Source: Marinobacterium profundum (GTDB taxonomy: Bacteria; Pseudomonadota; Gammaproteobacteria; Pseudomonadales; Balneatricaceae). From it: a DNA stretch of 64,000 nucleotides. The position numbers and the translations under genes were made by a program. This document shows positions 1 to 64,000 of the stretch, piece by piece. Below the pieces are notes generated by a model. The model was not told the DNA's origin. It worked only from the letters and a program-made list of their open reading frames with translations, and did no database searches. The stretch lies in NCBI RefSeq assembly GCF_001528745.1, contig NZ_BCNS01000128.1, positions 1 through 64,000 on the forward strand, given 5' to 3'. The first letter of the stretch is position 1, and the number at the start of each line of letters is the position of its first letter.

Positions 1-377
1 ATACAGATACTACCTGAGTCGAGCCACCTGAGTTTGGCTGTTTTTTGTGCTGTTTTGCGTTAAATAGAACCACTATTCGCCTTAAAACACCGCAAAAACC
101 CGCTCAAATCAGTCGGCTCTCGCTACGGCCAGCATTCTCGGACAGCCTCCTAGCAGCCTGTCGGACTTACCACTGGTCTACTGCGGAAAAGCCGAATTTG
201 GTCACTTTGTGTTCTCTTTTTTACTCGTCGCAGGCTCCTCGGTCTGCGACCCCGCTAAAGCGGTTCTTTCCACTTCGTTTCAAGTGTTAAATAGAACCAC
301 TATTTGCCTCAAAAGAGCTCAAAAACTAACTCAAATCGGTCTTTCCCTCGCTACGACCGGCCAAGCCCGACAGGCTG
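1..377. repeat. Non-coding region with two copies of a ~75-base direct repeat and a 16-base inverted repeat
   Basis: This stretch lies downstream of rnr and I see no credible gene in it. A 19-base block beginning GTTAAATAGAACC occurs at 59-77 and 286-304, and similarity continues on its right for about 55 more bases (CTCAAATC, then CTCGCTACG, shared in order), so there are two degenerate direct copies of roughly 75 bases. Separately, CCTAGCAGCCTGTCGG at 149-164 recurs as a perfect inverted copy at 367-382, where it includes the TAG stop codon of rnr. The arrangement looks like an interspersed extragenic repeat family (REP-like), but I cannot name the family. Confidence 0.6.
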
Positions 378-2831
378 CTAGGACGGACGACGGTTGCGCG
401 AGCGCGGCCGACGGCTCTTGCCGGCAGGCTTCTTGCCTGCGGGCTTGCCACCGGCATTAGCACCCTCGGAGGACTTGGCGTCCGAGCGGTCATCCAGCTT
501 GCCTTCCGCCAGACGCTCACGGGTGCTTTTGGTTTTGCCTGAGCCAGACTTGTCGAGCAGCTCGAAATCGATCTTGCGCTCATCCAGGTCCACCCGCAGT
601 ACCTTCACCCGCACTGCATCACCGAGTTTGTAGGTTTTGCGCATGCGCTCGCCCACAAGACGCTGCTTGGCCGCATCGAAGTGATAGTAGTCGGACGGCA
701 GTGCAGTAATATGCACCAGACCTTCGACATACACCTGCTTAAGCTCAACAAAGCAGCCAAAGCCGGTCACGGCGGTAATCACGCCTTCGTGCTCCTCGCC
801 CACCTGATCCAGCATGTACTCGCACTTGAGCCAGGACATGACATCGCGGGTCGCATCATCGGCGCGACGCTCGGTCATGGAACAATGCTCGCCCAGCTGC
901 ACCATCTGCTCTTCGGTGTAGCGGTAGCGGAACTGCGGATTGGACTTGAAGCCATCCGGCCGACGCATGGTTTTGGACGAACCGCTGCTGAAGGCCGACT
1001 TGAGGCGATCCATCAGTGAACGATCACCCTCGGCATGAATAGCTGCACGAATCGCTCGATGCACCAGCAGATCCGGATAACGACGAATCGGCGAGGTGAA
1101 GTGAGTGTAGGCCGCATAGGCCAGACCGAAGTGTCCCAAATTTTCAGGGCTGTACACGGCCTGACGCATGGAGCGCAGCATCATGGTCTGTACGACCAGA
1201 CGATCCGGGCGTTTTTCGATCTGCGCCGTCAGCTTCTGATAGTCGGACGGCTCCGGCTTGTCGCCGCCACCGAGAGACAGACCCAGCTCACCGAGGTAGG
1301 CACGCAGGCTCACCAGTTTCTGCTCTTTCGGGCCTTCGTGGATGCGATACAGCGCCGGCACCTTGAGCTTGGCGAGGAAGCGCGCCGTCGCCACGTTGGC
1401 GCACAGCATGCATTCTTCGATCACCTTGTGGGCGTCGTTGCGCACGACCGGCACTATCTCCTCGATCTTGCGCTCGCTGGAGAACAGGATACGAGTCTCA
1501 GTGGTTTCAAAGTCGATGGCACCGCGCACATCCCGCGCCTTGCGCAGCCCAAAGTACAGGCTGTACAGGTCTTCAAGATGCGGTACAACGGCGGCATATT
1601 CACCGCGCAGCTGCTTGCCCTGGGCGCTTTTTGGCTCGGTCAGTATGGTGGAGACCTTGTTATAGGTCAGGCGCGCATGGGACTGAATCACCGCTTCGTA
1701 GAACTGATAACCCGACAGCTTGCCGCTGGCGCTGATGGTCATCTCGCATACCATGGCCAGACGATCCACATGGGGGTTCAGCGAGCACAGGCCGTTGGAC
1801 AGCACTTCAGGCAGCATGGGCACCACAAACTCGGGGAAGTACACCGAGTTGCCACGGCTGATACCTTCCTTGTCGAGCTCAGTGCCGGGGCGGACATACC
1901 AGGATACATCGGCAATCGCGACCCACAGACGCCAGCCGCCGGTGCGCTTGCGCTCGGCATAGACAGCATCATCGAAATCCTTGGCGTCTTCACCATCGAT
2001 GGTGACCAGCGGCAGATGACGCAGGTCGACACGGTTCAGCTTGGCGGATTCCTCCACCTCAGCCGACAGACTTGCCACTTCCCGGCGCACAGCATCGGGC
2101 CACTCATCGGGAATTTCATGGTTGTGGATGGCAACCTTGATTTCCATGCCCGGCGCCATGTGATCACCCAGCACCTCGACCACGCGGGCCTGGGGAATCT
2201 CATGCTTGCCCGGCTGTTGCATCAGTTCAGCCACCACCAGCTGGCCATCACGGAACGGTGGGCTGCCCTTGGCATCGGCCGCGATCATGATCTGCTGCGT
2301 AATACGCTGATTTTCCGGAATCAGGTAGCCCAGGTCGCCCTGCACCTTGTAGCGCCCCACCAGAGTGCGGGTACCGCGCTCTAGCACTTCTATAATCTTG
2401 CCTTCGCGGCGGCCGCGGTAGTCAATGCTGACTTCCTGCACCAGCACACGGTCACCGTCGAATACCTGACGCATCTGACGCGGGCTGATGAACAGGTCAT
2501 CGCCTTTGGCGTCCGGCGATACAAAACCAAAGCCATCGCGGTGGCCGATAACACGGCCGGCGATAAGATCCATTTTCTTGATGATGCCGAATTCGCTGCG
2601 ACGGTTGCTCATCAGCTGACCGTCACGGCACATGGCCTTCAGGCGGCGGGACACCGCTTCAACACAGTCTTCATCATCGATACCCAGCTCACGGCACAGG
2701 CGGCCGTGGCTGATAGGCGCGCCCCACTCCTGCAGGAATTCCAGCAGGAAGTCACGGCTGGGCGCCGGCTTGCCATATTTTTCTGCTTCGGCCTGAGCCT
2801 GGGGGTCACGTTTTAGCCAGTCGTTTGTCAT
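378..2831 (-). CDS. rnr: Ribonuclease R (3'-5' exoribonuclease)
   Basis: RNase R is a processive hydrolytic 3'-5' exoribonuclease that degrades structured RNA, takes part in rRNA and tmRNA quality control, and acts in the cytoplasm. The 817-residue product has the family's layout: an N-terminal winged-helix region, cold-shock domains, an RNB catalytic domain with the acidic motif DGEDAKDFDDA near residue 280 and RRYPDLLVHRAI further on, an S1 domain (HEGVITAVTGFGCFVELK), and a basic C-terminal tail rich in Lys, Arg, Gly and Ala. The frame is open 63 codons further upstream, but family alignment begins at MTNDWLKRD, so I place the start at 2831. The stop codon lies inside a 16-base repeat shared with 149-164. 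It has the same strand as secF but is separated from it by a strong terminator, so it is probably transcribed on its own. Confidence 0.96.
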   Translation of the reverse strand: MTNDWLKRDPQAQAEAEKYGKPAPSRDFLLEFLQEWGAPISHGRLCRELGIDDEDCVEAVSRRLKAMCRDGQLMSNRRSEFGIIKKMDLIAGRVIGHRDGFGFVSPDAKGDDLFISPRQMRQVFDGDRVLVQEVSIDYRGRREGKIIEVLERGTRTLVGRYKVQGDLGYLIPENQRITQQIMIAADAKGSPPFRDGQLVVAELMQQPGKHEIPQARVVEVLGDHMAPGMEIKVAIHNHEIPDEWPDAVRREVASLSAEVEESAKLNRVDLRHLPLVTIDGEDAKDFDDAVYAERKRTGGWRLWVAIADVSWYVRPGTELDKEGISRGNSVYFPEFVVPMLPEVLSNGLCSLNPHVDRLAMVCEMTISASGKLSGYQFYEAVIQSHARLTYNKVSTILTEPKSAQGKQLRGEYAAVVPHLEDLYSLYFGLRKARDVRGAIDFETTETRILFSSERKIEEIVPVVRNDAHKVIEECMLCANVATARFLAKLKVPALYRIHEGPKEQKLVSLRAYLGELGLSLGGGDKPEPSDYQKLTAQIEKRPDRLVVQTMMLRSMRQAVYSPENLGHFGLAYAAYTHFTSPIRRYPDLLVHRAIRAAIHAEGDRSLMDRLKSAFSSGSSKTMRRPDGFKSNPQFRYRYTEEQMVQLGEHCSMTERRADDATRDVMSWLKCEYMLDQVGEEHEGVITAVTGFGCFVELKQVYVEGLVHITALPSDYYHFDAAKQRLVGERMRKTYKLGDAVRVKVLRVDLDERKIDFELLDKSGSGKTKSTRERLAEGKLDDRSDAKSSEGANAGGKPAGKKPAGKSRRPRSRNRRPS

Positions 2832-3090
2832 TAATAATCCAGTTAGGTCCTTGATCCCAGAAACATAATAGATGCGAATGCAGTGGGACGCCTGCGACGC
2901 TGCGCCCGCGCCCACATGCCCTTGCAACAGCATGGTTCTGAACGAACGTACCCGGTCCGCCTGAATACCCGGTTGTACCCGACAACACAGTGTGTCGGCG
3001 CGATCGGTGCCCGCAGGCAACAGGAGGGGGCTCCGTCAGAGCCCTGTCACATCTCCCGTGCAGCTTATTAAGCTACTCGACCGGTCAAGC
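2832..3090. other. rnr leader / intergenic region
   Basis: No gene is supported between secF and rnr. On the minus strand there is a GC-rich imperfect hairpin (GGGCTC...GAGCCC, around 3020-3045). It could be a leader structure or an additional weak terminator for secF. No tRNA is present here. Confidence 0.35.
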
Positions 3091-3120
3091 AAAAAATTGA
3101 GCCGACTCTCTGGTCGGCTC
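3091..3120 (-). terminator. Intrinsic terminator of the secF transcript
   Basis: On the minus strand a perfect 8-base stem GAGCCGAC/GTCGGCTC (3099-3106 with 3113-3120) with a six-base loop is followed by AATTTTTT. It starts 11 bases after the secF stop codon and is a textbook rho-independent terminator. Confidence 0.92.
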
Positions 3121-3130
3121 GGGGAGTCTA

Positions 3131-4054
3131 TCACGGCAACTCGTCGACCACGTCGTCTTCTTTGGGCGGCGGTATCAGGTCGTCCCGACTTACCCCCATC
3201 AGCAGCATCACGTTGGCGGCGACATAAATGGATGAGTAGGTACCCACACCTATGCCCACCAGCAACGCCAGCGCAAAGCCGTGGATAGTCTCGCCACCAA
3301 ATATCGCCAGCGCCAATACCACCAGCAAGGTAGTAAAGGATGTCATCAGGGTACGGCTAAGGGTTTGCGTCAGGGAGATGTTGATCACCTCGACCGCATC
3401 TTCCTTGCGCAGCAAACGGAAGTTCTCTCGGATACGGTCGAATACCACTATGGTATCGTTGAGCGAGTAACCGATCACCGCCAGCACCGCCGCCAGTACC
3501 GTCAGATCAAACTCAATCCCCATCACCGAGAAGAAGCCCAAAGTGATGATAACGTCGTGGGCCAGCGCCAGTACCGAGCCCACAGAGAACTTGAACTGAA
3601 AGCGAAAGGCGATATAAACCATGATCATGAACAGCGCCATAAGCATGCCCAAACCGCCCTGCTCGCGCAGCTCTTCGCCGACCTGAGCGCCAACGTATTC
3701 GTTGCGGCGCAGTTCAATCTTCTGGGTTTCGCCAGCCTGCAGCGCAGCCAGTACGGCATCACCCAGCTTGGGATCATGGGTTTCCCCCATGCGAATCAGT
3801 ACATCGGTGGCGGCACCGAAGTTCTGTACGGTCACATCCTGATAACCGGCCTCACTCATTATCTGACGGATCTTGCCAAGATCCGCATCCTGCTCATAAC
3901 CCACTTCCACCAGACTGCCGCCGGTGAAATCGAGGCCAAACTGCAGCCCCTTGGTCGCCAGGGATCCCAGCGAGATCAGGATCAGCAGGGCCGAGATCGC
4001 AAAGGCGATCTTGCCGAGCCCCATAAAGTTGATAATTTTGTTCTGCTTTGCCAT
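3131..4054 (-). CDS. secF: Protein translocase subunit SecF
   Basis: SecF pairs with SecD in the inner membrane and uses the proton-motive force to help proteins leave the SecYEG channel on the periplasmic side. The 307-residue protein shows an N-terminal membrane segment, the conserved FGLDFTGGSLVEV motif just after it, a periplasmic domain (to about residue 135), and five further hydrophobic segments that include the conserved DTIVVFDRIREN motif. The ribosome binding site AGGAACAG sits before the ATG. It begins 10 bases after the secD stop, so the two are co-transcribed. Confidence 0.97.
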   Translation of the reverse strand: MAKQNKIINFMGLGKIAFAISALLILISLGSLATKGLQFGLDFTGGSLVEVGYEQDADLGKIRQIMSEAGYQDVTVQNFGAATDVLIRMGETHDPKLGDAVLAALQAGETQKIELRRNEYVGAQVGEELREQGGLGMLMALFMIMVYIAFRFQFKFSVGSVLALAHDVIITLGFFSVMGIEFDLTVLAAVLAVIGYSLNDTIVVFDRIRENFRLLRKEDAVEVINISLTQTLSRTLMTSFTTLLVVLALAIFGGETIHGFALALLVGIGVGTYSSIYVAANVMLLMGVSRDDLIPPPKEDDVVDELP

Positions 4055-4064
4055 AACCTGTTCC

Positions 4065-5918
4065 TCAGAGCGCCAAGCGGTTGAGCTTGCGCCCGCCGTA
4101 AGTCAGATTCACCAGCGCCCGTGTTACCACAATCGCCGTGAACATCGAGGTTACTATCCCCACCGACAGCGTCACTGCAAAGCCCTTCACGGGACCTGTG
4201 CCCATCGCGAACAAAATCAGCGCGGCTATCAGGGTGGTGACGTTGGCATCCAGAATGGTGGTGAAGGCGCGACTGAAACCTGCATTGATGGCGGATTGTC
4301 CCGGCACACCGTTATTCAGCTCCTCCCGTATGCGGGAGAAAATAAGTACGTTGGCATCCACCGCCATACCCACCGTAAGCACGATACCGGCGATACCCGG
4401 CAGTGTCAGCGTGGCCGACAGCAGCGACATCACCGCCACCAGCAGCACCAGGTTCAGAGTCAGAGCAACATTCGCCAGAATGCCGAATACGCGGTAGTAC
4501 AGCACCATGAAGATCAGCACCAGTGCAAAACCGATTTTCACCGACATCACACCCAGCTCGATATTCTCGGCACCCAGGCTCGGGCCTATGCTGCGCTCTT
4601 CAACGAAGTAGATCGGGGCCGCCAGGGCGCCGGCACGCAACAGCAACGCCAGCTCAGACGATTCGGTGGCGCTTTCAAGCCCGGTAATGCGGAACTGCGA
4701 ACCCAGTACCGACTGGATGGTCGCCAACGAAATGATCTTCTTCTCGACGTAGGGAATACGGCGCTCTTCCACCACACCATCTACAGTTTCGGTCAGAGTG
4801 CGGCTCTTGTACTCGACAAAGAGCACCGCCATGCGACGCTGAATGGCGTTACGCGTAACACGCCCCATCATCTGGCCACCCTTGGCATCCAGTGTAATGG
4901 ACACCTGTGGCTGACCGTTCTCGTCAAAGGCCGCCTGAGCATTGGCAACGCTGGAACCGGTAATAATGATGTCACGCTCAATGGTGGCATCCCGGCCCGG
5001 CTGGCTGCGGAACTCGTAGGTTTCGGTAGTGACTCCGGTCGCCTGGGGCGACGCTTCGAGGCGGAATTCAAGATTCGCCGTTTTACCGATAATGCGCTTG
5101 GCCGCAGCGGCGTCCTGCACACCTGGCAACTGCACCACTATGCGGTTGCGACCCTGACGCTGCACCAGCGGCTCGGCTACGCCCAGTTCGTTAACACGGT
5201 TGCGCAGGGTGGTGAGGTTCTGCTTGACCGCATAGTCCTCGATATCGCTCACCGTCTGCTCAGTCAGGCTAATGACAACATAGAAGGCGCCATCGACGGT
5301 TTCGTCGGACAACAGAAACTCGGGGTAGTCCTTGCGCAGCAGACTGCGGGCTTCATCACGCATGGCCTCATCGGCAAACTTGACCTCCAGGCTGCCATCG
5401 CTACGGTGATCCACCAACCGGTAACGCAGCTTTTCCTGTCGCAGCTTGGTTTTGATCTCGGAGACATAGACCTCAAGACGCTGCGCCACGGCCTGCACAG
5501 TGTCGACTTCCAGCAGGAAGTGCACACCGCCACGCAAATCCAGACCCAGCTTCATCGGGCCTGCACCCAGAGCGCGCAGCCAGTCAGGTGTTGTGGGGGC
5601 CAGATTCATTGCCACCACATACTGTTCACCCACCACTTTGGCAATAACAGCCTTGGCCCGCAGCTGACTTTCGCCGTCTACGAAACGTACCATCCCGCTG
5701 CCATCTTGCAGTTCAACGCTTTTGGAATGGATGCCTTCACGCTCCAGTTCCGTGGAGATGCGCTGCAGCAGCGGCTCATCCACTTGATAGACTTCGCGCG
5801 TGCCCGACAGCTGGATGGCATAGTCATCGGGGTACAGGTTGGGCGCCGCATACAACAGGCCCAATGCCAGCAGCAGCAGAATCAGCAGGTTTTTCCACAG
5901 AGGGTAGCGATTGAGCAT
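4065..5918 (-). CDS. secD: Protein translocase subunit SecD
   Basis: SecD is the large partner of SecF; its P1 periplasmic head domain is thought to pull on emerging substrates. The protein is 617 residues from MLNRYPLWKNLLILLLL, which gives a proper N-terminal membrane anchor; a longer frame to 5963 would add 15 basic residues before it and lacks family support. Visible motifs are LGLDLRGGVHFLLEVD after the first part of the periplasmic domain and VGMAVDANVLIFSRIREE in the C-terminal membrane bundle. The gene is followed at once by secF and preceded by yajC, the usual gammaproteobacterial order. Confidence 0.96.
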   Translation of the reverse strand: MLNRYPLWKNLLILLLLALGLLYAAPNLYPDDYAIQLSGTREVYQVDEPLLQRISTELEREGIHSKSVELQDGSGMVRFVDGESQLRAKAVIAKVVGEQYVVAMNLAPTTPDWLRALGAGPMKLGLDLRGGVHFLLEVDTVQAVAQRLEVYVSEIKTKLRQEKLRYRLVDHRSDGSLEVKFADEAMRDEARSLLRKDYPEFLLSDETVDGAFYVVISLTEQTVSDIEDYAVKQNLTTLRNRVNELGVAEPLVQRQGRNRIVVQLPGVQDAAAAKRIIGKTANLEFRLEASPQATGVTTETYEFRSQPGRDATIERDIIITGSSVANAQAAFDENGQPQVSITLDAKGGQMMGRVTRNAIQRRMAVLFVEYKSRTLTETVDGVVEERRIPYVEKKIISLATIQSVLGSQFRITGLESATESSELALLLRAGALAAPIYFVEERSIGPSLGAENIELGVMSVKIGFALVLIFMVLYYRVFGILANVALTLNLVLLVAVMSLLSATLTLPGIAGIVLTVGMAVDANVLIFSRIREELNNGVPGQSAINAGFSRAFTTILDANVTTLIAALILFAMGTGPVKGFAVTLSVGIVTSMFTAIVVTRALVNLTYGGRKLNRLAL

Positions 5919-5993
5919 AGGTCGCCCTGTTCGTTCAGCACCGCGCCTGCGCCAGCTGCGCACGCGGCATGCAATACATCCGGTGGTTAAATA

Positions 5994-6020
5994 AAAACGC
6001 CACTGTAACAGTGGCGTTTT
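5994..6020 (-). terminator. Intrinsic (bidirectional-looking) terminator between yajC and secD
   Basis: A perfect 12-base stem AAAACGCCACTG/CAGTGGCGTTTT with a three-base loop is followed on the minus strand by TATTTA. It lies between yajC and secD, so it should reduce read-through from the queA-tgt-yajC transcript into secDF. Confidence 0.85.
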
Positions 6021-6034
6021 CCGTCAGGCGGGCA

Positions 6035-6367
6035 TCAAATATTCTTGATCGTGCCCTTGGGCAGTGCCGCCGCTACGTGCGCTTTCTGGAAGCTCAGCTG
6101 GGTGCCTTCGCAGACTTCCAGTACCACGTAGTCATCGCTGACCTTGGCGACCTTGCCGATAATGCCGCCAGCGGTGAGCACTTCATCACCCTTGGCCAGA
6201 TTACCGATCAGGTTTTTGTGGTCTTTTGCACGCTTGGCCTGTGGGCGCCACATGAAAAAGTAAAAAATCAGACCAAAGCCGACCAGAAACAGAATGTTGA
6301 AAATGCCTGGATCCAAACCGCCGACGCCGGTCTCTGCCGCCTGGGCTGAAGAAATCAGAAAGCTCAT
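6035..6367 (-). CDS. yajC: Preprotein translocase accessory subunit YajC
   Basis: YajC is a small single-span inner-membrane protein that associates with SecDF. The 110-residue product has one hydrophobic segment (about residues 22-42, GIFNILFLVGFGLIFYFFMW) and then the cytoplasmic domain with the typical pattern LAKGDEVLTAGGIIGKV. An AAGGAG ribosome binding site lies before the ATG. It sits between tgt and secD, the normal position. Confidence 0.96.
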   Translation of the reverse strand: MSFLISSAQAAETGVGGLDPGIFNILFLVGFGLIFYFFMWRPQAKRAKDHKNLIGNLAKGDEVLTAGGIIGKVAKVSDDYVVLEVCEGTQLSFQKAHVAAALPKGTIKNI

Positions 6368-6403
6368 CTAGCTTTACTCCTTAGAACGTTGAAATGCTGT
6401 GAC

Positions 6404-8586
<2,183 letters not shown>

Positions 8587-8669
8587 CACAGCTCGAACAG
8601 ATATTTATGGAAAGGGAGCGGATTGTAACGGATGCGGAAGTTTTTTTCAGTCGTTTTGACTAATGATGA

Positions 8670-8697
8670 TTGACCCACGGGCAAAGCTACTTATAAT
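8670..8697 (+). promoter_or_regulatory. Sigma-70-type promoter for the tRNA-Leu locus
   Basis: TTGACC (8670-8675) and a perfect TATAAT (8692-8697) are separated by 16 bases. A transcript would begin about 8704, just before the truncated tRNA copy at 8711, so the intact tRNA further on may be cut from a longer precursor. Confidence 0.75.
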
Positions 8698-8710
8698 ATG
8701 CCCTCGCTGT

Positions 8711-8757
8711 GCCAGTGTGGTGAAATTGGTATACACAGGGGATTCAAAATTCAACCC
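8711..8757 (+). pseudogene. Truncated 5' half of tRNA-Leu
   Basis: From GCCAGTGTGG to the anticodon stem this matches the intact tRNA-Leu at 8859 except for one substitution (GGTATACAC against GGTAGACAC). Past the anticodon (ATTCAAAAT) the sequence changes to unrelated AT-rich DNA, so the variable arm, T arm and 3' acceptor strand are missing and it cannot fold as a tRNA. Confidence 0.85.
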
Positions 8758-8858
8758 CTCTAGTGCTAATTTTATGGTAAAGCGTTGATATTGCTGTTGA
8801 TTTTTCTTCATTGATCAGCAAATATGCCATGTAGACCCGTGTAGACATACACAGCGTT

Positions 8859-8945
8859 GCCAGTGTGGTGAAATTGGTAGACACAGGGGATTCAAAATCC
8901 CCCGCCCTTAAAAGCGTGCCGGTTCGAGTCCGGCCACTGGTACCA
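8859..8945 (+). tRNA. tRNA-Leu (anticodon CAA)
   Basis: An 87-base class II tRNA. The acceptor strand GCCAGTG pairs with CACTGGT (with a G:U at the first pair), the anticodon stem GGGGA/TCCCC encloses the loop TTCAAAA (anticodon CAA), a long variable arm follows, the T arm contains GGTTCGAGTCC, and ACCA is encoded at the end. It reads UUG leucine codons. Confidence 0.96.
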
Positions 8946-8956
8946 TCTCAGAAGAG

Positions 8957-8980
8957 GCTTGCAGCAATGCAGGCTTTTTT
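8957..8980 (+). terminator. Intrinsic terminator after tRNA-Leu
   Basis: GCTTGCA and TGCAGGC form a seven-pair stem (one G:U) around a GCAA tetraloop, followed by TTTTTT. It lies 11 bases after the tRNA. Confidence 0.85.
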
Positions 8981-9173
8981 CGTATCTGGCCCATGAAAAC
9001 CTCCTGATGCCAGGCAGGAAACGCCTGATCAGTCATGGATCAGCACAAAGGGATGCTGCAACAGGCGCCTGAATGGGCGCAGAGGTGCTGCAAACACCCG
9101 CACCCTGCTTAGCCACTTGCAAGCCAAGTTGAAAACGGGCTCTCTCACAATGACCAAACACAGAGACTAGCCG

Positions 9174-9533
9174 ATGAACTTCAGAGACCCATTCGGACGC
9201 CAGGCGAAAAGAAGCGAGCGCGAATACGCCTCGCTACGGCAGAAACTGCCAGGCGCAGGCGTCACCACCCGGGCCGATGCCGAGCAGCTGATAGAGACCG
9301 TAGGCAAACGCGGCAAGTACGGTTTAATGATTATTATTCCGCTGACGTTACTGTTGATGCTGCTCATACCCGAAGGGCGTATTATTTTCGGCGCAGCCGG
9401 CACTCTGGTGGGTCTGTGGGCATATATCACCAGCCGCAAAATTCAGGGGCACGTTCAGCGTTATATCAAAGAGGAGCTCACCACTGACAGCGACTCCGAA
9501 TCAACGCCCCCCGACGGCTCCGCAACCTTGTAG
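9174..9533 (+). CDS. Small hypothetical membrane protein
   Basis: The 119-residue product is not one I recognise. Residues 1-45 are charged and basic, residues about 49-66 (YGLMIIIPLTLLLMLLIP) and 70-88 (IIFGAAGTLVGLWAYIT) form two membrane segments as a hairpin, and the C-terminal tail is acidic and polar (TTDSDSESTPPDG). With a Lys/Arg-rich N terminus it should sit in the inner membrane with both ends in the cytoplasm. The ribosome binding site is poor. It stands alone between the tRNA and decayed DNA, so coding status rests on length and plausible topology. Confidence 0.6.
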   Translation: MNFRDPFGRQAKRSEREYASLRQKLPGAGVTTRADAEQLIETVGKRGKYGLMIIIPLTLLLMLLIPEGRIIFGAAGTLVGLWAYITSRKIQGHVQRYIKEELTTDSDSESTPPDGSATL

Positions 9534-9820
9534 TTGCAGCCAGGCAGCCTTTTCCGGCTCAAGATCATCGCAACAAAGCCCTGCTGCGAAGCCAGCCCCC
9601 GAAACCTCCGGGGGCTGAGTCGGCCTTGCGACGCCATCCCTTTAGTTCAACGCATCGCAACAGCCATGATGATCGGGCGGACTCTTACTCCGCTCGTCCA
9701 GCAGGACTGCATTCAAAAAACATATCGCCAACTGAAACACCGCCTTGCCTGCGACAAGCTATCTCCGACCGCCCAGCAATGAAGGCCGCAGCTAAAATCT
9801 AAGCTCAATTATTGCTAGCT
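9534..9820. other. Non-coding stretch before the IS630 remnant
   Basis: No gene is supported. AGCCCCC (9594-9600) and GGGGGCT (9610-9616) form a hairpin without a T-run, which could end transcription of the small membrane protein gene. Confidence 0.35.
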
Positions 9821-10120
9821 CACGCCCATTTCTCGGGCCAGAGTCCGCGTGTTCCACTGGGTCGCCGCTATAGGCTGCGTCTTGGTTGTTCGCCGCACGA
9901 TCTCGGCGGCATCCACCTTAGGCGGGCGCCCACCACGCGGCAGGTCCTGTCCGATGGCAGCCAGCCCACCTTACGCGTAGCGCTCTCTCCAGCGCCCGGC
10001 CTGCACGCGACCGATGCCGAGCTGTGTCGCAATCGCCTGGTTATTCAAGCCCGACGACGCCAGTAACACGATGCGCGCCCGTCGCGCCAACCGCACTCTC
10101 GTGGTATTCGAGCGAGCAAG
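9820..10120 (-). pseudogene. IS630-family transposase remnant (N-terminal helix-turn-helix part)
   Basis: Translating the minus strand gives ARRARIVLLASSGLNNQAIA, then TQLGIGRVQAGRWRERYA, a stop codon, GGLAAIGQDLPRGGRPPKVD, then AAEIVRRT and TLAREMGVS before further stops. This order (helix-turn-helix, RW.ERY, GL..I..D.PR.GRPP, STRTLA.EMGVS-like) is the N-terminal half of IS630-family transposases. The DDE catalytic domain is absent and at least one in-frame stop interrupts it, so it is a dead fragment. Confidence 0.75.
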
Positions 10121-10664
10121 CCGCGTCAGTTTCTATTCTTCATCCGTACTCCGTTGGATCGTCGGGGCTACGCGCATTTTTGTGCTCTTGGCTGGGCAGA
10201 GCAAGCTCAGACCGAAAGGTGTTATTTAAGTTTGCATAATTACGAAGCAGTACACTAGCGTTTTCCTGCACCATAACACCACCTGAAACGCGTCGCAGAC
10301 AGGACCAGATCATCAAATCGACCGAAACACAAACCACAAATAAGATCTCATTAGAGACCATATAGCCCTTTTAAATCTAGTATTTTTGACGGAATACCAC
10401 TATTAAATGGAGAAATTATTGTAAAACTGCACAATATTACGTATAGTTAGTCTCAAATGAGATCATTTGTGCGCATTGAAAGCATGTCTAACCTAACCAC
10501 ATAGGACGGTACGACAGAAGAGTTCTGCCCGCAGCATTGATCAACCCTCTCGGACCCCGGCATCTCAACATATTCAGCAGGAAGTATAAAAACAGAGACC
10601 TCGTACGGCTTGATTGAATTTAAGTTGAGTCTGATAAGATCATTGGAACAATGAGAAATAAAAC
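10121..10664. promoter_or_regulatory. Region upstream of fahA with a palindrome and a possible promoter
   Basis: This AT-rich stretch has no gene. CAAATGA (10454-10460) and TCATTTG (10463-10469) form a perfect inverted repeat with a two-base spacer, a candidate operator. TTGATT (10610-10615) and GATAAG (10633-10638), 17 bases apart, are a plausible promoter for fahA. I see no regulator gene next to it. Confidence 0.4.
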
Positions 10665-11984
10665 ATGACGACACTGAACGAAACCCATGACAGCAACCTC
10701 ACCAGCTGGGTCGAATCCGCCAATGGAGGCGACACTGATTTCCCGGTCCAGAATCTACCTTTCGCCAGCTTCCGCCGCAGAAACTCTAATGAAGCATTTC
10801 GTGGCGGCGTGGCCATTGGCGACCAGATTCTGGATCTCGCGGCGCTGAACAAGAGCGCCCTGTTCGACGGCCTCGCCGGCGAAGCCCTGGCCGCCGCAGC
10901 AGAACCCCGCCTGAATCGTTTCATGGCAATGGGTAAAACCAGCTGGTCCGCGCTGCGCCTCGCGCTGTCACGAACCCTGCGCGCCGGCAGTAGTGCTCAA
11001 GAGCAACTGAAGCACTGCCTTGTCGCACAGGCCGACGCCGAATATGATCTACCCTGCTCCATTGGCGACTACAGTGATTTCTATACCTCGGTTTACCACG
11101 CCACCACAGTCGGCTCATTGTTCCGTCCCGATAATCCGTTGCTGCCGAACTACAAGTGGGTGCCAATTGCCTATCATGGCCGCGCATCGTCGATCCGCAT
11201 ATCCGGTCAACAATTCCCCCGTCCGTCGGGACAGACCCGGGCGCCGGACGCAAGCGAACCGACTTTCGGTCCCTGTAAGCGTCTTGACTACGAGCTAGAG
11301 CTCGGTATCTTCATCGGCACTGGCAATGCACTGGGCCAGCCTGTGCCGATCGACGATGCGGAGAACCATGTTTTCGGCATTTGTCTTTTCAACGACTGGT
11401 CCGCACGTGATATCCAGGCCTGGGAATACCAACCGTTGGGCCCCTTCCTGTCCAAGAATTTCGCTTCGACCATCTCGCCTTGGCTGGTGACCCTGGAAGC
11501 GCTGGCTCCCTACCGCACTGCCTACAGTCACCCGGCCGCCGACCCTCAGCCGCTACCCTATCTGAGTTCGGACGCCAACAGCCACGAGGGAGCCATCGAT
11601 ATCCAGTTCGAATGCCTGCTTCAGACGGAGAAAATGCACGCTGCGGGGGAAGCTCCCGCAAGACTTTCGACATCGAGCTTCCGGCACTCCTATTGGACTG
11701 TCGCTCAGATGGTGGCGCACCACACCGTCAACGGTTGCAACCTGCAGCCGGGGGATCTGTTTGGTTCCGGCACTCAGTCCGGCCCGAAACCTGAAGAGGC
11801 CGGCTCACTGCTCGAATTGACCAATGGCGGCAAGCAGCCGATCAGCCTGCCAAACGGGGAAACCCGCACTTTCCTTGAGGACGGCGATACGATGGCGATA
11901 CGCGGCTTTTGCGAGAAGCCAGGCGCTGCACGTATTGGGTTCGGTGAGGTGGTAGGCACCGTACTGCCAGCAGTAACCCAATAA
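10665..11984 (+). CDS. fahA: Fumarylacetoacetase
   Basis: Fumarylacetoacetate hydrolase splits 4-fumarylacetoacetate into fumarate and acetoacetate, the last step of tyrosine/homogentisate breakdown. The 439-residue length fits the two-domain enzyme. The N-terminal domain (about 1-125) contains FPVQNLPFASFRR; the catalytic domain holds GDYSDFYTSVYHATTVG with the metal-binding Asp and catalytic His, VPIAYHGRASSI, LDYELELGIFIG, LFNDWSARDIQAWEYQPLGP and GDLFGSGTQSG. Its usual partners (homogentisate dioxygenase, maleylacetoacetate isomerase) are not beside it. The ribosome binding site is weak. Confidence 0.95.
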   Translation: MTTLNETHDSNLTSWVESANGGDTDFPVQNLPFASFRRRNSNEAFRGGVAIGDQILDLAALNKSALFDGLAGEALAAAAEPRLNRFMAMGKTSWSALRLALSRTLRAGSSAQEQLKHCLVAQADAEYDLPCSIGDYSDFYTSVYHATTVGSLFRPDNPLLPNYKWVPIAYHGRASSIRISGQQFPRPSGQTRAPDASEPTFGPCKRLDYELELGIFIGTGNALGQPVPIDDAENHVFGICLFNDWSARDIQAWEYQPLGPFLSKNFASTISPWLVTLEALAPYRTAYSHPAADPQPLPYLSSDANSHEGAIDIQFECLLQTEKMHAAGEAPARLSTSSFRHSYWTVAQMVAHHTVNGCNLQPGDLFGSGTQSGPKPEEAGSLLELTNGGKQPISLPNGETRTFLEDGDTMAIRGFCEKPGAARIGFGEVVGTVLPAVTQ

Positions 11985-12073
11985 TTCGGCGACAAAGCAC
12001 CGGAAACTTAAGGGTGATCTCGATAACAAACGACAGGGGCAAAAAACGCTCCGTGATCGCGGGTTCTTCGATA

Positions 12074-12102
12074 CACTGATCCGCGCCAGTCGCGGATCAG
12101 TG
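12074..12102 (+). terminator. Strong hairpin after fahA, probable terminator
   Basis: CACTGATCCGCG (12074-12085) pairs perfectly with CGCGGATCAGTG (12091-12102) around a five-base loop. There is no T-run, so termination is inferred only from stem strength and its place about 90 bases after the fahA stop. Confidence 0.5.
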
Positions 12103-12256
12103 CTCAAGAGCTGAAAGGGCCGGACAGCAGCGACAGATCATCGCCTCTAGGCATGGCTGTCAGTTATTGACGCCGTCGTTGACTCCACAAAATTCAGAAG
12201 AGCGCATCAAGAGCAATCGACGGGCGCACTCAAACTGGCCCAGCTGTTGCGTTCAA

Positions 12257-12301
12257 GCGATGACAGCGATGACAGCGATGACAGCGATGACAGCGATGAC
12301 A
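12257..12301. repeat. Tandem repeat, five perfect copies of a 9-base unit
   Basis: Five consecutive copies of GCGATGACA run from 12257 to 12301. The unit is a multiple of three, but there is no supported gene across it. Such arrays change copy number by replication slippage. Confidence 0.95.
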
Positions 12302-12817
12302 GAGCCTAGCAGGACAAGAAAAGCGATTAAACAAGTGGACAAGCAGACGTGTTGACTCAGTACATAGCGGGCCGGTGTTGAGAACCCTTGCCCGAATTAG
12401 ACCTGACCGGCACCAGCCAACAGGATAATCCCTGCGGGGCATTTCCGGCTGATTACTCTATGTAAGAGAAAGACCAGCTCTACAACGTAGTAAAGTCTGA
12501 TGGTAACCATTCCAAGTATATCAGTATGACTGACCGCGTCATCTGCCGGGCGTGGCTTGAACCAACATGCTTTAAACCAAGATTCGCGTAACCATTGACA
12601 GGTCAAAACATATCAACCCGCTGGGTTAGTAACTGCAGTAGAGCACTTGCCGAACGTGTAAGAAACGCACAGTTCAACGAAAATCATAAAAATAAAAACT
12701 GGAAGCAGCAGATTAAGGAGATAACATCTTGTTAGATTATATTCTCTTCAACCTGCTGCCCCAGTAGTGCTGGGTCATAAACCTTACCTAACTCTATGTA
12801 AAGCTTATCGTAATTAG

Positions 12818-13738
12818 TTAAATTGCCATATATAGTTTGCAACCAGGCGCTGACATTTTTGTATATAAAACTGTACCCGTAACCGACTCGGTAAAATACG
12901 CTGTAGATCTATTAGCGCCGCCAAATGCAATATTGGTTAAAGACGCTCCCGCAACAGATTTCAATACCTCTTCCGGTTCACCCTTCTGATTCAGAACCCA
13001 GCCCACCCCAAGACCTGGGTTGCAGACGATAAGTCGGCCGGATTCATCCATCGCAAGACCATCAGGACCACTGGGTCCGTAGGAAGTAAAAAACTGGCCG
13101 ACTTTACTAACGGAACCATCGCGCATCAGCGGCACCCGCCATACACAGTTCCCTCTTGTCATAGCGACGAATAAGACTTCCTCGTCGGTAGACAAAACAA
13201 GCCCGTTGGGGCTTGGGGCATTACTCAATAAGCAATCCAGCCTGCCGTCGAGAGAGAGACGGTAAACTCGCCCGGTAGGATCGTGCAGCCCTGTCTGGCC
13301 CTGATCTGTGAAATAAAGATTTCCAGCAGAGTCAAAAACAAGGTCGTTTATACCCTTGAATCTTTCGGTATTACGACGATCTAGCAGCGTGGATACCTGA
13401 CCGGAATCGACATCCAGAAGCAGCAAACCATTCTTATAATCAGCTATGACGAGAGTCTTATCGTCATAAAATTTCATTCCATTCGGCTCGCCATCATACT
13501 CGGCTACCAAGCTCCATTCACCCGCTGGAGTTATTTTGAATATTCGCCCGTATGGAATGTCTGTGACATATAGGTTTTCTCTACTATCGAAAACAGGCCC
13601 TTCTAAAAACGAGTGCACAGGGGCTCCACCACGGTTCGCGAGCGACCAGGCGTTCTTCTTATCAGATCGTCTATACTCATCTGGCAGACGAGAAAAGACA
13701 TTTGTTTCCTTAATCAACGGCTGAGTAAATGTAAACAT
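12818..13738 (-). CDS. SMP-30/gluconolactonase-family lactonase
   Basis: Members of this six-bladed beta-propeller family are metal-dependent lactonases that open sugar-acid and related lactones. In this 306-residue protein the family metal ligands can be seen: E46 in SFLEGPVFD, N178 in PSPNGLVLS and D226 in GPDGLAMDE, with NDLVFDSAGNLYFTDQGQTG between them. There is no signal peptide, so it acts in the cytoplasm. It is the last gene of the RraA / dehydrogenase / DctPQM run, implying that the imported acid arrives or passes through a lactone form. It is a paralogue of the gene at 50218-51147, which ends another TRAP operon, but has clearly more AT-rich codons. Substrate unknown. Confidence 0.85.
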   Translation of the reverse strand: MFTFTQPLIKETNVFSRLPDEYRRSDKKNAWSLANRGGAPVHSFLEGPVFDSRENLYVTDIPYGRIFKITPAGEWSLVAEYDGEPNGMKFYDDKTLVIADYKNGLLLLDVDSGQVSTLLDRRNTERFKGINDLVFDSAGNLYFTDQGQTGLHDPTGRVYRLSLDGRLDCLLSNAPSPNGLVLSTDEEVLFVAMTRGNCVWRVPLMRDGSVSKVGQFFTSYGPSGPDGLAMDESGRLIVCNPGLGVGWVLNQKGEPEEVLKSVAGASLTNIAFGGANRSTAYFTESVTGTVLYTKMSAPGCKLYMAI

Positions 13739-13793
13739 TTCATATACACCAAATCAGAAATATAAAATCAATAACACCAAATGATAGCCAATT

Positions 13794-15083
13794 CTAACTT
13801 AGCATTTTATTTGGTAGCCAAAGCGCCAACTCAGGAAACCTGATAAGTATAAAGATCAGCAATACAATCAAAATGAAGAACGGTAAAGTACCCATCACCA
13901 CATCTTCAATCTTCAATTTATGCCAGGTGCTTGCCACAACAAAGAGTATAACACCCAGTGGCGGTGTCAACTGGCCCAGCTCAACCAGGATAACCATATA
14001 TATACCGAACCAGATGGGATCGATACCATAAGCTGCTAACGTTGGGTAAATAATAGGAACCGTGATCGCGATCATGCCGAGACCTTCCATAAAACAACCC
14101 AATACTGCGTAAAAAACAAGGGCCGCAAGAAGAAACTCGATTTTCGACAAACCCGCTTCTTTAAGCCATACAGCCAACGTTTCTCCGAAACCGGACAACG
14201 CGGTTGCATAGGCAAACAACATGGAAACAAAAACTATGAACAGGATGTTACCGCTCATCACAAGTGTTCTATGCAATGACTTCTGTACAACACCAAGGTT
14301 TATAGAGCGGAATACGCCTGCAATGATCATTGCACCGACTGCGCCGATAGCGCCGGCTTCAGTGGGAGTCGCTATACCTCCATAAATACTGCCCATAACA
14401 ACACCTATCAGCAGTACAAATGGAAATACATTAAACAAAGACGAAATAAGTCCTTTGTCTTCAATAGTTTCACTTGAAGGGGCAAGAGCAGGATTGATCT
14501 TTACCCGTATAAAAATATAGGACAGGTACAAGCCAATAAGCAGAATTCCAGGTAGTACGCCTGCCATAAAGAGCTTCGGAATTGAAGTTTCTGTAAAGGT
14601 GGCATACACAATCATAGTAATGCTTGGTGGAATGAGAATTCCCAAAGTCCCACCTGCTGCAAGTGAACCAGCAGCCAATCTTTTATCATAACCCAACCGT
14701 CCAAGCTCAGGCAGGGCTACTGTACCAATTGCAGCAGCAGTAGAAGCACTCCCACCCGAGACAGCCGCAAATATACCGCAGCCAATGACGTTAGTGTGAA
14801 ATAACCCACCTGGCAACCGTCCTACAATTGGTGCTAGACCAGTAAACAGACGGCTACTGAGCCCGCTACATAACAGTATCTCTGCCATCAGAACAAAGAG
14901 TGGAATAGCAGATAGCGTATAACTGTCGGCTGCACCCCAACTTACCAAACCAAGAGACTTTAATCCGCCAAAGCCCTGTAGCATCACGATATAAAATAAT
15001 GCTGAGATCCCGACTGCTATATGAACCCATAGCCCGCCTAAAATTAGCCCTATTAACAAACCGATTACAAGAATAGCTTCCAT
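13794..15083 (-). CDS. dctM: TRAP transporter large permease (DctM family)
   Basis: This is the 12-segment ion-coupled channel subunit of a TRAP carboxylate transporter, in the inner membrane. The 429-residue protein carries the family patterns GLSSRLFTGLAPIVGRLPGG, AAVSGGSASTAAAIGTVALP, GGTLGILIPPSITMIVYA and LGQLTPPLGVILFV. It begins three bases after the dctQ stop with a GGAGAG ribosome binding site made by the end of dctQ. The binding protein and small permease are directly upstream, so it completes one transporter. Codon use is AT-rich compared with the later dctM genes of the window. Confidence 0.95.
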   Translation of the reverse strand: MEAILVIGLLIGLILGGLWVHIAVGISALFYIVMLQGFGGLKSLGLVSWGAADSYTLSAIPLFVLMAEILLCSGLSSRLFTGLAPIVGRLPGGLFHTNVIGCGIFAAVSGGSASTAAAIGTVALPELGRLGYDKRLAAGSLAAGGTLGILIPPSITMIVYATFTETSIPKLFMAGVLPGILLIGLYLSYIFIRVKINPALAPSSETIEDKGLISSLFNVFPFVLLIGVVMGSIYGGIATPTEAGAIGAVGAMIIAGVFRSINLGVVQKSLHRTLVMSGNILFIVFVSMLFAYATALSGFGETLAVWLKEAGLSKIEFLLAALVFYAVLGCFMEGLGMIAITVPIIYPTLAAYGIDPIWFGIYMVILVELGQLTPPLGVILFVVASTWHKLKIEDVVMGTLPFFILIVLLIFILIRFPELALWLPNKMLS

Positions 15084-15086
15084 TAT

Positions 15087-15599
15087 TTACTCTCCACTAT
15101 CCTCAAGCATTTCGATATTTTTGGATTCATCGCTCTTCTGTTTTGAAAACATCTTTTCAAAAATAAAGATCAAAAATATCACAAACCCAACCGGAATTAT
15201 GACTTGAGGAATGTATAAAGGTGTCTGTAGCTCTGTCGCCGCAATCTTTCCTCTTTTAAAGGAACTGATGACTAAAAGCGCAGTATACCAAGCCATCGTG
15301 GAGCAAAAGACGACACCCAATAAACAATAGAAGACATTCAAATACTGTTTTAAAGTGTCAGACAGGTTGTCAAAAAGGAATCCAACCCTGAACAATACGC
15401 CTTCTCTAAAGGTTATGCTTACACCGAAGATCGTTACCGCCACAACCAGATATCCGACAACTTCTTCTACAAATCCCAATGTAGAGCCGAATACACTTCG
15501 AAGCACTATGTCAACAATGACTATTAGCATCATGATAAACAACGCAGTAGCACCAACTAAATAAGTCAGGCGTGCTATCATCGAAATGAGCGTTTTCAT
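15087..15599 (-). CDS. dctQ: TRAP transporter small permease (DctQ family)
   Basis: The small membrane subunit (170 residues, four hydrophobic segments) that pairs with DctM. Segments lie at about 13-35, 48-68, 90-112 and 128-148, and the family pattern VDIVLRSVFGS-x-FVEEVVGYLVV is present in the first half. The C-terminus is charged (KQKSDESKNIEMLEDSGE) and should face the cytoplasm. It lies between dctP and dctM and is separated from dctP by a strong stem-loop. Confidence 0.9.
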   Translation of the reverse strand: MKTLISMIARLTYLVGATALFIMMLIVIVDIVLRSVFGSTLGFVEEVVGYLVVAVTIFGVSITFREGVLFRVGFLFDNLSDTLKQYLNVFYCLLGVVFCSTMAWYTALLVISSFKRGKIAATELQTPLYIPQVIIPVGFVIFLIFIFEKMFSKQKSDESKNIEMLEDSGE

Positions 15600-15615
15600 A
15601 TTTAAACACCTAAAA

Positions 15616-15646
15616 TTGGCGTATCAATTATGAACTGATACGCCAA
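15616..15646 (-). promoter_or_regulatory. Intercistronic stem-loop between dctP and dctQ
   Basis: TTGGCGTATCA and TGATACGCCAA form a perfect 11-base stem with a nine-base loop. There is no U-run, so it more likely protects the 3' end of the dctP message or gives partial termination, a common way to make more binding protein than permease. Confidence 0.6.
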
Positions 15647-15660
15647 TACAAGTTTATCGA

Positions 15661-16662
15661 TCACTTCCCGAGAGCTTCTCTAACAACACTCAGCGCTTCT
15701 ACATATTCCGGACCACGAGCGCTGGCCCATTCGTCCCAATAGGGTTTCATTTTCTCGAGAGCCAGATTGAAGTCAGCTTCATTTGCCTCATAGATCACCA
15801 TACCATTTTCTTGCTGGCTCTGTTTTTGAACGAGCTCATCTTTTGAGAAGTCTTCGGTTATCTTAACACTCTCTTTTTCTACAGAGCTGGCAAGTGCCTT
15901 CTGGCTTTTATCCGGCAAGTCGTTAAAACGGTCAGCATTGACAATGATGACACTATTGAAATAATTCACACCAAAGCGATAGTTGAAATGCAAAAATTCG
16001 CTCCAGTTTTTTGCTCCGCCGGCACTTGCGGTAATGACACCGTCAATAACCCCCCTCTCAAGTGAGGTTGGTACTTCTGTGCCTGCAAGATTAATCGGCT
16101 GCCCTCCGAAAGCCTTTATAAATTCTCCTTGTTCCGGCGACGTGACACGTATCTTTTTGCCTTCCATGTCACTCAGGGACTTCATTTCGAAGGTTGTAAA
16201 TAAAACCTGCTGAGGGTAACGGTAACCACCTAGATAAACAACTAATTGCTCTTCAAAACCTTTTTTCAAAAAAGGCTTCATAACTTCGACTGCCTTGGCC
16301 CACTCCTCATCCGAGTTAATCAGCATCGGCAGCCTCAGTACGCCTCCGATGGGTACATTGCCCAAGAAAAATCCGTCAGCGGCAAATTGTACAATGTCAT
16401 CTCCTGCCGCCTGAGTAATATCAGAGGATTTTATCTGCAGGGATTTTCCTAAGTTTAGCTTAATTTTTAAATCACCGTCAGTGCTTGTATCAACTTCCTG
16501 GACAATGCGTTCAAGGCCTTTAACAGCAGCAGTTGTAGAAACAGCTGAGTAGGTATAACCGGTCCACTTTTCACTCGCATGTGAATACCCTGCGCTCAGA
16601 AGCGTAAAAACCACAGCTGAAGTAGCCAGAAAATTACATTTTTTAAAATTATTAAATTTCAT
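15661..16662 (-). CDS. dctP: TRAP transporter substrate-binding protein (DctP family)
   Basis: Periplasmic binding protein of a TRAP transporter. The 333-residue product has a signal peptide (KKCNFLATSAVVFTLLSAG, cut near SHA-SEK) and the DctP fold; the TRAP signature is at KKIRVTSPEQGEFIKAFGGQ, where the conserved Arg that pairs with the substrate carboxylate is R in KIRV. EVPTSLERGVIDGVITASAG matches the family region that positions the ligand. It is followed by dctQ and dctM. The ligand is unknown; the neighbouring aldolase and 2-hydroxyacid dehydrogenase suggest a hydroxy or keto acid. Confidence 0.93.
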   Translation of the reverse strand: MKFNNFKKCNFLATSAVVFTLLSAGYSHASEKWTGYTYSAVSTTAAVKGLERIVQEVDTSTDGDLKIKLNLGKSLQIKSSDITQAAGDDIVQFAADGFFLGNVPIGGVLRLPMLINSDEEWAKAVEVMKPFLKKGFEEQLVVYLGGYRYPQQVLFTTFEMKSLSDMEGKKIRVTSPEQGEFIKAFGGQPINLAGTEVPTSLERGVIDGVITASAGGAKNWSEFLHFNYRFGVNYFNSVIIVNADRFNDLPDKSQKALASSVEKESVKITEDFSKDELVQKQSQQENGMVIYEANEADFNLALEKMKPYWDEWASARGPEYVEALSVVREALGK

Positions 16663-16796
16663 TTAAGCCCACCTTTTTCTTTTATATTTTTGTACACTTA
16701 GCAGTACAGTTTGGCAAAACAAAGCGCTTCTATTTTCGAAAAATAGCAATAAGTTATTTTCGCATTAAAGGTCAAAGCATTATACCAAAATACCTT

Positions 16797-17723
16797 TTAC
16801 GAAGCCTTGGATTGAAGAGCGGACAAAACATTATTCGCAGCGCCAACGCCCATATTAACGTACGCATCTCCCGTCACGCCACCAATATGAGGTGACAGTA
16901 TGATACCTTCCAACCCCGTAAACTTGTGCTCTCCCTCCAGAGGCTCTGAATGGAAACTATCAAGCGCTACAGTCCCCATAACTCCACTACGCACTCTCTC
17001 GACAAGAGCTTCCTCATCGATCAGCCCTCCTCGCGCAGTGTTGACCAAGATCACACCCGGCTTAAGCTTTTCCAGCACATCTTTCTTGATGAGTTCCCTG
17101 CTCTCATCTGTTAGTGGACAATGTAGTGAAATCACGTCAGACATTGTATAAATGGTGTCCAAATCAGTCAGAGTAACATTTTCAGGGACTTGAGTCGCGT
17201 ACGGATCATAAGCTAGCACATCCATACCAAAAGCGACTGCAATCTCAGCCGTTCTCCTACCTATTGAGCCAAAGCCAATAAGACCTAAAGTCTTTCCTTT
17301 CAGTTCCAGGGTTTTATGCGCAGACTTATCCCAGTAACCCTGCTGCATACGATCGTTCAGGTAAACGACATCTTTTGCACAAGCAAGTATCAGTGCCCAT
17401 GCATGCTCAGCAACAGCATTCGCATTTGCACCGACAGCTGCTTTTACAGCAATACCTTTTTGTTCAGCAGCCTTAACATCGATAGTGTCTATTCCGCTAC
17501 CGTGTTTTGAGATCACTTTTAGGTTGGCGCAAACATCGATGACTTTACTGGTAATTTTGCCGTAGCGAACAATGATCGCGATGGGTTGGTAAGTCTGGCA
17601 CAACCCGATCAGATCATCTTCAGTAGGCGCTTTACCAGCGAAAACAAGATCAAAACCGGAGAGAAGATCGATCGCCGGCTGCGCCAGATCGGAACCCGTT
17701 ACCAAAATTTTCGATTGGCTCAC
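16797..17723 (-). CDS. D-isomer-specific 2-hydroxyacid dehydrogenase
   Basis: NAD-dependent oxidation of a 2-hydroxyacid to the 2-oxoacid (or the reverse) in the cytoplasm. The 308-residue protein shows the nucleotide-binding GFGSIG at 150-155 with an acidic residue in YDPY at the end of the next strand, the substrate-binding R231 in NTARGGLIDEEAL, E260 and the catalytic H279 in SPHIGG. It resembles the phosphoglycerate dehydrogenase branch but lacks its C-terminal regulatory domains. It starts with GTG, overlapping the aldolase gene by four bases (GTGA) with AGGAG upstream, so the two are translationally coupled: the oxoacid it makes may be the aldolase substrate. Exact substrate unknown. 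Confidence 0.9.
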   Translation of the reverse strand: MSQSKILVTGSDLAQPAIDLLSGFDLVFAGKAPTEDDLIGLCQTYQPIAIIVRYGKITSKVIDVCANLKVISKHGSGIDTIDVKAAEQKGIAVKAAVGANANAVAEHAWALILACAKDVVYLNDRMQQGYWDKSAHKTLELKGKTLGLIGFGSIGRRTAEIAVAFGMDVLAYDPYATQVPENVTLTDLDTIYTMSDVISLHCPLTDESRELIKKDVLEKLKPGVILVNTARGGLIDEEALVERVRSGVMGTVALDSFHSEPLEGEHKFTGLEGIILSPHIGGVTGDAYVNMGVGAANNVLSALQSKAS

Positions 17724-18421
17724 AGAACTTCTCCTTCCTTCAAAACGCCAGCAGCCACAAGCGTTTTTTCCAGCCAGGACGGACGAAGTTGTTTTCCAGA
17801 TTTGATACCTTCAATTCGAGCGGTTTCATCGGCATGTTTTTTAGCAGCCAACGGAAGCAGGCCCTCGGCCTTTTCTTTTTCAATAACGACCACACCATCA
17901 AAATCTGCAACAACCAGATCACCGGGGCGAACAGTGACGCCACCAACGGATACCGGCCAGTTAACACGGCCCGGAACGAGCTTGGTGGGGCCATTTGGAT
18001 TGGTTCCGGCAGCAAAGACCGGATATCCCATCTCACGAATTTCTTCAGCATCGCGGACAGCACCATCTACAATGACACCCGCCAAGCCCAACGTCTCAGC
18101 CTGCGTCATCATAATGGTACCCATCAGCGCAGCTGACAAATCACCTTTACCGTCGATGACCAACACATCTCCGGGCTTTGCAAGTGCCAGCGCAGCGTGA
18201 ATCATCAGGTTATCGCCGGGACGAACCTCTACAGTGAACGCTGGCCCCGCCATCTTCATTTTCGGCGAAAGGCCCTGGATACGGCCATTCATCGCTCCCC
18301 TGCGTCCATTAACATCGGCCAGGATTGCAGCCTGGTACTGAAACGCCTCAGATACAACACCAGGAGATACTCGCTCAATTTCTTTTATTACATCACTAGT
18401 GTTGTTGTTAGAGTTTGACAT
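17720..18421 (-). CDS. RraA-family class II aldolase / oxaloacetate decarboxylase-like protein
   Basis: The family includes 4-hydroxy-4-methyl-2-oxoglutarate/4-carboxy-4-hydroxy-2-oxoadipate aldolases, which release pyruvate, and the RNase E inhibitor RraA. The 233-residue sequence keeps the catalytic features of the aldolase group: GDLSAALMG (93-101), the Arg-Asp pair in VDGAVRD (R123, D124) and VRPGDLVVADFDGVVVI. That, with its place in a catabolic operon, argues for an enzyme and not the ribonuclease regulator. It is the first gene of the operon running down to the SMP-30 gene. A second family member is at 38551-39291. Confidence 0.88.
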   Translation of the reverse strand: MSNSNNNTSDVIKEIERVSPGVVSEAFQYQAAILADVNGRRGAMNGRIQGLSPKMKMAGPAFTVEVRPGDNLMIHAALALAKPGDVLVIDGKGDLSAALMGTIMMTQAETLGLAGVIVDGAVRDAEEIREMGYPVFAAGTNPNGPTKLVPGRVNWPVSVGGVTVRPGDLVVADFDGVVVIEKEKAEGLLPLAAKKHADETARIEGIKSGKQLRPSWLEKTLVAAGVLKEGEVL

Positions 18422-18759
18422 CGTGCTTCCCCAAAAATGATGGAATCTAGAGTTAGTACTTAGCCAAGATAATTATTTTAAATAATAATTTCAGCCTAAG
18501 TTGAAACAGCGGAATGATACCCGTGCGCCGTATAAGAAAACATTAATTAAAAACGCACTATATTTCTAATCACTAATATTTTAAAACATATAGATATTTC
18601 TTATCGATCAGCGTTCAATCACTATTTGAAATTACAGTAAGCCTATTCAGTGACAGAACTAAGCCTCTGTGAAATATACAAAAAAGGCGCACCGTCAACG
18701 TATGCTGGGGCGCGCCAAAAAACTGAGCAGATAGTATTACGTTTGAGTCAAACTAAAAC
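18422..18759. other. AT-rich intergenic region between rraA operon and tctA
   Basis: No gene. It should contain the promoter of the aldolase operon (minus strand), but I cannot point to convincing boxes in the AT-rich sequence. The tctA terminator lies at its right end. Confidence 0.4.
18680..18716 (-). terminator. Probable terminator of the first tctCBA operon
   Basis: On the minus strand GGCGC-GCC and GG-TGCGCC pair, with interruptions, around a loop and are followed by TTTTTTGT. It lies about 45 bases after the tctA stop. Confidence 0.6.
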
Positions 18760-20286
18760 CTATACCTTTCCTTCAATACCTTTTTTTGTTTCACCGCCTT
18801 TATAAAATTTTAGGGCTTTTTTAATAAGAGGCAATGCAATGATAAAGATTGTAAGAGCAATAATAATTTGACTTACGGGCCGATCTACAAGAATGCTCCA
18901 GTCATCACGTCCCATTCGCAAAGAAAGCCTCAAATTGGACTCAGCAAATGCGCCAAGGATCAGACCAAGAACTACTGGCGGTAGCGGGAATTTCATACGC
19001 TCCATTGCATATCCGACCAGCCCAAATCCCAACATCAGATATACATCAAACATCGACTCATGAATCATGTAAACGCCTACTACCATCAGCGTTATAATGA
19101 TTGGACCCAAGAGTTCACGTGGTAAGCGGAGGACTTTGGCAAAGGTGTTAGTCGCCAATGTACCACCAAGGAAGAACAGCAATATAGCCGCCAACAAAAA
19201 CTGCCACATAAATCCATACACGATATCAGGGTGATCTCTAAAAAGCATAGGCCCAGGCTGCAGCCCATGAATCAACAATCCACCCAACATAACAGCCGCT
19301 ACGGAAGTTCCAGGAATACCCAGTGTCAGTGCCGGGATCATGGCTGCTGCCGTGTCTGCATTATTTGCCGTCTCTGCAGCCGCAACACCTTCCGGATTTC
19401 CTTTTCCAAAGCTATCAGGATCATCCGACGCCCGACGCGCTTCGTTGTAACTAAGAAAAGCCGCCATCGAACCGCCAGCTCCCGGCAGTATTCCAACGAA
19501 TATGCCAATCACGGAAGAACGCAGCCAGGTTTTCCAAAATTTAAACATTTTCGCGAATGCTTTCCAAAAACCTTCTGTTCGGAGCTCGGTTGTTACGGCG
19601 CTCATTGTACTTCCGGTTGACTCAAGCAAGCCTAAAGCGGGAGGCATTGCATATAAGCCGACTAGAATAACAACAACACTGACACCATCAAGAAGTTCGA
19701 GTTGACCAAAAGTAAACCTTTCATTTCCGGTAATCGAATCCGCTCCTACCACGGACAGTAATACACCGAAGCACGCGCTAAGAAGCCCCTTAATTACGCT
19801 TCCACCCAGTAGAAAGACAATACTAGTAAGACCAAACATAGCTATCCAGAAAACTTCTGGTGGTCCAAAAATCAGTGTTAGCTTCGACAATGGTGGAGCA
19901 AGTAGCATAAGCGCGAATGCGCTGAACATCGCTCCTATTGCAGACGATACCAGTGCTACCTGTAAGGCCTCACCACCACGCCCTTGCTGCGCCATGGGAT
20001 AGCCATCAAAGCAGGTTGCGACAGCCGCTGGGGTTCCCGGTATACGCATCAAAACAGCGGGGATGGATCCACCATACATTGCGCCATTATAAATACCTGC
20101 CATCATCCCCAAAGCAACAAGAGGATCTAATCCAAATGTAAATGGGATAAGCACAGATATAGCCATAGTTGCACTTAGGCCAGGAAGAGAACCTACAACT
20201 ATGCCTGACAAAACGCCGATAGCGACCGCTATTAAGCTTTGCCACTCGAGGATTTGACTAAAAGAACTTAACATTGGCTCAAACAT
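18760..20286 (-). CDS. tctA: Tripartite tricarboxylate transporter large permease (TctA family), system 1
   Basis: Inner-membrane 12-segment permease of a TTT uptake system. The 508-residue length and motifs are typical: GSLPGLSATMAISVLIPFTF, AGIYNGAMYGGSIPAVLMRIPGTP, CFDGYPMAQQGRGGEAL near the N terminus, and GILPGAGGSMAAFLSY, GNPEGVAAAETANNADTAAA, TLGIPGTSVAAVMLGG in the second half. GAGG stands before the ATG. It follows tctB closely and ends the tctCBA order. Codon use is AT-rich. Confidence 0.95.
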   Translation of the reverse strand: MFEPMLSSFSQILEWQSLIAVAIGVLSGIVVGSLPGLSATMAISVLIPFTFGLDPLVALGMMAGIYNGAMYGGSIPAVLMRIPGTPAAVATCFDGYPMAQQGRGGEALQVALVSSAIGAMFSAFALMLLAPPLSKLTLIFGPPEVFWIAMFGLTSIVFLLGGSVIKGLLSACFGVLLSVVGADSITGNERFTFGQLELLDGVSVVVILVGLYAMPPALGLLESTGSTMSAVTTELRTEGFWKAFAKMFKFWKTWLRSSVIGIFVGILPGAGGSMAAFLSYNEARRASDDPDSFGKGNPEGVAAAETANNADTAAAMIPALTLGIPGTSVAAVMLGGLLIHGLQPGPMLFRDHPDIVYGFMWQFLLAAILLFFLGGTLATNTFAKVLRLPRELLGPIIITLMVVGVYMIHESMFDVYLMLGFGLVGYAMERMKFPLPPVVLGLILGAFAESNLRLSLRMGRDDWSILVDRPVSQIIIALTIFIIALPLIKKALKFYKGGETKKGIEGKV

Positions 20287-20300
20287 AAATGACCTCTATC

Positions 20301-20759
20301 TCACCCTAAGAAAAATGTAGAAGGAAGCTCTTTTCCCATAATGAGAGAGAAGATCACGAACAAACTAGCTATAAAAACTATAGATACGGTAGCAATGACC
20401 CGCTTATTCCTATAGCCAAATATCCATGCAGTCGAAGGGACAAATAAAATCGTAGCACTATAGAATCCAATAAAGTGCACTGCAGGCACATAAAGACAGG
20501 ATAAAACAGCGGCTATTAGAAATCGGTTAGCATCCACGAAAAATGGGATATCCCCATCGCTATTTAATCTATTTTTAATTCCAGAGAAAATCATTATGGA
20601 TGATAATACTATTCCAAACCATAACACCGCCCCGGGAAGAAGAGCTGATGCTTTAGGCATAGCGTCCACTCTACCTAATAGATATACACAGGCCGATATT
20701 ATTACAGCACCGGCGATTGACTCTGGAACAAGCAACCCCCTAATTATATTTTTTTTCAT
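20301..20759 (-). CDS. tctB: Tripartite tricarboxylate transporter small permease (TctB family), system 1
   Basis: The small four-segment partner of TctA. The 152-residue protein has hydrophobic segments at about 10-30, 40-60, 78-110 and 122-142, the usual TctB plan; sequence conservation in this family is low, so the call rests mainly on topology, length and its position 14 bases before tctA and after tctC. Strongly AT-rich. Confidence 0.85.
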   Translation of the reverse strand: MKKNIIRGLLVPESIAGAVIISACVYLLGRVDAMPKASALLPGAVLWFGIVLSSIMIFSGIKNRLNSDGDIPFFVDANRFLIAAVLSCLYVPAVHFIGFYSATILFVPSTAWIFGYRNKRVIATVSIVFIASLFVIFSLIMGKELPSTFFLG

Positions 20760-20984
20760 ACTTACCCCACCTTAATAAAGCTCAAAAAATTATCAAATAA
20801 TAATTCAATATCAATTAAAGCTTAGTCTTTTTAACCTAGAATTCAACAACATATGCTTTACATAACTGAGTAGTGTTGATTAGCCACCTTCGACCAGATT
20901 TTCATCTACAAGTAGGCTTATAAAAAATAACCATTTTTATAAACATTAAAATGAGAGATCTAATCACGAATCAATGCCATCACT

Positions 20985-21014
20985 ATTTGCGGGCCTTAAC
21001 CTAGGCCCGCAAAT
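20985..21014 (-). promoter_or_regulatory. Stem-loop downstream of tctC, system 1
   Basis: ATTTGCGGGCCT and AGGCCCGCAAAT form a perfect 12-base stem with a six-base loop, 17 bases after the tctC stop and about 225 bases before tctB. With no U-run, it probably stabilises the binding-protein message or partly terminates it. Confidence 0.65.
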
Positions 21015-21031
21015 CCAATCTCACATAAGTA

Positions 21032-22003
21032 TTAATTCTGTTCAGACCACGGAGTGGTTTCCCAGACTCCTTTCGCAAATTCATCCTGCTCCATGACCAG
21101 CTTTTCGAAAGCTTCGCCCGCTACGAATTCCAAAGGCGCGCCCTGTTCGGCCATTGCTTTCTGGAACTCAGGATCCTGATAGGTCTTTTCCATTGCCTCG
21201 ATCAGTTTGGCTTTAACGTCTTCCGGAAGATTCGCCGGTCCGACTACACCCCTCATTGACCCCATGGTGAAGTCATAACCCTGCTCCTTTGCGGTCGGGA
21301 AATCGGGAGCCAAAGGAGAACGTTTGGCAGAAGTCACTGCCAGTACGCGAATCTCATCTTCAAAGCCGATCGCTTCGCTCAAGTTCATTGCCGCGACATC
21401 GACATGGCCACCCATCAAAGCGGTTCGAGCCGGTGCAGTGCCTTTAAAGGGGATGTAGGTGAAATTAATATCGGCCTTGTTGGAAAGGTTGATCATTGTA
21501 AACTGGTCGTCACCACCCAACGTCGACATTGCGACGGTAAGGCCTTCAGGGGTTTCCTTAGCCTTATTTACCAAGTCGCCCAGGCTTTTTAGATCGCTGG
21601 TCTTATTGACCACGATTACGTTCGGGTCATTAACGACATTTGCCAGATAGGTAAAGCTATCTGCACTATATTCTGTTTTACGGTCATGGGTTCTTGCCAT
21701 AACGCCCGGCAAGTTGAATGTGCCAATAGTGTATCCATCGGGATCAGATTTGGATGTTTGGGTAAAACCAATAAGACCGCCAGCGCCTGGAACATTTTTA
21801 ACAACAAATTTCGCACCACCCAGATACTTTTCCATGTACGAACCCAAAGTCCGTGCCATAACATCCGTCCCACCACCAGCCGAATAACCAACAATGATAT
21901 TGATATCTTTCTCCGGATAGCTATCGTCAGCGGCCCAAACAGCACCAGAGAAAAAGGCGATCGATGTTGCCATTGCAAGCGTTTTAAATCTTTTAAGACC
22001 CAT
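21032..22003 (-). CDS. tctC: Tripartite tricarboxylate transporter substrate-binding protein (TctC family), system 1
   Basis: Periplasmic binding protein of the TTT system. The 323-residue product starts with a signal peptide (KRFKTLAMATSIAFFSGAVW, cut after WAA) and shows the TctC ligand loops: IIVGYSAGGGTDVMART, the PGAGG motif and TALMGGHVDVAAMNLSE. AAAGGA precedes the ATG. Its closest relative in the window is the orphan tctC at 23043, with shared stretches such as GYSAGGGTDVMART and the C-terminal ETTPW. Ligand unknown. Confidence 0.94.
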   Translation of the reverse strand: MGLKRFKTLAMATSIAFFSGAVWAADDSYPEKDINIIVGYSAGGGTDVMARTLGSYMEKYLGGAKFVVKNVPGAGGLIGFTQTSKSDPDGYTIGTFNLPGVMARTHDRKTEYSADSFTYLANVVNDPNVIVVNKTSDLKSLGDLVNKAKETPEGLTVAMSTLGGDDQFTMINLSNKADINFTYIPFKGTAPARTALMGGHVDVAAMNLSEAIGFEDEIRVLAVTSAKRSPLAPDFPTAKEQGYDFTMGSMRGVVGPANLPEDVKAKLIEAMEKTYQDPEFQKAMAEQGAPLEFVAGEAFEKLVMEQDEFAKGVWETTPWSEQN

Positions 22004-23042
22004 TGTTTTTATCCTTTACTTTTTTATTGATCTTGGCCAAAACACGCTTTGCGATAGCTACGCAAGCTAAGTGTATTTTTGGCACTCGTCTTTCCAACAT
22101 ACCACTGAGCTTACCGCTCCAGGTTGGTAGCGCCCAAAGGACCAACCTCACTCGCAATCACTCAGCGCTCTGAAGCATGAAAGCAGTTCCAGAGAACATC
22201 ACTGCAAGTTGCCGAACCATTATCGTCGGACACAATCGATAAATACAATTCGGTTTTTTTTTAAAACCAATAGATTTATCTGATCGTTTCTTTAGTCATC
22301 GTGGATCGCTGGGAGATGCGCTATTGTATTCATAAGACAAACGGCAGTCAGTGGTGCAGTGACCCCCCGCAGCTCATCCCACTTGTGGATCTGTTTGCGA
22401 GACTGGTCGTCCGGAATACAGCAATAATGACCAACGGCTGCGCGTAGCGATGCTCCACGCATCCAGGTTTGCACCTAAGCGATTGGCCTGATCAACCTGA
22501 ACTGCGTTGACCATGCGACAAACCTTCTCGCCCATCCACTTGATAGGCAGCGGACGATGCGAGCTACAGACACCCGCTGGGTATCAGCGCATAGGGCTAC
22601 TTGGACATAGCGTGGGCATTTGAAGAGTGAAAATTGATCCATGATCAACCGCTTGGCCGGAGATTTTACAGCCTTCCATCTCAACGCCGCCCACAAAAGG
22701 TGAGGCAGACCATGTAATGCGAATTGATCCCAATGAGGTTGTATCTATTAGCGCGAGCCGGAATCGCGACGCAGCGTTGAAGGTATGCAGGAAGCACTAT
22801 GAGAAGCTGTGACACAAAGTCCGTCTCAAGTCGGAAGCCCCGAGATCGCCTCCAGAAGCGGGTCTCTGCGTTGCTGCAGCGTTTAACAGGGAGTGTGGGC
22901 AAAATGACGGAGACTGTTTGGGTCTTACCCGCCTATACTGTCGGCATCCCGCATCACTTGCATCTGCACGCATCTGCTCCCGCTTAGACCAACCGGAACT
23001 TGTTCGCCGGCTCCTCAACCAGCCGGCGGGCTTAAGCGACGG
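22004..23042. other. About 1 kb of apparently decayed or non-coding DNA between two tctC genes
   Basis: Short open frames exist on both strands, but none resembles a family I know and none has a good start. Base composition shifts here from the AT-rich block on the left to the GC-rich block on the right, so this is probably a junction between independently acquired segments. The tctC promoter of system 1 should lie at its left end. A perfect hairpin at 23005-23028 lies just downstream of the orphan tctC. Confidence 0.5.
23005..23028 (-). terminator. Hairpin after the orphan tctC, probable terminator
   Basis: CGCCGGCT and AGCCGGCG form a perfect eight-base GC-rich stem with an eight-base loop, about 15 bases after the stop codon. 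No U-run follows, so its strength as a terminator is uncertain. Confidence 0.45.
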
Positions 23043-24011
23043 CTATTTCCACGGCGTCTCTTCCCAGATGTGTTTGGCCGCCTCGTCCTGCGCCTTAGCC
23101 AAGGCTTCGTAATCAGCAGAAGGGGTAAACTGGACGGGACTGCCCTGCTTTTTCATTGCAGCCAGAAAGTCCGCATCCTCAGCCAACTTCAACAACGCGC
23201 TCATCAAAGTCTCGCGGATGTCGTCGGGCAGATCAGCGGGGGCGACAAGCCCACGAAAAGAACCCATTTCTACATCGAAACCCAATTCTTTCGCGGTCGG
23301 GACGTCAGGCGCTTGCGCAAGCCGCTCATCAGCAAATACAGCTAAAACACGCAAGTCCTCCTCAAAGCCGACCGTTTGGCTGAAAGCCATTGTACCCATG
23401 GCAACATGACCACCCATAATTGAGGTCCGCGCCATCGCGGCTCCACTGAAAGGAACCGGGTTCAACTCGATGTTGGCTGCCTGGGCGAACTGAATAGCTG
23501 CGAAGTGATCATTCCCTCCCAAGCCGGACAGACCCACCGTCAACATTCCTGGATTTTCACGCGCAGTACTGATTAGCGTCTCCACCGAAGTGATTTCGGA
23601 ATTCGCCGGGACCACCAGTGTGTTGGGGTCAGACACAAAACTCGCCAGCCAAGTAAAGCTTTTCGCATCGTAATCGGCTTCACGGTCATAGGTCAGCGCC
23701 AAGGCCGCCGGCAGGTTCATGGTGCCTAACGTATAGCCATCGGGGTCAGCCGCCGCTACTTTAGTGAAACCGATCTGCCCACCAGCCCCGGGGCTGTTAC
23801 GTACCACGACCGAAGCATCCTCCCCTAGATAGGTTTCGAGGTGGCTCGCGATGGTTCGCGCCATCACATCCGTCCCGCCACCAGCAGAATATCCGACGAT
23901 CATGTTGATTGGTTTGCTGGGATATTCAGACGCTGCAACGGCACCGGAAAGCCCGCCGAAGCAGGACAGAGTTACCGTTGTAATTGAAAGAATGCGAGCA
24001 ATTTTTTTCAT
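23043..24011 (-). CDS. tctC: Orphan TctC-family substrate-binding protein
   Basis: A periplasmic binding protein of 322 residues from MKKIARILSITTVTLSCFGG, a clear signal peptide cut near AVAA-SEYPS; the frame is open 33 codons further but that extension has no signal. The ligand loops IVGYSAGGGTDVMART, PGAGG and TSIMGGHVAMGTMAF are present. It has no permease of its own: it is the last gene of the LysR-controlled tctCBA/amidohydrolase run and also lies next to system 1, to whose TctC it is more similar than to the TctC of system 2. It may lend a second substrate to one of these permeases. Confidence 0.9.
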   Translation of the reverse strand: MKKIARILSITTVTLSCFGGLSGAVAASEYPSKPINMIVGYSAGGGTDVMARTIASHLETYLGEDASVVVRNSPGAGGQIGFTKVAAADPDGYTLGTMNLPAALALTYDREADYDAKSFTWLASFVSDPNTLVVPANSEITSVETLISTARENPGMLTVGLSGLGGNDHFAAIQFAQAANIELNPVPFSGAAMARTSIMGGHVAMGTMAFSQTVGFEEDLRVLAVFADERLAQAPDVPTAKELGFDVEMGSFRGLVAPADLPDDIRETLMSALLKLAEDADFLAAMKKQGSPVQFTPSADYEALAKAQDEAAKHIWEETPWK

Positions 24012-24148
24012 GCTAATCACCTGTCTGTTTTTATTGATCTGGCTTTCGAATAGATTTTTACGGAATCTACTATTTTCTCTGGTCCCACTTAATGGCCGGG
24101 ACACCACCACACAACCGCGGCTGCGGTATTTCTCGTTTGAAGAATCGA

Positions 24149-25273
24149 TTAAATTTCAGTATCGGGAAATAAGCGGTAAATTCTTTTGGCCGTTCCAGCA
24201 AAGGCGGCATGGCGATCGTCGTCGCTCCAATGGGTTGCAATACGCTGAAATGCATTCCAGAGCACGCCATATGAAAAACTGCCCTTGTCCACCGGAAAAT
24301 TGCTTTCGAACATGCAGCGATCAGCGCCAAACAGGCTGACGCAGCGATCAACATACGGTCGGATCGCATCAGCCAGCTGCCGGGAATCCGGCGGCAGCTC
24401 TCCCTTGTCGAAGCCAAAGCCCATGATGGGCATGCCAAACCCGCCAACCTTCAGTGCGACATTGGGAAGAGTAGCCAAACGCGACAGCGCCTTTCGCCAG
24501 GCCTGCTGATGCTCGGCCTTGCGTCCGGCATAGGGACCTACACCCAGCGGCCCGCCAGCATGATTGACCACAATCTGCAAATCCGGTAGTTGACGGGCCA
24601 GCGTTTCGACTTCATCCAGCTGGGTCTGGTATGCCCAGATATCGAGCGTGAGGTTCCTGCGCGCCAGCTCCCGGGCTCCGTCGACAAAGGCGCGACTGAC
24701 CATCAGCCCCCGGGGCGCGGGTACTGGATTCGAACGAACATCGGGATCCGGATGCGAAGCAACCGGAACCCGCACACCGCGAAATAGCTCGCCGCCCGCC
24801 TCGGCCATGTCCTCCAGGACCGGGGCGACACCAGTTCCCATAAGAAGATTCGCACCGCCGACGATTGCAGCAGCAACACGGGTAGAACCATAAAAGCCAC
24901 TGCGGGCCTGGGCAGCGACCCCGCGCACGAACTCGACCTCACCGACAGGGCGATAGGCGTCTGGCCCGTCGGCCCGAAACATCGTCCGGCACTGAACGAA
25001 GACAGAGGCCGTGATCCGATGCCCGCTCTCGCCGATGTCGTCGGCGAATTCCTCCAGCAAATAGCGGAATCCTTCGCGATCCCATAAATGGTGATGGGCA
25101 TCGACAATTTCCAGCTCGGGGAAAAGAGGCGGCTCTGTCACGCAGGACAGCCACTCCGGGCGCGGATGACCATTGGGGGATGCCACTTCAGGCCGCCGAA
25201 GCCAGGGGCGCTTCTGCTGTTGAGCCTGATCGCCGGTTGCCGCTAAAGCGCCCGTTTCGTCTGGTTTTGACAT
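24149..25273 (-). CDS. Amidohydrolase-family metal-dependent hydrolase (PDC-lactonase-like TIM barrel)
   Basis: A 374-residue protein of the amidohydrolase group that includes 2-pyrone-4,6-dicarboxylate lactonase and L-fuconolactonase. The HxH motif is at residues 60-62 (IVDAHHHLWD); further conserved stretches are the NHAGGPLG turn with its histidine and ADRCMFESNFPVDKGSFSY near the end, where the family has its catalytic Asp. The first 50 residues (polar, Gln-rich) are an extension. AGAGG stands before the ATG. It lies 95 bases after a second amidohydrolase and before the orphan tctC; the pair with a TTT transporter suggests uptake and opening of a lactone of a polycarboxylic acid. Substrate inferred only. 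Confidence 0.85.
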   Translation of the reverse strand: MSKPDETGALAATGDQAQQQKRPWLRRPEVASPNGHPRPEWLSCVTEPPLFPELEIVDAHHHLWDREGFRYLLEEFADDIGESGHRITASVFVQCRTMFRADGPDAYRPVGEVEFVRGVAAQARSGFYGSTRVAAAIVGGANLLMGTGVAPVLEDMAEAGGELFRGVRVPVASHPDPDVRSNPVPAPRGLMVSRAFVDGARELARRNLTLDIWAYQTQLDEVETLARQLPDLQIVVNHAGGPLGVGPYAGRKAEHQQAWRKALSRLATLPNVALKVGGFGMPIMGFGFDKGELPPDSRQLADAIRPYVDRCVSLFGADRCMFESNFPVDKGSFSYGVLWNAFQRIATHWSDDDRHAAFAGTAKRIYRLFPDTEI

Positions 25274-25368
25274 CGACTACCTCTTGGGGTGCGCTTGCTG
25301 AGCCTTGTAGATCTTTCCTGGCCGCTCAGGCAAGACGGCGCCTGGCACATAGCCGACACAGAACTGCG

Positions 25369-26172
25369 TCAAAACCGGTACAGGACGGCTGGATTGGTCG
25401 ACAGGCATGCCTCGAACTGGGTACTGCTCAGAACGTTGCTTAAGAATGTCAACATGTCCGCCGTTTCAGGCAGCGGCGGCTCGGTCATCACATGGGGCCA
25501 GTCGCTCCCCCAGACACACCGATCGGGGAAACCGTTGGCGATGCGCCGCACCATTTCGCACAGGTCGTCATATTGGCCGATCCTTTGACTGACCCGCGTC
25601 GGACTGAGCTTGACCCAGACCCTCCCGGTCTCGAGAAGGCGGCAGAGCCCGTCCAAATCAGCAGGCACATTTGGATTGCAGTGCCCCAAATGATCCAGAA
25701 CCAGCACCAGCCCTTCAGGCAGCTGCCGAACCATACCGGCCAGCACGTCGAATCGTTGCGGTTCGGTATTCAGTTCCACGTGCCAGCCGACTTCCGCCGC
25801 GCGGCGGGAGAGCTCGGGCAAAAGCTCGAGGTCGTTGCGACCGAGCCGCGTGCGGTCCTGAATACGGATGGCACGGATACCCGCTGCCGCCAGCTCTTCA
25901 AGTCCCCCGGTATCGCGATCGATCATCGCGACACCCCGCAACTCTATATCCGTGGCAGAACCCAGCACACTCACCAGCCGGGAATTATCGGTCCCATCGA
26001 CCGAGGCCTGGATCACCACCGCGCGACTGATTCTGCCGTCGGTCGCTTCCGCCAGATAGTCCGAAAGGTCCTTTGCCGGTGGCGTATAACGCGCATTCGT
26101 AGCCGCCCCGTTACGGTCGAACACATGCATATGGCAATCGCATAACGGAAGAACTTTCTGCATATCAGACAT
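25369..26172 (-). CDS. Second amidohydrolase-family hydrolase (PDC-lactonase-like)
   Basis: A 267-residue TIM-barrel hydrolase starting MSDMQKVLPLCDCHMHVF, with the HxH metal site at 14-16, LDHLGHCNP in the middle (metal/catalytic His) and CVWGSDWPHVMTEPPLP near the end (family Asp). The length fits 2-pyrone-4,6-dicarboxylate lactonases better than the neighbour at 24149. The frame is open 20 codons further into tctA; the chosen start overlaps the tctA stop by eight bases, and MQKVLP at 26163 is an alternative. It is co-transcribed with tctCBA. Confidence 0.85.
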   Translation of the reverse strand: MSDMQKVLPLCDCHMHVFDRNGAATNARYTPPAKDLSDYLAEATDGRISRAVVIQASVDGTDNSRLVSVLGSATDIELRGVAMIDRDTGGLEELAAAGIRAIRIQDRTRLGRNDLELLPELSRRAAEVGWHVELNTEPQRFDVLAGMVRQLPEGLVLVLDHLGHCNPNVPADLDGLCRLLETGRVWVKLSPTRVSQRIGQYDDLCEMVRRIANGFPDRCVWGSDWPHVMTEPPLPETADMLTFLSNVLSSTQFEACLSTNPAVLYRF

Positions 26173-27676
26173 TTCCAGTGGCACTCTTTTCCGATTTGTT
26201 GCGGGTTCTGAGATGGAAAACGGCAGCGGCAATCACACACAGGGCGATAGTCACAAGGAATCCTGCAGCGATCGGCGATGCAACGAATATCTCCAGACTG
26301 CCTCCGCTGGTCAGCAATGCCTGTCGCAGACTCTGCTCCAGTGACTTGCCGAGAATCAGCCCGATGAGCAGTGGCGGCAACGGGAAACCGCTGCGGCGCA
26401 GGAGGAATCCAACGATGCCGGCGCCAAGCATGACCCAAACGTCCACCATGCTGTTGTTGACTGAAAAGGCCCCCAGAAGCGCCAGTATGGTGATCGCGGG
26501 AAACAGGTGGCGAGGCGGAATTCGGATGACGTGTACCGCCACCCGGAACAGAAGCAGCCCAAAGATGATGCAGGGAATCGAGGACAGAAGCAGCGCCTCG
26601 AAGATCGCATACACCTCGACACCGTAATCACGGAACAGGAAAGGTCCCGGGGCCAGCCCCTGCAGCATGAAAGCACCGAGAATGACCGCCGTGACGGCAT
26701 CTCCCGGAATGCCGAGTGCCAGCGTCGGGATCAGCGCGCCACCGGTGACCGCATTGTTGGCAGCCTCAGGTGCGGCCACCCCTTCGGCGGCGCCTTTACC
26801 AAAGGACGACGGATCGCGGGAGCGGGAGCGGGAGCGCGCCAGGCTGTAACTCATGAAAGCGGGCACCGTCGACCCAATGCCGGGGAGAATCCCGATGAAC
26901 GTACCGATCACCGAAGAAAGGAACATGGTCGTGCGCATCCGCCACATCTCGGCCAGCCCCACCTTTGTTGGCAGCAGCTCGGGCACCTCTTGAGCACCAG
27001 CACTGGCCTTCGGGCGGTTGAAGAGCTGAAGGAAGACCTCGGACATCGCAAACAGTCCGACAAGCACCGGTATCAACTGAAAACCGTTTTCGAGCGCGAA
27101 ATTATTGAAGGTGAATCGAGGTGTGCCTGCGATCGGATCGAGCCCAATAATTCCCGCACAAATGCCGATGAGCACCATGATTGCCGCGTCGAGCTTTGCA
27201 CCGCCACCGAACAGAATTATGACCGCCAGCGCAAACAACAAAAGCGTTGTCATTTCAGCCGGACCGAAACTGAGCGCCATAGAGGCCAGCGGCTGGGCCA
27301 ACATCATAAGTGCAAGGCAACTGAAAATATTGCCGAAGACACTGGCATATAACGCGATGCGCAGCGCCTTGCCCCCCTGCCCCTTGCGGGCCATGGCATA
27401 GCCATCGATGGCAGTGGCGGCAGAGGAAGGCGTTCCGGGCACGTTGAGCAGAATCGCCGAGATGGAACCGCCGAAGATCGCGCCCTGATACACCCCCAAC
27501 AACAGGGTAATTGCCGGAATCGGCGCCATCGAGAACGTAACCGGAATCAGCAAGGCAATGGCCATGGTGGGACCAAGGCCCGGGATCGCGCCGATCACGA
27601 TTCCTACAACAATTCCAAATACCGCTGCGACCAGAACCCAGATATCGAGCAGCGCCAAGAAAGCATCTAGAAGCAT
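26165..27676 (-). CDS. tctA: Tripartite tricarboxylate transporter large permease (TctA family), system 2
   Basis: The 503-residue inner-membrane permease has the full set of TctA motifs: GAIPGLGPTMAIALLIPVTF, LLGVYQGAIFGGSISAILLN, GYAMARKGQGGKAL, then GILPGIGSTVPAFMSYSLAR, GAAEGVAAPEAANNAVTGGA and TLALGIPGDAVTAVILGAF. A short Arg/Ser-rich stretch (ARSRSRSRDPSSFGKG) is unusual for the loop before the second conserved half. It overlaps the amidohydrolase gene downstream and follows tctB by 46 bases. GC-rich, unlike system 1. Confidence 0.95.
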   Translation of the reverse strand: MLLDAFLALLDIWVLVAAVFGIVVGIVIGAIPGLGPTMAIALLIPVTFSMAPIPAITLLLGVYQGAIFGGSISAILLNVPGTPSSAATAIDGYAMARKGQGGKALRIALYASVFGNIFSCLALMMLAQPLASMALSFGPAEMTTLLLFALAVIILFGGGAKLDAAIMVLIGICAGIIGLDPIAGTPRFTFNNFALENGFQLIPVLVGLFAMSEVFLQLFNRPKASAGAQEVPELLPTKVGLAEMWRMRTTMFLSSVIGTFIGILPGIGSTVPAFMSYSLARSRSRSRDPSSFGKGAAEGVAAPEAANNAVTGGALIPTLALGIPGDAVTAVILGAFMLQGLAPGPFLFRDYGVEVYAIFEALLLSSIPCIIFGLLLFRVAVHVIRIPPRHLFPAITILALLGAFSVNNSMVDVWVMLGAGIVGFLLRRSGFPLPPLLIGLILGKSLEQSLRQALLTSGGSLEIFVASPIAAGFLVTIALCVIAAAVFHLRTRNKSEKSATGNV

Positions 27677-27722
27677 AACAGCTATTCTCCAGGGAACTTG
27701 GCGCTCAGCGCCAAGGCCCTAT

Positions 27723-28190
27723 TCACGGAAGCGGGATATTCAGACCTTCGCGAGCACCCAAAACCACCAGTGCAGCAACGGCGAGCGGCAGGCCCACACT
27801 GAATATCAGGCGACGTTCACCGAAGGCCAGTGCCGTCACAAAACCACTCAAAGCCGCACCCGCCAGGAATCCGATTGAAGTCATCAGGATAAGCCCGAGC
27901 GTAACGGCAACTACCGCCAGCCCCACCCGGAGCCAGCTCGAAACGTAACCCAGAGGCATATCAGGCGTCCTGCGATGCACAAACAGCCGAATCAGAACGG
28001 CCAGGACAAGAAGCCCCAGCACAATGCGCGGAAAGAAGCGTGCGTCTATCCCCGTATCGCCGAAGCTGAAGACCTCGATCTGAGATTCCAGCAGGCTCAG
28101 GCCGGCGATGGCGCCAACCAGCACCAGACTGCTGGCAAGCGTCTGGATACCCCTCATCGCGCCTGTTTTCTGCCTGGCCGCCCCTGTCAC
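27723..28190 (-). CDS. tctB: Tripartite tricarboxylate transporter small permease (TctB family), system 2
   Basis: A 155-residue protein with four hydrophobic segments (about 17-36, 52-70, 85-105 and 112-148), the TctB plan. It starts with GTG overlapping the tctC stop as GTGA, so its translation is coupled to tctC. GDTGIDARFFPRIV matches the conserved family pattern after the first segment. Confidence 0.88.
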   Translation of the reverse strand: MTGAARQKTGAMRGIQTLASSLVLVGAIAGLSLLESQIEVFSFGDTGIDARFFPRIVLGLLVLAVLIRLFVHRRTPDMPLGYVSSWLRVGLAVVAVTLGLILMTSIGFLAGAALSGFVTALAFGERRLIFSVGLPLAVAALVVLGAREGLNIPLP

Positions 28191-29152
28191 TTGGACTGTC
28201 CCATCTCTTTGGCCAGGGCGCGATAAGTCTCGAGGTTACGAGCGATGGTTTCACCCAGCTCCTCACCCGTCATGATACGGACCGGCTGATTGAGCTTTGC
28301 CATAAATGCCTTGTACTCATCAGACGCCGCAACCTGGGTGAACACCTGTTCCAGTTTGCTCACGATGGCTGGATCAGTCCCTGCCGGTGCCACTACGCCC
28401 ACTACCGACGGGAACTCGACGTCATATCCCGACTCTTTGAGCGTCGGGACATCCGGGAAGTCGGGGTCTCGGGTACCGTCCAGCACCGCGAGAAGACGCA
28501 ATTGACTGTCCTGCACCAGGTCACGGTAGGCCGGAACCAGGGAAATGTTCACATGACCGCCCAGCACCGCGGCTGTTGCAGCCGCCCCGCCATCAAAGGG
28601 CACATGCTGAAGATCCGCGCCAGTCTCGCGCGAGACCGATGTAAAGGCCAGATGCGCACCGCCCATGGCACCGGCAGTACCATAGGTTAGAGTGCTGCCC
28701 GACTTTGCCCCCTCGATCAATTCATTAATGTTTTGGTATGGGCTGTCGGCTTTCACCAGAACGCCGTGAAACGGGCCGGAATAATTCAGGATCGGCACAA
28801 AGTCCTTGACCGGGTCATAGCCAACAGGACGCAGTGCCGGTGTGACGAACAAGGGTGATGATGTCGTTGCAATCAGCGTGTAACCATCGGGCTTCGCCGC
28901 TGCAACCGAGCGCATGGCGTTGGTCCCGCTGCCGCCAGGCCGGTTTTCCACGACAATAGGCTGACCGATTAGCGGCTCCGCCATCGCAGCCAGCTTGCGC
29001 GCCGAAATGTCTGTGGTACCACCGGCGCCATAGGGCACAACAATAGTAACCGGTCGAGAAGGATATTCCTCGGCCGAGGCAAATAAAGCAGTTAGACCAA
29101 CCACGCCGGCCGCTAAGGCCAAGGTTAACTTCTTGAATTGACTAAAGCTCAT
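28187..29152 (-). CDS. tctC: Tripartite tricarboxylate transporter substrate-binding protein (TctC family), system 2
   Basis: Periplasmic receptor of 321 residues from MSFSQFKKLTLALAAGVVG, with a signal peptide cut near ASA-EEYPS. Ligand-loop motifs are IVVPYGAGGTTDISARKLA, the ENRPGGSG loop and VLGGHVNISLVPAYRD. It differs in these loops from the TctC of system 1, suggesting another ligand. It is the first gene of the operon tctC-tctB-tctA-two amidohydrolases-orphan tctC and is divergent from a LysR gene 290 bases away, the probable regulator. Confidence 0.94.
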   Translation of the reverse strand: MSFSQFKKLTLALAAGVVGLTALFASAEEYPSRPVTIVVPYGAGGTTDISARKLAAMAEPLIGQPIVVENRPGGSGTNAMRSVAAAKPDGYTLIATTSSPLFVTPALRPVGYDPVKDFVPILNYSGPFHGVLVKADSPYQNINELIEGAKSGSTLTYGTAGAMGGAHLAFTSVSRETGADLQHVPFDGGAAATAAVLGGHVNISLVPAYRDLVQDSQLRLLAVLDGTRDPDFPDVPTLKESGYDVEFPSVVGVVAPAGTDPAIVSKLEQVFTQVAASDEYKAFMAKLNQPVRIMTGEELGETIARNLETYRALAKEMGQSK

Positions 29153-29442
29153 TATTTTTATCCTTATTTTGTATTGTTTACAGCCTAATGACTTTTCGCC
29201 CAACCATTGAGTGCATGAACCAGTGAGCAACAATGCAAGGCTTGCGAATTGCTCTCATCTAAGGTGCCAGTGACGCTCTCAATCGATCTTGACAATGTTC
29301 CTGGCGCTACCCGATCTTCCAGCGGCTCTGTGCTGTACCTTTGCCGCCCTGTGTCCTGTACCCATGGTTGGCAGGAGACCCTTGCATTATTCACCATCAG
29401 AAATGATAATTTCCAATCAATGTTTTTTGGATATCGATAGAT

Positions 29443-30360
29443 ATGACTGATCAATTAGATCTGCGTGATCTGCACTATTTCGAGACCATCGCAACACTTG
29501 GCCATGTCGGTAAAGCCGCAGAGAAGCTGCACCGCTCACAGCCCGCCCTAACAGGCTGTATCCGGCGAATTGAGAGCACGCTGGGCACCGCACTTTTCGA
29601 GAAAGAGGGTCGAAACATTCGTTTGACCCCCGCAGGTGAAGTGTTGCTATCGCGCGCCCGGATATTGCTTATGAACGCTGACGATATCGTTAGAGAAATA
29701 AAGGACTACAGTAGCGGGGCCATTGGACAGATTCGAATTGGTCTTGTTCCGACGGCCGCTCACCATCTGTTATTGCCTGTAACGAGAATACTCTCAAAAG
29801 ACTTTCCCGATGTCCGATTAAAAACTGTTATTGGTCAGAGTGATTTACTTAACAGGTCACTTAAAGAGCGGGAACTAGATCTGGTTATCGGTATGGGTTC
29901 TGACTTAGACGAAGATTTCGAGTCATTTCCGTTTTTCCAGGACACTATGGTTGTTGTAGCCAACAGTTCTCACAAGATATTCAACGAAACCGTAACGATC
30001 AAAGATTTGCTTAAATACAAGTGGGTCCTTGCTCCAAAATCTGTTGCCAGCAGGCATTGGCTAGATCAAACCTTCGAACTACAAGGATTACCAAAGCCAG
30101 ACGTGCAAATCGAAACAAATTTACTGTTAATGATTCCATCAATGATAATGCAAACCGAATTTCTTAGTTTTATTTCGCGCCTTAACCTTAGACCGTCAGA
30201 CTCTGGCAATAAACTTCTCAAGGAAATTCCGATAAAAGAAACGACAATGCAAAGGCACTACAATGTAATCCATGTCAAAGATGGATATCTACCACCCGCA
30301 ACAAAACGTTTACGTGACATATTTATTCAGCAAGGAAAAAATTTATTTGAGAAAAATTAA
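29443..30360 (+). CDS. LysR-family transcriptional regulator (divergent from tctCBA system 2)
   Basis: A 305-residue LTTR. The winged helix-turn-helix is at residues 5-65 (LRDLHYFETIATLGHVGKAA, then LHRSQPALTGCIRRIE), followed by a linker and a periplasmic-binding-type effector domain from about 90 (GQIRIGLVPTAAHHLLLPV). It is transcribed away from tctC, and the 290-base space should hold its binding sites. The likely effector is the acid imported by system 2 or a product of it. The gene is AT-rich compared with the operon it faces, particularly in its second half. Confidence 0.92.
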   Translation: MTDQLDLRDLHYFETIATLGHVGKAAEKLHRSQPALTGCIRRIESTLGTALFEKEGRNIRLTPAGEVLLSRARILLMNADDIVREIKDYSSGAIGQIRIGLVPTAAHHLLLPVTRILSKDFPDVRLKTVIGQSDLLNRSLKERELDLVIGMGSDLDEDFESFPFFQDTMVVVANSSHKIFNETVTIKDLLKYKWVLAPKSVASRHWLDQTFELQGLPKPDVQIETNLLLMIPSMIMQTEFLSFISRLNLRPSDSGNKLLKEIPIKETTMQRHYNVIHVKDGYLPPATKRLRDIFIQQGKNLFEKN

Positions 30361-30429
30361 CAGCGCGCACCAAGGAAGAAAGATAAAAAATACACGCTAG
30401 CTCAACAGCAAAGTGCGACGCCCCCTATG

Positions 30430-30990
30430 CACCTGAAGGTATTCTTGGAATACCACCACAAGCTGTCTGAAACCGAGGAATTTTCGAGGTTTCAGGTTCA
30501 ATCGTTTATCTGCCTACCTGACATCATCTTCAGTGATCGTTCGCAGACCCGTACCCTTCAGAGTGTCATCACCAGATGCGAACATTATTACAGAGCCCTC
30601 ATTCAACACTCTCAACCGCGACTCAACGTCGCCTTGATTTCGTCGAAACGGGAGTTACATATGCCATGGCGATGCGTTAGAGCCTCAGGTTAGCACCGGC
30701 GCAGCGTCAACCGAAGTGGGCGCGGATCACGTCCGAGGTTGCTCCGACTCGACGCGTACAGGCTCTGGTATGCGCCTCTTCGGGCTCATATACCCCGTTA
30801 TGAACGTTACGCTTCATCTCCCAGTAGACCGTGGAGCGATGAACATCTGTCCGTCAATCCGTCCGTTTATCTTGTTGTCCGAATACCCATCAAACAAGCC
30901 AGTTTTCGGACACTGTCCGGCATGGCCGTTTAACGATCGTTTCCCGGACAAAGAGGTGATTTGGTGGGGAATGTGACTTTGATCGCTATC
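30430..30990 (-). pseudogene. IS30-family transposase remnant with internal deletion
   Basis: On the minus strand the right end encodes an IS30-type helix-turn-helix piece, DVHRSTVYWEMKRNVHNGVY followed by EPEEAHTRACTRR, and the left end encodes the C-terminal signature ADKRLNLKPRKFLGF followed by VFQEYLQ. Between them the central catalytic part is reduced to about 100-150 bases, and stops and frame changes occur throughout. A full IS30 transposase gene is about 1 kb, so more than a third is missing. Confidence 0.7.
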
Positions 30991-30999
30991 TGGTGTTGG

Positions 31000-31170
31000 T
31001 AACAATGCTTGATGTTGGGTTGCGCGACGATGCAGCTTTAATCAACGGGACTCAGGCGCTTAGCACCTGAGCGGCGGTGCAGGATTAGACAGCCTGCAGT
31101 AGGTAGTGCGTCGGGTAAGGCAGGCTGGCGGCGCCGGTGTCGATGGCAGCACGGGCCATGGTATTCAGAC
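31000..31170. other. Non-coding junction between two insertion-sequence remnants
   Basis: I see no gene here. The stretch joins the IS30 and IS701-like fragments and contains short repeats of GC-rich sequence without clear terminal inverted repeats. Confidence 0.3.
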
Positions 31171-31179
31171 CACGACTAT

Positions 31180-31620
31180 GGTCTGGCGTCCCGGCACGGG
31201 TCCGTTGCCGTCCTGCGCCTAGCGCATCGTGATCACCAACGCGAGACACCACGCCCCGAGGAGTGGCTGCTGATCAAATGGCCCGAAGACACCCCCGAGC
31301 CCACCAAGTACTGGCTGTCGACATTGCCGGCTATCAGCTTTAAGGCCCTGGTCGACCTGACCAAGCTGCGTTGGCGCATAGAGCGCGACAGCTCAAACAG
31401 GAGCTCGGTCTCGGTCACTACGGGACTGCATCTGGCGCGGCTTCCATCACCATGCCAACCTGTACATCGGGATTCCTCGTGGCCGAACGCTACGTATTTT
31501 CCCCCTCAGTCACCGCCGCCACCGCGGACGTCCCGTCACCTGAACTACCCGAAGGTTTCCGGCCCCGCGGCGGCGGTGTTTTGTCGGCAACATTTGTCTT
31601 ACTTCCACTAGAAACTGGTG
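31180..31620 (+). pseudogene. IS701-like (DDE superfamily) transposase C-terminal remnant
   Basis: The plus strand encodes, across at least two frame changes, PEEWLLIKWPEDTPEPTKYW, LSTLPAISFKALVDLTKLRW, RIERD, then in other frames LKQELGLGHY and GFLVAERYVFSP. This series (EWLLIEWP, P.KYWLSTLP, LAKLRWRIERDY.ELKQELGL.HYEGR.W.G, YGFLVAER) is the C-terminal region of IS701-type transposases, including the catalytic Glu in RIERD-ELKQE. The N-terminal half is absent. Confidence 0.75.
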
Positions 31621-31645
31621 AGCGACTTGCACTCACCATTACCTG

Positions 31646-32929
31646 TTACTGTCCCAGCATCATTTGTGGAAGCCAAAGCGCCAGGCTGGGAAACAGGAGG
31701 ATCACGCCGAGCATTGCCATCATCAGAATGACGTAAGGGAAGGCCCCACGAATAATGGTGCCAAGTGGCGCATTTGTTATCGCCTGCAAGGTGAAGAGGT
31801 TCATGCCTACCGGGGGCGTGATCATCGCCACTTCCAGGTTTATCACCAGCAGCACACCATACCAAATGGGATCAATGCCAAGATGCAGCATTGCCGGCAG
31901 GATTACCGGTGTGGTGATCAGGATAATCGCTATCGACTCGAGGAACATTCCGAGGACCATGATCATAGCCATCATGACCAGCACGAAGCCCAGTGTGCCC
32001 ATATCAGCAGCCACCAGGGTCTCGACGATCTGTTGCGGAATCCGCATCTTCGTCAACACGTGCGAGAATACCGTAGCGCCGGCGAGGATCATGAACAGCA
32101 TCGCCGAAAGCCTTGCCGACTCAATCGCGGACTCCCAGATTTCACGCCAGCCAACCGTGCGGTAGATACCGACGGTGATCGCTAGGGCCAGCCACGCGCC
32201 TGCCGCCGCGGCCTCCGTCGCGGTGAAAATCCCCATATACATGCCACTAAGGACAAAAATGGGCATGGAAATAGCCCATATCGACTCGCGCAGCGCCTTG
32301 ACCATCTCGGGCAGCGATGCCATTTTTTCCCGTTTTGTTGAACCGTCCAGCATGCTTCTGACGACGGCCCAGACCACAAAGACCAGCGCCATAGCGACAC
32401 CGGGTCCGATACCCGCCATGAACAAGCCGCCAATGGACGTGTCAGTGGTGACACCGTACAGGATCATTGGACCTGACGGGGGTATGAGAATGCCCAGCGT
32501 CCCTCCGGCGGCAACAACGCCGTAGGCCAGGCGCGGGTCATATCCGAAACGGAGCATCTGTGGAATCGCCACCGCACCGATTGTCAGCGCGGTCGCCACG
32601 CTTGAGCCGGAAATCGCCGCAAAGACGGTACAGGCGAGAATGGTCGCCACTGCAAGGCCACCGGGCAAGTGGCGGGTAAAGGTATAGGCGGTATCGTAAA
32701 GGTCATCGACGACGCGCCCTTTGATCATCAGGTTCGCCATAAAGCCGAACAGCGGAATCGCTACCAGCATATAGCGGTTGACCTCGTGAAATACAATATC
32801 GGTCACTGGACCAAGATTCCCTTGCACCAGCAATAGCAGCGCTCCGCCGTAGAGCATCAGCGCCGCGAAGATCGGCATACCGGTAAACAGCAGAATCAGC
32901 AACGTGCCAAGAATAACCACCATGATCAT
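31646..32929 (-). CDS. dctM: TRAP transporter large permease (DctM family), system 2
   Basis: A 427-residue, 12-segment permease with AAISGSSVATALTIGAVAIP, GGTLGILIPPSGPMILYGV and VAMITPPVGMNLFTLQAIT, all typical DctM patterns. It starts with ATGA overlapping the dctQ stop. It ends the operon CoA-transferase / HMG-CoA-lyase-like / dctP / dctQ / dctM; its 3' end borders the IS701-like remnant, so the insertion stopped just short of the gene. Confidence 0.95.
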   Translation of the reverse strand: MIMVVILGTLLILLFTGMPIFAALMLYGGALLLLVQGNLGPVTDIVFHEVNRYMLVAIPLFGFMANLMIKGRVVDDLYDTAYTFTRHLPGGLAVATILACTVFAAISGSSVATALTIGAVAIPQMLRFGYDPRLAYGVVAAGGTLGILIPPSGPMILYGVTTDTSIGGLFMAGIGPGVAMALVFVVWAVVRSMLDGSTKREKMASLPEMVKALRESIWAISMPIFVLSGMYMGIFTATEAAAAGAWLALAITVGIYRTVGWREIWESAIESARLSAMLFMILAGATVFSHVLTKMRIPQQIVETLVAADMGTLGFVLVMMAMIMVLGMFLESIAIILITTPVILPAMLHLGIDPIWYGVLLVINLEVAMITPPVGMNLFTLQAITNAPLGTIIRGAFPYVILMMAMLGVILLFPSLALWLPQMMLGQ

Positions 32930-33489
32930 TGCGTCATCTCCTTATCTGCTGGCCTCAGAAAGGATTCGAGATTGCGCCAGAGCAGTTCGATCGCAACAAG
33001 CCCCAGGAGCACACCACCCAGCGGTAACAGCAACTGCAGCATCCAAACCGGTAATTCAAGATGCCCTTCGGTCAGCGAACCGATCATTTTGGAGAACAGG
33101 GCGGTGGTCAACCCATTGACGATCAACAGGCCTGCGACGGCCAGCACCCCCAAATTGGCCCAGATCTTCAAAAACGCCGCTATACGACCTTTCAAGGATG
33201 AGGTGACGATATCGACAGAAATATGCCCGCCCGATGCCAGCACCTTGGGAGCGCCGAGCATGACAATTGCCGTCAGCGAAAGGGCGACGATCTCGTCGCC
33301 CCAGGTTATCGGCGCATCCAGCAGGTACCGCATCACGACGGCGAAGCCTATCAACACCAGGTCCATCAGTACCAGCAATGCGGAGCACGCCATGGCGACG
33401 TCACAAATCACCCCCACTACGCGTACATAGACGCGTAGCGGGCGGCTGTCGGTGACGTTCACTTCACTACGGACAGCCATGTTATTCAT
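32926..33489 (-). CDS. dctQ: TRAP transporter small permease (DctQ family), system 2
   Basis: A 187-residue protein with four hydrophobic segments (about 25-50, 65-85, 105-128 and 145-168) and the DctQ pattern VVMRYLLDAPITWGDEIVAL. The ATG overlaps the dctP stop by one base (TGATG); a GTG one codon earlier is possible. Translation is coupled on both sides. Confidence 0.9.
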   Translation of the reverse strand: MNNMAVRSEVNVTDSRPLRVYVRVVGVICDVAMACSALLVLMDLVLIGFAVVMRYLLDAPITWGDEIVALSLTAIVMLGAPKVLASGGHISVDIVTSSLKGRIAAFLKIWANLGVLAVAGLLIVNGLTTALFSKMIGSLTEGHLELPVWMLQLLLPLGGVLLGLVAIELLWRNLESFLRPADKEMTQ

Positions 33490-34481
33490 CACATTTTCTC
33501 GATCAGAGCGAGCAGGCGCTCACCCTCATCGCCCACGCTGTTCAGGAACTCCTTGCGTACAGCGGGCTGCATGGTGCGCTTCAACTCATCGATCTGGGCA
33601 TCATCGAGGACGACCGCCTCCATACCGCTGCTCACCAGGTTTTCGATATCCTGCGAAAGCACGCCCTCATGGGTGATCAGAGAGCTTTGGACTGCTTTCT
33701 CCGCCGCGCGCTCGATGCCCTCCTGGACATCGGCCGGCAGGCCATCCCACCATTTCGGATTCACCACGAGATTGTCAAAGGCCAGGAAAATGGCAGATGC
33801 CGTGCCGTATTTCTGTACTTCATAGAACTTGCGTGCGTACGCCGCCGCGACACCGGTCACGCCTGCGTCCAGTACACCGGTCTGAAGCGCCTGATAAACT
33901 TCGGAACCGGGCATTGCCACCGGTGAAGCCCCCAGTGCTTCAAGACCCGAGTCGAACAGTTTGTTCAAGCCGCGAATCTTGACACCCTTGAAGTCGTCAG
34001 GTTTCTGCAAAAGCCCTTTCGACGAGGTAAAGATCAGATCGTTGGTATCGACGATCCAGGCAATATTGCGGATGCCCTTCTCGCGCATTTTTTCGTCGAG
34101 CAACTCCGCGGCCTCGGAACCGATAAAGGCCTTCTGACTGGCCGGCGAACTCATGAGATAGGGAATCAGCGTCACCGACATTTCCGGAATCACGTTACCC
34201 CACTGCAAATTGATGATGGCGGCCGCTTCGATCTCGCCCGAGGCGACCGCCGCATGGTGCTGACTCGGCTTGTACAGCTGTGCGGCCCCGAATAATTGAA
34301 CATCGACCCTGCCATCGGTTTCCGCCGCAACATCGGCCTTGAACTGTTCGAGTCGCTGGGCCGTGTGATGGGACGGGGGAAACTGATGACTCAGGCGCAT
34401 GGTGAACTCCTGCGCGAAAGCCAAAGACGTGGACAGCGCGAAAGCCGCAAGGCCGGTGATCACGGATTGGATAGTTTTCAT
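33489..34481 (-). CDS. dctP: TRAP transporter substrate-binding protein (DctP family), system 2
   Basis: Periplasmic receptor of 330 residues from MKTIQSVITGLAAFALSTSL with a signal peptide cut after AFA. The frame is open 43 codons further upstream, overlapping the lyase gene, but that part is not signal-like. TRAP signatures are FKGVKIRGLNKLFDSGLEAL (with the carboxylate-binding Arg) and MPGSEVYQALQTGVLDAGVT. It begins 40 bases after the lyase gene, linking transport to CoA-dependent cleavage. Confidence 0.94.
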   Translation of the reverse strand: MKTIQSVITGLAAFALSTSLAFAQEFTMRLSHQFPPSHHTAQRLEQFKADVAAETDGRVDVQLFGAAQLYKPSQHHAAVASGEIEAAAIINLQWGNVIPEMSVTLIPYLMSSPASQKAFIGSEAAELLDEKMREKGIRNIAWIVDTNDLIFTSSKGLLQKPDDFKGVKIRGLNKLFDSGLEALGASPVAMPGSEVYQALQTGVLDAGVTGVAAAYARKFYEVQKYGTASAIFLAFDNLVVNPKWWDGLPADVQEGIERAAEKAVQSSLITHEGVLSQDIENLVSSGMEAVVLDDAQIDELKRTMQPAVRKEFLNSVGDEGERLLALIEKM

Positions 34482-34521
34482 TATTTTTATGCTCCTTGGA
34501 TATTTTATACCGAGTTTCGGT

Positions 34522-35469
34522 TTAGACGGCCGCTTGCAGGGCCGGTTTTGGCAGGCCAGCCCGGGCGATACCGCCTTGCAGCGGCTCATCTGGCATGGAC
34601 CGCTCCACAACGGCGCGAGCCTCCATCAACGCCGCGATATCGATACCGGTCTCAAAGCCCATGCTTTCACACAGGAATGCCATATCTTCAAACACTATAT
34701 TGCCGGTCGCACCGGGCGCGAAAGGACAGCCCCCCAGCCCTCCCAGGGAACCGTCCAATATGCGCACACCGGCGTCCAACGCCGCGGCGGCGTTAGCAAC
34801 GGCCATCCCCCGGGTATCATGAAAGTGCAAACAAAGCGGCTTGTCATCCAGCAATGCAAGTGCCTGCCTGCTCAGAGTTGCAACATCACGTGGCCCGGCG
34901 AACCCCACCGTATCGGCCAGGGAAATGACATCAGCCCCCGCCTCGGCGCAGTTATCGACTAGGCGCAATACTTCGCCCTGTGCCACCGCGCCTTCGATGG
35001 AACAGCCAAAGGCCATGGCAATACCGACGGTCAGCACCGGCGCGTTGGCGCTGGAACGTCGCATCGCATCGACTCGACGTATCATCTCTACAGCCTCGTT
35101 GCGTGAACGCCGGGTATTGGCCTGACTGTGCCTTTCTGTGGCCGAGACGACGAAAATGATCTCGTCTACCCCGGTGGCGAGTGCGTCCTCGACTCCGCGC
35201 TCGTTGAGGGTGAGGGCTGATGCGAAGGCCCCCAGCAATTGCTTGGTCGCGTCGATCATCGCCCTGACGTCAGCGAATTGCGGAAACCGGGATGCCGGCA
35301 AAAAGGACCCCACTTCGAAATGCCTTACGCCGGCGGCATGCTCGCGCCTGAGCCATTCAATTTTGTCATCCGTTGTCGGGAAAGACTTGACCAGCTGCAG
35401 CCCGTCCCGCAGACCGACTTCGCGCAAGACAATGCGATCCCTGGGAAAGATATCGTTTACCTGTGTCAT
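34522..35469 (-). CDS. Hydroxymethylglutaryl-CoA lyase-family enzyme
   Basis: HMG-CoA lyases cleave 3-hydroxy-3-methylglutaryl-CoA to acetoacetate and acetyl-CoA; relatives cleave other 3-hydroxyacyl-CoAs such as citramalyl-CoA. The 315-residue protein has LREVGLRDGLQ (R21-D22, metal and carbanion chemistry), LCLHFHDTRGMAVANA with the metal His, and the mobile Cys loop GGLGGCPFAPGATGN. GGAGG stands before the ATG at 35469. It overlaps no known start but is nearly joined to the CoA-transferase gene (stop at 35478), which would make its CoA-ester substrate. Whether that substrate is HMG or a related methyl-branched acid cannot be told. Confidence 0.88.
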   Translation of the reverse strand: MTQVNDIFPRDRIVLREVGLRDGLQLVKSFPTTDDKIEWLRREHAAGVRHFEVGSFLPASRFPQFADVRAMIDATKQLLGAFASALTLNERGVEDALATGVDEIIFVVSATERHSQANTRRSRNEAVEMIRRVDAMRRSSANAPVLTVGIAMAFGCSIEGAVAQGEVLRLVDNCAEAGADVISLADTVGFAGPRDVATLSRQALALLDDKPLCLHFHDTRGMAVANAAAALDAGVRILDGSLGGLGGCPFAPGATGNIVFEDMAFLCESMGFETGIDIAALMEARAVVERSMPDEPLQGGIARAGLPKPALQAAV

Positions 35470-35477
35470 ATCGCCTC

Positions 35478-36647
35478 CTACCGTCCCGCCGCCTGAGAAA
35501 TAGCCTGCTCGGACCACCCGAGTTCCGCCATTACCATCGCCGTGTCCTGCCCAATATCGGGCACGTCACCGCCGCCGGTCAGCATCGTTCGATCGACTTC
35601 GAAGGGAAGTGCCGGCGCACGAAAGGTACTGCCATCCGGACACCTCGAAACAGCCAGGCCTCCGGGGCGCATCACGTGGGGATCATCGAACATGTCGCAG
35701 GGCTTGGCGATCGGCGAGAAGGGAATGCCGGCCGCCTCGAATTTCTCTGCCAGATCGGCAATATGCAGTGCCGCGATCTTCTCCGTAACCAGCGGTATGG
35801 TCCAGCCGCGAGCATTGATCTGTTCCATCCGCGTCTGCAGGCGCGGGTCGTCGAGGAGAGATTCAAGCCCCAGGATACGACAAAGCGTCGCCCACTGGCC
35901 CTCGGTCACTGCACCGACGAACACCTGCTGACCGCCGGCCTCCTCGAAAATGTCATAAACAGGCCAGGAAAACTCGCGTTCCGGCATCGGCGGCGGGTTC
36001 TTGCCCTCGAGTTCGAACTGAACCATGTGCTGCGCGACTAGCAACAGGCAGTTTTCGAACAGTCCGACGCGTAATTCGCGTCCTTTATCGGTTTCGGCCC
36101 GCTCGATCAGCGCAGCCAGCACCGAGAAGGCAGCGAAAAGCCCGCCCATGATATCGTTTGCCGATGACCCCACACGCAGTGGCTGCCCCGTGGGACCGGT
36201 CATGTAGGCGAGCCCTGTCATCATCTGCACCACCTCGTCGAGCGCGGTTCGATGCTGGTAGGGTCCCGAAAGAAAGCCTTTACAGCTGGCGAGTATCAGT
36301 CGGGGGAACTTCTCCCGCAGCGTCTCGGCATCGACCCCTGCTTTGACGAGCGCCGAGTCACGAAAATTTTCGACGAACACATCGGCGGTAGCCAGCAAGG
36401 CCTGCAGCGCGTCGCGTCCTTCCTTCGTCTTGACATCCAGCACGACGGACTTCTTGCCCCTGTTGAACAATGGAAACATCGGGCGTCCCATGCCACTCAG
36501 ACAACGGGTCTTGTCACCCTGGGGCGGTTCGACCTTGATCACTTCGGCGCCCAGATACGAGAGAAACATGCCGCAGGACGGCCCCATGATCATATGGCTC
36601 ATCTCGACGACCCGAATGCCCTGAAGCGGGCGGAAATCATCTGACAT
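35478..36647 (-). CDS. CaiB/BaiF (class III) CoA-transferase, associated with HMG-CoA-lyase-like gene
   Basis: Class III CoA-transferases move CoA between carboxylic acids through an aspartyl-CoA intermediate. In this 389-residue protein the catalytic Asp is D165 in GSSANDIMGGLFAAFSVL; other family landmarks are VVEMSHMIMGPSCGMFLSYL near the N terminus, EVIKVEPPQGDKTR, and DVFVENFRDSALVKAG. It is the first gene of the operon controlled from the 36648-36767 region, and together with the lyase 8 bases downstream forms an activation-and-cleavage module for the acid brought in by TRAP system 2. Confidence 0.9.
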   Translation of the reverse strand: MSDDFRPLQGIRVVEMSHMIMGPSCGMFLSYLGAEVIKVEPPQGDKTRCLSGMGRPMFPLFNRGKKSVVLDVKTKEGRDALQALLATADVFVENFRDSALVKAGVDAETLREKFPRLILASCKGFLSGPYQHRTALDEVVQMMTGLAYMTGPTGQPLRVGSSANDIMGGLFAAFSVLAALIERAETDKGRELRVGLFENCLLLVAQHMVQFELEGKNPPPMPEREFSWPVYDIFEEAGGQQVFVGAVTEGQWATLCRILGLESLLDDPRLQTRMEQINARGWTIPLVTEKIAALHIADLAEKFEAAGIPFSPIAKPCDMFDDPHVMRPGGLAVSRCPDGSTFRAPALPFEVDRTMLTGGGDVPDIGQDTAMVMAELGWSEQAISQAAGR

Positions 36648-36718
36648 CTTGGCTGCACCTCTCTTGTGTTTGTTGCGTCAATCCACTTACTGATCGACGT
36701 TAGCACAGGGCAAATAAA

Positions 36719-36751
36719 CGATATATTATATTGATTGACTATCTTGTATCG
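36719..36751. promoter_or_regulatory. Candidate LysR binding region between CoA-transferase and lysR genes
   Basis: The 120-base divergent space is AT-rich and contains CGATA (36719-36723) and TATCG (36747-36751) as an interrupted inverted repeat, with the near-palindrome ATATATTATAT inside. LysR regulators usually bind such sites between divergent genes. Confidence 0.4.
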
Positions 36752-36767
36752 AAAAAGCTGAGACCAT

Positions 36768-37697
36768 ATGAACATTCGACAGCTACAAATCTTCAAAGCC
36801 ATCTGCGACGCCGGCAGCATCGTCCGCGCCGCGGAGGTCGAGCGTTCGGCACCGTCAGTGCTGGCGCACCATCTCGGCAATCTCGAGCACCGCATTGGCG
36901 TACCTTTGCTGATACGGCAGTCCCGTGGCGTCACGCCGAACGATGCGGGCAAGCGGCTCTATGCCCATGCCACAGCCATTCTTCGCGCGATCCAACTCGC
37001 CGAACAAGACATGCACGAAAGTTCATCGGAGATCACAGGCGAAGTCGCAATCGGCATGGCCTATTCTTCGGTGCGCGCTATCGGCAGCTCTTTGATGGCA
37101 ACGGTAATGCGGGCACATCCCAAACTTCGACTTACCATCGCCGAGAGCCTGTCAGGGGTTACAGTCGAACGACTACTGGAATCCGAGGTCGACCTGGCGA
37201 TTGCCTATAACCCGAGCAAGGATGCGCAGCTCCAGTTGACACCGTTATTGGAAGAAAAGATGGTCTGTATCGGCCGACGTGACGTGATCGGCGACAGTCC
37301 TTCCCCGATCCGCCTGGACGAGCTGACCAAAATGCCGTATGTGCTGTTGAGGAAAGGGGTACAGGGACGTGCAGTGATGGATGAGGCAAGGCTGCAGAAG
37401 CTGCTCGAGCAGAACGCCCGTCTCTATACCGACAGCGTCCACGCGGCGCAGCTGTTCCTGAAAGGCGGATTGGGTTGCATGATCGACTCGCTCGCCAACC
37501 TGAACAATCTGACCGGAACCAAAGACCTGGTCAGCCGCCCTATCATAGCTCCGGAGATCGTGCGCACCCTGTATTTATGCGAGCTGCCCGACCGCCCGCA
37601 CTCAAGGGCCGTACAACTGATTCGGGAGTTATCTCTGGGTATGGTCAAGGCTGAGATCGAGGCAGGACGCTGGCCCTGTCGCAGCCTGTTGCATTGA
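36768..37697 (+). CDS. LysR-family transcriptional regulator (divergent from CoA-transferase operon)
   Basis: A 309-residue LTTR of the Nac/Cbl-like branch. The helix-turn-helix lies at residues 1-60 (MNIRQLQIFKAICDAGSIVR, then EVERSAPSVLAHHLGNLEHR), then the effector domain from about 88 (GEVAIGMAYSSVRAIGSS). It faces the CoA-transferase gene across 120 bases and is its probable regulator. Codon use is GC-rich like the operon. Confidence 0.93.
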   Translation: MNIRQLQIFKAICDAGSIVRAAEVERSAPSVLAHHLGNLEHRIGVPLLIRQSRGVTPNDAGKRLYAHATAILRAIQLAEQDMHESSSEITGEVAIGMAYSSVRAIGSSLMATVMRAHPKLRLTIAESLSGVTVERLLESEVDLAIAYNPSKDAQLQLTPLLEEKMVCIGRRDVIGDSPSPIRLDELTKMPYVLLRKGVQGRAVMDEARLQKLLEQNARLYTDSVHAAQLFLKGGLGCMIDSLANLNNLTGTKDLVSRPIIAPEIVRTLYLCELPDRPHSRAVQLIRELSLGMVKAEIEAGRWPCRSLLH

Positions 37698-37754
37698 TGG
37701 CAGCCGGCCTCGAATCGGCCGGCTACCCGCTACACTATCGGCTGAGCGTCAACA

Positions 37755-38279
37755 CTACCCAATTCGCTCGAGCCTGGTCTTGTACTGCCGCCCTTTATCG
37801 ACATAGTGTTCCGCATTCGCCTTGAGGTCGTTGATGGCTTCTTCGGTCAGGTCCCTCACCCGCTTGGCCGGTGCCCCAATAATAAGGGAGTTGTCCGGAA
37901 ACACTTTGCCTTCCGTCACCACCGCGCCGGCCCCGACCAGGCAGTTTTTGCCGATCACCGCGCCATTGAGCACCACCGCCTGAATGCCGATCAGCGAGCC
38001 GTCGCCGATCTCACAGCCGTGCAGCATCGCCTGATGCCCAATGGTGACTCCCGCCCCGACCTTGAGTGGAAAGCCGGGGTCAGTATGCATTACCGCCCCT
38101 TCCTGCACATTGCTGCCGGTGCCGATCTCAATGGCTTCATTGTCGCCGCGCAGTACTGCCTGCGGCCAGATACTGCCGCCCTGTTGCAGTACGACCTTAC
38201 CTATTACAGTCGCCTGTTCGGCGATATAGGTATCATCATGGATCTGCGGCACAAAGCTGTCGTATTTGAAGATTGCCAT
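37755..38279 (-). CDS. Gamma-class carbonic anhydrase / hexapeptide-repeat protein
   Basis: A 174-residue left-handed beta-helix protein with repeated [IV]G-x4 hexapeptides. The three histidine metal ligands of the family are visible in [22 protein letters not shown] (two His), and the residue pattern QPVLRGDNE-like [14 protein letters not shown] precedes them. Relatives (YrdA/PaaY/CaiE group) hydrate carbon dioxide or act as thioesterases on CoA esters. It stands alone and converges with the lysR gene, so no pathway link is certain. Confidence 0.88.
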
Positions 38280-38550
38280 CGATTAGCACCCCGATTGTTA
38301 AAAGCTGAAACACAGGCGCCCCGAGCTTGACCGGGTACCCCTAACGTATAAATGGCGGATGATACTGCTATTGAGGGAACCAATTCTTAGCTGCTCTCGC
38401 CACTGGCAACCGAAACTATCATGGACCAAGAGAACGATAAATTATAACAATTGAATATCCACCCTCGAAAAAGCTGAGAGACCAGATAGCAGTCACTTTA
38501 ATTCACGTAGATATCGCACCACTCATACCAGTTGTTCATCCGATATCCGT
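38280..38550. other. Intergenic region before the rraA-type gene
   Basis: No gene is seen. It holds the upstream region of the carbonic anhydrase gene and the downstream end of the aldolase operon; I see no clear terminator. A 15-base string TCGAAAAAGCTGAGA here (near 38464) also occurs at 36749, upstream of lysR. Confidence 0.35.
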
Positions 38551-39291
38551 TCAGCTTCTCAGCCATCGAATATGACTGAAACGTTCGGTTCTGGCTTCCG
38601 CCAGCCTGGCTATATTTTCTCCACTGCGCAGCTGTTCGATTTCCGCTTCCCGGCGTGCAAGTTCTTCCCCCATCTGGGCTACGTCCTGAGCGATGGCTTG
38701 CGGTACGACAATGGCGCCGTCGCTATCAGACAGAATCAGATCTGCGTCACGGATACTAACACCCCCCCCATGCTGCCCGGGCAATGCTATCGGCTCACCA
38801 ATGCTGACAATGCTCCAGCGCCGTGCACCATTGACTGGCGTCACCCCCGCACAGACCACCGGAAATGTGGATACGTTTATCTCCTCCCTATCGCGTACCA
38901 GTCCGTCAGTCACGAGACCGAGCACGCCTAGACTCTGTAGATCGCGCGCCAGCATACCACCGAGAACTGCCCCCGCGTCGAAGCCGCCAGCTGACAGTAC
39001 CGTGACGCTGCCAGGCACCGCTTCGCTTGCCATCGCGTAGGGCGTCAGCAGACCACCGGGGGCCACCTCGGAGCCAACAGCGACCTTCACCCCCCCGCCA
39101 AGACAACGCGCAGGCCCGCAGAACCCAGCGCTCGAAGACAGCGGTGCCAAGCTGCGGTGCAAAACCTGGTGCGGGAAGCCAGCCTCGTCAAGCACGTCGC
39201 TTAGCAGCGCACTGCCGAGCCACTGAAGCCTCGCCGCCAGCAAACGCCGCCCGTTGAGGGGCGGGTTAGGTTGCTCTGTTGATTTCTGCAT
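38551..39291 (-). CDS. RraA-family aldolase-like protein, second copy
   Basis: A 246-residue member of the RraA/HMG-aldolase family. The catalytic area is partly kept: TDGLVRDREEI holds the Arg-Asp pair of the metal site, and ILSDSDGAIVVPQA matches the C-terminal strand. In place of the GD-SA motif it reads GGFDAGAVLGGML, so the pyruvate-binding loop is altered, and the activity may differ from that of the copy at 17720. It follows dctM by 21 bases and is the last gene of the aconitase-like/TRAP operon. Confidence 0.82.
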   Translation of the reverse strand: MQKSTEQPNPPLNGRRLLAARLQWLGSALLSDVLDEAGFPHQVLHRSLAPLSSSAGFCGPARCLGGGVKVAVGSEVAPGGLLTPYAMASEAVPGSVTVLSAGGFDAGAVLGGMLARDLQSLGVLGLVTDGLVRDREEINVSTFPVVCAGVTPVNGARRWSIVSIGEPIALPGQHGGGVSIRDADLILSDSDGAIVVPQAIAQDVAQMGEELARREAEIEQLRSGENIARLAEARTERFSHIRWLRS

Positions 39292-39312
39292 TTCTATGCC
39301 TTTATTGCTGAA

Positions 39313-40608
39313 TTACTTGCCTAGGACAAGGTCCGGCAGCCCGGTCGACAATACGGGGAAGGCCGTCAGAATGGCCAGTACGAGCAACCCGACCAGCAGG
39401 AACGCCAGTATCCCGCGCGAACCTTCTTCGATTGAAATGCCTCCGATCTTGGATGTCAGGGCGAGCACGATACCAACCGGCGGCGTAAGCAGCCCGAGGC
39501 ACAGGTTTACCGTCACGATCACACCAAAGTGAATCGGATCGATGCCGAACGAAACCGCAATCGGAAACAGCACCGGCAGCAGCATTACCTTTGCCGCGTT
39601 CACTTCCATGAAGGTGCCGACGAACAGCAGCACCACATTGATCAGCAAGAGGAACAGAAGCGGCGAGTTGATGTTGGTGGTAATCCAACTGCCCAGAGCA
39701 TCAGGCAGGTGCACGAATGCCAGAATCCAGGAGAACAGGGTCGCCGCCGCCAGAATAATCATCACCGATGCGGTCAGACGCACCGCATCACGCACCGACT
39801 CAATCAGTGCCTTGAGGGTAAGTTCGCGGTAAATCACCGTGCTGACGAAAATGGCGTAGAGCACCGCCAGGGCCGACGACTCGTTGACGGTAAAGATGCC
39901 AGCCCGGATGCCGGTAATGATAAATATCGGCATCAGCAGCGCAGGCAATGTTTTCCACAGCGCCAGGCCGATCTCGAGCAATGATGCGACAGGTGCCGTC
40001 GGATATCCTTTGCGTTTCGCAATCCAGTAGCAAGCCACCATCAACGCCAGCCCCCAAATCAACCCTGGTACGACACCCGCGATAAACATGCGGATGACGG
40101 ACTGATCTGTGATATAGGCGTAAACGATCCAGGCGATCGATGGTGGAATCAGTGGGGCAATGGGCGCGGACGCCGCGGTCACAGCGACTGCGAAACGGCG
40201 GTCATAACCGCTATCGACCATCGCCGGGATAAACGTTTTGCCCATTGCGCTAGCGTCAGCCACTGCAGAGCCAGAGATGCCCCCGAACATGATCGATGTC
40301 ATGACGTTACTGATAGCGAGCCCGCCGGTCATACGGCCGACGACCTTGTTGGCAAAAGCTATCAGGCGCTGGCTTATGCCGCCGGTGACCATGATGGATC
40401 CAGCCAGAAGAAAGAAAGGCACAGCCAGTAACGAAAAGCTATCTAAGCCCGCAAACAAGCGCTGCGGCGCAATCACAGGATTGATTCCACCATGCAGCCA
40501 GATCACGATGAACGAACCGAGAATTATCGCGAAGGCTACCGGCAGGCCAATCACCATCAACATGACCATTGATGCAGAGAGCACAAGCATAAGTGCATCG
40601 ATTTCCAT
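39313..40608 (-). CDS. dctM: TRAP transporter large permease (DctM family), system 3
   Basis: A 431-residue permease with 12 hydrophobic segments; typical stretches are GGISGSAVADASAMGKTFIP, APIAPLIPPSIAWIVYAYI and LCLGLLTPPVGIVLALTS. A near-perfect GGAGGTG lies before the ATG, formed by the end of dctQ, one base away. It belongs with dctQ and dctP of the same operon. Confidence 0.95.
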   Translation of the reverse strand: MEIDALMLVLSASMVMLMVIGLPVAFAIILGSFIVIWLHGGINPVIAPQRLFAGLDSFSLLAVPFFLLAGSIMVTGGISQRLIAFANKVVGRMTGGLAISNVMTSIMFGGISGSAVADASAMGKTFIPAMVDSGYDRRFAVAVTAASAPIAPLIPPSIAWIVYAYITDQSVIRMFIAGVVPGLIWGLALMVACYWIAKRKGYPTAPVASLLEIGLALWKTLPALLMPIFIITGIRAGIFTVNESSALAVLYAIFVSTVIYRELTLKALIESVRDAVRLTASVMIILAAATLFSWILAFVHLPDALGSWITTNINSPLLFLLLINVVLLFVGTFMEVNAAKVMLLPVLFPIAVSFGIDPIHFGVIVTVNLCLGLLTPPVGIVLALTSKIGGISIEEGSRGILAFLLVGLLVLAILTAFPVLSTGLPDLVLGK

Positions 40609-40609
40609 G

Positions 40610-41110
40610 TTACACCTCCGCCGTTTTTACTTGCGTTGACGGCTGCTTACAGTCGCCAAGGCGAATGAGCAAAAGCAGCAGCGCCATAAGCAGCGCACCA
40701 ACGACGATACCGAGATAGGGATAGGCCATTTTGATACCGAGTCCAGACGAAGCGGTGCGTCCGCCCAACTTGACCAGCAAACTACCGTAGTAAGCGATCG
40801 AGCCACACATCAAGAGCACCAGGCAGTCGCTTATGAAGCGAAGTATGCGCTGGCCCGCTGGGGGTAATCGGTTTACAAAAAAGTCCACCGATATATGCCC
40901 ATTTTCTCGAATCAACGTAGCGGAACCGAGCATGGTGACCCAAACAATGAGAAAGCGCGCAAGCTCTTCGGACCAGAAGGTCGGGCTTTTAAGCACGTAA
41001 CGGGCGAATACCTGGTAGGCGATCGCAACCAGCATGATGACCAGCATGATCATCGCGGTTGCCTCGATCAGAGCCTGCAGCCGTCCCGCCAGCCGAGTTA
41101 GATTCTGCAT
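40610..41110 (-). CDS. dctQ: TRAP transporter small permease (DctQ family), system 3
   Basis: A 166-residue four-segment protein starting MQNLTRLAGRLQALIEATAM with GAGAGG upstream; the frame is open 39 codons further but has no membrane character there. The DctQ signature FARYVLKSPTFWSEELARFL follows the first segment, and GHISVDFFVNRLP follows the second. Confidence 0.9.
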   Translation of the reverse strand: MQNLTRLAGRLQALIEATAMIMLVIMLVAIAYQVFARYVLKSPTFWSEELARFLIVWVTMLGSATLIRENGHISVDFFVNRLPPAGQRILRFISDCLVLLMCGSIAYYGSLLVKLGGRTASSGLGIKMAYPYLGIVVGALLMALLLLLIRLGDCKQPSTQVKTAEV

Positions 41111-41174
41111 GTACAAACCTCTCGATGTGACCCCTGACTGATGCCAGGGACCTATACCAGACAACAGGCTGTGG

Positions 41175-42164
41175 CTATTCCACTGCAGCGATCTTCTCGA
41201 TCCAGGGCTTGAGCTTCGGGAACTCACCGGCCAGCGGCTTCAGCTCCTCGCGAAACGCACTCAACTCCGGCGACAGGATGGTGACGCCGTGCGCCTGCAA
41301 TTGGGTCTTGTAGCCTTCAATCTCCTTCTTGGTCTGTTCGCCACCCCACTGCATCGCCTTGCGGCCTTCCTCTTCAAGAATCGCCCTCAGTTCCGGGGAG
41401 AACGAGGCAAAGCGCCCGTCGCTGAACAGGAAGGTATAGGCGCCATAAACGTGATTGGTCATGATCACATAATCGGCGGCCTCGTAATAACGGGAACGGA
41501 TATGGGCTTCAAGCGGGTTCTCGACGGCATCGATGATTCCCTCGTTCAACGCCGTATAGACTTCCTTGGAGGACATCGGGATCGGGCTGGCGCCTAGGCT
41601 TTCCCAGGTACGCCTAAACACCGGAATTTCCGGGACCCGCATCTTGATGCCGTGCAAGTCAGAAAGGGTATTTACCGCCTTTTTTGAGGCCATTTCACGC
41701 GCGCCGCGAAAGCCAGCGCCAATCAACTTGAAGCCGGTAGCCTGACCAATGGCGTCGTACAGCTCCTCACCCACCGGGCCGTTAAAGACCTTGTCGAAAT
41801 GGGCCTCATCACGAATCAGATAGGGGTAGGATTCGATCGCGGCCAAATCATCGTACGGCTCCAGAGAAGCGATGACGGTCTGGACAATGTCATTGGTGCC
41901 AATCTGCAGCGCCTCGACGCTTTCCCTGACCGAGCCCGTGGTTCCTGAGTGGGAAATCTGGATACTGACCTTGCCATCAGTGCGTTCGGCAACACCGTCG
42001 GAGAACTTCTGCGCCGCCTCCAGCCAGACATTGCCGGGCGAAGCGATTGTCGCCAGCTGCAGTGTGACTGACTCCACTGCTTGCACCGGTAGCGACAGGG
42101 TGCCAATTGCCCCCGCCGTAATGAACGTCACGAGGGCAGCTGACTTGCATATGTTTGTTTTCAT
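41175..42164 (-). CDS. dctP: TRAP transporter substrate-binding protein (DctP family), system 3
   Basis: Periplasmic receptor of 329 residues from MKTNICKSAALVTFITAGAI with a signal peptide cut near VQA. The TRAP motif lies at LHGIKMRVPEIPVFRRTWES (carboxylate-binding Arg) and MSSKEVYTALNEGIIDAVEN. It lies 138 bases after the aconitase-family gene and before dctQ, so it probably brings in the hydro-lyase's substrate. Confidence 0.94.
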   Translation of the reverse strand: MKTNICKSAALVTFITAGAIGTLSLPVQAVESVTLQLATIASPGNVWLEAAQKFSDGVAERTDGKVSIQISHSGTTGSVRESVEALQIGTNDIVQTVIASLEPYDDLAAIESYPYLIRDEAHFDKVFNGPVGEELYDAIGQATGFKLIGAGFRGAREMASKKAVNTLSDLHGIKMRVPEIPVFRRTWESLGASPIPMSSKEVYTALNEGIIDAVENPLEAHIRSRYYEAADYVIMTNHVYGAYTFLFSDGRFASFSPELRAILEEEGRKAMQWGGEQTKKEIEGYKTQLQAHGVTILSPELSAFREELKPLAGEFPKLKPWIEKIAAVE

Positions 42165-42302
42165 TATTGTGGCTCCTGTTGTTTTTATGGCATGAATGGA
42201 GAGTGCCATTCGACACTTGTTGCGGTTTGAATACGCTCTGTTTGAATACGATCTAGGTGGCTGGCAACGCCGGGACAGGCGGCCGCTCGCAGACAGCGCC
42301 TG

Positions 42303-44240
42303 TCACCGATACTGCTCTCGAAGCTGTTCGAACGTAGTGATATGGCCTGCCAGCGCACTGGCGGCGACAGTATAGGGACTGGCCAGCCAGACTTGCCCAG
42401 GGCCGGAACGCCCGGGGAAGTTGCGGTTAATGGCACTGATGGTGACCTGCTCACTGCGTGTGGAAGCGCCTGGGCCACAATTCGCGCAGGAACCACAACC
42501 CGGGTTGATGAGTTCGACCCCGGCCTGTGCGAAGGTTTCGAGGTATCCGCGCTCCTTGCAGTATTGACGCACGTCCAATGTACCGAACTGCAGGTAGAGC
42601 CGGGTACGCTCTGTGACCTTGAGGCCGTTGGCCAGGCCCCATGCCAGCACTTCGTGATAGCAATCGAAGTCGACCCTTTTACCGGCGGTACAGGATCCGC
42701 CGTAGGCGATATCGACATCGACCCTATTGATCAGCTGCTCGGCAGCTACTCCGTTACCCGGATCGCCGGGACGGGCCAGCATGGAACCGATGCGCGAGGC
42801 ATCGATCCGGATCACATCGTGATAACTGGCCCCCGGGTCGCTCTTCATCCAGGGTTCGATCGAAACCTCGACACCCCGTCGCTGACTCAGGAACTGGACC
42901 ACTTTCTCGTCCGGCTCGACGATACCGGTAAAACCGCCAAGCTCCGCCACCATGTTGGTCAGTGTCGCCCGCTCGTCCACCGACATCGCCCGCACCGCGG
43001 CGCCACCGTATTCGAACACGAGGCCAATGGCGTCACCGTTGCGAATACTGTCCATCTGTAGCAGGTGCAGCACGATATCCTTGGCGGTAATGCCGGGACG
43101 CAACTCCCCCTCAATCTCAACCCTAAGAGTTTCAGGCACCTTGCAGCGGATATAACCAGTGGCCCAGCTGTTGGCTATATCGGTGGCACCGGCACCGAAC
43201 GCCAGGCAACCGAGTGCACCGGCGTGCGGCGTGTGGGAATCGGTACCTACCACCACCTGGCCAGGCAAGGCATAGCGCTCGGCCATCATGGCGTGGCAGA
43301 TGCCCTCTGAGCCGGGCTCGTCCTTTAGCGCACCATGAGCCTTGACCGGATACTGCCGGGCGAAGTTTCGATGCCCCTGGGCCAGATTCTCGACCCCGGG
43401 CAGTAGGCCCTGACTAATGTGGGGATAACTCTGATCCGCGAGTATCAGGTGATCCTGAAAAGCGATGATCTGATCCGGACGTATCAGCCCAACAGGGTTA
43501 CCGAAAGCGCGATGCATCAGATGCGCGGCCATGCCGGTAAAGTAGTCGTGACTGAAACGCCAGTCGGCGGCAACGAAAACACCCTGCCCGCGCCCGCTTT
43601 CGCTAAACTCGGGATGCAGCTTACGGTTGATAATCTTTTCCACCAGTGTCAACGGCTCGGTCGTGGAAGACAGACGATCCACTGGCGCCGGCCATCGCTT
43701 GAAGCGGCTATAAGCCAGCAGGCCGCCGCTGCGAATCACCTGTTGCGTCAATTCGTCCCGGCCCTTGAGAAATTCAGAGATCGGAATCGATTCGCCGGCC
43801 TGGATGCGTTCGAGCACCGAGAAATCGGTGGTCGTCAGGATGCCGATATTGTCGCAGTTTTGCTGGTAGATGCGCTCGAAGCTCTCGGCAACGATCAGCC
43901 GGATGCCGGCGGACAGCTCGGCCAGCGGGCTCGATTCCCGGGACGAGCCCTTGCCATAACGCTTGCCTCCGACGGTGACCTGAAAGCCGCCATCACGGAT
44001 TTGATTCTTATCGACTGGCAGCACATCCCGTGCCTTAAAGCCAATATAGACATCCCGGCCGATACGCTCATCGTAGGTCAGCATCGTCGTCGTGGGGGTA
44101 ATTTCGTCGGTGGATACGTTGTCCCGCAGCGGCAGCGACTCTGCAAGCGACGGTGACTGTCCGGCGAGCTGGGCGCTGATGATATCCGGATTCTGAGAGA
44201 GGTAGAGAATTCTGCCAGAGAAACGAATGGTGTCTTGCAT
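42303..44240 (-). CDS. Fused aconitase/isopropylmalate-dehydratase-family hydro-lyase with the swivel domain first
   Basis: A [4Fe-4S] hydro-lyase that should isomerise or hydrate/dehydrate a 2- or 3-hydroxy polycarboxylic acid. The 645-residue protein (start at MQDTIRFSGR; 23 upstream codons excluded) has a LeuD-like swivel domain first (about 35-185, with YGKGSSRE at 95-102, which binds the substrate carboxylate) and then a LeuC-like catalytic part (about 205-645) with GTDSHTP at 332-338 and the cluster ligands C517 in GGSC, and C582 and C585 in GCGSCANCG. Bacterial AcnA and most LeuCD pairs place the swivel last or on a separate protein. It is first of the operon with dctPQM and an RraA-type aldolase, pointing to a substrate other than citrate or isopropylmalate. 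Confidence 0.88.
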   Translation of the reverse strand: MQDTIRFSGRILYLSQNPDIISAQLAGQSPSLAESLPLRDNVSTDEITPTTTMLTYDERIGRDVYIGFKARDVLPVDKNQIRDGGFQVTVGGKRYGKGSSRESSPLAELSAGIRLIVAESFERIYQQNCDNIGILTTTDFSVLERIQAGESIPISEFLKGRDELTQQVIRSGGLLAYSRFKRWPAPVDRLSSTTEPLTLVEKIINRKLHPEFSESGRGQGVFVAADWRFSHDYFTGMAAHLMHRAFGNPVGLIRPDQIIAFQDHLILADQSYPHISQGLLPGVENLAQGHRNFARQYPVKAHGALKDEPGSEGICHAMMAERYALPGQVVVGTDSHTPHAGALGCLAFGAGATDIANSWATGYIRCKVPETLRVEIEGELRPGITAKDIVLHLLQMDSIRNGDAIGLVFEYGGAAVRAMSVDERATLTNMVAELGGFTGIVEPDEKVVQFLSQRRGVEVSIEPWMKSDPGASYHDVIRIDASRIGSMLARPGDPGNGVAAEQLINRVDVDIAYGGSCTAGKRVDFDCYHEVLAWGLANGLKVTERTRLYLQFGTLDVRQYCKERGYLETFAQAGVELINPGCGSCANCGPGASTRSEQVTISAINRNFPGRSGPGQVWLASPYTVAASALAGHITTFEQLREQYR

Positions 44241-44344
44241 TAATGTGGCCCTGCGTTCTTGTAGTTTCGAATCACTATAAGGTCCGTAACCACGTCCACG
44301 AAGTGCCATATCGGCATGACCGGCATGCCGAATCGAGACGCTAT

Positions 44345-45244
44345 CTAGCGCGCTGCCAAAAACTCGACCAGCGTATTAGCCGTCGCGCTTAGCTGGGCGC
44401 GGGAACGAAATACCATCACCAGTTCCCGTATACCCCAATCATCGGATAGCGGGATCACCTCGACATTAAGGGTGTTGATGTAAAGCTCGCCCACCATTTG
44501 AGGCACCACCGCGACCCCCAGCCCGACATGCACCATGCGACAGAGCGCATCGAGACTGTTGACCCGAAGCTGCACATCAAGATCCCGCCCTTCGAGCCTG
44601 GCCTTTTCATTCATCTGTGCGGTAAGAGCACTTTCGGTCTTGAGGGCCACGAAAGGCTCATCCAGCATCTCGGCGTAAGCGATCTGATTGCGCGATGCCA
44701 GCCGATGCGTTCTCGGCACGAGCAGTGCGAGTCGATCCGTGCGGTATGGCAGGGTTTCTACATCTCCCGTTACGCTGCTTGACAGACAGATACCCAGATC
44801 GACACTGCGCTCCTCTACCATGCTCATGACCTCGTCGCTGTGCTGTTCCTCGAGGTCGATGCGAATATCGGGAAATATGCGGTGAAAAGCGGCTAAGTCC
44901 TCCGGCAGGAACTGCACCAGCGACGAGATATTGGCGGCCAGATGAACGTTTCCTTTGGCACCGGAAAAGAAGCGCGACAACTCCGCTCCCAGTGCCTCTA
45001 CATCCGCAATGATACGGTTTGCATAGTACAAGACCGTCTCGCCGGCCGGAGTGATCGTGATCCCCCGTTGATGCCGTTCGATAACCGGCAACCCGATCAG
45101 TGCTTCGATATCTGCGATACGCCGGCTGATCGCGGACGACGCGATAAATTCACGCTCGGCGGCCCGTGCGATGTTCTTTTCCTGGCAGACGGCCACGAAA
45201 AGTCTCAGCGAAGTGAAGTCCAGTCGCCTGAGAAGATTTTCCAT
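44345..45244 (-). CDS. LysR-family transcriptional regulator of the aconitase-like/TRAP operon
   Basis: A 299-residue LTTR with helix-turn-helix at residues 8-68 (FTSLRLFVAVCQEKNIARAA, then FIASSAISRRIADIEALIGL) and an effector domain from about 95 (GNVHLAANISSLVQFLPED). GGAG stands before the ATG. Unusually for the window it is in the same direction as, and 104 bases upstream of, the operon it probably controls, so it may be co-transcribed or regulate from this short gap. Confidence 0.92.
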   Translation of the reverse strand: MENLLRRLDFTSLRLFVAVCQEKNIARAAEREFIASSAISRRIADIEALIGLPVIERHQRGITITPAGETVLYYANRIIADVEALGAELSRFFSGAKGNVHLAANISSLVQFLPEDLAAFHRIFPDIRIDLEEQHSDEVMSMVEERSVDLGICLSSSVTGDVETLPYRTDRLALLVPRTHRLASRNQIAYAEMLDEPFVALKTESALTAQMNEKARLEGRDLDVQLRVNSLDALCRMVHVGLGVAVVPQMVGELYINTLNVEVIPLSDDWGIRELVMVFRSRAQLSATANTLVEFLAAR

Positions 45245-45297
45245 CCTGCTACTCCTGTTTTATACACGCTCATCGTGCCATCTCGGGTGCCCCAGCC

Positions 45298-45774
45298 TCA
45301 GCCGCAGTACTCCAGCGGCAGTTCGGTGGTGCACTTGATCTCCGACATGCTGATGTTGGAATGCAGCTCCTTGATATGGGGCAGGCGCAGGATTTTCTCC
45401 CGCACGAAGACCTCGTACTGCTGGATGTCCGGCATCACGATTTTCAGCAGGTAATCGTTGGCGCCGGCCATGGTGTAACACTCGACCACCTGGGGATAGT
45501 TTTCCATGGCCTGCTCGAACTCCGCCAGGTTTTCCCAGCCGTGGCTCGACAGGCGTACATCGGCGAACACCACCACCCCCAGGTTCAGCCGAGTGCGCTC
45601 CAGCACGGCAAACTTGCCCTTGATCAGGCCCTCCTCCTGCATGCGGTTGATGCGCCGCCAGCAGGGCGACTGCGACAGCCCCACCCGCTCGGCGATCTCG
45701 GCAGCGGAAAGATCGGCATTGCTTTGCAGCAGCGCCAATATCTGGCGATCCAGTGGACTCAGGGTGGCACTCAT
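45298..45774 (-). CDS. Lrp/AsnC-family transcriptional regulator
   Basis: A 158-residue regulator from MSATLSPLDRQILALLQ. The N-terminal helix-turn-helix contains LSAAEIAERVGLSQSPCWRR, with the family motif LS.S.C.RR, and the C-terminal RAM domain (about 70-150) contains GANDYLLKIVMPD, the amino-acid-binding turn. GGAG lies nine bases before the ATG; an in-frame TTG five codons earlier is less likely. It is divergent from the iorAB gene and probably controls it in response to an amino acid. Confidence 0.93.
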   Translation of the reverse strand: MSATLSPLDRQILALLQSNADLSAAEIAERVGLSQSPCWRRINRMQEEGLIKGKFAVLERTRLNLGVVVFADVRLSSHGWENLAEFEQAMENYPQVVECYTMAGANDYLLKIVMPDIQQYEVFVREKILRLPHIKELHSNISMSEIKCTTELPLEYCG

Positions 45775-45966
45775 CGCAACGGGCTCCAACGGGCAGTGCA
45801 GTGAAAAGCCCCTACACCGGTGTTTTTATTCAACTATGGATAAAATAATAAAACAATCATGCACACTTTACTCAACATGCTGCATGAATAGACAAAAAAA
45901 TGCGATATCAAGGCTGTAGCATAGTTGCAACTACGCAGCGGCTATCAATAAGAACGAGGTGACACG
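45775..45966. promoter_or_regulatory. Divergent control region of the lrp-type and iorAB genes
   Basis: An AT-rich space with TAGTTGCAACTA at 45922-45933, a perfect 12-base palindrome 34 bases before the iorAB start, and an A/T-rich near-inverted repeat around 45820-45855 (GTTTTTATT ... AATAAAAC). Both suit Lrp-type binding, which favours short palindromes in AT-rich DNA. Confidence 0.5.
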
Positions 45967-48900
45967 GTGTCTATCGACTACGCAAACCAGGCAGACAAGG
46001 CCAAAAACCGGCAGCACTACCTGACCGGTACCCAGGCGCTGGCACAGCTGCCGCTGCTGCAGCACCAGCGCGACCAGGCCGCCGGCCTCAACACCGCGGG
46101 CTTCATTTCCGGCTACCGCGGCTCGCCGCTGGGCAACCTGGACAAGACGCTGTGGCAGCAGCGTGCACAGTTGAAAGACAACCACATTCATTTTCAGCCC
46201 GGCGTCAACGAGGAGCTCGCCGCCACCGCCGTCTGGGGCAGCCAGCAGGTCAACCTGTTCGAGGGCGCCCGCTATGACGGTGTTTTCGGGCTCTGGTACG
46301 GCAAGGGCCCGGGTGTGGACCGTAGCGGCGATGTCATCAAGCACGGCAACTCCGCCGGCGTGTCGCCCCATGGCGGCGTGCTGCTGCTGGCCGGTGACGA
46401 CCATGCCTGCAAATCCTCCAGCATCGCCCACCAGAGCGAACATGCCTTTATCGGCGCCATGGTGCCGGTGCTGAACCCCTGCGGCGTGCAGGAAATCCTC
46501 GATTACGGCGTGCTCGGCTGGGCGCTGTCCCGCTACAGCGGCTGCTGGGTCGCCATGAAGACCATCGCCGAAACCGTGGATTCCTCCGCCGTCGTGGAGG
46601 TCAGCCCGTTGCGGGTGCAGGTCCGTTACCCGAGCGATTTCGAAATGCCCGCGGACGGCGTCCATATTCGCTGGCCCGACCCGCCGCTGGTGCAGGAAAA
46701 GCGACTCAACACCTACAAAATTTACGCCGCCCTGGCCTTCGCCCGCGCCAACAACCTGAACCGGGTGGTGCTCGACAGCCCCAACCCGCGCATCGGCATT
46801 ATCACCACCGGCAAGTCCTACCTCGATGTGCTCCAGGCACTGGAATACCTGGGCCTGGACGAGAGCACCTGCGCCCGCATCGGCCTGCGGGTACTGAAAA
46901 TCGGCATGAGCTGGCCGCTGGAGCCGGTGGCAGTGCACGAGTTCGCCAAGGGCCTGGACGAAATCCTGGTGGTGGAGGAAAAGCGCAGCATCATCGAAGA
47001 CCAGGTCACCGGCCAGCTGTACAACTGGCCGGTGGACGAGCGCCCGCGGGTGGTGGGCGAATTCGACGAGGCGGGCGCTTCCCTGCTGCCCAACCTCAGC
47101 GAGCTGACGCCCGCCATGATCGCCCGGGTCATTGCCAAGCGCATCGCCCCGCTGTATTCCGGACCCAGGGTGGAGCAGCGCCTCAAGTTCCTCGCCGACA
47201 AGGAAGACTACCTCAGCCACCGCGACGAGGTGATTCAGCGCCCGCCGCATTTCTGCTCCGGCTGCCCGCATAATACCTCGACCAAGGTGCCGGACGGCAG
47301 CCGTGCGATGGCCGGTATCGGCTGTCACTACATGGCCATGTGGATGGACCGCAGCACCGAGACCTTTACCCAGATGGGCGGCGAAGGCGCCACCTGGATC
47401 GGTCAGGCGCCGTTCACCGATACTCCCCACGTGTTCCAGAACCTCGGCGATGGCACCTATTTTCATTCCGGCATACTGGCGATTCGTGCGGCCGTCGCCG
47501 CCGGCGTCAACATCACCTACAAGCTGCTGTACAACGATGCGGTGGCCATGACCGGCGGCCAGCCCATCGACGGCACCCTGACGGTGCAGCAGCTAAGTCA
47601 GCAGCTCTATGGCGAAGGCATCCGCTGTATCCTGCTGGTGTCCGATGAGCCCGACAAGTATTCAAGCCGGACCGACTTTGCTCCTGGCACGCGCTTCCAC
47701 CACCGCCGCGAACTCGACGGCCTGCAGCGAGAGCTGCGCGAATACAAGGGCGTATCGGCGATCATCTACGATCAGACCTGCGCCACCGAAAAACGCCGTC
47801 GGCGCAAACGCGGCAAGCTGGTCGATCCTGCCAAACGGGTGATGATCAACGAGGCGGTCTGCGAAGGCTGCGGCGACTGCGGCGTGCAGTCCAACTGCCT
47901 GTCCATCCTGCCGCTGGAAACGGAACTGGGGCGCAAGCGCGAGATCGACCAGAACGCCTGCAACAAGGATTTCAGCTGCGTCGAGGGCTTTTGCCCCAGC
48001 TTTGTCACCGTCAAGGGTGGCAGCCTGCGCAAACCCGGCCCCCGGGCCCTGGATAGCGGAGACTTTGCCGACCTGCCGGAACCCGTGCAGCCTTCCCTGG
48101 AGCGGCCCTTCAATATCCTGCTGCCCGGCATTGGCGGCACCGGCGTCACCACCGTGGGCGCCCTTCTGGGCACAGCGGCCTTCCTTGATGGCAAGGGCGC
48201 CACGGTGCTGGATCAGGCGGGCCTGGCCCAGAAATTCGGTCCGGTAACCACCCATGTGCGGATCGCGGCACGCCAGGACGACATCCATGCCGTGCGCATC
48301 GCCGCCGGCGAGGCCAACCTGCTGCTGGGGTTCGACCTGGTGGTATCGGCCAGCGACGAAGTGCTGGGCAAGCTCAGCACCGACCTCAGCCATGCGGTGA
48401 TCAACAGCCACGAGTCACCCACCGCCGAGTTCACCCGCAACCGGGATTTCAGCTTTCCGGGCGAATCCATGAGCGAAGCCATCAGGATCGCCGCAGGCGC
48501 CGACAAGTGCCGCTTCGTCGATGGCACCCACCTGGCCAGCCGCCTGCTGGGTGACAGCCTGGCCACCAACCTCTTCATGCTCGGCTTTGCCTACCAGCAG
48601 GGCCTGGTGCCGCTGTCGGCGAGCGCCATCGAACAGGCCATCGAGACCAACGGCGTCGCCATCGACATGAACAAGGGCGCCTTTCTCTGGGGCCGGCGCG
48701 CTGCCTGGAAACAGGACAGCGTCGAGGCCCTGGTCAACCAGCGCCAGGCCCCGGCTCCCAAAAACCGCACCCTGGACGAGCTGATCGACTGGCGGGCCGA
48801 CTTCCTGGAGAACTACCAGGACCGCGCCTACGCCAACCGCTACCGCCAGGCCGTGCAGCGGATGCGCCGCCATGAAGAACGCCTGGATGTGGCCGATGCA

Positions 48901-49440
48901 GGCCTTGCGCTGACCCGCGCCGTGGCCGAAAACTACTTCAAGCTGCTGGCCTGCAAGGACGAGTACGAAGTGGCCCGCCTGTATACCGACGGCGCCTTCC
49001 TGGCCCGGCTCGAAAGCCAGTTCGAGGGCGACTACCAGCTGGAATTCCACCTGGCACCGCCGATCCTCAGCAAGCGGGACCCGCATACCGGCCTGCCCCG
49101 CAAGCGCCAGTTCGGCCCCTGGATGCTCAAGGCCTTCGGCCTGCTGGCCAAACTCAAGGGCCTGCGCGGCACGGCCTTCGATATCTTTGGCTACACCGAC
49201 GAGCGCCGCGCAGAGCGGGCACTGGTCAGCGACTATGAACAGCTGATGGACGAGCTGATCGCCCGCAACAGCAGCGACAACCACGACATCGCCGTGGCAC
49301 TCGCCCGCCTGCCGGAACAGATCCGCGGCTTCGGTCACGTTAAAGAAAAGGCAATCGCAACCGCGAAGGCAGAAGAGAAGCGTTTGAAGGCAATGCTGCA
49401 GGCGGAGAAGATTCCGGTTCGTCAGCTGGCACGCGCCTGA
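45967..49440 (+). CDS. Fused indolepyruvate:ferredoxin oxidoreductase (IorA-IorB type)
   Basis: This enzyme oxidatively decarboxylates aryl pyruvates to aryl-acetyl-CoA, passing electrons to ferredoxin. The 1157-residue protein fuses all parts: an N-terminal pyrimidine-binding half with FISGYRGSPLGNLDKTLW, a TPP-binding half with HFCSGCPHNTSTKVPDGS and MGGEGATWIGQAPFT, a short cluster segment with CEGCGDCGVQSNC near 631-643, and a gamma domain beginning LPGIGGTGVTTVGALLG near 718. The start is GTG with GAGGTGA upstream. It works in breakdown of aromatic (or, in relatives, branched) amino acids after transamination; the divergent Lrp regulator fits this. Confidence 0.93.
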   Translation: MSIDYANQADKAKNRQHYLTGTQALAQLPLLQHQRDQAAGLNTAGFISGYRGSPLGNLDKTLWQQRAQLKDNHIHFQPGVNEELAATAVWGSQQVNLFEGARYDGVFGLWYGKGPGVDRSGDVIKHGNSAGVSPHGGVLLLAGDDHACKSSSIAHQSEHAFIGAMVPVLNPCGVQEILDYGVLGWALSRYSGCWVAMKTIAETVDSSAVVEVSPLRVQVRYPSDFEMPADGVHIRWPDPPLVQEKRLNTYKIYAALAFARANNLNRVVLDSPNPRIGIITTGKSYLDVLQALEYLGLDESTCARIGLRVLKIGMSWPLEPVAVHEFAKGLDEILVVEEKRSIIEDQVTGQLYNWPVDERPRVVGEFDEAGASLLPNLSELTPAMIARVIAKRIAPLYSGPRVEQRLKFLADKEDYLSHRDEVIQRPPHFCSGCPHNTSTKVPDGSRAMAGIGCHYMAMWMDRSTETFTQMGGEGATWIGQAPFTDTPHVFQNLGDGTYFHSGILAIRAAVAAGVNITYKLLYNDAVAMTGGQPIDGTLTVQQLSQQLYGEGIRCILLVSDEPDKYSSRTDFAPGTRFHHRRELDGLQRELREYKGVSAIIYDQTCATEKRRRRKRGKLVDPAKRVMINEAVCEGCGDCGVQSNCLSILPLETELGRKREIDQNACNKDFSCVEGFCPSFVTVKGGSLRKPGPRALDSGDFADLPEPVQPSLERPFNILLPGIGGTGVTTVGALLGTAAFLDGKGATVLDQAGLAQKFGPVTTHVRIAARQDDIHAVRIAAGEANLLLGFDLVVSASDEVLGKLSTDLSHAVINSHESPTAEFTRNRDFSFPGESMSEAIRIAAGADKCRFVDGTHLASRLLGDSLATNLFMLGFAYQQGLVPLSASAIEQAIETNGVAIDMNKGAFLWGRRAAWKQDSVEALVNQRQAPAPKNRTLDELIDWRADFLENYQDRAYANRYRQAVQRMRRHEERLDVADAGLALTRAVAENYFKLLACKDEYEVARLYTDGAFLARLESQFEGDYQLEFHLAPPILSKRDPHTGLPRKRQFGPWMLKAFGLLAKLKGLRGTAFDIFGYTDERRAERALVSDYEQLMDELIARNSSDNHDIAVALARLPEQIRGFGHVKEKAIATAKAEEKRLKAMLQAEKIPVRQLARA

Positions 49441-49450
49441 ACACCAAGGC

Positions 49451-49474
49451 GCTAGCCGGGGCCATCCGGCTAGC
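49451..49474 (+). terminator. Hairpin after iorAB, probable terminator
   Basis: GCTAGCCGG and CCGGCTAGC form a perfect nine-base stem with a six-base loop, 10 bases after the iorAB stop. A T-run is lacking. Confidence 0.6.
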
Positions 49475-49494
49475 AGCAATCTCGTTCGCTGTGG

Positions 49495-49767
49495 TTACTT
49501 ACATTTAAGCTCGCTCAGAGCATCCACTTGCGCAGGCCTCATGGATTCCCAAAGCCTGCGCTTTTTTATAAATACAGGTAGTTGACCAATCGATCCAGAT
49601 GCCACTTGTGGCTGCTCGGTATCTTTCACATGTGAATGTTCCCAGCCCTCAACTACAAGCGGAATACAGGCCATAGGACACCAGAGCGTGGGATTCCAAG
49701 CACCAGCGGATGGCACAGTGTGAACATCGGCATTGCAAGTCATAGCTAGCGCTTTTACGCCGGACAC
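49495..49767 (-). CDS. Hypothetical short protein, doubtful
   Basis: An open frame of 90 codons that I do not recognise; a start at MTCNADVHTVPS (49743) is as likely as the first Met. The composition (Cys/Trp/Pro/His-rich middle, TLWCPMACIPLVVEGWEHSH) looks more protein-like than a random frame, but there is no ribosome binding site I trust and no family match. It could be a decayed gene. Confidence 0.3.
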   Translation of the reverse strand: MSGVKALAMTCNADVHTVPSAGAWNPTLWCPMACIPLVVEGWEHSHVKDTEQPQVASGSIGQLPVFIKKRRLWESMRPAQVDALSELKCK

Positions 49768-50048
49768 AAGCGAAAGAAGTAGTTAGTCAGGTTGGGTATT
49801 TTCGAAAGTTGGGGTGAGGCAGGCCTCACAGCTTGCTTCAGCTGGCAGTGATGGAAATATACCTTATCAATACGAAATTCCTCCAAAAGTATTCCCTCGT
49901 CTGGAGGCCCGGGACGGCTGTGAGAACCTGGATCTAGACACTCTGCGACTATGATGTAATCAGGAGGGAAGTGGGTCAGGCCGCAGTGAGCCATAATTGC
50001 ACACCCAATAAGATCTTCTTTACACCAGCCTACCAGTATGATCGTCAT
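49755..50048 (-). CDS. Hypothetical short protein, doubtful
   Basis: A 97-codon open frame directly upstream of, and overlapping by 13 bases, the frame at 49495-49767. I do not recognise it. The middle (HFPPDYIIVAECLDPGSHSR, then PGPPDEGILLEEFRIDKVYF) has plausible protein character. The two frames might be pieces of one gene broken by a frameshift. Confidence 0.3.
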   Translation of the reverse strand: MTIILVGWCKEDLIGCAIMAHCGLTHFPPDYIIVAECLDPGSHSRPGPPDEGILLEEFRIDKVYFHHCQLKQAVRPASPQLSKIPNLTNYFFRLCPA

Positions 50049-50061
50049 GACAGCAGAGCAG

Positions 50062-50079
50062 CCAGTATCGCGATACTGG
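50062..50079. repeat. Perfect 18-base palindrome
   Basis: CCAGTATCG is followed directly by its reverse complement CGATACTGG. It lies beyond the 3' end of the operon that ends with the SMP-30 gene at 50218. Confidence 0.9.
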
Positions 50080-50098
50080 GGCAGGCTCTCTGAGCTGA

Positions 50099-50157
50099 GA
50101 ACAGAAGTGGTAAGTCTGTTCTTGGATGATCGTCCTCGCCCCTAAAAGCCGAGGACG
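50099..50157 (-). terminator. Cluster of hairpins downstream of the TAXI-TRAP/SMP-30 operon
   Basis: GAACAGA (50099-50105) pairs with TCTGTTC (50115-50121), and CGTCCTCG (50131-50138) pairs with CGAGGACG (50150-50157). Together with the palindrome at 50062 they make three hairpins within 100 bases after the last gene of the operon. On the minus strand neither stem is followed by a U-run, so factor-independent termination is uncertain. Confidence 0.45.
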
Positions 50158-50217
50158 GTAAAGATATCTCAAACCCGCTATCAGGTGAATCGCAAGGCTC
50201 CGCTTATGTGAAAAGCA

Positions 50218-51147
50218 TTACCGGGTAAACCGGAGTTTTTTACCGGCATTCTCCATCTGTATCATCAATAGGCTGCCGGTCGCCGATTCGGTCATATACA
50301 GAGTGCGTCGATCCGGGCCACCAAAGGCCAGGTTAGTAAGTGTCCGGCCGCCGGTCGGGGCCTCAAGCCTCCACAGGGGCTGTCCAAATTTGTCGAACAC
50401 CCAGACGCAGCCGTTCCCGGCATCGCAGACGAACAGATTGCCGGCTTCATCGAGGGCAAGTCCGTCCGCCCCCGAGACGCCACCGGCGAGCTGGACGAAC
50501 ACTCCCACCTTGCTCGTGGCCCCGTTGTCCTTAAGTGGGATGCGCCAAACCCCGTTGCCGCGTGTCATGGCGACAAAGAGCGCCTTTTCTTCCAAGTCGC
50601 AGACCAACCCGTTGGGGCTGATGCCATTGTTGATCAGGCAGTCCAGTCGTTGCGTCTCGAGGTTGTATCGATAGACTCTGCCCGTCGGATCCTGTAGTCC
50701 TGTCTGCCCTTGATCGGTGAAGTACAGCTGGCCACGGCTGTCGAAAAACAGATCGTTGACACCTTTAAAGCTCTCGCTGCCGGCGTGCGTCAGTACGGGG
50801 TCAATCACCCCGCTATCAACATCCAGCGCCAGGATGCCACGGCGGTAGTCAGCGATCCACAGGCGCCCGTCGGGGCCGAATTTCATGCCATTGGGCCATC
50901 CATCGTACTGCACAACCACCCGCCATTCGCCGCCCGGCGTGACGCAAAGAACTCGTCCATGGGGAATATCGGTGACATAAAGGTTGCCAGCACTGTCGAA
51001 TACGGGGCCTTCCAGGAAGCTCGGTACCGACTGCCCGGGCTTGTTGGCATTGATCCAGTCAGAAGCCGCATCAGGCAGGCGCAAAGCTTCTGGGACTGTA
51101 CTGAAGACTTCGCACAGACGTGTTATGGGAGGGGCATAGAGTGTCAT
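50218..51147 (-). CDS. SMP-30/gluconolactonase-family lactonase, second copy
   Basis: A 309-residue beta-propeller lactonase, paralogous to the protein at 12818-13738: both read SFLEGPVFDS, YVTDIP-GR, NGMKF, YFTDQGQTG-DPTGRVYR and AMTRGN in the same order. Family metal ligands are the Glu in FLEGPVFD, the Asn in SPNGLVCD and the Asp in GADGLALDE. It starts with ATGA overlapping the TRAP permease stop, so it is the last, coupled gene of the CoA-transferase / citryl-CoA-lyase-like / TAXI-TRAP operon. It probably opens a lactone of the imported acid. Substrate unknown. Confidence 0.88.
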   Translation of the reverse strand: MTLYAPPITRLCEVFSTVPEALRLPDAASDWINANKPGQSVPSFLEGPVFDSAGNLYVTDIPHGRVLCVTPGGEWRVVVQYDGWPNGMKFGPDGRLWIADYRRGILALDVDSGVIDPVLTHAGSESFKGVNDLFFDSRGQLYFTDQGQTGLQDPTGRVYRYNLETQRLDCLINNGISPNGLVCDLEEKALFVAMTRGNGVWRIPLKDNGATSKVGVFVQLAGGVSGADGLALDEAGNLFVCDAGNGCVWVFDKFGQPLWRLEAPTGGRTLTNLAFGGPDRRTLYMTESATGSLLMIQMENAGKKLRFTR

Positions 51148-53048
51148 TTCGATACCTCGCTGGCGACGGTCCCGTTGGATTCAGAACGGTACGCATTGAA
51201 CATGACTGCAATGATGACAACGGCAGCAACGGCGGAAATCACCAGGCCTTGCGTCAGTGCAAGTACGCCAGCGGCGGCAATCAGCAGACGCTCAATGACA
51301 TTGAGCGAACGTTGGAAATACCCCACGTTGGCGGCGCTGATACCCACGGTGGCGATCACCATCATAACGACCGTCGCAATCAGGCTCGCAAGCGTGGACA
51401 GCGAGACGTCTTGCAGGTTGATCTCGGGATGAAATATCCACGCGAAGGGCAACAAAAATGCGACAACGGACAGACGCAACGCACTGAACGCGATGCTCAG
51501 GGAGCGCTCACCCGTAATGGCCGCTGCCGCAAAAACGGCCAGCGCTACCGGCGGTGTAATTGCGGACAGGACCGCGTAGTAGAACACGAACAGGTGCGCC
51601 TGCAGGAGATCGACGCCCAGATCGAGTATCGCCGGGCCAGCAACAAAGATAACCATCAGATAGGAAGCGGCGGTTGGCAGTCCCATGCCCAGAAGAATGG
51701 AGCAACAGGCCGCCAGTATCAGCGCCAATACAAGGTTGCCTTCGCCGAGACTGACGATGGCCTGATTCAGTGTTACGCCAAGGCCCGTCACGCTGACAGC
51801 ACCGATGACAATGCCTATAGCCGCGCAAGACACCAGTACCGCAAGTCCATCTCGGCCGCCATCAATCAGCACCTCAAGAAGCTGACGCCACGAAAGACGA
51901 ATTTTTGGCAGGATCATCCCCATTGCCAACACCACCACTGAGGCCCATAAACCACACCATGACGGCGAGAAGCCGGACAGCAAAAGACCGATCAGCGTGG
52001 TAAAGCCTGCCAGCAGTACCAAACCCTGCATTTGCCGCTTGCGGTCAAAGGGGTCGTCGCTGGACTCTTCAGGCTGCAGGCGTAGGCGACCGGCTTCAAA
52101 TGCCACCGCCGCGGACAGTGCGAGCAGATAGAGAAACGCAGGGATTACGGCTGCAAGCACGATACTCGGATAAGGAATGCCCGTTATCTCGGCCATGATA
52201 AAGGCACCGACACCCATAATAGGTGGCATCAACTGCCCCGAGCAGGACGCAACAGCCTCGACAGCTCCTGCAAAACTGCCTTTGTAGCCGGCTTTTTTCA
52301 TCATGGGGATGGTAAGAACGCCGGTGGACATGACGTTTGCCGGCGCAGACCCATTAACAGACCCGAACATCGCCGAACCAATAATGGCCGCTTGCGCTGC
52401 ACCCGAGCGACGGCCCTGAGCCAGCCGCAACGCCAGAAAGTTAAAGAAGTCCCCCGCACCGGTATGGCGTAGCGCAGCCCCCAGAATCACGAACATCAGC
52501 ACCACATCGACGACCGCGCCAAGTGCGATACCGTAAATTCCCTGGTAGCTGTAGCTGATGTCAAAAACTTCATCGAGCCAGAACTCCCGATGCCCCAGGG
52601 CACCGGGAAGCAGGTCACCATACAGCAGGTAAAGGATTGCGCCACCGGTGATAGCGACCAGGGTCCACCCCTCTACACGACGCGCGGCTTCCAGTACCAA
52701 CAAAGTGCCAACCGCGTAACAGATCATGTCCTGGGTATTGGGCAAACCCTCGCGGAATGCCGCAATCGCTTCATACTCAGTCAGGTAATAGCCGCTGGTC
52801 AGAAGCGTCAGGACAACGCACAACCAGGACAAAGCCTGATCACATTTGGGCCACTTCGCAGCCAATAAACCCGGCTTTAATGCATAGGTCGCGATCAGCC
52901 CAATCATCAGGCTAACGCCGTACATGATCTGTGACGGATAGCGCACACCCAGGGTTGTCCAGAGTATGAAGAGTGTCAGTGCCGCGCAAGCGGCCAAGCC
53001 GAGCAGATGTAATGCCCGACCTGCCATGTTGTTTTGATACGTTGGCAT
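51144..53048 (-). CDS. Fused TRAP transporter permease (4TM/12TM, TAXI type)
   Basis: A single 634-residue inner-membrane protein in which the small (DctQ-like, first four segments, about residues 10-150) and large (DctM-like, rest) permease parts are fused, the usual form with TAXI binding proteins. Visible motifs are AAIIGSAMFGSVNGSAPANV, CSGQLMPPIMGVGAFIMAE, GMGLPTAASYLMVIFVAGPA and LSAITPPVALAVFAAAAI. AGGAGA stands before the ATG at 53048; seven extra codons upstream are not needed. It follows the TAXI protein gene by 28 bases. Confidence 0.94.
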   Translation of the reverse strand: MPTYQNNMAGRALHLLGLAACAALTLFILWTTLGVRYPSQIMYGVSLMIGLIATYALKPGLLAAKWPKCDQALSWLCVVLTLLTSGYYLTEYEAIAAFREGLPNTQDMICYAVGTLLVLEAARRVEGWTLVAITGGAILYLLYGDLLPGALGHREFWLDEVFDISYSYQGIYGIALGAVVDVVLMFVILGAALRHTGAGDFFNFLALRLAQGRRSGAAQAAIIGSAMFGSVNGSAPANVMSTGVLTIPMMKKAGYKGSFAGAVEAVASCSGQLMPPIMGVGAFIMAEITGIPYPSIVLAAVIPAFLYLLALSAAVAFEAGRLRLQPEESSDDPFDRKRQMQGLVLLAGFTTLIGLLLSGFSPSWCGLWASVVVLAMGMILPKIRLSWRQLLEVLIDGGRDGLAVLVSCAAIGIVIGAVSVTGLGVTLNQAIVSLGEGNLVLALILAACCSILLGMGLPTAASYLMVIFVAGPAILDLGVDLLQAHLFVFYYAVLSAITPPVALAVFAAAAITGERSLSIAFSALRLSVVAFLLPFAWIFHPEINLQDVSLSTLASLIATVVMMVIATVGISAANVGYFQRSLNVIERLLIAAAGVLALTQGLVISAVAAVVIIAVMFNAYRSESNGTVASEVSK

Positions 53049-53076
53049 AAATGTCTCCTGGGCCCGCATTTGAAAC

Positions 53077-54081
53077 TTACTGGATCAATCCAATTTCACG
53101 GAAATAACGCGCGGCACCAGGATGCATTTCAGCCGTCAGGCCGGTAGTCGCCTCTTCAAGTCGCAGCAGATTCAGCGCGCTGCTTGTGCGTTTTACATCG
53201 CTGAGGTTGCTCCACAGGGTCTTGGTCAGGTCATAGGCGACGTCGTCATCCATCTTGGTATTCACGACGAACATATAGGGAAAGGTCCAGAAATACACAT
53301 CGCTGTCCGCTTTTACGCGCCCCTGATACGCCTGCTCGATCTCTTGCGCCGAAATGCGCTTGAGACGGTAGTGTTCGCCGGCGGTAATATGCGAACGGAA
53401 CTTCTCGAGCGAGTCTTCCTCAGGAGAGATAAAGCGCAGGTCCATTGAACGTGAACTGTTGTCGATAGCCGCCTGTGGCAATCCGCCCCAGACAAAGGTG
53501 CCATCAAGACGGTTGTTGGACATCTGGTTAAACGCGTCGGAGTAATCGATGTACTGTGTATCAACATCGTCCTCCGGCTTCAGGCCGTAGGCTTCAAGAA
53601 ACGCACTGCTGACCCGCCCCGCGTTGCCGCCCGGACGGCCGATGGCGATACTGCGTCCTTTCAGCTCGGCAAAGCTCTTGATGCCCGAACTGTCACGCAC
53701 GACATACTGACCGGCGCTGGTGCTGATCGCAAAGAGGCTTCGCAGCTCACCATACGCCTTGGTGAAGCGCTCGGGGTCTTCGCTGAAATTACCCTTGTGA
53801 TTAATCGCATCCAGATAATGGGGCGCCCCAATAACCGCAATATCAACACGGCCGGCGGCCAGCTGCCTCAATCCCTTGACGCTGCCATTGTCGACAACGG
53901 TCAAACGGTTGCCATTTTCCAGCTTGGCCAGTTGATTGGACCAGGCTACCGACAGCGCATAATCATCGGAGGTTTGAGACGTCGCACTGACCACCAGATC
54001 GGCGGCATTGGCGACGCTGATGCTAAAGCCGGCTGCAACAACAGCGGTTTTAAGAAGACGAATAACGTGATTGCTTTTCAT
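53077..54081 (-). CDS. TAXI-family TRAP substrate-binding protein
   Basis: Periplasmic receptor of 334 residues with a signal peptide (LLKTAVVAAGFSISVANA, cut before ADL). The TAXI fold is indicated by LAAGRVDIAVIGAPHYLDAI, the ELKGRSIAIGRPGGNAGRVS loop and FNQMSNNRLDGTFVWGGLPQ. TAXI proteins are unrelated in sequence to DctP and work with fused permeases like the one downstream. Most known ligands are small dicarboxylates or amino acids such as glutamate, but this one's ligand is not known. Confidence 0.93.
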   Translation of the reverse strand: MKSNHVIRLLKTAVVAAGFSISVANAADLVVSATSQTSDDYALSVAWSNQLAKLENGNRLTVVDNGSVKGLRQLAAGRVDIAVIGAPHYLDAINHKGNFSEDPERFTKAYGELRSLFAISTSAGQYVVRDSSGIKSFAELKGRSIAIGRPGGNAGRVSSAFLEAYGLKPEDDVDTQYIDYSDAFNQMSNNRLDGTFVWGGLPQAAIDNSSRSMDLRFISPEEDSLEKFRSHITAGEHYRLKRISAQEIEQAYQGRVKADSDVYFWTFPYMFVVNTKMDDDVAYDLTKTLWSNLSDVKRTSSALNLLRLEEATTGLTAEMHPGAARYFREIGLIQ

Positions 54082-54137
54082 GTTTTGTTCTCATTTTATT
54101 GTTGTGATGAAACCGGGTTAAGCGCCGACAAAATGTC

Positions 54138-54968
54138 TCAACGCTCAGGTACCGGCCGCTGCGACTGACCGCGGTAATCCCACAGCCATCCTTTGGGCAT
54201 CGGTCCCTTGTTACGGCCGCCCTGGCATTGCTGCTCCCAGGCATGGGCCAGAATTCCAACCGAACGGGATAGACAAAAGAGCCCACGGGCCAGCGCCGCC
54301 GGGAAGCCGAGTTCGGCATAAATCACCGCGGTGGCACCGTCAATATTCAGGGGGATCGGTTTACCCTTGGCAGTACTCAATTGCCGTTCTATTTCCCTGG
54401 CAATGCCGGCACAGCGACCGTTAATCTCATTACGTGAAGCCGCTTCGTTAACGAGTTCAAGCAGACGCGGTGCCCGCGGATCTACCGGGTGAAAGCGGTG
54501 CCCGAAACCTGGCACGATCTTGCCATGCTGTTCCTTCCAGCTTGCCAGACCCTGCTCGGTAGCCTTTTCCAGGGGCTCTCCCCCATCGAGTCGCACCAGA
54601 ATGGCTTGGTACAGCTCCACAGCCTGCTCACCGGCACCGCCATGAATATCGTCCAGCACGTTAACAGCCGACGCCATGGCATTGTTAAGACTGCCACCAC
54701 AGGTCATCGCCATGCGGGCGATGGCAATGCTGGGCGCCTGGGGACCATGATCAACGGCGCTCATCAAGGCGGCATCCAGCAATTTAGCCTGCTCTGGCGA
54801 AGGAAGTTCACCACGTGTCATGAGCCAAACCATGTCAGAAAAGCTGACGCGCCCGATCAATTCCTCAATGGGGTAGCCCCGATAACGAATCTCACCCGGG
54901 CGCATATCGATGATGTCGGTTTGCCACCAGTTTGCGGCCTGGCTATCAATGGATGTTGCTTCACTCAC
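54138..54968 (-). CDS. Citrate synthase-fold lyase (citryl-CoA lyase-like)
   Basis: The 276-residue protein is a short citrate synthase-fold enzyme, the size of citryl-CoA lyases, which split citryl-CoA to acetyl-CoA and oxaloacetate. The catalytic triad of the fold is in place: H109 (DIHGGAGE), H157 (VPGFGHRFH) and D210 (NIDGATAV); CGGSLNNAMASAV precedes it. I choose the GTG at 54968 with GAGGG upstream; another GTG at 54989 is possible. The CoA-transferase gene just before it would supply a hydroxyacyl-CoA for retro-Claisen cleavage. Citryl-CoA or a homologue is an inference. Confidence 0.87.
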   Translation of the reverse strand: MSEATSIDSQAANWWQTDIIDMRPGEIRYRGYPIEELIGRVSFSDMVWLMTRGELPSPEQAKLLDAALMSAVDHGPQAPSIAIARMAMTCGGSLNNAMASAVNVLDDIHGGAGEQAVELYQAILVRLDGGEPLEKATEQGLASWKEQHGKIVPGFGHRFHPVDPRAPRLLELVNEAASRNEINGRCAGIAREIERQLSTAKGKPIPLNIDGATAVIYAELGFPAALARGLFCLSRSVGILAHAWEQQCQGGRNKGPMPKGWLWDYRGQSQRPVPER

Positions 54969-54992
54969 TGTCTTACCCTCACGTGTCACAAA

Positions 54993-56153
54993 TCAGGCCT
55001 TATTCGAGGCATAAGCCTGCAATAGTGCTGCGTTGTCTGCGCCCAACACCGGCGGTGCCGTAGCAACTCTGGGTGGCTGCCCATCAATTCGGTATCCGCC
55101 ACTGACAACTTCGATGGGACGACCGATCGGAGTATCTTCAAAGCGCTCGATCACACCGCGATCGCGAACCTGAGGATGATTCAGCGCTTCGGCGACGCTA
55201 TACACAGGCCCCGCGGGAACACCGGCATCTACCAAAAATTTCCACCAGTGTTCGGTTGTATTCTGAGCCAGTGACGCTTCAATCAGCTCAGCCAGTGCAC
55301 GGCGATTCTCCAGCCGCGCATGGCGATCCTTGAAGCGCGCATCGCTAATCCACGCCGCTTGACCGAGCACCCGACACAATGCTTCAAACTGCTCCTGCTT
55401 ATTAGCGGCGATATTGAGCAACCCGTCTCCAGTCTTGAAGGTTCCGGAAGGGCTGGCAGTGACGTTGTCATTACCCAATGGGTTGGGCTGACGTCCTGCA
55501 ACCAGAAGGTTGGATACGGCCCAGCCCATGGTTGCCAGGACAGAATCCAGCATCGATATATCGATGAAACGCGCTTGGCGGGGTGATTCAGCCAGGATGG
55601 CATTGATGGCCATGGCGGCGGTCAGCCCGCCGATGGTATCGGCCAGGGGAAAGCCGACGCGATACGGCGCATTTTCCGGAGCGCCGGTAATACTCATGAC
55701 ACCAGACATGCCCTGGATAATCTGATCATAGGCGGGATAGTTCGCCAGCGGGCCATCCTGTCCGAAGCCGGAGATCGCGCAGTACACGAGACGTTCGTTG
55801 ACCTGTTTGAGTTTTTCAAAATCAAGCCCCAAACGCTTCATGACACCGGGGCGATAGTTTTCGACGAGGACATCGGCACTTTTAACCAGCTCAATGAATT
55901 GCTCCTTGTCTTGCGCGTTTTTGAGATCCAGCGTGACAGAGAGTTTCCCGGCATTCTGTGCAAGAAAAGAGACGCCCATGAACTCGCGATTCAGGTCAGC
56001 ATCTGCACCTAACTGCCTAGCCAGGTCGCCGCTTCCCGGGCGCTCAATCTTGATAACTTCAGCGCCCAGGTGTGCGAGCTGATGACAACAGAACGGGCCA
56101 GCCAGAACGTTTGTAAGATCCAGGACCCTGAAGCCGGCAAGTGGCGTAGACAT
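54993..56153 (-). CDS. CaiB/BaiF (class III) CoA-transferase, associated with citryl-CoA-lyase-like gene
   Basis: A 386-residue class III CoA-transferase with the catalytic D172 in FPLADTIGGLTAAMAI and family stretches VLDLTNVLAGPFCCHQLAHL, AEVIKIERPGSGD and DVLVENYRPGVMKRLGLD. The start at 56153 has AGAGGGG in front; the longer frame (to 56204) runs into the operator region. It heads the operon that continues with the lyase, the TAXI transporter and the SMP-30 lactonase, and is divergent from an iclR-type gene. Confidence 0.92.
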   Translation of the reverse strand: MSTPLAGFRVLDLTNVLAGPFCCHQLAHLGAEVIKIERPGSGDLARQLGADADLNREFMGVSFLAQNAGKLSVTLDLKNAQDKEQFIELVKSADVLVENYRPGVMKRLGLDFEKLKQVNERLVYCAISGFGQDGPLANYPAYDQIIQGMSGVMSITGAPENAPYRVGFPLADTIGGLTAAMAINAILAESPRQARFIDISMLDSVLATMGWAVSNLLVAGRQPNPLGNDNVTASPSGTFKTGDGLLNIAANKQEQFEALCRVLGQAAWISDARFKDRHARLENRRALAELIEASLAQNTTEHWWKFLVDAGVPAGPVYSVAEALNHPQVRDRGVIERFEDTPIGRPIEVVSGGYRIDGQPPRVATAPPVLGADNAALLQAYASNKA

Positions 56154-56215
56154 ATCATTCCCCTCTGCAGAACTAGTTATGCAGGGCAGAATAACCACGT
56201 TCAAATTCTATTGCA

Positions 56216-56260
56216 AGAACGTTCTGTTTCTGTTGCATGAGCGTTCTACCTGATGCAACA
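56216..56260. promoter_or_regulatory. Operator region between CoA-transferase operon and iclR-type gene
   Basis: Two symmetrical elements lie in the 134-base divergent space: the perfect palindrome AGAACGTTCT at 56216-56225, and TGTTGCAT/ATGCAACA, perfect eight-base arms 14 bases apart, at 56231-56238 and 56253-56260. IclR-type regulators bind as dimers to such palindromes, so both are candidate sites for autoregulation and for control of the operon. Confidence 0.65.
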
Positions 56261-56287
56261 TCTAGTTTTAATTTTCGGAGAGTTCTC

Positions 56288-56950
56288 ATGGCAGAACGGC
56301 GAGTAGAAGCAGTGGAACGGGCCCTTACCCTCCTGGAAGCCTTCAGTGAAGAACAGCGAGAGCTGTCGCTAGCAGAGCTTGCCCGGGCGACTGGCTTTTA
56401 CAAGAGCACCATTCTGCGCTTGATGGCATCACTGGAAGCTTTCGGTTACGTGGCCCGGGACGAGCGCGGTATTTTCCGCATCGGACCTGCGGTCGCCCGC
56501 CTGGCTCCGCTGTCAGGTCAGGGCATAAACGTGGAGAAACTGATTCGCCCGATACTCAAATCCCTGCGTGATGCCAGTGGAGAGACCGCGTCTTTTTACA
56601 TCCGGGCAGGCGATGAGCGCATCTGCCGGTTCCGCGAAAATGGCCGACATGAAGTGCGTCACCATCTTGAAGAAGGTGCGCGCTTGCCTATGGGCGTTGG
56701 CGCGGCAGCACGAGTGCTGAACCATGGCACTGAGCCGCACACCGTCGCGGTATCAGTGGGGGAACGGGAGCCCTCCCTAGCAGCAGCTGCGATAGCGATT
56801 CTCAAACCCTCCGGCGAATTGCTGGGGGCACTGGCTCTCTCCGGCCCGAAAGAGCGCTTCATGGGTGCTGAAGCCGAACACAGCGCTGTGCTGATTGAAA
56901 AGGCACGGGAACTGGAAACGCAATTGCCACAGGGCTCTCTTGTCATCTGA
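56288..56950 (+). CDS. IclR-family transcriptional regulator
   Basis: A 220-residue regulator starting MAERRVEAVERALTLLEAF, with GGAGAG before the ATG; 17 further upstream codons run through the operator and are rejected. The winged helix-turn-helix is at about 5-65 (LSLAELARATGFYKSTILRL) and the effector domain from about 80 (NVEKLIRPILKSLRDASGE, with PMGVGAAARVL). It faces the CoA-transferase operon and also precedes tctCBA system 3, so it may control both. Confidence 0.93.
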   Translation: MAERRVEAVERALTLLEAFSEEQRELSLAELARATGFYKSTILRLMASLEAFGYVARDERGIFRIGPAVARLAPLSGQGINVEKLIRPILKSLRDASGETASFYIRAGDERICRFRENGRHEVRHHLEEGARLPMGVGAAARVLNHGTEPHTVAVSVGEREPSLAAAAIAILKPSGELLGALALSGPKERFMGAEAEHSAVLIEKARELETQLPQGSLVI

Positions 56951-57429
56951 GACACCCCCACTCTCACTGTGCGACTGCCGACACCTGCGGGTGCCGGCAC
57001 GGCCGATAACTCATACAACCTGTATCCGACAGTCTCTCTCCTCTCACCCCTGATCCCCCAATATCCGTCGTTCAATAGGCGTGCGCCGAACCCCGTCAGC
57101 GAGTCTCGCAGCATGCCAAATGCCGCGCTCAGCGTGCCTGTGCCTCCACGCAGGTAACCCACCAGTGCACCTGCCGAAACGGGCTTGGGCTGGTAAATAA
57201 CAGCGTTAACGAACACCGCATCGACGGTTTTCCTTGACAAGCAAACAAATAAAAAATAGCCTCGGCAATCTATCTGATAGAACATATTCTGCAGAATAGA
57301 ACATGCTGTTTGCGCAGATTGATGCCAACGCCACCGCAATGGCGGGGCCGGCCGCATCGATACCAACGCTCAAACAGAGCACACCAGACATCGCTGGATG
57401 TATTCGACATCCGCAAACGGAGAACAATA
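56951..57429. promoter_or_regulatory. iclR downstream region and tctCBA system 3 promoter region
   Basis: No gene is supported. A GC-rich hairpin (GCCGACACC...GGTGCCGGC, about 56979-56999) follows iclR and may end its transcript. TTGACA at 57234-57239 is a perfect -35 box with only a weak AT-rich -10. Just after it are two ATAGAACAT repeats (57277-57285 and 57296-57304) flanking the palindrome ATTCTGCAGAAT (57286-57297), resembling the AGAACGTTCT element in front of iclR, so the same regulator may bind. Confidence 0.5.
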
Positions 57430-58443
57430 ATGAGCAAAATCTCTTTGGTGCGAAAAAATACCCTTCCCTTTCTTGTCGCTGTCACACTGAGCGCCAGTGC
57501 TGTTGCTCAATCTGCACAGGCGTTCGAGCAATCCCGTAGCGCTGAGTGCATTGCCCCGGCCAACCCCGGAGGCGGCTGGGACTTTACATGCCGTAGCGTC
57601 GGCAAGGTACTGACCGAACTGGGTGCGATCTCCGGCAATGTGCAAACCGTGAATATGCCGGGGGCCAGCGGTGGCGTCGCTTTCGCGCATACCGTCTCGA
57701 AACGGGCTAACGACAGCGCACTTTTTGTTGCAGCGAGCACCGCCACCACCACTAGACTGGCCCAGGGGCAATTTCCTGGCATGAATCAGGATATGGTGCG
57801 TTGGGTCGGCGCGCTTGGTGCCGATTACGGTGTCATTGCCGTTGCCAAGGATTCGCCGTACCAGACTCTCACCGATCTGATGAATGCTCTCAAGAACGAT
57901 CCGAATTCGGTCAAGTTTGGCGGCGGTAGCGCAACCGGTGGCTGGGATCACTTGAAAGTACTGATCGCGAGCCGTGCTGCTGGCCTGGACACGGCCAGCC
58001 TGCCAAAAATCAAGTATCTGGCATACAGCGGTGGCGGCGAAGCCATCACCCAGGTGGTGGGTGGACACCTCGACGGCTTCACTGGCGATATCTCCGAGGC
58101 ACAGGGCTTTATGGAGTCCGGTGACCTGAAGGTGCTGGCCGTACTGTCGGAAGAACGCCTGCCCGCGCCGCTGGACAATATCCCCACCGCCCGTGAACAG
58201 AATATCGATGCCGTTGCCCCCAACTGGCGTGGATTCTACGTACCCAAGGATGTTTCCGATGAAGCGTACCAGTGGTGGGTCGACACCATGGATAGTGTAT
58301 ACAGCAGCACTAACTGGCAAAACATCATGCAGCAGAATGGGCTGATGCCATTCCACAAGTCCGGTGCCGAATTCGATCAATTCGTTCGGGATCAGGTGCA
58401 GAGCATCAAGGAAATCTCAACTGAAATCGGGCTGATTAAATGA
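57430..58443 (+). CDS. tctC: Tripartite tricarboxylate transporter substrate-binding protein (TctC family), system 3
   Basis: Periplasmic receptor of 337 residues from MSKISLVRKNTLPFLVAVTL with a signal peptide cut near AQA-FEQSR; GGAG lies before the ATG. It belongs to the tricarboxylate-type branch, with ECIAPANPGGGWDFTCRSVG as first ligand loop, the NMPGASGGVAFA loop, and VVGGHLDGFTGDISEAQGF. This resembles citrate-binding TctC more than the PYGAGG/GYSAGG types of systems 1 and 2. The nearby citryl-CoA-lyase-like enzyme would fit citrate or a homologue as substrate, an inference only. Confidence 0.94.
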   Translation: MSKISLVRKNTLPFLVAVTLSASAVAQSAQAFEQSRSAECIAPANPGGGWDFTCRSVGKVLTELGAISGNVQTVNMPGASGGVAFAHTVSKRANDSALFVAASTATTTRLAQGQFPGMNQDMVRWVGALGADYGVIAVAKDSPYQTLTDLMNALKNDPNSVKFGGGSATGGWDHLKVLIASRAAGLDTASLPKIKYLAYSGGGEAITQVVGGHLDGFTGDISEAQGFMESGDLKVLAVLSEERLPAPLDNIPTAREQNIDAVAPNWRGFYVPKDVSDEAYQWWVDTMDSVYSSTNWQNIMQQNGLMPFHKSGAEFDQFVRDQVQSIKEISTEIGLIK

Positions 58444-58892
58444 TAGGGGATCGAATCCTCGGTGTAGTTCTGCTCCTCCTGGCCGTGGTTTACGGCTGGG
58501 AGGCTGCCATGTTTCCCGAGCCCTTTGGTGGATCCGAGGCTGTCGGGCCGGAAACATTCCCGCTAATACTGTCGGTGATACTGGGATTGAGCAGCGTCTA
58601 TCTGCTGGTGCGCCCGGATGAAGACGAAGAATGGCCGCATATGAAAATGCTGGCAGAGCTCGGCTTCGTACTGCTGGTACTGGCGATCTTTACCCTGATG
58701 TTGCAGCCGGTGGGCTTTGTTCCCGCCACCACCCTGATGGTCAGCGTGCTGTGCTGGCGCATGGGTGCCAAGCCGTTGCCCTCCGTTGCCACCGGTTTAG
58801 GTAGCGCCGTTGTAGTGTATGTACTGTTCAATTTCCTGCTTGAGCTGCACCTACCGGCCGGTGTTCTGGATCTGAAGGGAGTACTGAACTGA
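58440..58892 (+). CDS. tctB: Tripartite tricarboxylate transporter small permease (TctB family), system 3
   Basis: A 150-residue protein with four hydrophobic segments (about 5-22, 40-58, 75-95 and 100-135) and the GPETFPLILSVILG pattern typical after the first segment. It starts with ATGA overlapping the tctC stop, and its own stop overlaps the tctA start, so all three are translationally coupled. Confidence 0.9.
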   Translation: MIGDRILGVVLLLLAVVYGWEAAMFPEPFGGSEAVGPETFPLILSVILGLSSVYLLVRPDEDEEWPHMKMLAELGFVLLVLAIFTLMLQPVGFVPATTLMVSVLCWRMGAKPLPSVATGLGSAVVVYVLFNFLLELHLPAGVLDLKGVLN

Positions 58893-60421
58893 TGGAAACC
58901 TTGAATTACCTGCTACAGGGTTTTGCGGTCGCACTGACACCGGAAAATCTGATGTTCGCAGCCATCGGTGCCATCCTTGGCACCATCATTGGCGCCCTGC
59001 CAGGCCTTGGCCCATCCAACGGTGTGGCTATCCTGATACCCCTGGCCTTCAGCCTTGGGCTGCCGGCGAGCTCAGCCCTGATTCTGCTGACCTCTGTGTA
59101 TGCGGGTGCCATGTACGGCGGTCGTATCTCCAGTATTCTGCTGAATATTCCGGGTGACGAACCCGCGATGATGACCTGCCTTGACGGCTACCCCATGGCC
59201 CTGAAGGGCAAGGCAGCCGAAGCGCTGGCGATCTCCGCGATTGCGTCCTTTATCGGCAGCCTGCTGGCGACCATCGGGTTGGTGATTCTGGCGCCGATAC
59301 TGGCCAAGTTTGCACTGCGTTTCGGCCCAGCCGAGTACTTCGCGCTCTTTACGCTGGCCTTTGCGACCCTGGGCGGCATTACCGGCAAGAACCCAATCAA
59401 AACTGTCGTGGCGGCCTGCCTGGGACTGATGATCGCCACCGTAGGTGTCGATATCAGCACCGGCAATCAGCGCTACACCTACAACATTCTGGAGCTGTAC
59501 GAAGGGGTGGATTTCATTATCGCCATCGTTGGTCTCTTTGCCATCAGCGAGCTGCTGTTCTTTATTGAAATGCACGCCGGCGAAGGCTTCAAGAAGATGG
59601 CTTTGAACAAACTCAAACTGAGCATGAAAGACATTATTCAGGTACTGCCGACCAGCCTGCGCGGCTCCGTGCTCGGCTTTATCGCCGGCGTGCTGCCGGG
59701 TGCTGGCGCATCCCTGGGTAGCTTCCTCAGCTATACAATGGAAAAGAAAGTCGTCGGCAAGAGTGGGTATTTCGGTGAAGGTGACCCACGAGGAGTAGCG
59801 GCGCCTGAAGCCGGTAACAATGCGGCCGCTAACGGTGCGCTGGTGCCGATGCTGACCCTGGGCGTACCGGGCAGTGGTACCACGGCGGTGCTGCTGGCCA
59901 TGCTGATCTCGCTGAATATCCAGCCGGGCCCGATGCTGTTCACCCAGAACGCTGAGCTGGTGTGGGGCGTGATCGCGGCGCTGTTCGTCGGCAACCTGAT
60001 GCTACTGCTGCTGAACATTCCGATGATCGGTATTTTCGTTAAGCTGCTGAGCATTCCGCCCAAATACCTGATGCCGGTGGTGACCCTGGTGGCGTCAGTG
60101 GGCATCTTTGCCATCAGCAACAGCCCGCTGGACCTGTACTTCATGATTGGCTTCGGTCTGCTGGGCTACCTGCTGCGCAAGCTGCACATCCCGCTGGTAC
60201 CGGTCATCCTCGGCATGCTGCTGGGCCCTGAAATGGAGAAGAGCCTGCGTCACGCCCTGACTCTTTCAGACGGTGACTGGACCATCCTCTGGAGCAGTGG
60301 CCTGTCGTTGGGAATATGGGCAGTGGCGATTGCCGGCCTGATGCTACCCTACCTTATCGGCCCCATCCTGCGTCGGCGCATGGCTGTACAGGCAGAAAAG
60401 ACTCACAGTATCGTAGATTAA
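58892..60421 (+). CDS. tctA: Tripartite tricarboxylate transporter large permease (TctA family), system 3
   Basis: A 509-residue, 12-segment permease with GALPGLGPSNGVAILIPLAF, SVYAGAMYGGRISSILLNIP, GYPMALKGKAAEALAI, GVLPGAGASLGSFLSYTMEK, DPRGVAAPEAGNNAAANGAL and TLGVPGSGTTAVLLAML. The start overlaps the tctB stop by one base (TGATG). It is the last gene before a strong terminator. Confidence 0.96.
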   Translation: METLNYLLQGFAVALTPENLMFAAIGAILGTIIGALPGLGPSNGVAILIPLAFSLGLPASSALILLTSVYAGAMYGGRISSILLNIPGDEPAMMTCLDGYPMALKGKAAEALAISAIASFIGSLLATIGLVILAPILAKFALRFGPAEYFALFTLAFATLGGITGKNPIKTVVAACLGLMIATVGVDISTGNQRYTYNILELYEGVDFIIAIVGLFAISELLFFIEMHAGEGFKKMALNKLKLSMKDIIQVLPTSLRGSVLGFIAGVLPGAGASLGSFLSYTMEKKVVGKSGYFGEGDPRGVAAPEAGNNAAANGALVPMLTLGVPGSGTTAVLLAMLISLNIQPGPMLFTQNAELVWGVIAALFVGNLMLLLLNIPMIGIFVKLLSIPPKYLMPVVTLVASVGIFAISNSPLDLYFMIGFGLLGYLLRKLHIPLVPVILGMLLGPEMEKSLRHALTLSDGDWTILWSSGLSLGIWAVAIAGLMLPYLIGPILRRRMAVQAEKTHSIVD

Positions 60422-60432
60422 ACCTGAGCACC

Positions 60433-60492
60433 TTCAGGATGATTACCTGCAACGAGCCTCGGCTTTGCGCGGGGTAGTCATCCTGAATTTTT
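60433..60492 (+). terminator. Terminator of tctCBA system 3
   Basis: TTCAGGATGA-TAC and GTA-TCATCCTGAA pair over 13 bases (60433-60487, one internal mismatch) around a long GC-rich loop, and TTTTT follows. It begins 12 bases after the tctA stop. Confidence 0.85.
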
Positions 60493-60552
60493 ACTATTTG
60501 AAGCATCGAACACGACCGAAGTATCGGCGTTGCGAATATCTACTGACCCTTC

Positions 60553-61197
60553 CTAAGTTTCCTCTCTCGCCTCGCGGGCGAATCCGCTTCGTGACAGCAG
60601 TTTCCCGCCGTCTGGACGCAACTCACCCTTCGGTGAAACGTGCCGGTAAAGTGTCTGGCGGGTAACGCCCAACTCTTCGCAGAGATCTGACACCTTGGTT
60701 TCCGGCTGGCCCATGGCGGCCATCGCCAGGCGTAGCTTGGCGGCGGTCATCTTGAAGGGGCGTCCCCCTTTCCTGCCGCGAGCGCGCGCCGAGGCCAGTC
60801 CGGCCACTGTCCGCTCAGAAATCAGCTCTCGCTCGAACTCGGCCAGTGCCGCGAAGATCCCGAATACCAACTTGCCCGCCGCAGTGGTGGTATCGATGGC
60901 TGCACCGTGACCGGTCAGCACTTTCAATCCGACGCCCCGAGCTGTGAGGTCATGAACGGTGTTGATCAAATGGCGTAGGTCACGTCCAAGCCGATCAAGC
61001 TTCCACACTACCAAGGTATCACCGTCACGAAGGGCCTTGAGGCATGCAGCCAATCCGGGTCGGTCATCCTTTCGCCCCGAGGCCATGTCTTCATATACAT
61101 CGTTCACCGCTACTCCGGCCCCGATCAGCGCGTCGTGCTGCAAGTCCATTGCCTGAGAACCGTCCGCCTTGGACACCCGCATGTAACCGATCTGCAT
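60553..61197 (-). CDS. Serine recombinase (resolvase/DNA invertase family)
   Basis: Small serine recombinases cut and rejoin DNA at paired res or inversion sites. The 214-residue protein has the nucleophile S9 in YMRVSK, the second catalytic block VVWKLDRLGRDLRHLINTV, FGIFAALAEFERELISERT with the E helix, and a C-terminal helix-turn-helix (KVSDLCEELGVTRQTLYRHV) after KGGRPFK. The C-terminus is 20-25 residues longer than usual. No transposase is beside it in the window. The repeats just upstream (61225-61329) are its likely target. Confidence 0.93.
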   Translation of the reverse strand: MQIGYMRVSKADGSQAMDLQHDALIGAGVAVNDVYEDMASGRKDDRPGLAACLKALRDGDTLVVWKLDRLGRDLRHLINTVHDLTARGVGLKVLTGHGAAIDTTTAAGKLVFGIFAALAEFERELISERTVAGLASARARGRKGGRPFKMTAAKLRLAMAAMGQPETKVSDLCEELGVTRQTLYRHVSPKGELRPDGGKLLSRSGFAREAREET

Positions 61198-61224
61198 GAA
61201 AGCCTCTGTAATATAAACGTTCGA

Positions 61225-61329
61225 TTAAGTGACAATCTGTGGAATAGTAGTCTTTTGGTGAAAAATTGTCACTTAACCCGTTATTTATTGTAAGACTTAC
61301 AAAGGGGTAGATCTGATTATTAAGTGACA
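61225..61329. other. Putative res (recombination) site upstream of the serine recombinase
   Basis: The 10-base string TTAAGTGACA occurs at 61225-61234 and 61320-61329 in direct orientation, and inverted at 61267-61276. First and inverted copies are 32 bases apart (inner edges), like two half-sites of a subsite, and the third lies about 45 bases further. Res sites of Tn3-type resolvases have several inverted half-sites over about 100-120 bases next to the resolvase gene, as here. Confidence 0.6.
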
Positions 61330-61394
61330 AAAATTCGGCGACTCTCACCTCTACTATCCAACGACCGAACCACCGCCCGCCCACCTGAGCCTGA

Positions 61395-61455
61395 TGTATG
61401 CCAATTTGGCACACATATTTGACCACGAAAACAATGTATGCCATTCTGTCACACG
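61395..61455. promoter_or_regulatory. Two operator copies upstream of the toxin-antitoxin pair
   Basis: A 21-base near-palindrome with arms TGCCAA/TTGGCA extended to TGTA...CACA lies at 61395-61415, and a degenerate second copy beginning TGTATGCCA and ending CACACG lies at 61435-61455, exactly 40 bases on, on the same face of the helix. Ribbon-helix-helix antitoxins usually bind such paired sites to repress their own operon. Confidence 0.7.
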
Positions 61456-61549
61456 GATAGGGCCGGTAGTTAAGGTAGCCCTGTCTACGCACCGACGGCC
61501 TGTTTCGCCGTCCGGCAACATACACGACAGAGGTATAGGTGATTTTGTC

Positions 61550-61840
61550 ATGGCTACTACACAACACGCCTCTCAGAGACTCGTAACCAGGGCCTCTACT
61601 GAAGTGATTGAGCTAGTACAAGATGCGGCGGATATTTCCGGGGTTTCGGTATCCGATTTCTTGCGCGAGTGCGTAATCCAGCGTGCCAGAGCTGTGATCT
61701 CAGCTCACGAAGAGTTCACGCTGTCTGCACGAGGGCAAGAGCAGATCATGCAAGCACTGGAAAATCCGTCTCCGATTAATTCAAAGCTGCGAAACGCAGC
61801 ACGGAGACTCAAAGAACATGGCGGTTTCTACTCCACTTGA
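61550..61840 (+). CDS. DUF1778-family antitoxin (TacA-like)
   Basis: A 96-residue ribbon-helix-helix protein starting MATTQHASQRLVTRASTEVI; the open frame reaches further upstream to 61394 but that part covers the operators. The DNA-binding region (about 8-55) reads TRASTEVIELVQDAADISGV followed by SVSDFLRECVIQRA, typical of DUF1778. The C-terminal tail (SPINSKLRNAARRLKEHGG) should wrap the toxin. It overlaps the acetyltransferase gene by 23 bases, the normal layout of tacAT pairs. Confidence 0.92.
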   Translation: MATTQHASQRLVTRASTEVIELVQDAADISGVSVSDFLRECVIQRARAVISAHEEFTLSARGQEQIMQALENPSPINSKLRNAARRLKEHGGFYST

Positions 61841-62336
61841 ACTACAGCCACTGAACAAGGCTGTCCACAATCGAGAGGCGTTCGACTGCGGCGTCGAACA
61901 CCTCAACAAGTGGCTTTGCACCCAGGCAGTCTCTGCCGCAAAGCGCAACTTGTCACGAACCAAGGTGCTGGTGTCACCCGACGATCCGGGAACAGTGATT
62001 GGCTATTACTCAATAGCCAATACTACACTTCATGGGCTCGAAAAATATCCCAAGCAAGGGGCGCCAGCTCTCCTCCTGGGCCGTATGGCCGTTGATCAGT
62101 CCCACCAAGGTAAGCGGATCGGTGAGCAACTGCTACTGGCGGCGATGCGAGATACTGCGTACCTCTCAGCCGACCCCCGGCTGCCACCTGTAATTGGATT
62201 GGTAGTCGACCCCAAGGACGGCGCCGCCGGTTTCTATTTGAGTTACGGCTTTGACGAAATCGAGATGGATGATGGCATCACACGGCTGTTCATGCCAGTT
62301 TCAAAGTGCGTGGAAGTCACCGAAGCAATGAGCTGA
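61818..62336 (+). CDS. GNAT-family acetyltransferase toxin (TacT-like)
   Basis: Toxins of this group acetylate the amino acid on charged tRNAs and stop translation. The 172-residue protein has an N-terminal strand region (FDCGVEHLNKWLCTQA, the usual start of the family), the acetyl-CoA loop LGRMAVDQSHQGKRIGEQLL with H-Q-G-K-R-I-G, and the catalytic-Tyr stretch AAGFYLSYGFDEIE. Its start lies inside the antitoxin gene. Together they would stabilise the mobile segment at the right of the window. Confidence 0.92.
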   Translation: MAVSTPLELQPLNKAVHNREAFDCGVEHLNKWLCTQAVSAAKRNLSRTKVLVSPDDPGTVIGYYSIANTTLHGLEKYPKQGAPALLLGRMAVDQSHQGKRIGEQLLLAAMRDTAYLSADPRLPPVIGLVVDPKDGAAGFYLSYGFDEIEMDDGITRLFMPVSKCVEVTEAMS

Positions 62337-62741
62337 GCGGTAAGCGGCTGGCGCGTGTTCAACATTTCAGCCGCCTTGCTTCCCTTCTATTGCACCGGAC
62401 AAAGTGTTCTCACAAACGACCGTTTTCGAGAGCGCATTTGCCAGCGCGCAATCTCGCAACTGCCATCACTAGTCACCGTCTGGCGCATGCGACCGAGACA
62501 GTCGCTAACGGCAAAAGTGGACACTCTGAAGCGCAAACAAGATCCGAAACTGCGGCAATTGGCACAACTCGTAGAAGCCCGGCCTCCAGGCGATAGCTTT
62601 TCCTTACAACGACTCATTGGTCTCTTTATGCAACGATGACACCACAAAACGCTAGCACGCCGGGCTACCTTCGGAGATCGGTATACTCTCCCCGGAATTC
62701 CCCATTTCCCCCTCGACTGCACGGTGAAAAAGACGACTTAA
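62337..62741. other. Stretch without a supported gene
   Basis: Several overlapping open frames of about 95-110 codons exist on both strands (for example 62355-62639 on the plus strand, ending ARPPGDSFSLQRLIGLFMQR), but none has a good start or a family I know. It may be a decayed fragment. Confidence 0.35.
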
Positions 62742-64000
62742 TTATAGGTTCCCTAGCCAATCAGACTCCGCCTCGATCTTACGGTTCTGCGGCAGGAAGT
62801 GATGCTCTAGGGTTCTCAGTAGCGCCTTGTCGGACTTCACCACCTCCCGTATCTCGTCCGGTCCCATGATGATCAGCTCAAATTTCGCCTTATTAGCTTC
62901 TCGAGTCCTGTCGATCCGGCACTGCGCATTGTGTGATAGAACGCCGCTGGTCCATAGCTCGAAGCGTGGTTTGGGGCCGTTCGGCGTTACGGCTTCGATA
63001 CGCTCCAAGTGCTGACGGACGCGGTTTATTCTTACCGTCAACCACTTTCCTATCTCATCATCACTGACCTGAGTGCCAGGGCCCATGCCTTTACACTCAA
63101 TCATTCGGGGACTGTTGCCCTCTTGCAGCAGGAATACGTCAACTTCAGCTTCTTCGTCATTGAGTCCTTTGCAGACCTTGTTGAGTACGGGCTGTCCCGG
63201 TGAATCTCTTCTGACGATATGTGCAACCAACAGTTCGAAGAAGGCTCCGCGCATATTGCCCATTGCCCCCTCCAGCTTGCTAAGGCGGCTAAACATATCA
63301 TCGAATTTTTCCGGGTTTAGCGATCCCATTGCCGCCTTAGTCAACGCCCCAACAAGCTCTTTGAAGGCTTCGGCTATCTCTTTGCCGAAAAGAGATTCTG
63401 GGGTTCCTGGGATCACGCCGACTTCTCTCAAGGCTCGAAATGCTTCGCGGCTGTAACGGTCGGCTACAAAGATGAAAAACACTCGCTTCATCGTTTTGAT
63501 GGACTGGAGAGTTTTTACCTTATGGACGAACGGTTCTATGTGGTGGAGTTTAACCGGGCTATTGAGTAATACATCACAGACAACAAAGCCAGGGCTTGGA
63601 GTGCTTTGATCCCTGTGCCATGAGAGAAGAGGAGCCAAGTAGCAGGGGGCTGATAAATCCCAGGTAAAGGTTCCTACCTGGGGGGGAGGACCTTCATCAC
63701 CGCGGAGCTTGATGCGGTCAAAGCTGGCCATACCCAGTCGCCGCAACCATTCCTTGATGCTGTCGAGTAATGCCCGCTCCGCTATGAGACGAGCACGGGC
63801 TAACGCAGGCTCCTGGATGCCTGCGCTTTGTTGGTAGGCTTCAAATAGCTTCTTAGTCATAACGCACGGACCAAGTCCGGGTAAGCTTTCAGTCACCAGG
63901 ATGTCTGCCTGCATCATACGCTGTAGTACCGTGCGAGCTCCCAAGTGCTTCTTCTGAGCAATTGGCGAGCCACAAGCACTGTCAAAGTCGGCTAGAGGCA
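62742..64000 (-). CDS. Probable PD-(D/E)XK nuclease-fold protein, 5' end outside the window
   Basis: I do not recognise the family. The frame is open from the stop at 62742 to the window edge; a TTG at 63944 would give 400 residues, and the frame continues 18 codons (PLADFDSACGSPIAQ...) to 64000, so the true start is probably beyond. Counting from that TTG, FFELLVAHIVRR (E237), EVDVFLLQEG (D269) and MIECKG (E283, K285) have the order E-D-ExK of PD-(D/E)XK nucleases, preceded by a helical region (about 190-235). Residues 90-165 hold a separate alpha/beta part. With a toxin-antitoxin pair and a recombinase nearby, a defence or DNA-processing role is plausible, not shown. Confidence 0.6.
   Translation of the reverse strand, partial: PLADFDSACGSPIAQKKHLGARTVLQRMMQADILVTESLPGLGPCVMTKKLFEAYQQSAGIQEPALARARLIAERALLDSIKEWLRRLGMASFDRIKLRGDEGPPPQVGTFTWDLSAPCYLAPLLSWHRDQSTPSPGFVVCDVLLNSPVKLHHIEPFVHKVKTLQSIKTMKRVFFIFVADRYSREAFRALREVGVIPGTPESLFGKEIAEAFKELVGALTKAAMGSLNPEKFDDMFSRLSKLEGAMGNMRGAFFELLVAHIVRRDSPGQPVLNKVCKGLNDEEAEVDVFLLQEGNSPRMIECKGMGPGTQVSDDEIGKWLTVRINRVRQHLERIEAVTPNGPKPRFELWTSGVLSHNAQCRIDRTREANKAKFELIIMGPDEIREVVKSDKALLRTLEHHFLPQNRKIEAESDWLGNL

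Follow-up and report, generated by a model that had tools for sequence, protein, structure and literature searches.

At the far end of a 64,000-base stretch of the Marinobacterium profundum genome (hereafter the ‘window’; the first 64,000 bases of the 75,243-base contig NZ_BCNS01000128.1) there is a gene cut short by the window edge, whose product an earlier note had described, from the letters alone, as an unrecognised protein with a PD-(D/E)XK-like pattern, lying beside a recombinase and a toxin-antitoxin pair; a setting from which it suggested an undescribed single-gene or multi-gene defence system. The locus poses two questions: is the protein a nuclease and, if so, what might such a nuclease be doing in this company? 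To answer them we computed directly the extent of the gene, its predicted nuclease folds, its conserved residues, the purifying selection acting on its homologues, its mobility and its defence neighbourhood. We consider the protein, with a probability of roughly two in three, to be a stand-alone nuclease, mobile and accessory, that acts against invaders and needs no partner methylase, its presumed role being one of defence.

Extent of the gene and search for relatives

On the minus strand, the frame is stop-free over 62742-63998, that is right up to the window edge, and the remainder of the contig completes it as a protein of 517 amino acids with an ATG start, the last 418 residues of which are encoded within the window (Table 1). 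The residues numbered E237, D269, E283 and K285 in the earlier note, on a 400-aa ORF opened by a TTG, are E354, D386, E400 and K402 of the full-length protein; their codons were checked and lie at 63234-63236, 63138-63140, 63096-63098 and 63090-63092, respectively.

Table 1. Positions of the gene, its predicted domains and its neighbours within the window
Feature	Position	Strand	Basis or remark
Gene of the 517-aa protein, clipped by the window edge	62742..64000	(-)	Full gene contig 62742-64295
C-terminal domain, predicted canonical PD-(D/E)XK, residues about 339-500	62796..63281	(-)	Homologue model, AF1548 match, conservation
Middle domain, predicted second PD-(D/E)XK fold, E173/D213/D241/K259	63309..63821	(-)	Own-sequence model, codons checked
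End of N-terminal winged-helix-like pair	63822..64000	(-)	Homologue-model secondary structure; remainder contig 64001-64295
TacA-like antitoxin	61394..61840	(+)	PF08681 5.8e-18, residues 62-140
GNAT protein, toxin-like partner of the TacA-like antitoxin	61818..62336	(+)	PF13508 3.5e-8
Serine recombinase (Resolvase)	60553..61197	(-)	PF00239 1.3e-42

The 517-aa protein matches no family in Pfam, NCBIfam or PHROGs up to an E-value of 1 and no model in PADLOC 2.0.0 significantly (best E 0.011); its sole match amongst PDB sequences, a ribosomal protein at E 0.45, was set aside as chance. Searches with family members return a scatter of weak matches. For 16 of them the best PADLOC match is to a Csx1 model (0.00041), with the CARF_PDDEXK models weak (best 0.00068); against NCBIfam 20.0 the best is an unrelated model at 0.043; and in 25 members the weak Pfam matches are to DUF4143 (in seven; best 0.00048), Mrr_cat (in five; 0.0029), NERD (PF08378; in four, at best 1e-4, with no match in the 517-aa protein itself at E 1), DUF234 (in three; 0.0069) and Card1_endonuc (in one; 0.029). 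Family members on small plasmids are annotated ‘NERD domain-containing’ in their records, and a Vibrio ‘nuclease; NERD domain-containing protein’, which may or may not belong to the family, appears in a listing of a phage-associated gene cluster in PMC12409351. Amongst viral protein models the best match, at 3.5e-4, is to a Synechococcus phage protein that is uncharacterised; it alone falls below an E-value of 0.001, the other matches being weaker and mostly nuclease-like. Within these libraries, and in papers other than preprints searched with indirect terms, we found no description of the family.

Homologues share 27-52% identity with the window protein, as judged over 40 aligned sequences, the window's included. 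The window fragment does not count as a row of its own, being contained in the full 517-aa protein; L009 is unaligned, its gene being split over two frames, as are L037 and L038, whose gene is identical to that of L036, the three still standing as separate loci amongst the 43 used for neighbour counts. Partial matches (L048-L050) were excluded from both alignments and neighbour counts, and L001, L002, L004 and L005 were excluded as duplicates of the window or the spurious match described below. The proteins of L027, L028 and L042 are 95-97% alike; L051, L052 and L054-L072 were fetched later and lie outside the 43 loci.

A predicted PD-(D/E)XK domain at the C-terminus

An AlphaFold model was made for a homologue from Massilia, which BLAST puts at 52% identity, using 24 further family members (amongst them the window fragment); its pLDDT is 84.1 and its pTM 0.71 over the full length. 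Working from the N-terminus of this model, we see two helix-helix-helix-strand-strand units (about residues 1-60 and 83-151), then a long helix, then a middle alpha/beta domain and finally an alpha/beta domain at the C-terminus. This last domain has AF1548 (1y88) as its best structural match, with a Z-score of 12.7, at 2.3 Å over 122 residues; further matches are to BspD6I (Z 9.8), residues 7-174 of Avs4 (9.4), FokI (9.2) and Card1 (8.7). Foldseek, run on the full homologue model, places Card1 first (E 4.9e-4), and the profile of the C-terminal domain likewise has Card1 (6wxw) as its nearest solved relative (E 0.0009), with Can2 at E 0.0014.

The residues E354, D386, E400 and K402 are kept in every one of the 40 aligned rows; since all four persist in sequences at 27-52% identity, the pattern is not a product of chance, and the reading of it in the earlier note was a sound one. 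The homologue model also contains the PD-(D/E)XK core which that reading implied. Having, in the model, both the core fold and the conserved D...(D/E)-x-K, the C-terminal domain belongs to the PD-(D/E)XK superfamily. The order of its D and E-x-K residues is common to the nuclease domain of Card1/Can2, from which the 517-aa protein differs in having no CARF domain before the nuclease and a winged-helix-like N-terminus instead.

A second predicted nuclease-type fold, and the N-terminal region

The portion preceding the nuclease core had been taken for a separate N-terminal domain; it is indeed separate, but probably comprises a pair of winged helices followed by another domain of nuclease fold rather than one unit. 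Folded alone, from the window's own sequence and 24 homologues, the middle domain gives a pLDDT of 92.1 and a pTM of 0.87. Its closest structural matches are AF1548 (1y88; Z 10.5), NucS (2vld; 10.1) and EndoMS (5gke; 9.7), followed by Cdn1 (8.9) and the nuclease part of Card1 (8.8), with Foldseek returning AspBHI, MspJI, EndoMS and NucS at E 3e-4 to 9e-4. On the evidence of this model, the middle domain has a PD-(D/E)XK core fold. That said, the RNA polymerase subunit RPB5, a non-nuclease, is also matched, amongst the rows from Z about 7.7 downwards, and the shared fold is therefore, alone, no proof of a nuclease here. The profile of the middle domain finds no nuclease amongst PDB sequences; its single match there, a spermidine synthase at 0.43, was set aside as chance.

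Within the middle domain, D241 and K259 are kept in 40 of 40 rows and D213 in 39. E173 is kept in 37, and D replaces it in two of the remaining three; L017 lacks both E173 and D213. Residue 243, two after D241 and the place where the canonical lysine would be expected, is never a lysine in the 40 rows; the conserved K259 is positioned, by model and alignment, off that canonical place and on the helix following the strand, a feature by which the domain differs from AF1548 and the mismatch nuclease NucS/EndoMS, whose fold it resembles. A lysine on that helix is the placement seen in some cap-snatching viral endonucleases, and enzymes of the cap-snatching type appear amongst the weaker structural matches (Z about 6.5). 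That the middle domain forms a second active cutting centre in each chain is a tentative suggestion, to which we give rather less than even odds. The two nuclease-fold domains of one protein have no profile similarity by hhalign (probability 0.2%), and for this reason we do not claim that they arose by duplication.

From the order of helices and strands in the homologue model, together with three marginal HTH matches in family members (0.079-0.091), the first ~150 residues are likely to resemble two winged helices. Two arginines of this region, R35 and R40, which are encoded beyond the window edge, are kept in 40 of 40 rows. The N-terminal profile has a sole PDB match, to a 98-aa putative periplasmic protein at 0.51, which was also set aside as chance.

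Neighbourhood in Marinobacterium profundum

Both neighbours named in the earlier note are recognised by profile: the serine recombinase and, over 61394-62336, the toxin-antitoxin pair, the true start of the TacA-like antitoxin being probably internal to the called ORF (Table 1). The eight scanned window neighbours give no significant CRISPR match and include no DNA methyltransferase. The genes past position 64000 are likewise defence-related, as had been supposed, and not unrelated. Directly beyond the edge lies gajA (536 aa; PADLOC model PDLC00098, 8.3e-234) and beside it gajB (355 aa; PDLC00140, 7e-150), forming a complete Gabija pair that is divergent from the gene of the 517-aa protein and 400 bp off. 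A scan of the interval between the latter and gajA found two promoter-like sites, where shuffled sequence gave a mean of 1.0 (sd 1.1), and no terminator. Beyond Gabija, a resolvase-like ORF and a HigBA-like pair can be recognised by eye, and a profile scan finds a tyrosine recombinase (PF00589, 9.4e-15). A HEPN_Toprim_N protein is also encoded in this part (contig 68458-69765, minus strand; L003:8459-9766), matching PF18871 at 2.6e-71, Toprim_2 at only 0.0097 and no PADLOC model; it is another candidate defence gene.

Similarity with all four of the congener stretches fetched ends at window position 60384-60417, the serine recombinase sitting just after the last stretch shared, and nothing from that point to the contig end is present in the next 14-16 kb of the four. 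The comparison suggests a variable block, with the proviso that the four stretches may not all represent the same site, because the flanking gene has a second genomic copy at 89% identity.

Distribution, mobility and selection

The gene was not found in the six other genomes of the genus, and occurs in one of 115 other genomes of the family and in one of 397 others from a phylum sample. When 369 genomes of the class were searched at the protein level, the gene itself came back along with one 43-residue match at 8.6e-4, which contains a stop and was taken as spurious. By tblastn, homologues are present in 357 of 72,556 plasmid records (333 covering at least 80% of the query), the carriers including E. 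coli, Klebsiella, Salmonella and others, for example pRK1 of E. coli W (L012), where the gene is annotated at 6034-7557 and its open frame begins at 5947. No homologue was found by the same means in 50,697 phage records. Scans of viral contigs gave none with the 517-aa protein alone, one full-length relative with one family alignment and, with another, one partial relative at a contig end. A scan in which each species was represented by a single genome found 28 loci (full-length matches in 25), which by their record titles belong to alpha-, beta- and gammaproteobacteria. Amongst 5,426 complete E. coli genomes, the pRK1 type is present over at least 80% of its length in 63 and the small-plasmid type in 15; of 75 places matching the E. 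coli W type, short partial ones included, 72 are on plasmids.

Three small plasmids (3,494, 3,605 and 4,686 bases) were examined, and none has a large gene besides the family gene; in L018, of 3.6 kb, no other ORF exceeds 146 aa, and records of 3,240 bases bearing the small-plasmid gene type appear amongst the matches listed. ColE1-type RNAI is found at the Rfam threshold in two of the three, the 3.5-3.6 kb pair, and these, with their one large gene, have no room for a methylase. A coarse methyltransferase motif scan of the 43 loci picked out an RsmC-like ORF, another whose annotation is integrase, and a third ORF. Values of dN/dS fall between 0.05 and 0.21 in 10 of 13 homologue pairs, the remaining three being saturated at synonymous sites; the homologues are under purifying selection.

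In Massilia (L024:4578-11915), the homologue is flanked by a glmS-like gene on one side and a TnsD/TniQ protein on the other, the arrangement that cargo of a Tn7-like transposon would show. Alkalimonas amylolytica carries the gene in triplicate (L036, L037 and L038), along with a 1098-aa PIN-TPR-GreABC protein, within a block that does not differ between copies for at least 9.1 kb; this is a recently multiplied element. An Acinetobacter johnsonii plasmid (L007) and a Klebsiella oxytoca plasmid give equal match score, identity and range, a likeness that suggests recent transfer between orders. In the 4.7 kb Klebsiella plasmid (L017), two tRNA genes follow the nuclease gene, at 1897-1982 and 2154-2229, called as Ile (anticodon AAT) and Arg (TCT). 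The region is matched, at least in part, by 120 plasmid records, 109 of them from Klebsiella, and amongst the partial matches listed the shared part holds the second tRNA.

Defence context of the homologues

Neighbours were counted in 43 loci, the window included, with flanks of at most 6-8 kb, a simple gene call giving 510 neighbour ORFs; defence or conflict genes were called by record annotation, by sequence cluster or by scanning 49 neighbour proteins with profiles. Such a gene was recognised in the flanks of 21 of the 43 loci (19 of 41 if L036-L038 are collapsed). In the other 22, no recognised defence gene was seen, 49 of the ~510 neighbour ORFs having been profile-scanned; some of these loci have transfer and housekeeping genes instead.

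Gabija is the neighbour in six of the 43: L003 (the window locus), L008, L016, L023, L034 and L042, the search of the flanks having used profiles built from five of these Gabija systems. Elsewhere we find Lamassu LmuA and LmuB with a Schlafen-type protein (L046), PDC-M68B (L033), TIR (L025), KAP (L013), PIN-TPR-GreABC (L038 and its copies L036 and L037), DUF4917/PDC-S21 (L042, also a Gabija locus, and by cluster L027 and L028) and AbiEii-like genes (L009 and L020 by annotation, L031 by cluster). Loci already counted hold extra systems: Qat in L008, Tmn in L016 and a PDC-M01A/Septu-like ATPase in L023. A DUF4238 gene lies directly downstream of the family gene in L010, L011, L012, L051 and L052, and a member of the DUF4238 family is described in PMC9122126 as giving strong resistance to T7. 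Three of these, on enterobacterial plasmids, share the gene order HEPN - 259-aa protein - family gene - DUF4238, the first of these encoding a HEPN nuclease. The 259-aa protein lies at L010:4978-5757, L011:4993-5772 and L052:4994-5773; its L010 copy has no Pfam match.

As a quantitative check on the neighbourhood, OLD-type TOPRIM genes were counted, of which there are 13 in 22 genomes (111 Mb from rounded sizes, the genome of L045 excluded). Three of the 13 are within 8.5 kb of a family gene, where 0.044-0.048 would be expected (Poisson P about 1.4e-5 to 1.8e-5); this excess shows clustering in islands, not joint function. Mobile genes cluster for reasons besides shared function.

Discussion

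We infer that the 517-aa protein is a new variant amongst PD-(D/E)XK defence nucleases, on the strength of a predicted fold and of its surroundings. The closest working analogy for the predicted nuclease would be with Type IIT restriction enzymes such as Mva1269I and BtsCI, which like the 517-aa protein have two different domains in one chain, the second centre being putative in our case. As described in PMC4081073 and PMC6097692, Type IIT enzymes include single chains with two distinct catalytic domains and as a rule sever both strands during a single binding event. The differences are that no methyltransferase partner was found with the 517-aa protein, which, because no methylase was found alongside, lies outside Type IIT restriction-modification as tested, and that the lysine of its putative second centre is on the following helix. 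Amongst the structural matches of its domains are AspBHI/MspJI and BspD6I/FokI; these combine a DNA-binding part and a PD-(D/E)XK part in one chain, with one nuclease fold per chain. Searches of PDB sequences with the family gave no match to AspBHI, MspJI, BspD6I or FokI.

In the mechanism we propose, the N-terminal winged helices would bind DNA and the canonical C-terminal PD-(D/E)XK centre would cut it once bound. The middle fold may act as a second cutting centre, such that one chain cuts both strands in the manner of Type IIT; alternatively, it may hold the DNA as a non-cutting clamp. No methyltransferase travels with the gene, so self and non-self would have to be told apart by something besides a cognate methyl mark; candidate triggers might be modified bases, free DNA ends, or structures that form as phages or plasmids replicate. 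We infer DNA binding, cutting, trigger and defence alike. Of the two forms that a defence system might have taken here, the single-gene one is favoured over the multi-gene one, because homologues are the only large gene on small plasmids. The neighbours of the family gene vary among loci and hence no obligate partner or operon is seen. This variation counts against the preferred reading, as do the 22 loci in which no defence gene was recognised amongst the neighbours scanned, the dearth of relatives in the phage records and viral contigs searched, the loss of E173 and D213 in L017, the failure of the middle domain to match a nuclease by sequence in the PDB and the lack of profile similarity between the two nuclease-fold domains. 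A bolder version, in which the family constitutes a new class of solitary restriction nucleases with paired winged helices and two active centres (the middle one lysine-migrated), making methylase-free double-strand breaks in the DNA of invading phages or plasmids and recurrently serving Gabija as its downstream effector, we consider unlikely.

The recurrence of Gabija raises the possibility that the protein is an accessory part of that system, working with GajA/GajB, for example by processing DNA exposed by GajB. In three of the six loci concerned, the family gene does come after gajB, in the same orientation and at a distance of 246 (L008), 207 (L016) and 168 bp (L023); even so, the best PADLOC model for GajA is not the same in L008 as in L016 and L023. 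In the other three the arrangement is looser, the window pair being divergent, that of L034 lying about 3.7 kb off and that of L042 having another gene between. The protein matches the models of neither GajA (an OLD-type ATPase/TOPRIM) nor GajB (a UvrD-like helicase), and the family gene is mostly found without Gabija, small plasmids carrying it alone; given that 37 of the 43 loci show none in the fetched flanks, we set an obligate Gabija partner aside. The six cases also fit general clustering in islands, and we regard an accessory role as decidedly improbable. The affinity of the C-terminal domain with Card1 by profile, the Foldseek match of the full model to Card1 and the weak CARF_PDDEXK matches would suit instead a signal-activated nuclease of the Card1/Can2 kind, switched on by a cyclic nucleotide in its N-terminal half, and L030 has nearby a Polbeta/SMODS-like nucleotidyltransferase, also with a HEPN match. 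The domain before the nuclease, however, is predicted to have a PD-(D/E)XK fold and aligns to residues 230-373 of Card1, its nuclease part, rather than to a CARF domain, which is why we set this reading aside; the first ~150 residues resemble winged helices, the small plasmids have no space for a signal synthase gene, and the reading seems to us highly improbable.

The heavily plasmid-borne distribution of the family, including its standing as the only large cargo of small plasmids, could speak for a house-keeping nuclease of plasmids or transposons, serving stability, plasmid competition or transposition rather than acting against phages. Two of the three small plasmids examined, though, replicate from a ColE1-type RNAI origin, which needs no such protein, and the family gene is also found on chromosomal contigs with defence systems and, in L022, adjoining a phage terminase gene; we judge a house-keeping function rather improbable. 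A stand-alone, mobile, accessory anti-invader nuclease remains our preferred reading.

The family is without a model in the libraries tested, yet is present in hundreds of plasmid records, and its copies adjoin genes from families in which activity against phages has been demonstrated. The small size of the gene allows direct testing, and the presence of two predicted nuclease folds in one chain makes for a testable model of cutting. If the proposal is true, methylase-free restriction of phage or plasmid DNA by this family would raise the question of how its hosts achieve self-recognition.
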